Assembly (NCBI GenBank): GCA_030426515.1
Contig: JAUHYM010000006.1
Span: 1-43,649, forward strand
Direction of reading: 5' to 3'
Length of the DNA stretch: 43,649 nucleotides
DNA from: Actinomycetes bacterium
Lineage (GTDB): Bacteria > Actinomycetota > Actinomycetes > Actinomycetales > Microbacteriaceae
This document shows positions 1 to 43,649 of the stretch, in pieces. Numbering within the stretch: position 1 is the first letter of the stretch; every line of letters begins with the position of its first letter. The notes under the pieces were generated by a model that did no database searches, had not been told where the DNA came from, and worked only from the letters and a program-made list of their open reading frames with translations. A program made the position numbers and the translations under genes.

Positions 1-1
1 C

Positions 2-253
2 GACCTGCACCGACCGATGCTTCGTCTGGATGCCGCGACCGGGTGGCGGACCCCGCCAGGCAGGCGTCAGTACCTTCCGGCGGCGATCGACCGATCCGAC
101 CCGTCGCACTGGAGTGTGCGCCCGGCGACCGCCGGCGGCTCCGGATCGCATCTCGCCGGAGGGCTCGCCCGGGCGCAGGCGTGGGCGGTCGTCCCCGCCG
201 AGACCGACGCTGTCGCCGCGGGCGATCCGGTCGATGTCATGCTGATCTCATGA
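2..253 (+). CDS. moeA: Molybdopterin molybdenumtransferase MoeA, C-terminal fragment (5' end outside window)
   Basis: Open frame from the window edge ending ...GGSGSHLAGGLARAQAWAVVPAETDAVAAGDPVDVMLIS*, typical MoeA C-terminus; 4-nt ATGA overlap with moaC. Confidence 0.85.
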   Translation, partial: DLHRPMLRLDAATGWRTPPGRRQYLPAAIDRSDPSHWSVRPATAGGSGSHLAGGLARAQAWAVVPAETDAVAAGDPVDVMLIS

Positions 254-723
254 GCTTCACCCACCTGGATGCCGCAGGCCATGCCCGCATGGTCGATGTG
301 ACCGCCAAGCAGCCCACGGTCCGCGCCGCCACCGCACGCGGATTCGTCCACTGCGCGCCCGACGTGGTCGCCGCGCTGCGCGATGGCAGCGTGCCCAAGG
401 GCGATGTGCTCGCCGTAGCGCGGATCGCCGGCATCCAGGCCGCCAAGCGCACGCCGGACCTGCTGCCGCTGGCACACGTCATCGGTGTGCACGGCGCCCA
501 GGTCGATCTCACGATCGAGGACCGCGGCGTCGCGATCGAAGCCACCTGCCGCACCGCGGACCGCACCGGGGTCGAGATGGAGGCGCTCACCTCGGTGTCC
601 GTCGCCGCGCTCACCGTCGTCGACATGGTCAAGGGCATGGACAAGGGCACCGAGATCGAGAACGTGCGGATCGTGCGCAAGGAGGGCGGCCGCTCGGGCA
701 CATGGGTGCGGCCGGGCGAATGA
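250..723 (+). CDS. moaC: Cyclic pyranopterin monophosphate synthase MoaC
   Basis: MSFTHLDAAGHARMVDVTAKQPTVRAATARGFV...KRTPDLLPLAHVIGV...GVEMEALTSVSVAALTVVDMVKGMDK; start at ATG 250 overlapping the moeA stop. Confidence 0.95.
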   Translation: MSFTHLDAAGHARMVDVTAKQPTVRAATARGFVHCAPDVVAALRDGSVPKGDVLAVARIAGIQAAKRTPDLLPLAHVIGVHGAQVDLTIEDRGVAIEATCRTADRTGVEMEALTSVSVAALTVVDMVKGMDKGTEIENVRIVRKEGGRSGTWVRPGE

Positions 724-1349
724 TGGGCGCCTCCGACGCGTCGCCCGTGCGCGGATCCTTCGGCGCGATCCTCCTGGCGGGCGGACGCGCCGCGCGCCTC
801 GACGGGATCGACAAGCCGCTCCTCGAGGTCGACGGCGAGTCGCTCCTGGATGCCGCGATCGCGGCGGTCCGCGATGCCGGGGCGGGGACCGTGGTCGGCG
901 TGGGGCCGGACCGCGGACGCGGGATCGTCTGGGCGCGCGAGGACCCGCCGTTCGGCGGCCCCGCCGCAGCCGTCGTCACCGGCGTGTCGGCCCTGGAGCG
1001 GGCAGCCGCCGGATCCGACCTGCCCGGCTGGACGTTCGTGCTGGCGTGCGATCAGCCGCACGTGCGCGCCGCGGTGCGCTTTCTGGCCGAGGCATGCGCG
1101 CTCGTGCCGGAGGACACCGAGGGCCTCTGCGTCGCCGACGCCGCGTCGCGCCCACAGTGGCTGACCGGCATCTACCGGACCACGGTGGTGCGCACCGCCG
1201 CCCGCGCACTGCCCGACGGCGGACGCGATGCACCCGTGCGCGCCCTCATGACCGACCTCGCGATCGCGACCCTGCCCGGTGCCGGCGATCTGTCGGCCGA
1301 CATCGACACGTGGGACGACGCCGCCCGCTTCGGCGCGCGGCAACGCTGA
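720..1349 (+). CDS. mobA: Molybdenum cofactor guanylyltransferase (MobA-like NTP transferase)
   Basis: GAILLAGGRAARLDGIDKPLLEVDGESLLDAAIAAV nucleotidyltransferase motif; ATGA overlap with moaC; Moco context. Confidence 0.8.
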   Translation: MMGASDASPVRGSFGAILLAGGRAARLDGIDKPLLEVDGESLLDAAIAAVRDAGAGTVVGVGPDRGRGIVWAREDPPFGGPAAAVVTGVSALERAAAGSDLPGWTFVLACDQPHVRAAVRFLAEACALVPEDTEGLCVADAASRPQWLTGIYRTTVVRTAARALPDGGRDAPVRALMTDLAIATLPGAGDLSADIDTWDDAARFGARQR

Positions 1350-1428
1350 CCCGGCGCGAACCCATGCCGCCGGCAGCCCTGCGGCGGCGACCCCATGGCA
1401 GGATCGAAGCACGACGAAGGAGCGAACG

Positions 1429-1689
1429 ATGGCCGAGCACCTGCCCCCCGAGGCCCTGGACCACTGGGCCGCCGCCCTGCGCGAGCGGTTCGACCTGTCG
1501 GAGGAGGATGTGCCGATCGCGCTCATCCTCGACCTCGCGCGCGACGTCTCGCACTCGGTGGCGCGCCCGGCCGCGCCGCTGAGCGCCTTCGTCGCGGGCC
1601 TGGCCGCGGGCAGGTCGGGCGGCTCGCCCGATCAGGTGCGCGAAGCGGTCGCCCTGATCACCCAGATGTCCGAAAACTGGAAGGTGTGA
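1429..1689 (+). CDS. DUF6457-type small protein of unknown function in the Moco operon
   Basis: MAEHLPPEALDHWAAALRERFDLSEEDVPIALILDLARDVSHSVARPAAPLSAFVAGLAAGRSGGSPDQVREAVALI; ATGA overlap with moaD. Confidence 0.75.
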   Translation: MAEHLPPEALDHWAAALRERFDLSEEDVPIALILDLARDVSHSVARPAAPLSAFVAGLAAGRSGGSPDQVREAVALITQMSENWKV

Positions 1690-1922
1690 TGGCGACCGTC
1701 CGCTACTTCGCCGCCGCCGAGGAGGCCGCGGGACGCGAGCAGGAGGTGCGCGCCGAAGGCACGCTCGGCGCGCTGCGCGATGCGCTCATCGTGGAGTACC
1801 CGACGCTGGGCGGCATCCTGCCCCGCTGCGCCGTGCTCGTCGGCGGGGTTCGGGTCGACGATGCCACCCCGCTCGGCGCCGACGACCTGGTGGACGTGCT
1901 GCCGCCGTTCGCGGGCGGGTAG
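1689..1922 (+). CDS. moaD: MoaD/ThiS-family sulfur carrier (molybdopterin synthase small subunit)
   Basis: MATVRYFAAAEEAAGREQE...VDVLPPFAGG, C-terminal GG. Confidence 0.9.
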   Translation: MATVRYFAAAEEAAGREQEVRAEGTLGALRDALIVEYPTLGGILPRCAVLVGGVRVDDATPLGADDLVDVLPPFAGG

Positions 1923-2354
1923 TCAGCCGCCCAGACCCTTCCACGCGGTCGTCCCGTCGGCCTCGACCTGCCGCTTCCAGACCGGCAGGTCGGTCTTGAT
2001 GAGCTCGATCAGCGCCCGGCACACCGTGAACGCGGCGTCGCGATGCGCCGCGGCCACGGCGATCACGACCGCGGCCTCGCCGATCCCCAGGCGTCCCACC
2101 CGGTGGCTGACGGCGATGATCGCGTCGGTGTCGCCCGCGGCCCGCTCGGCGAGCGTGCGCAGCGTCGCCTCGGCGTCGGGATGCGCGGTGTACTCGAGCG
2201 CGACGACCTCGCCGGCGGCATCCGGATCGTGGTCGCGCACCGTGCCGACGAACGTCGTCACCGCTCCTGCCCGACGGTCGTCGACCGCGTCGGTGTGGGC
2301 GGGCAGAGCGATGGGTGTGCCGCTGATGCGAGCGATGCGGATGTCGGTGCTCAC
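1923..2354 (-). CDS. moaE: Molybdopterin synthase catalytic subunit MoaE
   Basis: GTG start; GAVTTFVGTVRDHD...VVALEYTAHPDA...AIIAVSHRVGRLGIGEAAVVIAVAAAHRDAAF...IKTDLPVWKRQ. Confidence 0.93.
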   Translation of the reverse strand: MSTDIRIARISGTPIALPAHTDAVDDRRAGAVTTFVGTVRDHDPDAAGEVVALEYTAHPDAEATLRTLAERAAGDTDAIIAVSHRVGRLGIGEAAVVIAVAAAHRDAAFTVCRALIELIKTDLPVWKRQVEADGTTAWKGLGG

Positions 2355-2827
2355 GGGTGATCGCCCCCGCCCAGCTGGTCGATGACATGTGCGGCGACGG
2401 CGAGGATGAGCGGCATGCCCTCGGCGACAGCACGTGGCGATCCGGGCAGGTTCACGATGAGCGCCGTGCCGGTCGTGCCGGCGAGGCCGCGCGTGAGCAG
2501 GGCGTGCGGCGTCTTGTCGGCGCCGGCGCGGCGCAGCTGCTCGCCGATGCCGGGGAGCGGCCGCTCGAGCACGCGGGCGGTGCCTTCGGGGGTCTGGTCG
2601 CGGGGCGCCACCCCGGTGCCGCCCGAGGTCACGATGAGCTGCGCGCCGCCTGCCACCGCCAGACGCAGCGCCGCCTCGACGGCGTCGGCGCCGTCGGGGA
2701 TCACGACCGCGTCGGCGCACGTCCACCCGGCTTCGCGCAGCGCATCGACCGCGACAGGGCCGCTCTGATCGGCGCGGCGGCCGTCGGCGGCCCGATCCGA
2801 CACGGTGAGGACGGCGGCACGGGACAT
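2351..2827 (-). CDS. mogA: MogA/MoaB family molybdopterin adenylyltransferase
   Basis: MSRAAVLTVSDRAADGRRADQSGP...IVTSGGTGVAPRDQTPEGT...LPGSPRAVAEG; overlaps moaE by 4 nt. Confidence 0.9.
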   Translation of the reverse strand: MSRAAVLTVSDRAADGRRADQSGPVAVDALREAGWTCADAVVIPDGADAVEAALRLAVAGGAQLIVTSGGTGVAPRDQTPEGTARVLERPLPGIGEQLRRAGADKTPHALLTRGLAGTTGTALIVNLPGSPRAVAEGMPLILAVAAHVIDQLGGGDHP

Positions 2828-2892
2828 GGAACCACCCTACGAGGCCGAACCTCACCCCACGCACCACGGCCGCGTCCCGTAGGCTCGCGACC

Positions 2893-3504
2893 ATGACCGG
2901 CGGACGACTGTTCCTGCTGCGACACGGCGAGACGACGTGGTCGCGCGATGGTCGGCACACCGGGATCACCGACGTGCCCCTGACCGCCCGCGGGCACAAG
3001 CGCGCGGTCGCGGCGGGCGGTCTCGGCGTGCGTCTGCGCGGCGGGGCCGACCCCGCCCTCGTCCTCTGCAGTCCCCGCACCCGTGCGCGACAGACCGCCG
3101 AGGCGGCGGGACTGCGGGTGGATGCGATCGACGCGCGGCTGCACGAGTGGGACTACGGCGCCTACGAGGGGCTGACGACCCTGCAGATCCGTGAGACCGT
3201 GCCCGACTGGACGATCTGGACGCACCCGTGCCCCGACGGCGAGGATGCCGCGGCGGTGGGCGCCCGCGCGGACGACGTGCTGGCGACCGTGCGGAACGAG
3301 CTGCCCCGCGGTGACGTCGTGCTGGTCGGTCACGGCCACTTCACGCGGGCGCTCATCGCGCGCTGGGTGGAGCTGTCGGCGTCAGACGGCGTGCGCTTCG
3401 CGGCCGATTCGGCGAGCTGGGCGGTGCTCGGCGACGAACGCGGCGTCCCGCGGGCCGACCACATCAACCTGCGCGCCGCCGGCCGCGACTACGACGCGCC
3501 CTGA
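2893..3504 (+). CDS. Histidine phosphatase family protein (phosphoglycerate mutase-like)
   Basis: LFLLRHGETTWSRDGRHTGITDVPLTARG (RHG motif) and DVVLVGHGHFTRALIARW. Confidence 0.92.
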   Translation: MTGGRLFLLRHGETTWSRDGRHTGITDVPLTARGHKRAVAAGGLGVRLRGGADPALVLCSPRTRARQTAEAAGLRVDAIDARLHEWDYGAYEGLTTLQIRETVPDWTIWTHPCPDGEDAAAVGARADDVLATVRNELPRGDVVLVGHGHFTRALIARWVELSASDGVRFAADSASWAVLGDERGVPRADHINLRAAGRDYDAP

Positions 3505-5084
3505 GCCGCCGGCATCGCCGCGTCGTCGGTGGGTGCGTCCGGTGCGTTCTCGGCCGCGGCGATCTGCTCCGCGGCGGCGGTGATGCGGCTGGCCATGCCG
3601 CCGAAGATGAACGCGTGGAACGGCAGCACCGCCAGCCAGTAGAGGCGTCCGGCCAGCCCCAGCGGAAAGAAGACGGCGCGCTGCTCGTACCGGGAGCCGT
3701 CACCGTCGGGCACCGCCCGCAGCTCCAGCCAGGCCAGCCCCGGCACCTTCATCTCGGCCCGCAGGCGCAGCAGCGTCCCGCGCTCGATCGCCTCCACCCG
3801 CCAGAAGTCCAGCGCGTCGCCCACGGTGAGCCGGTCGCGACTGCGCCGACCACGCGCGAGCCCGATGCCTCCCACCAGCCGATCCATCCATCCGCGGACC
3901 GCCCACAGCAGCGGCGACGAGTACCAGCCGTTCTCGCCGCCGATGCCCTCGATCACGCGCCAGAGCGCGTCGCTGCCGGCGTGCGTGTGGACGGTGCGCT
4001 CATCGGTGTAGACGACGCGACCGGCCCAATCGGGGTCGCTGGGCAGCGGGTCGCTGGGCACCTCCAGCACTTCCGCGTCCTTCCAGCTCGTCTCGACCGC
4101 ATCCTCGCGCACGCGGCCCAGCGCGAACCGCACCGCCTCGCGGTACGGCATCAGGCCGTCGTCCGGCGGGGGGATCAGCGCGTCGATGTCGTCGCTCTTC
4201 ATGACGCACTCGTTCTGCAGCGACTCGACCAGTGGGCGGGCGATCGCGCGCGGGATCGGGGTCACGAGATTGACCCAGTGCGACGCCAGCCGCGGCGTCA
4301 GCACCGGCAGCGCGGCGATCGGACGCTGGCGCAGACCCGCCTCGAGGGCGTAGCCGTTCATCATCTGGCCGTAGCGCAGCACGTCTGGTCCGCCGATGTC
4401 GACGGCGCGATTCACGTCGGAGTCGACCCGCGCCGCCCCCAGCAGGTAGTAGAGCACATCGCGCACCGCGATCGGCTGGATCCGGTTGCGCACCCACCGG
4501 GGCGCGGGCATGTAGGGCAGCACCTCGGTGAGGTGGCGGACCATCTCGAACGACGCGGACCCCGACCCGATGACGACCCCCGCCTGCAGCACGAGGGTCG
4601 GGACGCCGCTCGCCAGCAGCGTCTCCCCCACCTCGACCCGCGACCGCAGGTGCGGCGACAGTTCCGCATCGTCGGGATGCAGGCCGCCGAGGTACACGAT
4701 CCGACCGACCGCGGCGGCGGCCGCGGCCTCGGCGACGATGCGTGCGGCGGTGCGGTCGGTGTCGGCGAAGCGCGATCCCCCGGCCATCGAGTGGATGAGG
4801 TAGTAGAGCACATCCACGCCGTCGACGGCGCGCGCGATGGCGTCGGCGTCGGTCGCGTCGCCCGCGACGACCTCGACATCGTCGTCCCAGCCGAAGGCGT
4901 GCACCCGGCTGGCATCCCGCGCGAGCACCCGCACCGTGTAGCCGGCGCGGCGCAGCCGCGGCACCAGGCGCCCGCCGATGTAGCCGGTCGCGCCGAGGAC
5001 GAGCGCGACCGGTGCGGATCCGTCCTCTCGCGGCCGTGCCTGCAGCGCGGTCTCGGCGCCGGTGGGTATCGTCAGCTCAACCAT
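3489..5084 (-). CDS. NAD(P)-binding (SDR/epimerase-like) protein with C-terminal DUF2867-type domain
   Basis: VALVLGATGYIGGRLVPRLRRAGYTVRVLARD Rossmann motif; C-terminal ...SRDRLTVGDALDFWRVEAIERGTLLRLRAEMKVPGLAWLEL...FFPLGLAGRLYWLAVLPFHAFIFGGM. Confidence 0.88.
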   Translation of the reverse strand: MVELTIPTGAETALQARPREDGSAPVALVLGATGYIGGRLVPRLRRAGYTVRVLARDASRVHAFGWDDDVEVVAGDATDADAIARAVDGVDVLYYLIHSMAGGSRFADTDRTAARIVAEAAAAAAVGRIVYLGGLHPDDAELSPHLRSRVEVGETLLASGVPTLVLQAGVVIGSGSASFEMVRHLTEVLPYMPAPRWVRNRIQPIAVRDVLYYLLGAARVDSDVNRAVDIGGPDVLRYGQMMNGYALEAGLRQRPIAALPVLTPRLASHWVNLVTPIPRAIARPLVESLQNECVMKSDDIDALIPPPDDGLMPYREAVRFALGRVREDAVETSWKDAEVLEVPSDPLPSDPDWAGRVVYTDERTVHTHAGSDALWRVIEGIGGENGWYSSPLLWAVRGWMDRLVGGIGLARGRRSRDRLTVGDALDFWRVEAIERGTLLRLRAEMKVPGLAWLELRAVPDGDGSRYEQRAVFFPLGLAGRLYWLAVLPFHAFIFGGMASRITAAAEQIAAAENAPDAPTDDAAMPAAQGAS

Positions 5085-5179
5085 GGCGACGACGGTACGC
5101 CGAACATCGCCGGGATGACGGGGGTTGACGTGGCGGCAGAATGTCGCTCCGCGGGGCGCGCGCCGCCGCGGCGCGCGCG

Positions 5180-7612
5180 TCAGGTGCGCCGCTCGAGGCG
5201 GATGATCACCGATTTCGAGGTCGGCGTCCCGCTGACATCCGCCACCGAGTCGAGCGGCACGAGCACGTTCGTCTCGGGGTAGTACGCCGCGGCGTTCCCG
5301 CGGGGTGTCGGGTAGGCGACGATCCGGAAGGCATCGGCACGGCGCTCCTCGACCTCGCCCGAGGGGGCGCGCCACTCCGAGACGAGGTCGACGATCTCGT
5401 CCTCCGCGAACCCGAGCGCCTGGATGTCGGCGCGGTGGACGAGCACGACCCGGCGTCCGTTCGCGATGCCGCGGTAGCGGTCGTCCTTGCCGTAGATCGT
5501 GGTGTTGTACTGGTCGTGCGAGCGCAGGGTCTGCAGCAGCAGCCGGCCGTGCGGGATGAACGGGTACTCGAGCGGGTTGGCGGTGAACTGCGCCTTGCCG
5601 TCGGATGTCGCGAACCGGCGGTCGTCGCGCGGCCCATTGGGCAGGAACAGGGTCCGGCCCTTGTCGATGCGCTGCTCGAACTCGTCGAAGCCGGGCACCA
5701 CCCGCTGGATGTGGGTTCGGATCCGCGCGTAGTCGTGTTCGAGGGCCGCCCAGTCGGCCTGCGGCACGTTCGCGCGCCGGTCGATCGTCGGGGACGCGGG
5801 ACCATCCGCCTGCTCGGGCTCCGGTCGCTCGGCCTGGCCTCGGTCCACATCGGCGGCGTCCGCCGGGGCGGGGGCCGGGGCGGGCGCCTCGCCGGGACGT
5901 GCGGGGAACAGCAGTGCGCACAGCCGCGCGAGGATGGCGACTTCGCTCAGCATCCCGTCTGCGGGCGGCACCAGGCGCCCCCGCGACGAGTGGACCGCGC
6001 CCATGGAGTCCTCGACGGTGACGCGCTGCTCCCGGCCGCCGCGCTCGTCGCGGTCGGTGCGGCCGAGCGTGGGCAGGATGATCGCCCGACGGCCCGTGAC
6101 CACGTGCGACCGGTTGAGCTTGGTCGACACCTGCACCGTCAGCTCGGTGCGGCGCAGCGCCGCTTCGGTCACGTGCGTGTCGGGCGTGGCCGAGACGAAG
6201 TTGCCGCCCATCGCCATGAACACGCGGCTCTTGCCGTCGCGCATAGCGCGGATCGCCTCGACCGTGTCGTAGCCGTGCTCGCGCGGCGCCGAGAACGCGA
6301 ACTCGGCCTCGAGCGCGTCGAGGAACGCATCGGAGGGCTTCTCGTAGATGCCCATCGTGCGGTCGCCCTGCACGTTCGAGTGGCCGCGGACCGGGCAGAC
6401 ACCGGCGCCCGGGCGCCCCACGTTGCCCTGCAGCAGCAGGACGTTGACGACGTCGCGCAGCGTGGCCACCGAGTGCTTGTGCTGGGTCAGGCCCATCGCC
6501 CAGCAGACGATCGTGGAACCGGAGGTGCGCACCGCCTCGCCGACCCGGCGGAGGGCGGTCTCGGGCACGCCGGTGGCGGCGACGAGGTCGCGCCAGACGA
6601 CATCCTGCATCTGCCGCCGGTACGCGTCGAACCCGCTGGTGTGCGCGGCGATGAAGTCGTGATCGATGACTCCCCCGTCGCGCTCCTCGACCTCGAGCAG
6701 GTGCTTTCCGATCGCCTGGAACAGCGCCTGGTCACCGCCGAGGCGGATCTGCACGAACTGGTCGGCGATCTTGGTGCCGCCCAGGATCACGCCTTTCGGG
6801 GTCTGCGGGTTCTCGAACCGGATGAGCCCGGCCTCGGGCAGCGGGTTGACGGCGATGATCTCGGCGCCCCGCGCCTTGGCCTTCTCGAGCGCGCTGAGCA
6901 TGCGCGGGTGGTTCGTGCCGGGGTTCTGCCCGGCGACGATGAGCAGGTCCGCCTCGTGGATGTCGCCGATCGAGACGGTGCCCTTGCCGATGCCGAGCGT
7001 CTGGGTCAGCGCCGACCCGGACGATTCGTGGCACATGTTCGAGCAGTCGGGGAGGTTGTTGGTGCCGAGGCCCCGCACCAGGAGCTGGTAGAGGAAAGCC
7101 GCCTCGTTGGAGGTGCGCCCCGAGGTGTAGAAGATCGCCTCATCCGGGTCGTCGAGCCCGCGCAGGGCGGTCGCGACCTCGCGCAGCGCGTCGTCCCACG
7201 AGATCGGCCGGTAGTGGGTGGCGCCCTCGTCGAGGATCATCGGATCGGTCAGACGCCCCTGCTGACCCAGCCACCAGTCGTCATGCTCGGCGAGCTGCGC
7301 GACCGAGTGCGCGGCGAAGAATTCCGGGGTGACGCGACGCAGCGTGGCCTCCTCGGCGACCGCCTTCGCGCCGTTCTCGCAGAACTCGGCGATGTGCCGC
7401 TTGTCCTCTTCGGGCCAGGCGCATCCGGGGCAGTCGAAGCCGTCCTTCTGGTTGACCTTCGTCAGCGTCTGGATGCTGCGTGCAACGCCCATCTGCTCGA
7501 CGGACATCTGCAGCGCGTGCATCACCGCGGGCACGCCGACCGCGACCTTCTTGCGGTGCGAGACGTGCAGCTTCGTCTCATCGATGTCGTGCTTCGGTGC
7601 CTCGGTGACCAT
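5180..7612 (-). CDS. FdhF/YdeP family molybdopterin-dependent oxidoreductase
   Basis: MVTEAPKHDIDETKLHVSHRKKVAVG...KDGFDCPGCAWPEEDKRHIAEFCENGAKAVAEEAT...SSGSALTQTLGIGKGTVS...GQNPGTNHPRMLSAL; ATG 7612 chosen over the longer ORF. Confidence 0.9.
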   Translation of the reverse strand: MVTEAPKHDIDETKLHVSHRKKVAVGVPAVMHALQMSVEQMGVARSIQTLTKVNQKDGFDCPGCAWPEEDKRHIAEFCENGAKAVAEEATLRRVTPEFFAAHSVAQLAEHDDWWLGQQGRLTDPMILDEGATHYRPISWDDALREVATALRGLDDPDEAIFYTSGRTSNEAAFLYQLLVRGLGTNNLPDCSNMCHESSGSALTQTLGIGKGTVSIGDIHEADLLIVAGQNPGTNHPRMLSALEKAKARGAEIIAVNPLPEAGLIRFENPQTPKGVILGGTKIADQFVQIRLGGDQALFQAIGKHLLEVEERDGGVIDHDFIAAHTSGFDAYRRQMQDVVWRDLVAATGVPETALRRVGEAVRTSGSTIVCWAMGLTQHKHSVATLRDVVNVLLLQGNVGRPGAGVCPVRGHSNVQGDRTMGIYEKPSDAFLDALEAEFAFSAPREHGYDTVEAIRAMRDGKSRVFMAMGGNFVSATPDTHVTEAALRRTELTVQVSTKLNRSHVVTGRRAIILPTLGRTDRDERGGREQRVTVEDSMGAVHSSRGRLVPPADGMLSEVAILARLCALLFPARPGEAPAPAPAPADAADVDRGQAERPEPEQADGPASPTIDRRANVPQADWAALEHDYARIRTHIQRVVPGFDEFEQRIDKGRTLFLPNGPRDDRRFATSDGKAQFTANPLEYPFIPHGRLLLQTLRSHDQYNTTIYGKDDRYRGIANGRRVVLVHRADIQALGFAEDEIVDLVSEWRAPSGEVEERRADAFRIVAYPTPRGNAAAYYPETNVLVPLDSVADVSGTPTSKSVIIRLERRT

Positions 7613-7778
7613 CGTGTCGCGCCTTTCCGCGTCGGCCGACGGCGCAGCGGTGCGTCGGCGGTTCGCTCTCCCCAGCCTAGGTGTCGCAGGAGCGTCCGCG
7701 GCCGTCACCGTCCGCACGCATTCATTGAACGGAAAGCTGACCGCAGCGACCCTGCGCCCGGGCGTCGTGCGGGCCCGG

Positions 7779-9725
7779 TCAGCGGCGGGCGGTGCCGAAC
7801 AGGCCGCGGACGACGTCGCGCACGAGGCGCTGGGTCTGCCGCGAGCCGAGGATGTCCTCGAGCGGCGAGCTCGAAGCCCGTGACGCGCGCGAGGACGAGG
7901 TGCGTGTCGAGGTCGACGTGCGCTTCAGCAGGCGGTCGTACTCGGCCTGCGCCTTCCGCTCGGCGTCCGCGCGCGCCTTGTCGATCGCGGCCTGCTGCTT
8001 CGCGTACTCGGCATCGATGCGCGCCTTCTCGAGCGCCGCCTGCTCGGCGGCATCCGCCTCGGCCGCCGCGTTCATGCGTGCGGCGAGGATCTCCGCCGCC
8101 GATTCACGGTCGATGGCCTCGCCGTACTCGGCGAGGAGCGGCGACGCCGCGACGGCCTGCGCGATCCGGTCCTCGGGGGTCGGCGACATGAGCCCCTGGG
8201 GTGCCCGCAGTCGCGTCCAGGCGACGGGGGTCGGCGCGCCGCGCTCGCTCATGACGGTCACGATCGCCTCCCCGGTGCCGAGCTCCTGCAGGACCCGCTC
8301 GAGGTCGTACCCCGAGCGCGGGTAGGTGCCGACGGTCGCCCGCAGCGCCTTGGCGTCGTCGGGCGTGAAGGCCCGCAGCTGATGCTGCACGCGTGAGCCG
8401 AGCTGCCCGAGCACGTCGGAGGGGACATCCTTCGGGGTCTGGGTGACGAAGAACACGCCCACCCCTTTGGAGCGGATCAGCCGCACGGTCTGGACGATCG
8501 CCGCGAGGAAGTCCTTCGAGGCGTCGGCGAAGAGCAGATGCGCCTCGTCGAAGAAGAAGACGAGCTCCGGCTTGTCCGCATCCCCCACCTCGGGGAGGAT
8601 CTCGAACAGCTCGGCGAGCAGGTACATGAGGAACGTCGAGAACAGCGCCGGCTTGTCGGCGATCCCGGGCACCTCGAGGAGGCTGATGATGCCGCGCCCG
8701 TCGTCCGCGGTGCGGAGGATGTCGCGCACGTCGAACTCCGGCTCACCGAAGAACACGTCGGCGCCGTCTTCGGCGAACGCGATCAGCTCGCGGAGGATGA
8801 CACCCACAGTCGCCTTCGACAGCCCGCCGAGCGACGTCAGCTCGTCCTTGCCGTCGCCGACCAGGTAGGTCAGCACCGCCCGCAGGTCTTCGAGGTCGAC
8901 CAGGGCGAGGCCGTTCTGGTCGGCGTAGTGGAACACGAGCCCGAGGCTCGACTCCTGCGTGTCGTTCAGGCCGAGGACCTTGCTCAGCAGCAGCGGCCCG
9001 AAGCCCGAGACGGTCGCGCGCACCGGAACGCCGTGGCCCACCCCGCCGAGCGCCAGGTATTCGACCGCGGATGCCGCCGGCTGCCAGTCCTGCCCGATGC
9101 CGTCGGTGCGGGCGCGCAGCTTGTCGCTGGGCTCGCCGGGGGTGGCCATGCCCGACAGGTCGCCTTTGATGTCGGCGGCGAACACCGGCACGCCCTTGGC
9201 GGCGATCTGCTCGGCCAGTCCCTGCAGGGTGCGGGTCTTCCCGGTGCCGGTGGCGCCGGCGACCAGACCGTGTCTGTTGAGCATGCCGAGGGGGATGCGC
9301 ACCTGCGCCTGCGGCACCGCATCGGTGTTGACGAGCGCACCGAGATCGAGCGTCGTCCCCTGGAAGGCGTACCCGTCGATGATCTGCTGGACCTCGTCGG
9401 CGGTGAGCGGCTCGGTGGGGAACGCGGCGTCCATCGGCGGGCTCTCGGCGGGCACGTCGGATGCCGCGGCGTCGGGTGCGGCAGCCGAAGGGGCATCCGC
9501 CGCCGGCGGCGCGGGCGCTGCGGGCGCGGGCGGCTGGTCGGCGGGACCGCCCGCCGGAGCGGCGCCACGGGCCTTGGCCCGGGCTGCGGCGGCCTCGGCT
9601 GCCGCGAGGGCGGCCTTGGCCTGCGCGGCCTTGAGCGCGGCCTCCGCGGCAGCGGCCTCCGCGCGCAGACGCGCGAGCTCCGCCTCGGCGGCGAGGACGT
9701 CGGGGGTGTCGGATGCGCCGGACAT
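7779..9725 (-). CDS. HerA-like/DUF853 ATPase with Ala-rich coiled-coil N-terminus
   Basis: Walker A VAGATGTGKTRTLQGLAEQIAAKGVPVFAADIKGDLSGM; Walker B PELVFFFDEAHLLF; GVGVFFVTQTPKDVPSDVLGQLG. Confidence 0.9.
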   Translation of the reverse strand: MSGASDTPDVLAAEAELARLRAEAAAAEAALKAAQAKAALAAAEAAAARAKARGAAPAGGPADQPPAPAAPAPPAADAPSAAAPDAAASDVPAESPPMDAAFPTEPLTADEVQQIIDGYAFQGTTLDLGALVNTDAVPQAQVRIPLGMLNRHGLVAGATGTGKTRTLQGLAEQIAAKGVPVFAADIKGDLSGMATPGEPSDKLRARTDGIGQDWQPAASAVEYLALGGVGHGVPVRATVSGFGPLLLSKVLGLNDTQESSLGLVFHYADQNGLALVDLEDLRAVLTYLVGDGKDELTSLGGLSKATVGVILRELIAFAEDGADVFFGEPEFDVRDILRTADDGRGIISLLEVPGIADKPALFSTFLMYLLAELFEILPEVGDADKPELVFFFDEAHLLFADASKDFLAAIVQTVRLIRSKGVGVFFVTQTPKDVPSDVLGQLGSRVQHQLRAFTPDDAKALRATVGTYPRSGYDLERVLQELGTGEAIVTVMSERGAPTPVAWTRLRAPQGLMSPTPEDRIAQAVAASPLLAEYGEAIDRESAAEILAARMNAAAEADAAEQAALEKARIDAEYAKQQAAIDKARADAERKAQAEYDRLLKRTSTSTRTSSSRASRASSSPLEDILGSRQTQRLVRDVVRGLFGTARR

Positions 9726-9734
9726 GGCGTCAGC

Positions 9735-10442
9735 CTACTGAGCGGACCCCGTGCTCGACGAGGGCCGGTCGCTCTCGGCGGGCGAATCCGCGAGCCCCGG
9801 AGGCGCCGACCCCGGGGGCAGCTCGCGCTGCAGCGGCTTCGCGAACGCCGCGGCGACCAGGAGCGCCGCCCCCGCACCTAGGAGCGCTCCGCCGATGGTG
9901 TCGCTGAGCCAGTGGGCCCCGAGGTAGGTGCGCGAGAAGGCCATCGCCACGGTCCAGACGACACCTCCCACCACCGTCCACACGCTCGGGAACAGCACGA
10001 CCACCGCCGTGGCGAGGGTCGCCGCGTTCGCCACATGCCCCGAGGGGAATGACCCGAAGTCGGAGACGACGATGATGTCCTCGGGTCGCGCGCGCCCGAT
10101 GGCGTGCTTGAGCAGCTGCACGAGCAGCGCGCTGACGATGAGCGTCACGACGAAGTACGCCGCGCTCCAGGGTCTGCGAAGGATCAGCAGCACGATGGCG
10201 CCGAGCGCGGGCAGACCGAAGACGGCGAACCAGCCGCCGCCGATCCAGTTCATTCCGTACGAGAAGGCCAGCAGCGCCGGTCCGCGGTTCGCGGCGAGGA
10301 AGTCCTGCCAGGCCCGGTCGAACGCGAACGGCGCGGCTTCGAGCCCGATGAGAATGCCCACGCCCAGCAGCGCCGCCGCGCCGATGAGTGCGATGCCGAT
10401 CCACAGTCGCCGAGTCATGCAGGCCATCATGCCAAACCCCAC
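9735..10442 (-). CDS. PAP2-family phosphatase (membrane)
   Basis: KHAIGRARPED ... FPSGHVANA ... SRTYLGAHWLSDTIGGALLG acid phosphatase signature; start could be ATG 10418 or 10427. Confidence 0.88.
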   Translation of the reverse strand: MGFGMMACMTRRLWIGIALIGAAALLGVGILIGLEAAPFAFDRAWQDFLAANRGPALLAFSYGMNWIGGGWFAVFGLPALGAIVLLILRRPWSAAYFVVTLIVSALLVQLLKHAIGRARPEDIIVVSDFGSFPSGHVANAATLATAVVVLFPSVWTVVGGVVWTVAMAFSRTYLGAHWLSDTIGGALLGAGAALLVAAAFAKPLQRELPPGSAPPGLADSPAESDRPSSSTGSAQ

Positions 10443-10482
10443 ACGGCCGGACAGGATTCCTGACCCGCGCGGCGCGCAGCGC

Positions 10483-11877
10483 CTACGGGGCGAGCTGCTC
10501 CACGGTGCGAGGGCGCACGACGACCCACAGCGCGAGCACCGCGACGATCGCGCAGCCGATCATCACCGAAGCCATCGTGGTGGCGGTGATGCCGGCGTCG
10601 TGCGCGATCCAGCCGACGATCGGCGAGACGAGGCCCGCGACCCCGAAGTTCGCCGCGCCCATCACGCTCGCCGCGGTGCCGGCGGCGGCCCCGTGACGGT
10701 CGAGGGCGAGCACCTGCACGCACGGCATGGTGAACCCGCACGAGGTCATGAACAGGAACAGCGGCACCATGACGCCCCATACGCCCCAGCCCAGCTGGTC
10801 GGCGACGAGGATCCCGGTGCCGAACGTCAGAAGCCCCGCCGTCGAGAACGCCAGCACCCACTGCGGGCCGAAGCGTGCGGCCAGGCGCGCCGCCGTCTGC
10901 ACGCCGACGACCACACCGACCGAGTTGACGGCGAACAGCAGCCCGTACTGCTGCGCGTCGAACCCGTAGCTCTCCTGGAACAGGAAGGGCGAGGACGACA
11001 GGTAGGAGAACAGGCCGCTGAAGCTCATGCCCCCGATGATCAGGACGCCGAGGAACACCCGGTCGCGGAACACGCTGCCGTAGCGCTGCCACACCGTCGT
11101 CGTCCCCCTGTCGTGGCGGCGCGCGGGGGGAAGCGTCTCGGGGATGAAGAACGCGGCGCACAGCAGCATGAGGACGCTGTAGGCGGCGAGCACGACGAAG
11201 ATGCCGCGCCAGGGCATCACCAGCAGCAGCGCCGATCCGATGAGGGGGGCGAGCACGGGCGCGACGCCGGTGACCAGCGCGAGCCGCGAGAGCATGACGA
11301 CCAGGCGCTTGCCGCCGAACAGGTCGCGCACGATCGCCGCGGCGACCACACCGCCGGCTGCCGCGCCGGCACCCTGGAACACCCGCGCGATCGAGAGGAT
11401 CTCGAGCGTCGGGGCGACGGCGGCGGCGAGACTCGCCAGCACATGCAACGCGGTGACGCTCAGCAGCGGGATGCGGCGGCCGACCTTGTCGCTGAGCGGG
11501 CCGACGACGAGCTGGCCGAGGGCGAACCCGATCATCGTGCCGGTGAGCGTCAGCTGGATCGCGGCGGCCGTGGTGTCGAAATCGCTCTCGAGCACCGGGA
11601 ACGCGGGCAGGTAGAGGTCGATCGTGAACGGACCGAGCGCGGTGAGCGCGCCCAGCAGCACGACGTAGAGCGCTCGACGGCCCGAGGAGATCGAGTCGCC
11701 GGGGTGCAGCACGATCGGGGCGGTCGCCGGATTGTGCCCGAGCGTGCGGATCGCACCGGTGGGCGAGGAGGTGCGGATCGCGCCGGTCACCGTGCGGATC
11801 GTCCCCGACGCGGTGCGCTCGGGGCGACGCTCCGGCGCCGGGCCGGGAGTGGTGGGGATGGTGTCGGTGGAGGTCAC
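10483..11877 (-). CDS. Bcr/CflA-like MFS multidrug efflux transporter with extended N-terminus
   Basis: RRALYVVLLGALTALGPFTIDLYLPAFPVLESDF...GQLVVGPLSDKVGRRIPLL; GTG start inferred. Confidence 0.85.
   Translation of the reverse strand: MTSTDTIPTTPGPAPERRPERTASGTIRTVTGAIRTSSPTGAIRTLGHNPATAPIVLHPGDSISSGRRALYVVLLGALTALGPFTIDLYLPAFPVLESDFDTTAAAIQLTLTGTMIGFALGQLVVGPLSDKVGRRIPLLSVTALHVLASLAAAVAPTLEILSIARVFQGAGAAAGGVVAAAIVRDLFGGKRLVVMLSRLALVTGVAPVLAPLIGSALLLVMPWRGIFVVLAAYSVLMLLCAAFFIPETLPPARRHDRGTTTVWQRYGSVFRDRVFLGVLIIGGMSFSGLFSYLSSSPFLFQESYGFDAQQYGLLFAVNSVGVVVGVQTAARLAARFGPQWVLAFSTAGLLTFGTGILVADQLGWGVWGVMVPLFLFMTSCGFTMPCVQVLALDRHGAAAGTAASVMGAANFGVAGLVSPIVGWIAHDAGITATTMASVMIGCAIVAVLALWVVVRPRTVEQLAP
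11744..11808. repeat. Three direct near-copies of GTGCGGATCGYNCCGGT within the 5' end of the MFS gene (encode GxIRT repeats)
   Basis: gtgcggatcgcaccggt (11744), gtgcggatcgcgccggt (11771), gtgcggatcgtccccga (11792). Confidence 0.7.
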
Positions 11878-12036
11878 GCGTGCTTCCTGACGAACGACGA
11901 ACAGCACCGGAGCACCGGTGCGGGAGGAGAGGAGCGAGGGTCGAAGCGCCCGAGAATGGTCGAAACGATTCGACAACCGGTCGAGTCTAGCAGGCGGGAA
12001 TGGGTCGTCGCCCGGCCGACGCCGCAGACCCGACCG

Positions 12037-12042
12037 TAGAAT
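12037..12042 (+). promoter_or_regulatory. Candidate -10 element (TAGAAT) 6 nt before the GTG of the DUF3105 gene: leaderless promoter
   Basis: tagaat-cgaggg-GTG read directly. Confidence 0.5.
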
Positions 12043-12048
12043 CGAGGG

Positions 12049-12753
12049 GTGAGCCCGACCGAGAAGCGCCAGAGCGGGAACCCCGCCAAGCAGGCCGAGA
12101 TCAACCTGACGGTCAAGCAGCAGCGCGAGCAGCAGAAGCAGGCGAAGCTGGCCGAGTACCAGAAGCAGATCGCGCGGCGCCGCCGCAGCAGGATCGTGTG
12201 GTGGACGGTGGGGATCGTGGCGGCGATCGCGGTGATCGCGCTCGTGTGGGCGTCGATCGCGTTCGCCCCGCAGCCCGAGCCCTCGGCCGAGTACACCGAG
12301 GGCAGCGACGGTGCGACCATCGAAGGCGTCGAGACCTTCACGAACGTCACCGACCACGTCGAGGGAACGGTCGACTACGACCAGAATCCCCCGGCCGGCG
12401 GCCCGCACAACGCCGTCTGGCTGAACTGCGGGATCTACACCGAGCCGGTCCCGAACGAGAACGCCGTGCACTCGCTCGAGCACGGGGCCGTCTGGGTCAC
12501 CTACGACCCGGCGATGAGCGACGAGGATCTTGAGACGCTCCGCACCTGGCTGCCCTCGTCGTACGTGATCCTCTCCCCCTACGAGGGCATGGACACCGCG
12601 ATCGCGGTGAGTGCGTGGGACGCGCAGCTGAAGGTCGACTCTGCGTCGGACGAGCGCATCGGCGAGTTCTTCGAGGAGTACTGGCGCAGCCAGAATGCGC
12701 CCGAGCCCGGCGCCGCGTGCACCGGCGGCATCGACGCCGCGGGCCAGCAGTAG
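12049..12753 (+). CDS. DUF3105 membrane protein
   Basis: Basic N-terminus, single TM (IVWWTVGIVAAIAVIALVWASIAF), HVEGTVDYDQNPPAGGPHNAVWLNCGIYTEPVPNENAVHSLEHGAVWVTYDP. Confidence 0.92.
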   Translation: MSPTEKRQSGNPAKQAEINLTVKQQREQQKQAKLAEYQKQIARRRRSRIVWWTVGIVAAIAVIALVWASIAFAPQPEPSAEYTEGSDGATIEGVETFTNVTDHVEGTVDYDQNPPAGGPHNAVWLNCGIYTEPVPNENAVHSLEHGAVWVTYDPAMSDEDLETLRTWLPSSYVILSPYEGMDTAIAVSAWDAQLKVDSASDERIGEFFEEYWRSQNAPEPGAACTGGIDAAGQQ

Positions 12754-12757
12754 CCCG

Positions 12758-13432
12758 ATGACGACCGACAGCGCGCGACCGGGGCACCGCGGTCTGCGCT
12801 GGCCGATCGTCGTGGTCGCGCTCGTTCTCGTGGCGGCATCCGCCTTTGCCGTGGGGCGCTTCACGATGTTCCGCGAGATCTCGGTCGACGCTCCGCCCTC
12901 GACGCTCTCGGCCGAGGCGGGCTTCGCGCGCGACATGCAGGTGCATCACGCGCAGGCCGTCGAGATGGCGATGCAGATCTATCGCGCGACCGAGGATGAC
13001 GAGATCCGCGCACTCTCGTACGACATCGCGACCGCGCAGTCGGCGCAGCGGGGCGAGATGTACGACTGGCTCGTGCAGTGGGGGCTCCCACAGGCGAGCC
13101 CGGTGCCGATCATGACGTGGATGGAGGACGCCTCCGTCGATGGCCACGATCACCGCCCGGATGCCACCGAGGCCGAGCTGCTCGGACAGATGGGGATGGC
13201 CACGGACGCGCAGCTGGCGGCGCTCGCCGCGGCGGAGGGCACCGAAGCGGACTGCCTGTTCCTGGATCTGATGATCACTCACCACCAGGGCGCGATTCCC
13301 ATGGCGGATGCCGCCGTGCAGCTCGCCGATGACGCGCGCGTGATCACGGTTGCCGGGTCGATCTCCGAGCTGCAGGGGTCCGAGATCGCCGCGATGCGGT
13401 CGATGCAGGAGCGCCTCGGCTGCACCGGGTGA
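12758..13432 (+). CDS. DUF305 domain-containing protein
   Basis: N-terminal TM; FARDMQVHHAQAVEMAM and DLMITHHQGAIPMADAAV paired HH motifs. Confidence 0.92.
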   Translation: MTTDSARPGHRGLRWPIVVVALVLVAASAFAVGRFTMFREISVDAPPSTLSAEAGFARDMQVHHAQAVEMAMQIYRATEDDEIRALSYDIATAQSAQRGEMYDWLVQWGLPQASPVPIMTWMEDASVDGHDHRPDATEAELLGQMGMATDAQLAALAAAEGTEADCLFLDLMITHHQGAIPMADAAVQLADDARVITVAGSISELQGSEIAAMRSMQERLGCTG

Positions 13433-13445
13433 GTCGGGCGGGAGC

Positions 13446-14033
13446 TCAGAGCCCCGACAGCACGAGGACAGCAGCGCCGGTGACACCGATGGCGAGGACG
13501 CCGCACGCGGCGACCACCACCGTGAGGAGCCTCCGACGAGCGTGCGACCGGATGTCGTGGTCGGCCTGGGCTCGATGCCCGACCGCGGAGTGCCGCGACG
13601 GGTCGCCCGAGACATCGGCGGCGGAGGGCTCGTGGTGCCGCTGGGCGCGGACGGGAGCCGCGGCGCGCGGCGCGCCGGCATCCCAGATCTGTTCGGGCGC
13701 GGGGGTGCGCGCGCTGCGCCGCCCGTCGGGCAGGGCGGGGGCGAGGTCGGGATCCTCCGGCGTCCGCCGCAGCCCGACCGTGTCCTCCGCAGCCGAGGCG
13801 GAGCGGTGGATGCGGACCGTGTGATCGTCGATCTCAGGGTCGGGTCCGCTCGGCGCGGCGAACCGACTGTCACCGCGCACGCGAATCGTCTGGTCGTCCG
13901 TCTCGTCGCCAGGACCGGCCTCGTCGGGGCGACGCGCGTCGGCCGGGGCCTGCGATCGGCGGGTCGACCGGCGGGTGCGTGAGTGCGCGAAGACGGTGTC
14001 GTCCTCGGGCTCGTCGCGGTCGCCGGCGATCAT
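13446..14033 (-). CDS. Small single-pass membrane protein with repeated [DE][DE]xT[VI] motifs, coupled to the FHA gene
   Basis: MIAGDRDEPEDDTVFAHSR...DETDDQTIRVRGD...EIDDHTVRIHRS...AEDTVGLRR...C-terminal TM LLTVVVAACGVLAIGVTGAAVLVLSGL*; ATGA overlap with the FHA gene stop. Confidence 0.75.
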   Translation of the reverse strand: MIAGDRDEPEDDTVFAHSRTRRSTRRSQAPADARRPDEAGPGDETDDQTIRVRGDSRFAAPSGPDPEIDDHTVRIHRSASAAEDTVGLRRTPEDPDLAPALPDGRRSARTPAPEQIWDAGAPRAAAPVRAQRHHEPSAADVSGDPSRHSAVGHRAQADHDIRSHARRRLLTVVVAACGVLAIGVTGAAVLVLSGL

Positions 14034-15499
14034 GGGGTCGATGGCGAGAGAGCGAGTTCCGCGTCGCCCAGCAGGAAGCGCTCTGTCACCGCCTCGGCGC
14101 GGCCCGGCACCGCGTCGACCTCGGTGCCGTTCTGGCCGAGGAGGATCACGCCGTTCGTCGAGTCGAGATCGACGATGACCCATCCGTCGTCGCGTCGCTC
14201 CAGCCGCGCGTGGGTCTTCGACACCGTGCGGGTGTCGTCGGCGAGGGGCACCAGCTGCGCCTCGGGGTGGGTGGGGTCGAAGCTCGGCCGACGGCCGAGG
14301 ATGAGCACGTCCGCGGTGACGGCGATCGCGGCGCCGACGGGCGGCGTGAGCATCCAGTCGGTGCGTCGGCGTGAGGCGATGATGGTCTCGTCGAAGGCCT
14401 CCTCGCGCTCGGGCAGCTCCCGCTGGTTGTGCTGCGCCGACACCGAGGCACGGGCCGCGCGCGGGGTCGCCCCCTCGGGCGGCGCCACGATCGCGGACAC
14501 CTCCCCGGAGGCCTCGACGGTGTCGGGGGTCGGCGTCGCCGGGGGCGGTGCCCACGGGTCCGCAGGCGCGGGGGGCGCGGCGGGCACCGACTGGACGGGC
14601 GCGGGCGTCTCGGCCTGGCGGCTCCCGTCGGTCTCTGCGGCCGGCCGGGAGACGGGGACGTCTTCCGGATCACTCGCGTCGACGAGGTCCGGGGCCTCGC
14701 TCTCCGCCGCCTCGCGCTCCGCGGCCTCGCGCATCGCCGCCTGCGCGGCCGCCCGCTGCTGGGACGCCGTGGAGTCGGAGGCGCGGGCCGGGGTGAACGC
14801 TTCTCGGGTCGCGGCGACGGCGCGGGGCTCGTCTCCGGGCGCATACGATCCATCGGTGCGGGTCCAGGGGGCGTGGGAGCGCCCGGGGCGCAGGTCGTCA
14901 TCCCACACGTCGAGCGGCTGCGTCGGCACCCCTTCGCCCGGCCGCGCACGATGGAGGGCGGGGGTGGTGCTCGCGGGTGCCGCCGCGGTCGAGGGCGGCG
15001 GGGCGAAGCCCCCGGTGGTCGCCCCCGTGGACGCGTCGGCGGGAGCCTCTGGTGCTGTCACCGGATCCGCGGGCGCAGCGACGATGCGCTCGTCGAGCGC
15101 GGGCTCTGATCGGCGGCGCGGGCCGGGCGCCTGGTCCTGCCCGAGCCAGCGAGAGGAGCCCCAGCCCAGCACCGTCGTCCACACCGGAAAGAGCAGGACG
15201 GCGAGGACCGTCATCCCCGCGCCGTGTCCGAACGACACGTTGACGCGGTGATAGGCGATGATCGCCACGACGAGGTAGGCGATGCCGCCGAAGACGGGGA
15301 TGAACCCGAGCAGGACGAGCCAGCCCGACATTCCGCCCAGCTCGAACAGCGTGAACAGGCTGTACACCGGCACCCATGCCTTCCAGCCGCGCTCACCCGC
15401 CTTGGTGAACAGCGCCGACAGCGTCAGCGACACCCAGAGGTAGATCGCGAGGAGGGCAAGACCGCTGAGCAGCCCGTACAGCACTTCTGGATCGTTCAT
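14030..15499 (-). CDS. FHA domain protein with N-terminal membrane helices
   Basis: N-terminal TM segments; C-terminal FHA: LILGRRPSFDPTHPEAQLVPLADDTRTVSKTHARLERRDDGWVIVDLDSTNGVIL. Confidence 0.9.
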   Translation of the reverse strand: MNDPEVLYGLLSGLALLAIYLWVSLTLSALFTKAGERGWKAWVPVYSLFTLFELGGMSGWLVLLGFIPVFGGIAYLVVAIIAYHRVNVSFGHGAGMTVLAVLLFPVWTTVLGWGSSRWLGQDQAPGPRRRSEPALDERIVAAPADPVTAPEAPADASTGATTGGFAPPPSTAAAPASTTPALHRARPGEGVPTQPLDVWDDDLRPGRSHAPWTRTDGSYAPGDEPRAVAATREAFTPARASDSTASQQRAAAQAAMREAAEREAAESEAPDLVDASDPEDVPVSRPAAETDGSRQAETPAPVQSVPAAPPAPADPWAPPPATPTPDTVEASGEVSAIVAPPEGATPRAARASVSAQHNQRELPEREEAFDETIIASRRRTDWMLTPPVGAAIAVTADVLILGRRPSFDPTHPEAQLVPLADDTRTVSKTHARLERRDDGWVIVDLDSTNGVILLGQNGTEVDAVPGRAEAVTERFLLGDAELALSPSTP

Positions 15500-18024
15500 C
15501 GTTCTCCGCCGCCGGAACGGCCCTTCCTCTCACGCCCTCGGGAGGGCCCTGCCTTCTCACCCGCGCTGAGCGACCGGGTGAACGATGTCAACGATACGGC
15601 CGCGGCGATCCGCCCCCACACCGTCGACTGCCGCCGCAGACGCCGGCGCTCGTCGTCGACGATGCGCCAGAACGCGGCCGCATCGTCATCCGAGATCGTG
15701 TGCTCCGAGAACACCGCGCGGTCGGCGGTGACCGCCAGCCCCCCGACGGCGGGCGAGCCGGATGCCTCCGCCACCTCCGAGCGGGTCCGCACGCCCGGGG
15801 CCGCCGCGCCGTGGTCGACGGTCGCGTCGATGTACTCGTCCCAGCCGCCGACCACCCGGGCGGATGCACCCGCCGCGGTCCGCCGCGCCCGGCGACGCGA
15901 CGCCTTGGCGCCGACGACGACGAGGAACGGGCCGAGCGCGGCGAGAGCGAGGAACAGCCCGATGCCGGCGATCCGCGCGACCTCCCAGAACGCGCCCCAG
16001 TCGAACCCGGCGACATCGTCATCCTCGGAATCCGGCGTCGAGTCCTGCTGCACCGGGTCAGGCGGGATGACCTCCTGCGCCGTCTCCGGCCGCACCTCGG
16101 TGGGCACCTCGGGGTCGCGCTGGCGTCGCACCTCGGTGAGGACGCCCTCGGCGTGCTGCGGTGTCGCGTCCACCGCGATCCACTCGCCCTGCGCCGACTG
16201 CACCTCGACCCATGCGGCCAGGTCTCCCGCACGGCACACCCCCTCGGCGCAGGCGGGCAGGTCGCCCGCGTCGCCCAGTCGCGCCCCGACCACCACACGG
16301 GCGGGGAACCCCAGGTGCTGGGCGAGGAGCGCGGCGGCGACGGCGAACTGCTCCTCGTCCCCCACCGCGGCCACCAGCGACGCGTCCGGTTCACCGCGCG
16401 CCTCCGCCTCGCGGGTGACGAGCTGGTCGAACAGCGCGTCGATGCGCGCCAGCGAGTGACCCGCGGCGCTGGGCTGGAAGACGTACCCGTCGAGGTCTGC
16501 CATCCACTGCGGCTCCGATGCCTCATCGATCGCGAGGGCGTGGCTGAGGTAGCCGCGTTCGCGCAGGCGCGAGATGAGCGCATCGAGCGCGGCACCGTCT
16601 GTTCCGACGGCCTGCGCCTCGACCCAGGCCACCAGCGACTCGGGCGGCTCGAGGGACGCCGCCACCCCCGGCGATGTGAGCGTCGACAGGGGTGGCGGCA
16701 CCGGCTCGACCGCCTCCACGACGTACCGATCGCCGGCGTCGAGCCCGCCGGTCGCCGTCTCGACGCCGGCCTGGTGCCGCTCGCTGTAGTAGAAGGCATC
16801 GGCGAGGGAGGCCGCATCGTCGCCGAGGAACCTCACCCGCTCCACCTGACCGACGGTGGGGAGCCATATTCCGCGCAGGGCATCCACGGTCACGGTGGCG
16901 GAGACCGGAGAGCCCTCGCCGGCATCGAGCGTCGAGGGCACGCGGATGTACCGCGCATCGTCCACGCTGGAGGCCGGGTCGAGCGCGCGGAACACCTCAC
17001 CGTCGTAGGAGGTCAGCGTGGCCAGGCGCACCCGATCGGGGAGCGCTCCCTCGGTGTCGACGGTGAAGAGGATGTCCTCGATGCGGGCGTCTGTGAAGGC
17101 ATCCCGGTAGACGGCGAGGGGGCTCACGGCCTGCCGGATGTCGAGTTCGGGTCCGGTGGCGCTGCGCAGCACCTCGCGGCTGCGATCCGCGGCCAGCGCG
17201 GGTCCGGCGATCGCGGCGGCGGCCACCGAGACGAGCACCATCGCCCCGGCCAGCAGCATCCGGCGCAGATCCGAGGCCGACCGCCCGCGCGCGACACGCA
17301 CCCCGGAGCTGTCGGCGGCACGCCGCAGGGCGCGGCGGCGCTCTGCGGCCGCGAGCCATGTGAGCCAGCCGACGGACAGCACCAGTCCGATCATGCCGAC
17401 GACCATCTCGACCGGCGCCGGGACGACGAGGGCGCCGAGCACGAGCGGCGCCGAGGTGCTCGTGCTGCCGAACAGCAGCCCGAAGGCGACCATCCCCAGC
17501 GCGACCGGTGCCGCCCAGACCGCCACCGCGGTGCGCGCCCAGGCCAGGCGCAGCGCACCGACCGTCCCGACGACGAAGATCACCAGCGCCGGTACCAGGA
17601 GGTTGCGGTAGCCGCCCACGGGCAGGTCGACGGTCACCAGGTCCTTCCAGCCCGTGACGACGCCCCGGAGCACGTCCGCTGCGGCGGCGGGAAGCCCTGC
17701 CACGGTGAGCGGACGATCCGGCACCGCCAGCAGCACGCCCACGATGAGAGCCGCGCCCGCCGTGCTCAGCACCGTGAGCCACCCCGCCCAGGCCCACCGC
17801 AGGCTCGCCACGGCGAGCAGGGCACCCACGGCGACGCCGGCCACGGCGACGAGCAGGAATGCGCCGGACGCGTAGATCGGCCATGCCGCGATCGCGGCGA
17901 CCGCCGCCATCGACAGCACGTACGCCGCGCCCGCCGCGGTCTGGCTGCGCCGCGTGGGCCACCGAGACCCGGCGTGATCCCGCGTGCCCGCCCGACGGTT
18001 GCGCACTGTCCGTCGGGCGCTCAC
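15496..18024 (-). CDS. TgpA-type membrane transglutaminase-like protein, apparently catalytically degenerate
   Basis: Multiple N-terminal TM helices, DUF3488/TgpA layout, core VGDEEQFAVAAALLAQHLGFPARVVVGARL...GDLAAWVEVQSAQGEWIAVDATPQH. Confidence 0.85.
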   Translation of the reverse strand: MSARRTVRNRRAGTRDHAGSRWPTRRSQTAAGAAYVLSMAAVAAIAAWPIYASGAFLLVAVAGVAVGALLAVASLRWAWAGWLTVLSTAGAALIVGVLLAVPDRPLTVAGLPAAAADVLRGVVTGWKDLVTVDLPVGGYRNLLVPALVIFVVGTVGALRLAWARTAVAVWAAPVALGMVAFGLLFGSTSTSAPLVLGALVVPAPVEMVVGMIGLVLSVGWLTWLAAAERRRALRRAADSSGVRVARGRSASDLRRMLLAGAMVLVSVAAAAIAGPALAADRSREVLRSATGPELDIRQAVSPLAVYRDAFTDARIEDILFTVDTEGALPDRVRLATLTSYDGEVFRALDPASSVDDARYIRVPSTLDAGEGSPVSATVTVDALRGIWLPTVGQVERVRFLGDDAASLADAFYYSERHQAGVETATGGLDAGDRYVVEAVEPVPPPLSTLTSPGVAASLEPPESLVAWVEAQAVGTDGAALDALISRLRERGYLSHALAIDEASEPQWMADLDGYVFQPSAAGHSLARIDALFDQLVTREAEARGEPDASLVAAVGDEEQFAVAAALLAQHLGFPARVVVGARLGDAGDLPACAEGVCRAGDLAAWVEVQSAQGEWIAVDATPQHAEGVLTEVRRQRDPEVPTEVRPETAQEVIPPDPVQQDSTPDSEDDDVAGFDWGAFWEVARIAGIGLFLALAALGPFLVVVGAKASRRRARRTAAGASARVVGGWDEYIDATVDHGAAAPGVRTRSEVAEASGSPAVGGLAVTADRAVFSEHTISDDDAAAFWRIVDDERRRLRRQSTVWGRIAAAVSLTSFTRSLSAGEKAGPSRGRERKGRSGGGER

Positions 18025-19403
18025 GACTGCGCTCCTCGCAGCAGCAGGCCGGCGAGGTCGTCGAGGACGCCGATCGTGAGCACCGTCAGATCGCCGAGCG
18101 GCTGCACACGCGGATGCGCGCGCTCGTCGCAGCGGACGGCGATCACGGCGGTCTCTGCTCCGAAGGCGAGGCGCGCCTGTCGCAGACGGGTCACCGACAC
18201 CGGGGAGCCGGTCACGATGAACGCGACCGACAGCTGCTCGGAGGACTCGACGGCGAGCCGGCAGACGTCCTCGAGCCGCATGGTCGATTCGAGCGCGTCC
18301 ACCCCCGCGAAGCCGTCGAGGAGTGCCTGCGGGCTGGATGCGGTGAGGCGCTGGATCGCGCGGAGACGGCCGCGGACGACGCGGGGGATCTCGGCACCGC
18401 TGATGACGTCGAGGTCCCGCCCTTCTCGAGACGCCTGGACGGCGAGAGAGGCGGCGGCGCTGACCGCCAACTCGAACTCGTCGGCGTCCGCGCAGTCCCG
18501 CTCGGCGACGTCCAGGACGATCGCGAGGCGCGACCGCCGCGTCTCCTCGAACTGCCGCACCATCAGCCGGCCGGTCTTGGCGGTCGACTTCCAGTGGATC
18601 TGCCGGCGGGCGTCACCCGGCGCGTACTCGCGGATCGCGTGGAAGGACATGTCCGCGTCGACCAGACGCGTGCTCGCCTGCCCCTCCAGGTCGCGCACCA
18701 GTCCCGTGCTCGTGGTCGGGACCGCGACCGTCCGCGGGTGCACGTACAGCAGGTGCTCGTCGTGCCAGGAGTGCTCGCGCCGCAGCAGCCCCACCGGGTC
18801 GGTGCGCACGGATGTCGGCGGACCGACCGTGATGATGCCGCGATGGGGCGTCGGGATCGTCACCGGCTGGGCGACCGTGTGCCCGGGGCGCAGCAGCGGC
18901 ACACCCAGCTCGACGAGCCCGTCCCCCACCGGCAGGTCGAGGCGGCCGGGCAGTGCGGTGCGCCGGCCGTGGTTGCGGATGTCGATCTCGCCCTCCACCG
19001 TGCCGCCGGCGACGACGCGCTCGTGCCCCAGTCGCACCTGAACGTCGTACGCGCGGGCGCCGAAGAGGAACGGGGCGCAGAGCAGCATCATCACGACCGC
19101 GGCGATCCCCGCCACGATCCACTCGATCCAGCCGAACAGCAGCCCGCAGGCGAGCCCGGCGACCGCCACCGCCAGCGCCAGCCACCCGGCGGGAGTCACG
19201 GTCTCGCCGAGCCACTGCCCGGCCGCCGACGCCGCCCGATGCGTCCGGCGCCCCGCGACGCTCATCGCCAGCGCCAGGCGCACCAGCATCCCCCGGGGCG
19301 CGGTGGTCACACTGGTGTGCGCCGTCGACCCGGTGGCGGTGGACCCCGTCGCACCCGTCCCGGTGGACGTGCGCGTCAGCGGGCTGCGGACGTCTTCGCT
19401 CAT
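18021..19403 (-). CDS. DUF58 domain-containing protein
   Basis: VDADMSFHAIREYAPGDARRQIHWKSTAKTGRLMVRQFEETRRSRLAIVLDV; 4-nt overlaps on both sides. Confidence 0.92.
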   Translation of the reverse strand: MSEDVRSPLTRTSTGTGATGSTATGSTAHTSVTTAPRGMLVRLALAMSVAGRRTHRAASAAGQWLGETVTPAGWLALAVAVAGLACGLLFGWIEWIVAGIAAVVMMLLCAPFLFGARAYDVQVRLGHERVVAGGTVEGEIDIRNHGRRTALPGRLDLPVGDGLVELGVPLLRPGHTVAQPVTIPTPHRGIITVGPPTSVRTDPVGLLRREHSWHDEHLLYVHPRTVAVPTTSTGLVRDLEGQASTRLVDADMSFHAIREYAPGDARRQIHWKSTAKTGRLMVRQFEETRRSRLAIVLDVAERDCADADEFELAVSAAASLAVQASREGRDLDVISGAEIPRVVRGRLRAIQRLTASSPQALLDGFAGVDALESTMRLEDVCRLAVESSEQLSVAFIVTGSPVSVTRLRQARLAFGAETAVIAVRCDERAHPRVQPLGDLTVLTIGVLDDLAGLLLRGAQS

Positions 19404-20365
19404 ACCGCCTCGCGCTGCGTGGGCGGCGGCACGTCGAGGAGGATCTGACCGACGACCGCCTCGGCGGTGACCCCGTCGAACTCTGCCTCGGGGTGGACGA
19501 TGAGGCGGTGGCTGAGCACGGGGACCGCGAGCGCCTTCACGTCGTCCGGGATCGCGTAGGTGCGTCCCTGCGACGCGGCGCGCGTCCGCGTGGCCCGGGT
19601 CAGCGCGAGCGCGCCGCGGATGCTCACGCCCAGGCGCACCTGGTCCGCCGTGCGTGTCGCGTCGACGACGCGGGCGATGTAGTCGAGCACGAGAGCGTTG
19701 ACGTACACGTCGCGGGCCATGTCCGCCATGCCGACGAACGCCTGCGGGGCGATCACGGGGCTGAGGGCGGAGGTGTCGACCGCTTCGCCGTCGAGGATCC
19801 GGACCGTCGCCGCGTGGTCGGGGTAGCCCAGCGAGGTCTTCATGAGGAAGCGGTCGAGCTGCGCCTCGGGAAGACGGTACGTGCCCGCCTGCTCGACCGG
19901 GTTCTGGGTGGCGATGACCAGGAACGGAACGCCGACCGGCCGGCTGGTCCCATCGACGGTCACCTTGCCTTCTTCCATCACTTCGAGCAGCGCAGACTGG
20001 GTCTTCGGGCTCGCGCGGTTGATCTCGTCCGCGAGCACGATGTTCGCGAACACGGGCCCGGCGTGAAACTCGAACGCGCCCGACTTCTGGTCGTACACGG
20101 TGATGCCGGTGATGTCGCCCGGGAGCAGGTCGGGGGTGAACTGGATGCGGGTGTTGGTCCCCTGCAGCGAGCGCGCGAGCGCGCGGGCCAGCGATGTCTT
20201 GCCGGTGCCGGGGACGTCCTCGAGCAGCACGTGGCCGTCGCTGAGCATCGCCGTCAGGACGAGTTCGACGACGTGGCGCTTGCCCAGCACCGCGCGTTCG
20301 ACGTTGTCGGCGAGCTGTCCGAACGTCTGCGCGAACCAGGTGGCCTGTTCCTGCGAGATGGTCAT
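19400..20365 (-). CDS. MoxR-family AAA+ ATPase
   Basis: GHVLLEDVPGTGKTSLARALARSLQGTNTRIQFTPDLLPGDITG...NIVLADEINRASPKTQSALLEVMEEGKVTVDG. Confidence 0.96.
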   Translation of the reverse strand: MTISQEQATWFAQTFGQLADNVERAVLGKRHVVELVLTAMLSDGHVLLEDVPGTGKTSLARALARSLQGTNTRIQFTPDLLPGDITGITVYDQKSGAFEFHAGPVFANIVLADEINRASPKTQSALLEVMEEGKVTVDGTSRPVGVPFLVIATQNPVEQAGTYRLPEAQLDRFLMKTSLGYPDHAATVRILDGEAVDTSALSPVIAPQAFVGMADMARDVYVNALVLDYIARVVDATRTADQVRLGVSIRGALALTRATRTRAASQGRTYAIPDDVKALAVPVLSHRLIVHPEAEFDGVTAEAVVGQILLDVPPPTQREAV

Positions 20366-20414
20366 CGAGGTCCTCCTATGCGGGACGGGGCGAGAGGGGT
20401 CGAGGTCTGCGCGA

Positions 20415-23400
20415 TCACGGTGCCGGCTCGTCCGGTTCCGGCGGGTCGGGCAGGTTCGGATCGCACGTGGTCGAGATGGTGTCGGTCGCGTTCGCCAGGT
20501 TCCACCCGGTGGGCGCCCACGAGACGGTGACCGCGACGCCGTCGACGCGCGCGGTGCCGACCGGGACGAGCCACGGTCGGTCGGGGTCGCCGGGCAGCAC
20601 GGTGCCCTCCGCATCGCGGAACACCACACCTCCGGCGCCGAACGTGATCGCGGCCTTGGTGCCGTCGGCCGCGTTCGTCGAGTCGCTCGTGCGGGGCAGG
20701 ACCGACCCGCCGACGCAGCTGCCCAGCCCCCAGGTCGCCCACGCCTGGACGGGAGCCGACCCGGCCGCCGGGGTCACGCGCGCCCATTCCGAGGTGGCGC
20801 CCCAGATCCGGTGGGTCCACCGCACCCAGATGTCGGGGTCCTCGCCGTAGCGGGTGCTGGGGAACCCGCGGAACTCGGGATCGTTGCGTCGCGGCGGGTC
20901 CTCTGTCGAGGTTGGGGCGCTTCCGACGCGCCACCGCGCCTCGCCGGGGGCCGTGTACACCGGCGCGGGGTCGACGGTGAACCGGAAGCCGGTGGGGGCG
21001 CGGGTGTCCTGCCCGGCGCGCACCGATGCCTCCGCCGTCACCCGGCCGTAGGACCGACCGGACACGTACGACTCGACGCACACCTGATAGCGGTGCTCTT
21101 CACCGTCGGCCACTGTGAAGGTTGCCTGCGGCCCGTCCTCGGCGACCGTGCAGGACGTGCCCGCGCGGGAGAATCCGTAGCGCAGCTGCGACCCGTCGCC
21201 GCCGAGCGTGGCTGTCGCGTTGGCGGTGATGGTGGCGGTGTCGTCGCCGTTGCTGACGGCGTTCAGCGTCAGGCTCGGGTTGCGCGGAGCGCCGACGCCG
21301 TTGGCGCCGACGGTGATCGCGGCGCCGGAGGTGGACCCGCCCAGACCCGGAGGGAGCGAGAACCGCGAGTACGGCGTGACCGTGATGAGCGTGCGGGAGT
21401 TGGTGCCCACCCGGTACCGAGCTACGTCGACCGTCTCGTCGCCGCGCCCCACCCGCACGCGGAGCGTCTCGCCGGTGTCGCTCGTGATCTCGAGCGCGCC
21501 GACTTCGCTCGGGTCCACACCGGAGACCCGCAGCGAGACGAGCTCGCCCTCGCCGCCGGTCACGACGGGCGTCGCGACGATCCCCGTCGGTCGCGGGGGG
21601 GTGTCGTACGCCCATGCGACGGTGGTCACGGAGCCGCGGGAGGAGCCGACGGCGTTCACGGCGACCGCTTCGTACGTGCGCTCCTCACCGTTCGGCGCAG
21701 CGATGTCGGGGCAGGAGCCGTCCGGCGCGCAGGTCGCCACGACGGTCGATCCGCGTCGGATCGAGAAGCCGGTGAGCGCGGGGTACGCCTGTCGCGCCGG
21801 GCCCGGGTCCACGCGCAGGCTCACCGTGCCGTCGGCGAACCCGATCTGGCTGATCGCCGCGGGGGCGCGCGGGAATCCCTGGAGGTCCAGAAGCAGAGAT
21901 CCGTCACGGTCCGCGTTCGTCTGCCGCCCCTGCGCGTCGCGCAGCGAGAACGACGCCGTGCAGGTGGCCCCGGGAGCGTCGTCGGCCCAGTCGGCGCGCA
22001 CGGTCGTGGGCGAGGCCACGCCGAAGGTCACGCCGGTGCAGGCCCCGGTCGCCGTCACCCCGACGAGCTCCAGCGGAGTGCCCGGGAGCGGGTTCACCTC
22101 GCCCGATCTGCCGGTCACCGTGATGGTGCACGACGAGCCCTGCGCCTGGGAGCACACCTGGGTCACGGTGCCGCCCTGCGGGAGGGTGCTCGGGGCCGCG
22201 CCGACGCGCAGGATCAGTCGGGCAGACGCGACACCCGGATGACTGGACACGCCGATGCTGACGACATCCTCGCTGCCGGGCACCGCACTGTCGGCGCCGG
22301 TCACCGTCACGATGCTTCCGGCGGCCGAGACCGCGAAGCGGGATCCGGCGTACTCGACGGTGTAGACGATGCCGTCCCAGTCGGTGCGGCCCTGCCAGCC
22401 GGTCATCTCGGTGAGGTCGTAGGTCGCCGTCTCGCCGGGGCCGACCGTGAGCGAGGCCGCCCGGAGCTCGGGCTGCGGGGCGAGGGCCTGCACGCGGATC
22501 GGCACCGACAGGTAGGTCCAGTCCTCCTGCCCCGCCAGCCGGACCGGGACGACGCAGGCGTCGGTCCATGGCGCGCCCTCCCCTGCGTCGTAGCGGACCC
22601 CGGTAGACCCTTCTCGCACACACGCGGCCTGCGCGCGTGCGCCCGACGCGTCGAGGTCGCCGCCGACCTCCAGCTGCGCCCCACGCGGAAGCGCGACGAG
22701 GTCGCGCATGTCGAACGACGCCGATTCCTGCTCGGTCACATCGATCGGAGCGATGCCGGTGCGCAGCGCGAGGCTCAGCGCATCCGCGCCCGGAATGCGC
22801 AGGAACGCGTAGCTGGTGACCTCATCCCCCGCGTCGTCCTCGCCGGTGACGCCGAACGCGATGATCCGCGACTGCTCGGGCAGCTCTCCGCGCAGCCGGC
22901 TGCCCGAGACCGTGACCTCGTCGGGGTCGCCCCACAGCGAGAGCGTGAGGTCGTCGATGTCTCCCCCGGTCCAGGACACCTTGCCGTCGAGGACATCCAC
23001 GCCCACCGCGAAGTCCTCGCGCGTCTGCGCGGTGAGGACGGTGTCGGCGACGACGGGGAAGTCGGGCACCGCCTCGCGCACCACCTTCACGACGATGAGT
23101 CCACGCGCCGTGTTCCCCGAGTCGCTCACGGTGTCGTAGAGGAACGACATCGTGCCGGGATCCTCGCCGGCGGTGATGACGACCGACCGGTCGTCGGTGA
23201 CGCCGAGATGCGCATCCAGTCGGTCGTACTCGGCGTTGGGCGTGCCGTCGGCGAGGAACACCGGCAGGTCCGGCCGGACGTCGCTGAGCGTCAGCGTGCC
23301 GCCGGTCGGGTCGATGTCGTTCGCCAGCGGGCTGACCTGCACCGTCGAGGAGGCGCCGACCTGCACCTGGACGTAGTCGGTGAAGGTGACGGGGCTCGGG

Positions 23401-26384
23401 TTGGCCTGCTCGTCGAGCACGCCCACGCGCACGACACCGGTGCCGGTCGCGCCCGTGCCGTCCGAGACGCGATACCCGAACGAGACCTGGCCGCGGTACC
23501 CCGGAACACTGGTGTAGACGATGGCCGACCCGTCGGCCGACAGCGCCGCTGAGCCGCTCTCGGGCTGACTCGTGATGCGGTCCAGCGACACGGAGTCCCC
23601 GTCGGGGTCCACCCCGAACTGCTCGAACGGGATCGTGGTCGCAGCGCCGCTGAGCACCCGCCCCTCGAGGGTCGTGGGGCGCGGTGATCGGTTCGACTCG
23701 TCGTCGATCACCGTCACGCGGACGGTCGCACTGTCGGCCAGCGAAGGCACACCGGTCGAGAAGACGCGGTACGTCACCGCGTACTGGCCGGGCTCGGCCG
23801 GGGCGAGGTAGCGCAGGAGCGCCCCCGACCCGAAGGCGAGCGCGTCGGGCGCGGAGGACTCCACGCTGCTCGGGTCGAGCGTCAGCGGGCCACCGGAGGG
23901 CGCCACGTCGTTGTCGAGGACGGGGATGTCGACCTGCGCCCCGGCCCGCACCACGACCGTGTCGTCGACGGCGATCGGCTCGAGCTGCGGCGCGGGCGGG
24001 AGCAGGTACACCGTGGCCTCGCCGCGCACGACGGAGCCCTCGTCGTCGGTGCCGTCACTGACGGTGTAGCGGACGGTCCCCAATCGCCCGGGGGCGCCGT
24101 CGTCGGTCGCCCCGGTCACGCGCAGGTAGCTCTGAGCGACGACGTCGACCGTCATGCTCGCCCCGTCGTCGGCCACCGGCTCGACGTCGCTCAGCAGCAG
24201 CACCCGCCGGGTCGGGTTGGCGACAGCCGCGAACACGTCGAGGGTGACGTCCTCCTTCGGGTGGACGAACGCGATGACCGGCGAGGTCGCCAGCTGCGCC
24301 GGGGCATCGGCGGGCAGGATCGTGATGCGCGCGGTCGCGGTGGCCTCGGCCGCGCCATCGCTCACCGTGTAGGTGACGCGGTAGGTTCCCGGCTCATCGG
24401 CGACGAAGTCGAACGTCGTGCCGCCGGTCGCGACCACGGCGTCGGCCGGCGCCTCGTCCTGGACACGGGCGGCGGTGAGGGTGAGCGCCCCCGCCGTCCC
24501 GGTCACGTGGTCGGCGATATCCACCGTCAGCGCCGTGCCGACGGTGTCGACCACGGCGAACGACTCGGCGACCGGCCGCGGGTCACTGCTGACGTGGATG
24601 GTGAGCGGTCGCGTGGTGGTCGCGCCGCGGGTGTCCGAGACGGTGACCTGCAGTTCGACGACGCGAGCGGTGGCGTCCGACGCATCGGGATGCTGGTAGA
24701 CGAGGTCGCCGGCGGGAGTGGAGGCGACGGCACCCACACCCGACGGGTTGTCGACGGACAGCAGCAGCAATGGGTCGCCCTCGGCATCGACCCACGCCGG
24801 GAGGACCGGAACGGAGACGGTCCCGCCGGCCGCGACCTCCGGGGAAGGCCAGGACGCCAGGCAGCCCTCCACCTCGCACCACTGCGGGGCGGTGTTCACC
24901 TCGTCGCCGGTGACCGTGAGGGTGACCGTCACGGGCTCGGAGCGCAGCCCGTCCTCGCCCGTGCCGTCGGTGACCGCGTACTGGAACTGGGCGGTGCCGA
25001 CGGCGCCGGGCGCGACCCGCACGGCCAGGCGCTGGCCGCTGTCGGTGATCGAGACGACCCCGAACCCGGGGTCGAGGCCCGTGATGCTGGTCGGGTCGAT
25101 CGTGAGGACGTCCTCGTTGGGGTCGTGGTCGTTGAGGAGCACGGGAAGGGTGGCGAGCGAGCCCCCGCGCACCCCGAACGCGTCGGGCTCGGCGACCGGC
25201 GGCTTCGGGTCGATCACCACGGTCGCCTGCTCGTCGCTGGGCGTCGAGGCGGGGTCCACCTGCTCGTCGAAGGTCCAGTCCTGGCTCGAGGGCACCAGTG
25301 CGGCATCGGGCATGGTCCACACCCAGCCGGTGCGCGTCTCATTGAGGATCATCGCGCCCGACGACGCCGAGAACACGGGCCGGCGCTCCTCGCCGAGCGT
25401 GCGCCCGCCGTATTCGATGACCGTCTCGCCCGCCCCGGACCGCCACAGCACGCCCGCGTCGGCCCGGAGCCACGCCGCGAAGACCTGTCCGTCGGCGCTG
25501 GTGGGCACGGCGGGCGTGCCGAACTCGCGCGCCTCGCCCCCGACGACCCGCTCCGGGACGGTCCCGTCGACGGGAAGGGCGATCAGACCCGCCTCGTCGG
25601 CGATGTAGGCGGCGTCGCCGTCCGAGCGCGCACCCGAGACCTCGGCGGATCCCGTGAGATCGATCGTGACGGCCGGCGCGTCTCCCGCCCGCCACACGGT
25701 GCCCCCGGACAGGTCGATGACGAACCACTCGCCCCCGACTGCGGTGATGGTCAGCGCGTCGCCGTCGGGGCCGACCAGGTCGTCGCGCGCGACGACGGTG
25801 GCATCGTCGATGCGGTACTGGAGCACCGCACCGTCCGCCTGCGAGTACGCGTACATCCGTCCGTCGTCGTCGACCGCGATGGCTTCGGCGGTGTACTCGG
25901 GGCTGTCGTCGTCCGCCCCGCCCGTGGCGAACGGGTCGAGCTGGGTCGCATCCCCGCCCGAGAGCGTTCCGGCGAACACGGCCCCCGAGTCGGTGCGGTA
26001 CACGACATAGTCCCCCGCCACGACCGCCTGCACGGTGCCCGCCGGCGTGCGGGATGCGGCACGCAGCGACTCGTCGTCCAGATCGACCGGCTGCGCCTCG
26101 TCGATCTGCGCGAGCGTGCCGAAGCTCTCGGCGAACAGGTAGGCTGCGTCGTCCGACTGTGCGACCGCGGAGGGGTTCGCGACGCTGCGGACCGTGTCGA
26201 GCTCGCCGATGGCCGTGTTCACGCGCGCATAGCGGCGCCCGTCCTGCGTCTGCAGCGCCCAGACGCCGGTGTCGACCGGCGGGGTCGTCTTCGCGTCCAG
26301 ACCCGGCCAGACGACGCTGATACCGATGACCAGGGCGAGCGCAGCCGTCGTCGCCAGCAGACCGAGAATCGTCCCCCGTCTCAC
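20415..26384 (-). CDS. ~1990-aa Ig-like/Fn3 repeat surface protein with N-terminal signal anchor
   Basis: GTG start: VRRGTILGLLATTAALALVIGISVVWPGLDAK; repeated VDDTVVVRAGAQVDIPVLDNDVAPSGGPLTLDPSSV-type modules; Fn3-like C-terminal region; start overlaps kinase stop. Confidence 0.9.
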   Translation of the reverse strand: MRRGTILGLLATTAALALVIGISVVWPGLDAKTTPPVDTGVWALQTQDGRRYARVNTAIGELDTVRSVANPSAVAQSDDAAYLFAESFGTLAQIDEAQPVDLDDESLRAASRTPAGTVQAVVAGDYVVYRTDSGAVFAGTLSGGDATQLDPFATGGADDDSPEYTAEAIAVDDDGRMYAYSQADGAVLQYRIDDATVVARDDLVGPDGDALTITAVGGEWFVIDLSGGTVWRAGDAPAVTIDLTGSAEVSGARSDGDAAYIADEAGLIALPVDGTVPERVVGGEAREFGTPAVPTSADGQVFAAWLRADAGVLWRSGAGETVIEYGGRTLGEERRPVFSASSGAMILNETRTGWVWTMPDAALVPSSQDWTFDEQVDPASTPSDEQATVVIDPKPPVAEPDAFGVRGGSLATLPVLLNDHDPNEDVLTIDPTSITGLDPGFGVVSITDSGQRLAVRVAPGAVGTAQFQYAVTDGTGEDGLRSEPVTVTLTVTGDEVNTAPQWCEVEGCLASWPSPEVAAGGTVSVPVLPAWVDAEGDPLLLLSVDNPSGVGAVASTPAGDLVYQHPDASDATARVVELQVTVSDTRGATTTRPLTIHVSSDPRPVAESFAVVDTVGTALTVDIADHVTGTAGALTLTAARVQDEAPADAVVATGGTTFDFVADEPGTYRVTYTVSDGAAEATATARITILPADAPAQLATSPVIAFVHPKEDVTLDVFAAVANPTRRVLLLSDVEPVADDGASMTVDVVAQSYLRVTGATDDGAPGRLGTVRYTVSDGTDDEGSVVRGEATVYLLPPAPQLEPIAVDDTVVVRAGAQVDIPVLDNDVAPSGGPLTLDPSSVESSAPDALAFGSGALLRYLAPAEPGQYAVTYRVFSTGVPSLADSATVRVTVIDDESNRSPRPTTLEGRVLSGAATTIPFEQFGVDPDGDSVSLDRITSQPESGSAALSADGSAIVYTSVPGYRGQVSFGYRVSDGTGATGTGVVRVGVLDEQANPSPVTFTDYVQVQVGASSTVQVSPLANDIDPTGGTLTLSDVRPDLPVFLADGTPNAEYDRLDAHLGVTDDRSVVITAGEDPGTMSFLYDTVSDSGNTARGLIVVKVVREAVPDFPVVADTVLTAQTREDFAVGVDVLDGKVSWTGGDIDDLTLSLWGDPDEVTVSGSRLRGELPEQSRIIAFGVTGEDDAGDEVTSYAFLRIPGADALSLALRTGIAPIDVTEQESASFDMRDLVALPRGAQLEVGGDLDASGARAQAACVREGSTGVRYDAGEGAPWTDACVVPVRLAGQEDWTYLSVPIRVQALAPQPELRAASLTVGPGETATYDLTEMTGWQGRTDWDGIVYTVEYAGSRFAVSAAGSIVTVTGADSAVPGSEDVVSIGVSSHPGVASARLILRVGAAPSTLPQGGTVTQVCSQAQGSSCTITVTGRSGEVNPLPGTPLELVGVTATGACTGVTFGVASPTTVRADWADDAPGATCTASFSLRDAQGRQTNADRDGSLLLDLQGFPRAPAAISQIGFADGTVSLRVDPGPARQAYPALTGFSIRRGSTVVATCAPDGSCPDIAAPNGEERTYEAVAVNAVGSSRGSVTTVAWAYDTPPRPTGIVATPVVTGGEGELVSLRVSGVDPSEVGALEITSDTGETLRVRVGRGDETVDVARYRVGTNSRTLITVTPYSRFSLPPGLGGSTSGAAITVGANGVGAPRNPSLTLNAVSNGDDTATITANATATLGGDGSQLRYGFSRAGTSCTVAEDGPQATFTVADGEEHRYQVCVESYVSGRSYGRVTAEASVRAGQDTRAPTGFRFTVDPAPVYTAPGEARWRVGSAPTSTEDPPRRNDPEFRGFPSTRYGEDPDIWVRWTHRIWGATSEWARVTPAAGSAPVQAWATWGLGSCVGGSVLPRTSDSTNAADGTKAAITFGAGGVVFRDAEGTVLPGDPDRPWLVPVGTARVDGVAVTVSWAPTGWNLANATDTISTTCDPNLPDPPEPDEPAP

Positions 26385-27514
26385 TAGAGCACCGCCCCAG
26401 CGAGCGCGAGGGCGCCGACGGCCGCGAGAACGGCGACCCCGGAGGCCACCGCCACCCACGGCCACACGCGCCGAGGCCGGGGCGCGTCGGTGATGTCGCC
26501 ATCTTCGTCACGCACCGCCAGCGGTGTCGACGCCCGCTGCTTGCGCTCGGTGTGCTGCGGCACCCGCGAGCGGGCGGGCCCGCGCTCGGTCGCGTCGGCG
26601 AAGTCCACGGCGGCGGTGGCCGCCGTCCACTCGTCGACGGCGACCTCCAGCGGTGTCTCGGGGTGACCGAGCTCTGCCTGCACCGCTCGCAGGTCCTGCG
26701 CGAAGGCGAGTGCCGTCGGCTGCCGGTGATGCGGGTCTCGGCTGAGGGCCTGCGCCAGAACGTCCTCCAGGCTCTCCGGCACGTCTCCGCGACCGAGCGG
26801 CGGGTAGGTCGCGCGGAGGATCCGGCGGCGCAGGTGCTCGCGTGTGTTCTGCCCCTTCTCCATCCGCTCGAACGGGCTGTGCCCCGCCAGCAGCGAGTAG
26901 ACGGTGGCACCGAGCCCCCAGACCTCACTGGCGACGGTGCCCGCCGTCTGCTCCGAGATCACCTCCGGCGCCGACCACGGCACCGACATGGCCAGGACCT
27001 GGCCGCCGTCGGTGTGCGCCAGCGACGACGAGATGCCGAAGTCGGCGAGCACCGGCACGCCGAAGGTGGTGATGAGGATGTTGCTCGGCTTGATGTCCCG
27101 GTGCACGAGCCCGGCGCGGTGAGCGGATTCGACGGCACAGGCCATCCGCACGCCGATGCCGAGCACCTCGCCGACCGGCATCCGCTCGACGCGATAGCGC
27201 TGTGCGAGCGAGTTCGGGCAGTACTCCATCGCCATGTACGGCCGGCCGTCGGCCGAGATGCCCGCCTGGTACACGGTCACGATCGAGGGGTGGGCCGACA
27301 GGTGCGCGAGCACGTCCGCCTCGGCGTTGAACATGCGCAGGAGGCTGGCATCCCGCACGTCGCTGGGCAGCACCTTGACGGCGACGGATCGGCGCGGCAT
27401 GTCCTGCTCGTAGAGGAAGACGTCGGCGAATCCGCCCGAGCCCAGCGGGCGGATGTAGGTGAATCCCGCGAGCACCGGAGGGGAGGAAGGGAGGCGCCCA
27501 GCCAACTCGTACAC
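26384..27514 (-). CDS. Serine/threonine protein kinase with C-terminal TM
   Basis: FTYIRPLGSGGFADVFLYEQDMPRRSVAVKVL...LVHRDIKPSNILITTFGVPVLADFGIS; C-terminal TM VWPWVAVASGVAVLAAVGALALAGAVL. Confidence 0.95.
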   Translation of the reverse strand: MYELAGRLPSSPPVLAGFTYIRPLGSGGFADVFLYEQDMPRRSVAVKVLPSDVRDASLLRMFNAEADVLAHLSAHPSIVTVYQAGISADGRPYMAMEYCPNSLAQRYRVERMPVGEVLGIGVRMACAVESAHRAGLVHRDIKPSNILITTFGVPVLADFGISSSLAHTDGGQVLAMSVPWSAPEVISEQTAGTVASEVWGLGATVYSLLAGHSPFERMEKGQNTREHLRRRILRATYPPLGRGDVPESLEDVLAQALSRDPHHRQPTALAFAQDLRAVQAELGHPETPLEVAVDEWTAATAAVDFADATERGPARSRVPQHTERKQRASTPLAVRDEDGDITDAPRPRRVWPWVAVASGVAVLAAVGALALAGAVL

Positions 27515-27640
27515 CCCGATCGCTCATTCGCGCCGGCGGAACGCCCCGCGCGGGGCGCGACACACCGTCCCGAGACGGAGGTAATGCTAACAAAACCACC
27601 TGCGTGCGCCGGCATCGAGTGGTCGCGGCGGCGGCCCGGA

Positions 27641-28306
27641 TCAGCTCGGAGCGTCCAGCCCGCCCATCCCCGGGTCGAAGGGCGCGTCGAGGGTGTCGGC
27701 GAGTTCGCGCAGGAGCGCCTCGATCTGCGGCTCGACGAACTCGGTCACGGCTGCCTGGATGCGGATCCGGTGATGGAGGAGGATCGCGCACACCTCGCGT
27801 CCGACCATGTTGGCGTAGTCGTCGGCCAGGCCCACCTCCTGGCGCAGCGCCGCCTTCGCCTCCGGCGACAGCGGCGGGAGGGCCGGGACGTCGTCGGCCG
27901 ATTCATCCGCGAGCCCCGCGAGGGTGAACAGGAACGGCGCACCGGGCACGGGGTCGGGGTCCAGCGGCAGCCCCTCGTACTCGGGCTCGAGATCCTCGCC
28001 GGGGCGGTAGCTGCGTGACCGGTTGCGGGCCGCCTGCTGGTCGAGCTCGGATTGCAGCATCGGCAGGTTCCGCGCCGTGTAGTCGGCGACGGCGTGATCG
28101 ACGATCGTCTTGACCCGCGTCGACAGGCCGTGCTGCACGCCGTGCGGGACGTCGGCGCCCAGACCCGCCGCAGAGAGCACCGGCGAGCCGAAGCATCGTT
28201 TGCAGGGAGCGACCCGACCGCGGTGCGTCGCGGGCTCCCAGCGGGGAAGCCAGCGAAGCCAGGCGTCCACCGCCTGGCTCACCTGCGTCTCCAGCGAGCG
28301 CTCCAC
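27641..28306 (-). CDS. Hypothetical protein with CxxC motif (CKRCFGSP)
   Basis: 221-aa ORF, GTG start 6 nt downstream of TACCGT; consistent with minus-strand gene packing. Confidence 0.65.
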   Translation of the reverse strand: MERSLETQVSQAVDAWLRWLPRWEPATHRGRVAPCKRCFGSPVLSAAGLGADVPHGVQHGLSTRVKTIVDHAVADYTARNLPMLQSELDQQAARNRSRSYRPGEDLEPEYEGLPLDPDPVPGAPFLFTLAGLADESADDVPALPPLSPEAKAALRQEVGLADDYANMVGREVCAILLHHRIRIQAAVTEFVEPQIEALLRELADTLDAPFDPGMGGLDAPS

Positions 28307-28376
28307 CCCTCCACGGTACTCGCGCCCGGCGCCGATCTGCGGGAGGATCTGTGCTTTTCTGCGACGAAAGTGACAG

Positions 28377-28829
28377 CTACTCGTCGAATTCGTCCTCCCA
28401 CGGCCATCTCGGCCGTGCCGTGCGCGTGCGTCGCAGCGCGACGGCGACCCACGCCGCGCCCGCCGTGCAGAGCGCGACCGTGGGTGCGGGCCACCCGATC
28501 GCCAGCTGCCCCGCGGCCGACAGCGCGACCGCCGGAGCGGTTCCCCCGACCATGGCGGCGGTGGCCACCGTCGCGATGTAGGCCACGAAGCCGGCGATGC
28601 CGATCCACACCGCCGACAGGTACGACGGAGCGTCGGAGCGCAGCACGCGCACCAGTGCGGCTGCCAGAACCAGCCCGGTGACCGCGACGGCCAGCACCCC
28701 CGGGAGCGGCCCGAGTCCTGGCGTGGCGATGACGTCGGTGTCGGTGACCAGACTCAGCAGCCCGAGGGCCGCGACCACCAGCGCGACGAAGCCGGTGACC
28801 GTCAGCGCGATGATCACCGGGGGACGCAC
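28377..28829 (-). CDS. Small multi-pass membrane protein
   Basis: 150 aa with several hydrophobic segments (VIIALTVTGFVALVVAALGLLSLV ... GVLAVAVTGLVLAAALV ...); GTG start. Confidence 0.65.
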   Translation of the reverse strand: MRPPVIIALTVTGFVALVVAALGLLSLVTDTDVIATPGLGPLPGVLAVAVTGLVLAAALVRVLRSDAPSYLSAVWIGIAGFVAYIATVATAAMVGGTAPAVALSAAGQLAIGWPAPTVALCTAGAAWVAVALRRTRTARPRWPWEDEFDE

Positions 28830-28877
28830 CCCCGGTTCCTCCGGCTCGGCCTCAGTCGTGGTGCGCCTCTGCCTCGG

Positions 28878-29969
28878 TCAGCCCTGCTGGGGGCGGACGA
28901 TCTGCGGGCCGGCCTCGAGGGTGCGCTCGTACTCGCGCTGCGCCTCGTAGTTGAGCTCGGTCACACGCTTGCCGCGCGCGGCCACCCACGAGCCGAACCA
29001 GATCGTGAGCTCGCGCCCGAAGACGAACGAGGCGATCGCCAGCGGCGCCAGCAGCTCGCCCTCGACCAGTGCGGCACCCTCGCTGGCGGTGAGCGTCCAG
29101 AACGGCGCCTGGAAGAGCTGACCCAGCAGGTGTCCACCGTAGGAGGCGACGCCCACGAGCAGGCCGAAGATCACCCAGTAGCCCCAGCGTCCGCGGTTGA
29201 TGATGGCGCCCAGCAGCCAGAACGCGATGAAGAACACGGCCACCGGCACCCACAGCGACCACGTCGCGAGCGCCTCGACGGTGGCGGTCGCGATGTTCTC
29301 GGTCGTGACATTGCCCTCGATCGCACCGATCGTGAGCCACGCCAGCAGGTAGAGGACCGCGAACGACAGCGCGGCCAGCAGCCCGATGGCGCCCGCAGCG
29401 GCCCGGTTGCCGCGCGGCATCGGCGCCTCGGGCGCCTGGACGAAGATCGGCTGACCCTGCTGGTGCGCCGTCGCGGCGGCACCGGCGGCAGCGGTTCCGG
29501 CTGTGGTTTCCGCTCCCACGACCTCGGTCGGCTGGTCGTCGGCGAGGCTGGTCGCGGCAGGGGTGGCCTCCGCGGGCGCGGGGTCCACGGTGGCTGCGGC
29601 GGGGGCGGGCTCCGCGACAGGCGCGGCAGCGGTCGGCGGCACGTATTCCTCGCCGCCGCTGGCCGCGGCGTACGCGGATGCCCAGCCGTCGGCCTCGTCC
29701 GCGGCGGGTTCCGCATCTGCGGCGGCGGGCTCGGCGGTCGGTTCGGCGGTGGTCGGCGCATCCGTCGCGGCCTGGTCGGTGTCGGCGGGCTCGACCAGAG
29801 CGTCGGCATCCGCGGCATCGCCCGACGCGTGCCCGTCGGGCGTCTCCGCGTTCGCGTCCGCCCCGGCGGCCTCTGCGTCGGCCAGTCCCTCGTTCGCGCG
29901 TCCGACGACGTCATCCACCTCGGTGGGCTCCTCGACCGGATCGCCGTACGACGCTTTCGGGTCACTCAT
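28878..29969 (-). CDS. Membrane protein with long acidic Ala/Asp/Pro-rich N-terminal region
   Basis: MSDPKASYGDPVEEPTEVDD...; C-terminal TM region AIGLLAALSFAVLYLLAWLTIGAIEG...; GAGGAG 8 nt upstream of ATG. Confidence 0.75.
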   Translation of the reverse strand: MSDPKASYGDPVEEPTEVDDVVGRANEGLADAEAAGADANAETPDGHASGDAADADALVEPADTDQAATDAPTTAEPTAEPAAADAEPAADEADGWASAYAAASGGEEYVPPTAAAPVAEPAPAAATVDPAPAEATPAATSLADDQPTEVVGAETTAGTAAAGAAATAHQQGQPIFVQAPEAPMPRGNRAAAGAIGLLAALSFAVLYLLAWLTIGAIEGNVTTENIATATVEALATWSLWVPVAVFFIAFWLLGAIINRGRWGYWVIFGLLVGVASYGGHLLGQLFQAPFWTLTASEGAALVEGELLAPLAIASFVFGRELTIWFGSWVAARGKRVTELNYEAQREYERTLEAGPQIVRPQQG

Positions 29970-30082
29970 CGAACGCACTCCTCACGCAGGGACGGTCCCC
30001 GCTGTGCCGAGGGTACCCGGCGACACGCCGCGCACCGCGGAGGCATGCCGCTCGCCGCGTGTCCGGCGCGTCGCGCGTCCGG

Positions 30083-30709
30083 TCAGCCCCACACGGACTC
30101 GGCGACCGCCTCGTAGTACCCCGGCGGGCTCCACTCGCGGTAGACGTCGACCACCCACAGTCCGTCGCGGATCTCGTGCTGGGTCGTCACCCCGTCCCGG
30201 GTGCGCTCGCACACGATCCGCTGCCCGTTCGCCGAGCACACGTAGCCGGCGTCGCGGAAGACCGGGTCGGCGACCTCGGCGGCAGCCGCATCGACCTGCC
30301 AGATGCGGGTTCCCACCGACGGGCCGTCGGGGACGACCCACTCGCAGGCGAGGACCGGCTCGGCCTCCAGCATCTCCGCGAGCCCGGACGATTGCCCTGC
30401 CAGCGCGTCCTCGCCCTCGCGCAGCTCCGCGTCCGCGGTCGACTCGAGCAGCCCCCACAGGTCGTCGGGGTAGAGACCCCGACATGCGGCGGGGAGGGTG
30501 CGGGTGGCTCCCGTGTCCTCGTCGGTGATGACGATGACCTCGGGCTCCGGCTCCTCCTCGGTCGTCGCGGCGCGCAGGGTGTCGCTGATCCAGTCCGAGA
30601 CGCCGGGGAGAGCAGGCACGGCCAGCCACGCGAGCGCGGCCACGATGCCCAGGCACACCACGCCGACCAGCCACGCGAACCACGTGCTGCGACCCCCGGT
30701 CTGCGCCAT
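30083..30709 (-). CDS. Hypothetical single-TM exported protein (paralogue of 30813..31418)
   Basis: MAQTGGRSTWFAWLVGVVCLGIVAALAWLAVPAL...CRGLYPDDLWGLLE...CEWVVPDG...GLWVVDVYREWSPPGYYEAVAESVWG*; GGGAG upstream of ATG 30709. Confidence 0.75.
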   Translation of the reverse strand: MAQTGGRSTWFAWLVGVVCLGIVAALAWLAVPALPGVSDWISDTLRAATTEEEPEPEVIVITDEDTGATRTLPAACRGLYPDDLWGLLESTADAELREGEDALAGQSSGLAEMLEAEPVLACEWVVPDGPSVGTRIWQVDAAAAEVADPVFRDAGYVCSANGQRIVCERTRDGVTTQHEIRDGLWVVDVYREWSPPGYYEAVAESVWG

Positions 30710-30812
30710 CGTCACTCCCTGCGCCTCGGTCGCGGCGGGTCCGCGACATCCACCTCCACGGTATGCGCGCGGCGGGCCGGGTGGCTCCGCGGCACGCGGC
30801 TACGCTGAAGCC

Positions 30813-31418
30813 ATGCCTGGCTCCCGCGCGTTCGCCGCACTCGCCGCCGCGGGCGCGGCGATCACTCTGACGCTCACGGGCTGCGTGGCAGACGTGGTCG
30901 ATCCGGGCCCGTCCGCGGCACCGGAGGTGGCCCCCACCGTCACAGCGGCGCCCGAGAGCCCCGAGATCACGTCGGTTCCCTCGTCGTGCGAGCAGCTCGT
31001 ACCGGAGGACCTGCGGGCGGACCTGGACCATCTCGATCTCAACACCCCCGCCTCGCAGAACGCGGGGCTTCCCAGCAACCTGGGCAACGACGATCTCGCC
31101 GCGCTCGCCGAGGGCGACCGGGTGCTCACCTGCAACTGGGACGGCGAGTCGTCGGCCGACACGTACCTGCACACGAGCGTGGTGGTCATCGACGGTGGCG
31201 ACGGCGCCGCGGCGGTCAAGCTGCTCACCGACGACCGCGTGCAGTGCTACCCCGCGGACGGCGGCACGCGGTGCGAATTCACGTCGACGCGTTCGGATCC
31301 CGCGGTGGAGTACGGCGAGACGCATCTGTTCCGCGAGGACCTCTGGCTGGCGACGGCGTGGTCGAACGTCGCGCCCCCGGGATACACCTCCGCACTCGCC
31401 GAGAACCTCTGGCCCTAG
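30813..31418 (+). CDS. Putative lipoprotein (paralogue of 30083..30709)
   Basis: MPGSRAFAALAAAGAAITLTLTGC lipobox; CEQLVPEDLRADLD...CNWDGE...DLWLATAWSNVAPPGYTSALAENLWP*; TACGCT 6 nt before ATG. Confidence 0.8.
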   Translation: MPGSRAFAALAAAGAAITLTLTGCVADVVDPGPSAAPEVAPTVTAAPESPEITSVPSSCEQLVPEDLRADLDHLDLNTPASQNAGLPSNLGNDDLAALAEGDRVLTCNWDGESSADTYLHTSVVVIDGGDGAAAVKLLTDDRVQCYPADGGTRCEFTSTRSDPAVEYGETHLFREDLWLATAWSNVAPPGYTSALAENLWP

Positions 31419-31444
31419 CCGCCGGCCACCCGCCCCCAGACGAC

Positions 31445-31479
31445 CGACGGGCCCCCGGCGTCCTGCCGGGGGCCCGTCG
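31445..31479. terminator. Strong hairpin between convergent lipoprotein gene and rpoC (bidirectional terminator candidate)
   Basis: cgacgggcccccggc-gtcct-gccgggggcccgtcg: perfect 15-bp stem, 5-nt loop. Confidence 0.8.
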
Positions 31480-31510
31480 TGTCACCGGATGCGGAGGCAT
31501 CCGGATCCGG

Positions 31511-35410
<3,900 letters not shown>

Positions 35411-35451
35411 TAGTTCTCCTGTGTCGAATCTTGTGTTTTGCCTGGCCGGAT

Positions 35452-38946
<3,495 letters not shown>

Positions 38947-39021
38947 GGGGATAACCTCCATGAGCCGGGCAGGCTCGGTTCCTTGTTGTCAGTGACTCGT
39001 CGTCAGGTGCGTTCGGCCCTC

Positions 39022-39060
39022 GTCCCCGAAGCCGGACGTCCGCACCGCGATCGCGGGGAC
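39022..39060 (-). other. Inverted-repeat-rich element in rpoB 5' leader
   Basis: gtccccg ... cggggac closing stem enclosing palindromes ggacgtcc and cgcgatcgcg. Confidence 0.5.
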
Positions 39061-39119
39061 GCACCGTGCACAGCCGACCACCATATGAAGGCAGGGGGAA
39101 TCCAAGAGCGCAAACAACA

Positions 39120-39148
39120 ACTATAGGCGCTTCGCCACGCCATGTCCA
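39120..39148 (-). promoter_or_regulatory. Housekeeping-sigma-like promoter for rpoBC
   Basis: Minus strand TGGACA (39148-39143), 17-nt spacer, TATAGT (39125-39120). Confidence 0.7.
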
Positions 39149-39281
39149 GCTGGATTCTTGACGACCCCTCACCCCTGAGGTATGAGTCCTCCCGGCGGCG
39201 CCGAATTCCGCCGCGCAGCAGCCCGGACGAACGCCGGGACGGATGCCGGACGAGGCGCAGCGCCCCGCCCGGCACCGACCG

Positions 39282-39596
39282 TCAGTGACCCGCGTTGCCG
39301 CGACAGGCCACCCCGGGGCGCTCGTCGCCCAGCGCGTCCTTCAGCCCGAGGCTGACGAACTGTCCGTAGCTCTGCACGCCGTGGTAGTCGTAGGCGACGG
39401 CATCGTCGTCATACCCCGGCGGGTTGCCTTCGACGTCGTCGGGCACGTCGCGTCCCGAGTAGGAGCAGGCGGACTTCCCCTTCTCCCCACCGGGTACGGC
39501 ACCGCCCTTCCCGTTGTACTCGCCGGCGCTCGCGGCACCGGCTCCTCCCACCACCAGGCCGAGCGCAAGCACGGCCCCGATCGCTGCACGCTTCAT
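39282..39596 (-). CDS. Small secreted protein (ACxYSG...QSYGQ...PGxACxxxxGH type)
   Basis: Signal peptide MKRAAIGAVLALGLVVGGAGAASA; mature ACSYSGRDVPDD...GVQSYGQFVSLGLKDALGDERPGVACRGNAGH*; ATG at 39605 also possible. Confidence 0.8.
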   Translation of the reverse strand: MKRAAIGAVLALGLVVGGAGAASAGEYNGKGGAVPGGEKGKSACSYSGRDVPDDVEGNPPGYDDDAVAYDYHGVQSYGQFVSLGLKDALGDERPGVACRGNAGH

Positions 39597-39869
39597 CGCG
39601 TACATCCCCTGTGTTCCCCCGGGCGACGGCGTCGTCGCCCGTCGCGGCTGGATCGCCACGGCTCGCACGCTACTCCGCTCCCGGGCCGCGCGGTATCCCA
39701 TCTCTCTGGGATGCCGGCGAGGGGTGGTGCGCGAGAGCGAACCCGAGGATGCTGTGGACAAGGGGGCATCCGACCGTTCAGGTATCACCGGGCACGGTCG
39801 GCTCCTCCTCCTCACGGGTGCAGCCGCGACGGCCACCCGGGGATCACGTGTGTCGGGCAGGGGGCGAGC

Positions 39870-42020
39870 ATGGGGGATGCGGCGACGCCGGCACCTGTCG
39901 TGCGACTGTCGGGCGCACTGTCGCTCACCGCGATCTCGGTCGAGGGCATCGACCGGCGCGCCGAGGCCCGACGCCTGGCCGTGCCGGTCGCGCGGCTCAT
40001 CTTCACGGTGACCGCCTCGGCCCTCGGTGACGGAGACTCGGTGCTCCGCCTGTCGTTCCCGCGGCCGGGCGAGCGGGCCCTGCTGCGCGTCGTCTGCCGC
40101 CGCGGCACGCGGGTCACGGTCCACCGCCTGCGGGTCGACGACCAGACGGTCACGGCCGACCTTCCGGCGATGACGACGGGCGAGATCGCCGTCCTCTCGC
40201 TCCTGCGCTTCCCGACCGTCATCGCGGCGGCCGCGTTCGGTCGCGTGCCCCTGCCGGGCGCCGGCCAGATGCCGCCGCGACTGCCCCTCCCCCGCCCGGA
40301 CCGGATCGGCGGTCTACGCTCGGCGCCGCCGCCGGGCGTCCCCGACGGCGATGGCCTGGAGATGCCTCGCTTCCTCGAGCCGCCCGAAGAGGCAGCACCC
40401 GCACCGGTCGAGATGGCTCCGCCGGAGGAGGCGTTCGAATCCGCACCCCCGCCGGTGCCCGTGCCCCCGGCGCCGCACACCGAGACGCCGCAGACACCTG
40501 TCCGTGAGCCCGCCCACATCGACGCCGAAGTGCCCGCGAGCATCCCGGTCGAGCGCGAGGTCCCGCTCGTCGTGCGCCTGTCTCGCGACCGGCTCGAGGC
40601 GACACCGGGCCGCGCGCGCGACGACGCCGTCATCCCGGTCGATCCGACGCGTCCGGTCATCGTGACGGTCGCCCTGCGCGGGATCCGCCTGGCCGAGGGC
40701 GCGCACCGCACGCGCCGCCTGCGCCTGCCGGACGCCGGGGCTGCGCCCGCGACGGCGACCTTCCGCCTGATCGGCGTGGATGCCGGCGAGGCCGACGTCT
40801 CGGTGATCGTGCGCCAGGAGCCGGTCGAGCTGCCGCTGGCGACGCTCCGGCTGCGACCGACCGTCACCGCGCAGGGTTCGGCGGACGCGGCGCCGCTGGT
40901 GGCCGCGACCGCGGCTTCGGCCCGCCCCGCGCAGGTCGCGGAGCTCCCGACGCTGCGCGTGGATGAGGAGCTGGCCGGCGGGCGGTCTGTGCTGCACATC
41001 GCGGCGGTGATCGGGCAGGAGCGTGCCGAAGGACGCGTCGAGATCGGCGACAAGGCAGCGTTCGTCGACCGCGTCTACGCGCGTCTGCAGGGCATCGCCT
41101 CTCGGGTGGAGGCGATCCGGGATGCCGAGACCCGCCGCGCCGAGACCGAGCGACTCGTCCGCCGGTACGGTCAGGCGCTCGCCGACAGCCTGCTGGGCCC
41201 AGACGTGCGCGCGCTGCTGTGGCGGCATCGCGCCGAGGTGACCTCACTGCTGCTGCAGACCTCCGCCGAGATCGACCTGCCGTGGGAGGTCGTGCACCTG
41301 CGCCCGCCGGAGGGCGAGGACGACGGGAGAACCCACTTCCTCGCCGACCTCGGCCTCCTGCGCTGGGTGTACGACACCGCGCGCCCACGGCGCATCGCCG
41401 TCCACAGCGCGGTGGCCCTCTGCCCGGAGTACGAGGACAAGAGCCTGCGCCTGGCCCGCACCGCCGAGGAGGTCGCCGCGCTGCGGACCCATCTCGCGGG
41501 CGACCCGGTCTCTCCGATCGGCGTGCCCGAGGTCCGCTCGTGCGTGCAGAACGGCTTCGATCTGCTCCACTTCGCCGGCCACGGCCGCTGGAGCGATGCC
41601 GAGCCCATCGGGCAGCAGCTGCTGCTGGCCGCCTTCTCCCCCGGCGCCGCCGAGGGCGTGTACGCCGACCGCGACGTCCGCGCCGATCTGACGACCGCCA
41701 GCCGCGCATCCCACGCCCCTCTGGTGTTCCTCAGCGCGTGCGACGTCGGCCGGCTGCGCTCCGGGGCCACCGGGACCGGCGGCTTCGCCGAGGCGTTCCT
41801 GCGCGGTGGCGCCGGCGCGTTCATCGGCTGCGGCTGGGCGGTGCGCGACGACGTCGCCTCGGAATTCGTCCGCGTGTTCTACGACGCCGCATTCGGTGCG
41901 GACCTCGACCTCGCCGCCGCCACGCGGCAGGCCCGCGATGCCGCCCGGCGCGCGGGCGACCTGAGCGGACTGGCCTATGCGGTCTTCGCCGATCCCCGTA
42001 CTCACCTGACCACGACCTGA
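39870..42020 (+). CDS. CHAT-domain protease with N-terminal beta-rich repeat regions
   Basis: ATG 39870 MGDAATPAPVVRLSGAL...; C-terminal CHAT signature DLLHFAGHGRW ... APLVFLSACDVGRL ... GGFAEAFLRGGAGAFIGCGWAVRD. Confidence 0.85.
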   Translation: MGDAATPAPVVRLSGALSLTAISVEGIDRRAEARRLAVPVARLIFTVTASALGDGDSVLRLSFPRPGERALLRVVCRRGTRVTVHRLRVDDQTVTADLPAMTTGEIAVLSLLRFPTVIAAAAFGRVPLPGAGQMPPRLPLPRPDRIGGLRSAPPPGVPDGDGLEMPRFLEPPEEAAPAPVEMAPPEEAFESAPPPVPVPPAPHTETPQTPVREPAHIDAEVPASIPVEREVPLVVRLSRDRLEATPGRARDDAVIPVDPTRPVIVTVALRGIRLAEGAHRTRRLRLPDAGAAPATATFRLIGVDAGEADVSVIVRQEPVELPLATLRLRPTVTAQGSADAAPLVAATAASARPAQVAELPTLRVDEELAGGRSVLHIAAVIGQERAEGRVEIGDKAAFVDRVYARLQGIASRVEAIRDAETRRAETERLVRRYGQALADSLLGPDVRALLWRHRAEVTSLLLQTSAEIDLPWEVVHLRPPEGEDDGRTHFLADLGLLRWVYDTARPRRIAVHSAVALCPEYEDKSLRLARTAEEVAALRTHLAGDPVSPIGVPEVRSCVQNGFDLLHFAGHGRWSDAEPIGQQLLLAAFSPGAAEGVYADRDVRADLTTASRASHAPLVFLSACDVGRLRSGATGTGGFAEAFLRGGAGAFIGCGWAVRDDVASEFVRVFYDAAFGADLDLAAATRQARDAARRAGDLSGLAYAVFADPRTHLTTT

Positions 42021-42036
42021 ACGACAGGAGATGACC

Positions 42037-43649
42037 ATGTCCGATGCCTCACTCACCGCCGAGCGCGGGTCGCACCTCACCCCGGCGCAGCTCGCCGCCC
42101 TCAAGCCGCACGTGATCAACACCGAAGACGGCGCGCTCGCCTCCCGCGGCCGCGCGCGTCCCGCCACGGTCGACGAGTTCGTGACCTCGGCGGCCGATGT
42201 GCGCAAGATCGTGCGCGAGCATCTGCCCGCGTTCATCGCCGAGCACCAGCCGGGCCCCGTGCCGGTCATGGTGTGGGCTCACGGCGGCCTCGTGTCGAAG
42301 GCCGCCGGGTTCGAGACCGCGCACACCCAGGTGCAGTGGTGGCGCGACAACGGCGTGTTCCCCCTCCACATGGTCTGGGAGACCGGCCTTCTCACGTCCG
42401 TCACCGATGCGGTCCGGCGCGCGTTGGGCTCCCGCGGCTTCACCGACTTCACCGACGGCCTCATCGAGACCGGCGCACGACTGCTGGGCGGTCGCCAGAT
42501 CTGGGAGGACATGAAGCTGGATGCCGCGGCGAACGCGCTCGACGACGGCGGCGCGACGGTGCTCGCGCGCGAGCTCGCGGCGTTCATGGCCGAGAACCCC
42601 GACGCCATCACTCTGCACGCGGTCGGACACAGCGCGGGGTCCATCTTCCACTCGCACTTCGTCCCGCGCGCGCTCGCCGAAGGCGTCCCCGAGTTCGAGA
42701 CCGTGTCGCTGCTGGCCCCCGCGGTGCGTCTGGACACCTTCGAGGCCACGCTGCTGCCCGCCGCACAGTCCGCGAAGATCCGCGACCTGTCGGTGTTCAC
42801 CATGACCGACCCGAAAGAGCGCGACGACAACGTGGCGGGCATCTACCGCAAGTCGCTGCTGTACCTCGTCTCGCGCGCGTTCGAGCCCGAGCGCGACGCG
42901 CAGATCCTCGGGATGGCCAAGCACCTGGATGCCAGCGCGCCCACGCGCGACTATCTGCGCGCCACCGACGATCGTCTGGTCCTCAGCCCGATCACCAACG
43001 GGCTTCGGCGCAGCAGCCTGGCGACCTCACACGGCGACTTCGACAACGACGGCCCCACGATGAACAGCGTCGCCCGCCGCGTCGCGGGACGCGACCGCAT
43101 CGAGGAGTACCCCACCGCGACGCGATCGGCACCGCCCGCCGACACGCTCGCACCCGCAACCGCACCGTGGCCGCCCGAGGCCACGACCGTCCCCGCGCCC
43201 GCCCGCGAACCCGCGCGTCGCGCCGTGTGCATCGGGGTGAACGCCTACCCCGAGCCCCAGGACCGTCTGGCCGGCTGCGTCCCCGACGCCGAGGCCTGGT
43301 CGCAGGCGCTGCGAGAGCGAGGCTTCGCGGTCGAGACGATGCGCGACGCCGAAGCGACGCGCGAGGCGATCCTCTCTCGTCTGCTCGACCTCGTCTCGAC
43401 CGCGGTGGCGGGCGACATCCTGGCCGTGCAGTTCTCCGGCCACGGCACACACGTGCCCGACCTGGACGGCGACGAGGTCGACAGCTTCGGCCCGCGCGAC
43501 GAGGCGATCTGCCCGGTGGATTTCCGCGAGGGCGGCCTCATCATCGACGACGACCTCGCCCTCATCTGGGACCTGATCCCCGAGGGCGTGTCGATGACCC
43601 TCTTCTTCGACTCGTGCCACTCAGGCACCGTCAGCAGGGGCGAGCCGAC
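42037..43649 (+). CDS. Alpha/beta-hydrolase fused to metacaspase-like peptidase C14 domain (3' end outside window)
   Basis: Manual translation of the open frame: MSDASLTAERGSHLTPAQL...VMVWAHGGLVSKAAGF...ITLHAVGHSAGSIFHSHF...LATSHGDFDND...RRAVCIGVNAYPEPQDRLAGCVPDAEAW...LAVQFSGHGTHVPDLDGDEVDSFGPRDEAICPVD...MTLFFDSCHSGTVSRGE; AGGAG 6 nt upstream of ATG 42037. Confidence 0.88.
   Translation, partial: MSDASLTAERGSHLTPAQLAALKPHVINTEDGALASRGRARPATVDEFVTSAADVRKIVREHLPAFIAEHQPGPVPVMVWAHGGLVSKAAGFETAHTQVQWWRDNGVFPLHMVWETGLLTSVTDAVRRALGSRGFTDFTDGLIETGARLLGGRQIWEDMKLDAAANALDDGGATVLARELAAFMAENPDAITLHAVGHSAGSIFHSHFVPRALAEGVPEFETVSLLAPAVRLDTFEATLLPAAQSAKIRDLSVFTMTDPKERDDNVAGIYRKSLLYLVSRAFEPERDAQILGMAKHLDASAPTRDYLRATDDRLVLSPITNGLRRSSLATSHGDFDNDGPTMNSVARRVAGRDRIEEYPTATRSAPPADTLAPATAPWPPEATTVPAPAREPARRAVCIGVNAYPEPQDRLAGCVPDAEAWSQALRERGFAVETMRDAEATREAILSRLLDLVSTAVAGDILAVQFSGHGTHVPDLDGDEVDSFGPRDEAICPVDFREGGLIIDDDLALIWDLIPEGVSMTLFFDSCHSGTVSRGEP

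What the first reader, a model, noticed from the sequence alone, without database searches (positions are those of the whole stretch)
39870..43649. Tandem CHAT protease + alpha/beta-hydrolase-metacaspase operon: candidate undescribed protease-based system
Two clan-CD (caspase-fold) proteases of different subfamilies are adjacent and probably co-translated. The CHAT gene stops at 42020 and the next start (42037) has its own AGGAG 6 nt upstream. Both retain apparent catalytic His/Cys motifs: CHAT LHFAGHG / LSACDVG, and metacaspase FSGHGTHVPDLDGDE / FFDSCHSG. Established knowledge: CHAT and caspase-like proteases act as effectors or activators in bacterial conflict and death systems, such as Csx29/Craspase and gasdermin-linked proteases. 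Inference: one protease could process the other, and the fused hydrolase could be an executioner or substrate. No gasdermin, NACHT/STAND or CRISPR gene is visible in the window, so this would not be a standard version of those systems.
Basis: partly seen in the sequence, partly recalled or inferred. Interest (0 to 1): 0.9.

Follow-up and report, generated by a model that had tools for sequence, protein, structure and literature searches.

The report
CHAT protease paired with hydrolase–metacaspase
Two neighbouring bacterial genes encode two different caspase-like proteases, one fused to a lipase-like enzyme; relatives show they are inherited as a unit and have twice become one protein, so they probably form a protease relay of a kind known only from CRISPR defences, whose real role is still untested.

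Summary
A DUF7363–CHAT protease (39870–42020 +) lies 16 nt before an alpha/beta-hydrolase–metacaspase gene (42037 to the window end, which is a contig end and cuts the gene inside the caspase domain). Both folds were confirmed by prediction: CHAT matches separase and Csx29 (Z 24, 22), the caspase part matches metacaspases (Z 28). The catalytic residues are invariant in relatives.

The pair is a real unit. In 295 same-genus genomes the same 19 carry both genes and none carries only one; all 19 are adjacent on the same strand. Elsewhere in Actinobacteria the two genes fused twice independently, in opposite orders.

In 46 of 80 loci sampled from many phyla the same hydrolase–caspase is partnered instead by an HExxH zinc-peptidase-like protein, sometimes with an added peptidoglycan-amidase domain. 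The constant part thus looks like an executioner and the variable protease like its regulator or activator.

The pair sits at an rpoB–pxpBC site that is often empty or holds DUF4062–STAND genes, which are optional.

Best reading: a non-CRISPR two-protease relay, a new variant of a known kind (cf. SAVED-CHAT cascade; hydrolase/caspase pairs of MoxR–vWA conflict systems). Cleavage, toxicity and phage defence are untested.

The parts
39870..42020 (+). DUF7363-CHAT protease gene, 716 aa: N-terminal beta-rich region (about 1-125), low-confidence proline-rich linker (about 129-207), DUF7363 beta-sandwich (219-328), helical stalk and CHAT domain (431-694). Catalytic H571 (codon 41580) and C624 (codon 41739)
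   Evidence: Pfam; model; fold matches; catalytic residues; start codon inferred (G+C pattern)
42037..43649 (+). Hydrolase-metacaspase gene, incomplete at the contig end. N-terminal alpha/beta-hydrolase-like domain (H82-GG; nucleophile S199 codon 42631; candidate acid D263; H332 codon 43030), linker with conserved Arg (about residue 363), metacaspase p20 (H469 codon 43441; C527 codon 43615); the rest of the caspase domain and the C-terminal helix lie beyond the contig end
42021..42036 (+). 16-nt intergenic gap with AGGAG ribosome-binding site; in relatives the gap is -11 to 78 nt, consistent with one transcript
   Evidence: Sequence; gaps
38962..39869 (.). rpoB-side flank of a variable chromosomal site (rpoB 35452-38961 on the - strand); holds a small putative secreted-protein gene on the - strand (39282-39605); no STAND remnant detected. 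In relatives the site lies between rpoB and pxpBC and is empty, holds STAND, CHAT-CASP, or both

Best explanation
The two genes form one functional module: a two-protease relay. The alpha/beta-hydrolase-metacaspase is the executioner, a dormant enzyme combining a lipase/esterase-like domain and a basic-residue-specific caspase domain. The DUF7363-CHAT protein is its dedicated regulator: on a signal sensed by its N-terminal beta domains it becomes active and cleaves or docks onto the executioner (for example in the linker between hydrolase and caspase), releasing both activities, which attack cellular proteins and probably membrane lipids, causing growth arrest or death under stress or infection. 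Shown: anatomy, folds, conserved catalytic residues, strict pairing, two fusions, partner replacement by an HExxH peptidase-like protein, gain/loss at one site. Inferred: direction of activation, cleavage site, hydrolase substrate, trigger and the death/defence outcome.
For: Folds: CHAT model of the window protein matches separase Z 24.3, Csx29 Z 22.0, SAVED-CHAT Z 18.5; caspase part of a full-length relative matches metacaspases Z 28. Catalytic H and C of both proteases invariant, and the hydrolase GHSAGS Ser invariant, over 44 diverse caspase proteins and 18 CHATs. Pairing: 19/295 genomes have both genes, 276 neither, 0 one (Fisher p 2.6e-30, not phylogeny-corrected); always same strand, gap -11 to 78 nt. 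Two fusions in different clades and opposite orders: L079 CHAT-CASP, motifs intact; L064 CASP-CHAT, motifs degraded. In 46/80 loci an HExxH peptidase-like protein holds the partner position; 17/44 caspase proteins carry an added Amidase_2: the constant part gains lytic domains, the partner is swapped. Nearly invariant Arg in the low-confidence interdomain linker; orthocaspases cleave after basic residues (PMC6426788). SAVED-CHAT acts through a cascade of proteolytic activity (PMC11229360).
Against: No experiment. Direction of activation is inferred from which partner is constant; the reverse is possible. The hydrolase fold rests on motifs and predicted topology; sequence search against solved structures gave only weak esterase hits. 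Not on phages or mobile plasmids in the collections searched, and the flanks are housekeeping genes, not a defence island. 10 of 80 homologues have no protease partner detected at the locus.
Confidence: 0.45

Rival explanations
1. Housekeeping or regulatory proteolysis: CHAT and caspase process specific cellular proteins (for example anti-sigma factors or envelope enzymes) in a stress or developmental response, with no cell death or defence role.
For: DdvA, a transmembrane anti-sigma factor with a CHAT-like fold, is among the closest structural matches (Z 21.2). Chromosomal location beside rpoB and pxpBC, no phage or mobile-plasmid copies.
Against: Patchy gain/loss (19 of 295 species; many empty sites) is unlike a core regulatory function; lytic-type domains (hydrolase, Amidase_2) are fused to the caspase.
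Confidence: 0.2
2. Three-component immune operon: the DUF4062-STAND ATPase senses invasion and switches on the CHAT-caspase pair, by direct assembly or through a nucleotide product of its TIR-like DUF4062 domain.
For: 13 of 18 complete same-genus loci have 1-2 DUF4062-STAND genes immediately upstream on the same strand; carriers are enriched for STAND (15/19 against 52/276, p 1e-7 without phylogenetic correction). DUF4062 domains are TIR-like NADases in an antiphage system (PMC13174449). Rousset et al. 2025 (cited there) report TIR signalling activating caspase-like immunity.
Against: The window, L035, L041, L046, L049 and L050 have the pair without adjacent STAND; STAND occurs without the pair at the same site in many genomes; the gap to CHAT is 122-206 nt; no STAND of this family lies next to the pair outside Microbacterium in the loci sampled. 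No STAND found in the window's incomplete genome.
Confidence: 0.12
3. Reverse or parallel order: the metacaspase is activated first (for example by calcium or autoprocessing) and cleaves CHAT, or the two proteases act side by side on different targets in one complex.
For: Metacaspases commonly autoprocess (general knowledge); CHAT has a long low-confidence linker (129-207) that could be cleaved.
Against: CHAT is absent from most loci that keep the hydrolase-caspase, so CHAT is unlikely to be the universal downstream target.
Confidence: 0.15
4. Coincidental neighbours: two unrelated proteases co-inherited at one chromosomal site.
For: All Microbacterium carriers that flank rpoB share one site, so their adjacency is not independent.
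Against: Same adjacency in Agromyces, Rhodococcus, Sinomonas, Nocardioides and Microbacteriaceae with other flanks; two independent fusions.
Confidence: 0.03

Closest known systems
SAVED-CHAT proteolytic cascade of type III-B CRISPR (Steens et al. 2024, as cited in PMC11229360; structure 8tl0)
   Same: A CHAT protease set beside a second caspase-type protease; CHAT fold matches (Z 18.5). That the second protease there is a caspase homologue (PCaspase) is from my own knowledge.
   Different: No SAVED domain and no CRISPR genes in the loci examined; the sensor would be DUF7363 plus another beta domain; the caspase is fused to a hydrolase.
Craspase / Csx29 TPR-CHAT (type III-E)
   Same: CHAT protease fold, Z 22.0 over 310 residues
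   Different: No TPR region, no Cas7-11, no Csx30; partner is a metacaspase
Alpha/beta-hydrolase with caspase pairings of VMAP MoxR-vWA conflict systems (Kaur et al. 2020, PMC7159879)
   Same: A caspase-superfamily peptidase always accompanied by an alpha/beta-hydrolase, proposed to operate together
   Different: Here the two are one polypeptide; no MoxR, vWA or VMAP gene in the L041 neighbourhood scanned; a second protease is the partner
Amidase_2-containing prokaryotic metacaspases (Asplund-Samuelsson et al. 2012, PMC3501461: Polaromonas, Nitrosococcus, Chitinophaga, Desulfobacterium)
   Same: Polaromonas members of the family found here carry the same Amidase_2 plus caspase architecture; the paper proposes a cell-death role
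   Different: I found no mention of the central hydrolase, the HExxH partner or the CHAT partner in the passages read; Actinobacterial members lack the amidase
Swarozyc / DUF4062 TIR-like NADases (PMC13174449)
   Same: STAND genes at the same site in relatives begin with DUF4062 (weak profile match to the KpSwz structure)
   Different: Absent from the window; optional; fused to STAND and TPR

Membership tests
CHAT peptidase (clan CD) | CHAT/separase-type fold with His-Cys dyad | tested here: met
   PF12770 2.8e-22; model vs separase Z 24.3, Csx29 Z 22.0; H571 and C624 invariant
Metacaspase (Peptidase C14) | Caspase p20 with GHG and DxCHSG dyad | tested here: met
   PF00656 3.7e-17 in the window; full-length relative vs metacaspases Z 26-28.6; H and C invariant in 44
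Metacaspase (Peptidase C14) | Intact p10 part in this gene | not testable with these tools
   The contig ends inside the caspase domain; relatives have it
Alpha/beta-hydrolase | Nucleophile elbow G-x-S-x-G and Ser-Asp-His order in an alpha/beta sheet | tested here: inconclusive
   GHSAGS between strand 194-201 and helix 204-217 in the L053 model, invariant Ser, Asp, His in order; only weak esterase or DUF900 sequence hits; domain not searched alone by structure
SAVED-CHAT cascade / type III CRISPR | SAVED domain on the CHAT protein | tested here: not met
   Pfam finds only DUF7363, CHAT and C25 on the CHAT protein
SAVED-CHAT cascade / type III CRISPR | CHAT cleaves and activates the caspase | not testable with these tools
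   Needs biochemistry
Craspase | TPR-CHAT with Cas7-11 and Csx30 | tested here: not met
   No TPR on the CHAT protein; flanks are rpoB, pxpBC and pxpA genes
VMAP MoxR-vWA ternary system | MoxR ATPase and vWA genes adjacent | tested here: not met
   None among the ten flanking proteins of the STAND-less relative L041; only one relative scanned in full
Bacterial gasdermin-protease system | Small gasdermin gene beside the protease | tested here: inconclusive
   In L041 one 193-aa gene without Pfam match lies upstream and its L035 homologue reads as a lipoprotein; no gasdermin-specific structural test was made
Swarozyc (DUF4062 NADase) | DUF4062 protein in the module | tested here: not met
   None in the window; none of this STAND family in the held genome

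The most novel reading that the evidence does not exclude
A widespread, undescribed non-CRISPR protease-relay family in bacteria: one conserved hydrolase-metacaspase executioner (sometimes with a peptidoglycan amidase) controlled by interchangeable activator proteases, either DUF7363-CHAT or an HExxH zinc peptidase, acting as a programmed-death or antiphage module.
Probability: 0.4. Interest if true: 0.78.

Novelty: new variant of a known kind. Interest (0 to 1): 0.58.

Why it matters
What bacterial metacaspases do, and what switches them on, is largely open. This family gives a dedicated, genetically inseparable partner protease, two natural fusion proteins, and a second partner type in other phyla. 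That makes a concrete bacterial caspase-activation cascade directly testable and would extend CHAT-to-caspase logic beyond CRISPR.

Tried and rejected
STAND as an obligate third component: rejected, because STAND often occurs without the pair and the pair without STAND. Mobile element: no plasmid match for CHAT, one large non-mobilizable cyanobacterial replicon for the caspase, no phage match. First automatic gene calls in high-GC loci put some genes on the wrong strand; redone with the caspase gene as seed. Loci first called as having no partner were rechecked in six frames, which recovered CHAT in L070 and L117 and HExxH genes, some broken, in L074, L096 and L106. DUF7363 in papers: none. 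DUF7363 across the class: only 3 of 394 sampled genomes above cut-off. Sequence search of the CHAT profile against solved structures: nothing at E up to 0.01, so the fold comparison was needed. Structural comparison listed no match for the N-terminal hydrolase domain, because the caspase domain fills the list; this is not evidence against the fold.

Full report
OBSERVATION. The window is a whole contig (C24, 43,649 bases) of a 2.52 Mb, 72.8%-complete genome. At 39870–42020 (+) there is a 716-aa protein with DUF7363 (residues 219–328, 1.5e-26) followed by a CHAT domain (431–694, 2.8e-22); at 42037 a second gene begins after a 16-nt gap containing AGGAG, and runs off the contig. Its visible part is an N-terminal region with alpha/beta-hydrolase motifs (HGG, GHSAGS, SHGDFDND) and the first half of a Peptidase_C14 domain (396–534, 3.7e-17). 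Codon-position G+C supports both genes and the 39870 start.

FOLDS. AlphaFold2 of the window CHAT protein (pLDDT 77) matches separase (Z 24.3), Csx29/TPR-CHAT (22.0), the CHAT-like anti-sigma factor DdvA (21.2) and SAVED-CHAT (18.5). A full-length relative of the second protein (L053, Microbacterium, pLDDT 85) matches plant and bacterial metacaspases at Z 26–28.6 over residues 391–672. Its N-terminal domain shows a strand–GHSAGS–helix elbow and invariant Ser, Asp and His in the order expected of an alpha/beta-hydrolase, but sequence searches give only weak esterase hits; I call it a probable hydrolase.

CONSERVATION AND PAIRING. In 295 genomes of the genus, 19 (the window's own included) carry the hydrolase–caspase protein over its full length (relatives 51–64% identical) and exactly the same 19 carry the DUF7363–CHAT protein; no genome has just one. 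In all 19 the two are adjacent, same strand, CHAT first, with gaps of -11 to 78 nt. The protease dyads and the hydrolase serine are invariant among 44 diverse caspase proteins and 18 CHATs.

WIDER FAMILY. A scan of 84,980 species genomes returned 146 relatives; the best 80 loci were annotated with a seeded gene caller of my own and six-frame profile searches. Partners: DUF7363–CHAT immediately upstream in 19 (Microbacterium, Agromyces, Rhodococcus, Sinomonas, Nocardioides, another Microbacteriaceae, Rathayibacter); fused with CHAT in 2; an HExxH protein of about 550–650 aa in 46 (Proteobacteria, Verrucomicrobia, Acidobacteria, Cryobacterium, Arthrobacter and others; HExxHA in 43 of the 44 called copies; weak thermolysin similarity only); an LCAT-like hydrolase–M17_N–CHAT protein in 2 Hymenobacter, and in Akkermansia a related protein with CHAT on the opposite strand (not scanned by Pfam); none detected in 10. 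Seventeen of 44 sampled caspase proteins have an N-terminal Amidase_2 domain. The tree (quick method) places the two fusions in different supported clades; they have opposite domain orders (L079 CHAT–CASP with intact motifs; L064 CASP–CHAT with FSGQGT and LNAFDIG, probably inactive). Independent fusion in both orders is strong evidence of joint function.

GENOMIC SITE. In Microbacterium the module usually lies between rpoB and pxpBC. Among 30 pxpBC loci, 17 have rpoB next to pxpBC with no such cassette (one keeps a 44-aa STAND remnant), 9 have STAND next to pxpBC, 2 have the caspase gene, and 2 were uninformative. Nine further STAND-carrying sites that were read in full hold 1–3 STAND genes between rpoB and pxpBC and no CHAT–CASP. 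DUF4062–NB-ARC–TPR STAND genes sit just upstream of CHAT in 13 of 18 relatives with complete loci, but are present in 67 of 295 genomes, mostly without the pair. So CHAT–CASP and STAND are separate cassettes sharing a gain/loss site; cooperation is possible, dependence is not shown.

MECHANISM. The constant component is the hydrolase–caspase, which also acquires a wall-degrading-type domain in Gram-negatives; the variable component is a second protease or protease-like protein. The simplest reading is executioner plus activator. A nearly invariant Arg in the low-confidence linker between hydrolase and caspase is a candidate processing site, since orthocaspases cut after basic residues (PMC6426788); whether CHAT or the caspase itself would cut there is unknown. 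The precedent is the type III SAVED-CHAT system, described as giving immunity by a cascade of proteolytic activity (PMC11229360). What is shown: anatomy, fold, conservation, linkage, fusion, partner replacement. What is inferred: cleavage, direction, trigger, hydrolase substrate, death or defence.

KNOWN VERSUS NEW. Hydrolase/caspase co-operation was noted in MoxR–vWA conflict systems (PMC7159879) and Amidase_2 metacaspases in 2012 (PMC3501461). I found no description of the DUF7363–CHAT plus hydrolase–metacaspase pair, nor of the HExxH alternative, in the held papers; most subscription papers are not held, so this is a limited negative. PADLOC recognises only a generic caspase. I rate it a new variant of a known kind.

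LIMITS. Co-occurrence statistics are not corrected for phylogeny. Gene starts are approximate. The window's own caspase gene is incomplete, so its p10 half is known only from relatives. Partner classes were assigned by profile similarity and position, not by expression data. The activity of the HExxH protein is assumed from its motif.

Noticed in passing
L001 (G000 contig C53) 22-3130: The same genome has another CHAT protein whose gene overlaps a following subtilase (Peptidase_S8) gene: a second tandem protease pair, CHAT plus subtilisin.
   Followed up: partly
L004 (G000 contig C199) 220-2057: A stand-alone caspase (Peptidase_C14) gene directly follows a putative membrane protein with a proline/threonine-rich tail, near a signal-peptidase-like gene on the opposite strand.
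   Followed up: no
L089:12280-14214 and homologues in 46 loci: HExxH (HEVTHALLDGLR ... HEAFADL) peptidase-like family of about 600 aa with no Pfam match above cut-off, the usual partner of hydrolase-caspases outside the CHAT-bearing Actinobacteria; one also lies about 6.6 kb from the CHAT-type pair in M. trichothecenolyticum (L118:18815-20725).
   Followed up: partly
L156-L164 and L167: The rpoB-pxpBC interval of Microbacterium is a variable site holding 0-3 DUF4062-STAND genes (related to the Swarozyc NADase domain), with a decayed 44-aa remnant in one genome.
   Followed up: yes
Cryobacterium loci, e.g. L073, 8 kb to 14 kb: Hydrolase-caspase flanked by a divergent HExxH gene, a second short caspase gene (about 280 aa) and a flotillin/SPFH-like gene.
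   Followed up: no
L064:8489-14269: CASP-CHAT fusion (1,927 aa) with a long N-terminal region and altered catalytic residues (FSGQGT, LNAFDIG): possible pseudo-protease version.
   Followed up: partly

Follow-up and report, generated by a model that had tools for sequence, protein, structure and literature searches.

To our knowledge, few functions of bacterial metacaspases have been established, and a metacaspase in physical linkage with a defined hydrolase and accompanied by a conserved second protease offers both a candidate in-cis substrate and a short, testable cascade. The last gene on a contig from an actinomycete of the family Microbacteriaceae (GenBank assembly GCA_030426515.1, contig JAUHYM010000006.1) suggests such an arrangement. 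Does this gene truly encode an alpha/beta-hydrolase and a metacaspase in one polypeptide, and, if so, how might one enzyme act on the other? We find that the fusion is real, conserved, and functionally coupled, and that the pattern of companion proteases surrounding it appears to be undescribed.

A single reading frame at a contig end

The window analyzed here, a stretch of 43,649 nucleotides, is an entire MAG contig (G000:C24:1-43649) from a genome of 2.52 Mb that is divided among 230 contigs and is 73% complete. Coordinates below refer to this window, and all features described lie on its forward strand. The fusion gene (42,031-43,649) begins with an ATG at 42,031 and remains open to the last codon, yielding 539 amino acids from a gene of about 715 codons. 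Since the contig has no sequence outside the window, the assembly itself cuts the gene short, and its 3' part lies beyond the contig end. The first-pass annotation had correctly described a reading frame that reaches the end of the window, whereas the start that it gave, 42,037, must be moved to the ATG. The motifs that it quoted (VMVWAHGGL, AVGHSAGS, SHGDFDND, the Pro/Ala linker, DGDE, and DSCHSG) are all found in this frame.

A gene that reaches the end of a MAG contig could owe its joined domains to an assembly or annotation artefact. However, a single-contig genome of the same genus carries an intact, full-length homologue of 715 amino acids that is 53% identical across both domains. Furthermore, when 85,488 species genomes were scanned for the hydrolase domain, 229 relatives were recovered, and in 75 of the best 80 of these a caspase is encoded in the same frame as the hydrolase. 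The artefact explanation is refuted by these findings and can be given practically no credence, and the idea of both enzymes on one polypeptide, with neither a frameshift nor an assembly join between them, withstands scrutiny. When the full-length homologue was used as a query, no separate C-terminal piece of the gene was found in the 73%-complete genome of the window. The window protein thus joins a divergent alpha/beta-hydrolase to a metacaspase core through a Pro/Ala linker.

A divergent alpha/beta-hydrolase domain

The N-terminal domain (residues 1-353; 42,031-43,089) has no match of its own in Pfam, NCBIfam, or PDB sequence searches, and its identity was established through homology and structure prediction. 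A distant homologue, L015, matches the Pfam alpha/beta-hydrolase family DUF900 above the cut-off (E 1e-7), and the hydrolase family profile aligns with L015 by hhalign with an E-value of 4e-29; distant relatives also give a weaker Pfam match to Abhydrolase_6. The AlphaFold2 model of the domain is of high confidence (pLDDT 91.4, pTM 0.91). In a Foldseek search of the PDB with this model, the top matches are nearly all alpha/beta-hydrolases, lipases (TrLipB), YjfP, and cutinases. The best of these reaches an E-value of only 3.7e-3, so none passes 1e-3 and the fold is therefore divergent. Viral predicted structures, when searched, yielded no more than weak matches, most of them to lipase- or esterase-like proteins. 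The homology to DUF900 through L015, the model, and the PDB fold search together support its assignment as a divergent alpha/beta-hydrolase, and the serine-hydrolase fold that had earlier been assumed for the N terminus is borne out by the prediction. Lipase activity cannot be deduced from the fold, and the description of the enzyme as of lipase or esterase type is a proposal.

The predicted strands of the model (77-84, 110-116, 193-200, 222-228, 250-258, and 316-319) place the putative active site in the expected order. The HGG motif (residues 84-86; 42,280-42,288), a likely oxyanion hole, follows directly after a strand and is conserved in 87, 88, and 88 of the 88 aligned members on which all hydrolase active-site counts are based. 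The putative nucleophile, Ser201 of GHSAGS (42,631-42,633; 88/88), occupies the elbow that follows strand 193-200; the putative acid, Asp266 (42,826-42,828; 88/88, with Glu263 the next best candidate), comes soon after strand 250-258; and the putative catalytic His334 of SHGDFDND (43,030-43,032; 87/88) follows the last strand. In the model, Ser201-Asp266-His334 is a putative triad in canonical alpha/beta-hydrolase order with a nucleophile elbow. Of the two patterns used in the genome scan, one contained GHSAG, and HGxF was also among the motifs specified, so Ser201 and His334 are conserved in the scanned members partly through selection. Both residues are kept in eight aligned sequences, including six plasmid hits found without the patterns, and HGG84-86, Asp266, Trp158, Tyr272, Ser275, and Glu285, which are absent from the patterns, are near-invariant.

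The linker and the metacaspase domain

A Pro/Ala-rich linker (about residues 354-393; 43,090-43,209) separates the hydrolase from the metacaspase p20 core (43,216-43,647), whose catalytic residues are His471 and Cys529. Pfam Peptidase_C14 matches residues 396-534 (E 3.7e-17), and metacaspases are the closest solved structures in a PDB sequence search (E 1.5e-18). The p10 part, which in the window would fall past the contig end, is present in the homologues L007 and L017. The full-length L017 model folds like GSU0716 (PDB 3bij; E 8.5e-16), the nearest solved fold to the caspase domain of this family; unlike the fusion, the solved chain of GSU0716, with 285 residues, has no hydrolase domain. The caspase catalytic His is found in 75 of 78 fused members and the Cys in 76 of 78. 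The domain is a metacaspase (clan CD), with a caspase fold and a His-Cys dyad from which catalysis is predicted. With catalytic residues conserved in both domains, the earlier picture of two apparently active enzymes holds at the level of sequence.

The Cryobacterium copy (L039:6908-9031) has a degenerate caspase, in which DSYHSG replaces the catalytic Cys with Tyr and the His region is missing, and its M4-like neighbor is broken. Most actinobacterial members, among them L017, L018, L019, L022, L026, and L027, and also L011 carry behind the caspase a disordered tail followed by a conserved, FLRATADLLE-like C-terminal helix, a possible docking element that in the window would lie beyond the contig end; no match to this helix was found in other ORFs. 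A second, short metacaspase-like gene is located in the window's genome (L008:1338-2057; G000:C199), behind a membrane-protein gene.

Association of the hydrolase with cysteine proteases

The best 80 of the 229 relatives fall in 11 named phyla, to which a plasmid of Kovacikia adds Cyanobacteriota, for a total of about 12. The five exceptions to fusion among these 80 are L020, which is cut by its contig end, the stand-alone hydrolases L071 and L086 of Arthrobacter, which have no protease nearby, and L078 and L082, which have another C-terminal domain. Adding the window, its same-genus counterpart, and six loci from plasmids to the 80 brings the fused members to 78 of 88. An additional N-terminal Amidase_2 domain is present in 38 fused members, none of which belongs to the window's clade. 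In L078:218-3058 and L082:5891-8740, which encode amidase-hydrolase proteins, the domain that takes the place of the caspase ends in YHLEIP.

Loci recovered without patterns reveal three arrangements of the cysteine protease. Among tblastn hits on plasmids, all 16 loci examined include such a protease: one as a fused metacaspase, nine as a fused C1 papain-like domain that sits N-terminal of the hydrolase, and six as separate caspase genes directly downstream (the L180 caspase is spread over two frames and is possibly broken). A class-wide, pattern-free genome search likewise found a fused metacaspase or C1 domain in seven of seven genomes examined. On the evidence of these 16 plasmid and seven genome loci, the hydrolase can be said to have, almost without exception, a cysteine protease as its partner, drawn from two unrelated folds. 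A domain that goes unrecognized by Pfam in these proteins thereby acquires both an assigned fold and a protease partner that is nearly obligatory. No matches to the hydrolase were found in phage records.

Two hydrolases encoded by split genes (L014:7113-8549 and L015:7068-8540) contain, at the position of the loop around residue 130, a long insertion that is acidic in part. On pSymA of Sinorhizobium (L179:1050-7652), genes for a phage-type lysozyme, the hydrolase, a caspase, and a pYEATS protein lie in a row.

Companion genes for a second protease

The first-pass annotation left out both the wider family and the gene adjacent to the fusion. This gene (39,870-42,020) encodes a protein of 716 amino acids in which an N-terminal region is followed by DUF7363 (Pfam E 1.3e-26) and by a CHAT protease domain (E 2.8e-22) with His571 and Cys624. 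Its stop codon lies 10 bases upstream of the fusion ORF. Among companion CHAT domains, the catalytic His is kept in 20 of 20 and the Cys in 19 of 20, and the window copy is intact. The same pair occurs in L007 and L160 of the same genus and in L017, L018, L019, L021, L026, L046, L054, L070, L159, and others. In L022, L023, and L028 the CHAT and fusion proteins are encoded in one frame, and in L025 they are joined in the opposite order.

Within the fetched flanks of the 88 loci, a CHAT companion is found at 19, an M4-like companion at 49, and both at none, and the hydrolase tree requires at least four switches of companion type. The M4-like neighbor (for example, L059:9208-11127 and L027:5033-6916) has HExTH and HEAFAD motifs and no matches in Pfam, NCBIfam, or PDB sequence searches; it possibly represents an undescribed metallopeptidase family. 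In Hymenobacter (L066:9188-12607, L081, and L085), the gene after the amidase-hydrolase-caspase gene carries a C-terminal CHAT domain, and the L066 copy also gives a weak DUF7379 match.

Relation to described systems

The caspase domains of VMAP systems are always neighbored by an alpha/beta-hydrolase gene, and joint action of the two has been proposed (Kaur et al. 2020; PMC7159879). The VMAP ternary systems thus share the pairing seen here, although their partners are separate genes in a vWA-MoxR-VMAP system, whereas here they form one polypeptide with a CHAT partner. By the description given there, the window protein is a fused variant of this hydrolase-caspase pairing. No VMAP-C match was found in the window's genome (73% complete), and neither this hydrolase profile nor this caspase profile is present at 20 actinomycete VMAP-C loci, which thus provided no link of homology between the two hydrolases. 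Alpha/beta-hydrolases have also been listed among effector domains said to hydrolyze membrane lipids (Kaur et al. 2021; PMC8195603).

Four Amidase_2-metacaspase proteins, from Polaromonas, Nitrosococcus, Chitinophaga, and Desulfobacterium, have been reported (Asplund-Samuelsson et al. 2012; PMC3501461), and these probably belong with L053, L059, and L060 (Polaromonas) in one tri-domain family. The accessible part of that source makes no mention of an alpha/beta-hydrolase between amidase and caspase, and the window's clade differs in having no amidase and in having a CHAT companion. The Canu systems, which have a caspase-activated pro-nuclease from which proteolysis removes loops that block the active site (Tuck et al. 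2025; PMC12799240), offer a similar logic, in that a caspase-family protease is coupled to another hydrolytic enzyme for which gating by disordered loops is possible. The Canu pro-nuclease, however, is an MBL-fold protein encoded by a separate gene, and no nuclease was seen in the window's two-gene unit, the 3' flank of which lies beyond the contig. Craspase and gasdermin loci contain a CHAT protease with intact His and Cys, as does the companion gene; here CHAT is preceded by DUF7363, and no CRISPR or gasdermin gene was seen beside the pair. In the open-access literature searched, the fusion, the alternation of CHAT and M4-like companions, and the C1 swap are not described.

A proposed mechanism and its rivals

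The first-pass annotation had proposed that the metacaspase releases or activates the hydrolase by cutting the linker between them. The functional coupling of hydrolase and caspase that this implies is well supported in sequence comparisons by the conserved fusion, the split gene pairs, and the protease swaps, but the linker must be rejected as a conserved cleavage site. Although the linker holds Arg residues and is disordered in the L017 model, the stretch from the catalytic His to the caspase start ranges from 43 to 225 residues across the family, and its sequence is not conserved and has no common site, which argues against a conserved cut there even though cleavage itself may still occur. 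Furthermore, fusion of C1 at the opposite end and the existence of split genes make linker cleavage unnecessary, and release of the hydrolase by this route is therefore highly improbable.

Metacaspases generally cleave after Arg or Lys. A low-confidence loop within the hydrolase (residues 130-142; 42,418-42,456), recognized from a dip in pLDDT and from motif counts, has a near-invariant Arg at position 135 (72 of 88 members). On the strength of this conserved residue and the known preference of metacaspases, the loop is a better candidate cut site than the linker. In this loop, 78 of 78 caspase-fused members and seven of 10 others have a basic residue with a small one directly after it, the latter count making the contrast weak and a cut in the loop hypothetical. 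The only other stretch to reach 78 of 78 is 274-286, with a conserved K-S.

The recurrence of the pairing over about a dozen phyla suggests that the protease controls the hydrolase in a stress or defense system. We tentatively favor, at something approaching an even chance, a reading in which the tethered hydrolase is an effector that is released by proteolysis and attacks a cellular ester. The device would be intracellular and would consist of an alpha/beta-hydrolase, of lipase or esterase type, that is permanently tethered to its own metacaspase and made together with the CHAT protease. The hydrolase, as the most likely effector, would be held inactive by a loop close to its active site. A signal would switch on the metacaspase, perhaps through proteolysis by CHAT (or by the M4-like metalloprotease in other clades), and the metacaspase would cut the hydrolase, probably in loop 130-142 after the conserved Arg. 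The freed hydrolase could then attack a cellular ester, most simply a membrane lipid, with arrest or lysis as the outcome. This proposal is favored by the cysteine protease found in every pattern-free locus examined, the active sites kept in hydrolase, metacaspase, and CHAT alike, the single-frame fusions of CHAT to the metacaspase protein, the mutual exclusion of CHAT and M4-like companions, the conserved loop Arg, and the precedent of Canu. Against it, the loop Arg may instead be structural or bind substrate, the two Arthrobacter hydrolases stand alone, PADLOC found no enrichment of known defense genes among 99 flanking genes of CHAT-type loci, and the neighbors of the window's pair are rpoB and rpoC. 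A broader version, in which these proteins are widespread, undescribed, protease-gated hydrolase effectors, nearly always tied to a cysteine protease of caspase or papain fold (fused at either end or encoded by a split gene) and turned on by another protease (CHAT or M4-like) in a two-step cascade that leads to lipid or ester hydrolysis and cell death, is somewhat unlikely.

The roles could also be reversed, such that the protease acts as effector while the hydrolase, as sensor or regulator, binds or hydrolyzes a small ester or lipid-like signal and thereby switches the metacaspase on, with CHAT as a second executioner. Such a division of labor would fit the constancy of the hydrolase beside a varying protease partner (C1, metacaspase, or split caspase), but a full catalytic triad would be superfluous in a pure binding domain and the exchanged partners, instead of being effectors of diverse kinds, are cysteine proteases in every case; we consider it unlikely, if worth keeping in mind. 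More doubtful still is a lytic or degradative multi-enzyme that works on envelope or foreign material with no internal activation, in which the amidase would act on peptidoglycan, the hydrolase on lipid, and the metacaspase and M4-like protease on protein. The Amidase_2 domains of 38 members and the M4-like protease at 49 loci are in keeping with this idea, and a destructive weapon is suggested for one lipase-amidase-caspase protein in the accessible part of an earlier survey (Asplund-Samuelsson et al. 2012; PMC3501461). Yet inspection by eye revealed no evident signal peptide at the N termini of the window, L007, and L011 proteins, and no amidase occurs in the window's clade.

An accessory insertion beside rpoB

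The fusion gene is sparsely distributed among close relatives, being present in two of the 35 same-genus genomes of the relatives search (the window's and G032) and in eight of 300 family genomes, three of these eight being weak. In four genomes of the same genus, a gene for a small secreted protein comes after rpoB, and a peptide ABC transporter comes next. The window has the same small secreted-protein gene, followed by the CHAT gene and then by the fusion gene, with the right end of the site beyond the contig. The pair is therefore an insertion at this site, and thus an accessory element beside rpoB. The same-genus copy in G032 (L007:11-3860) adjoins McrBC genes, a single case of such a neighbor, and an integrase-type transposase gene.
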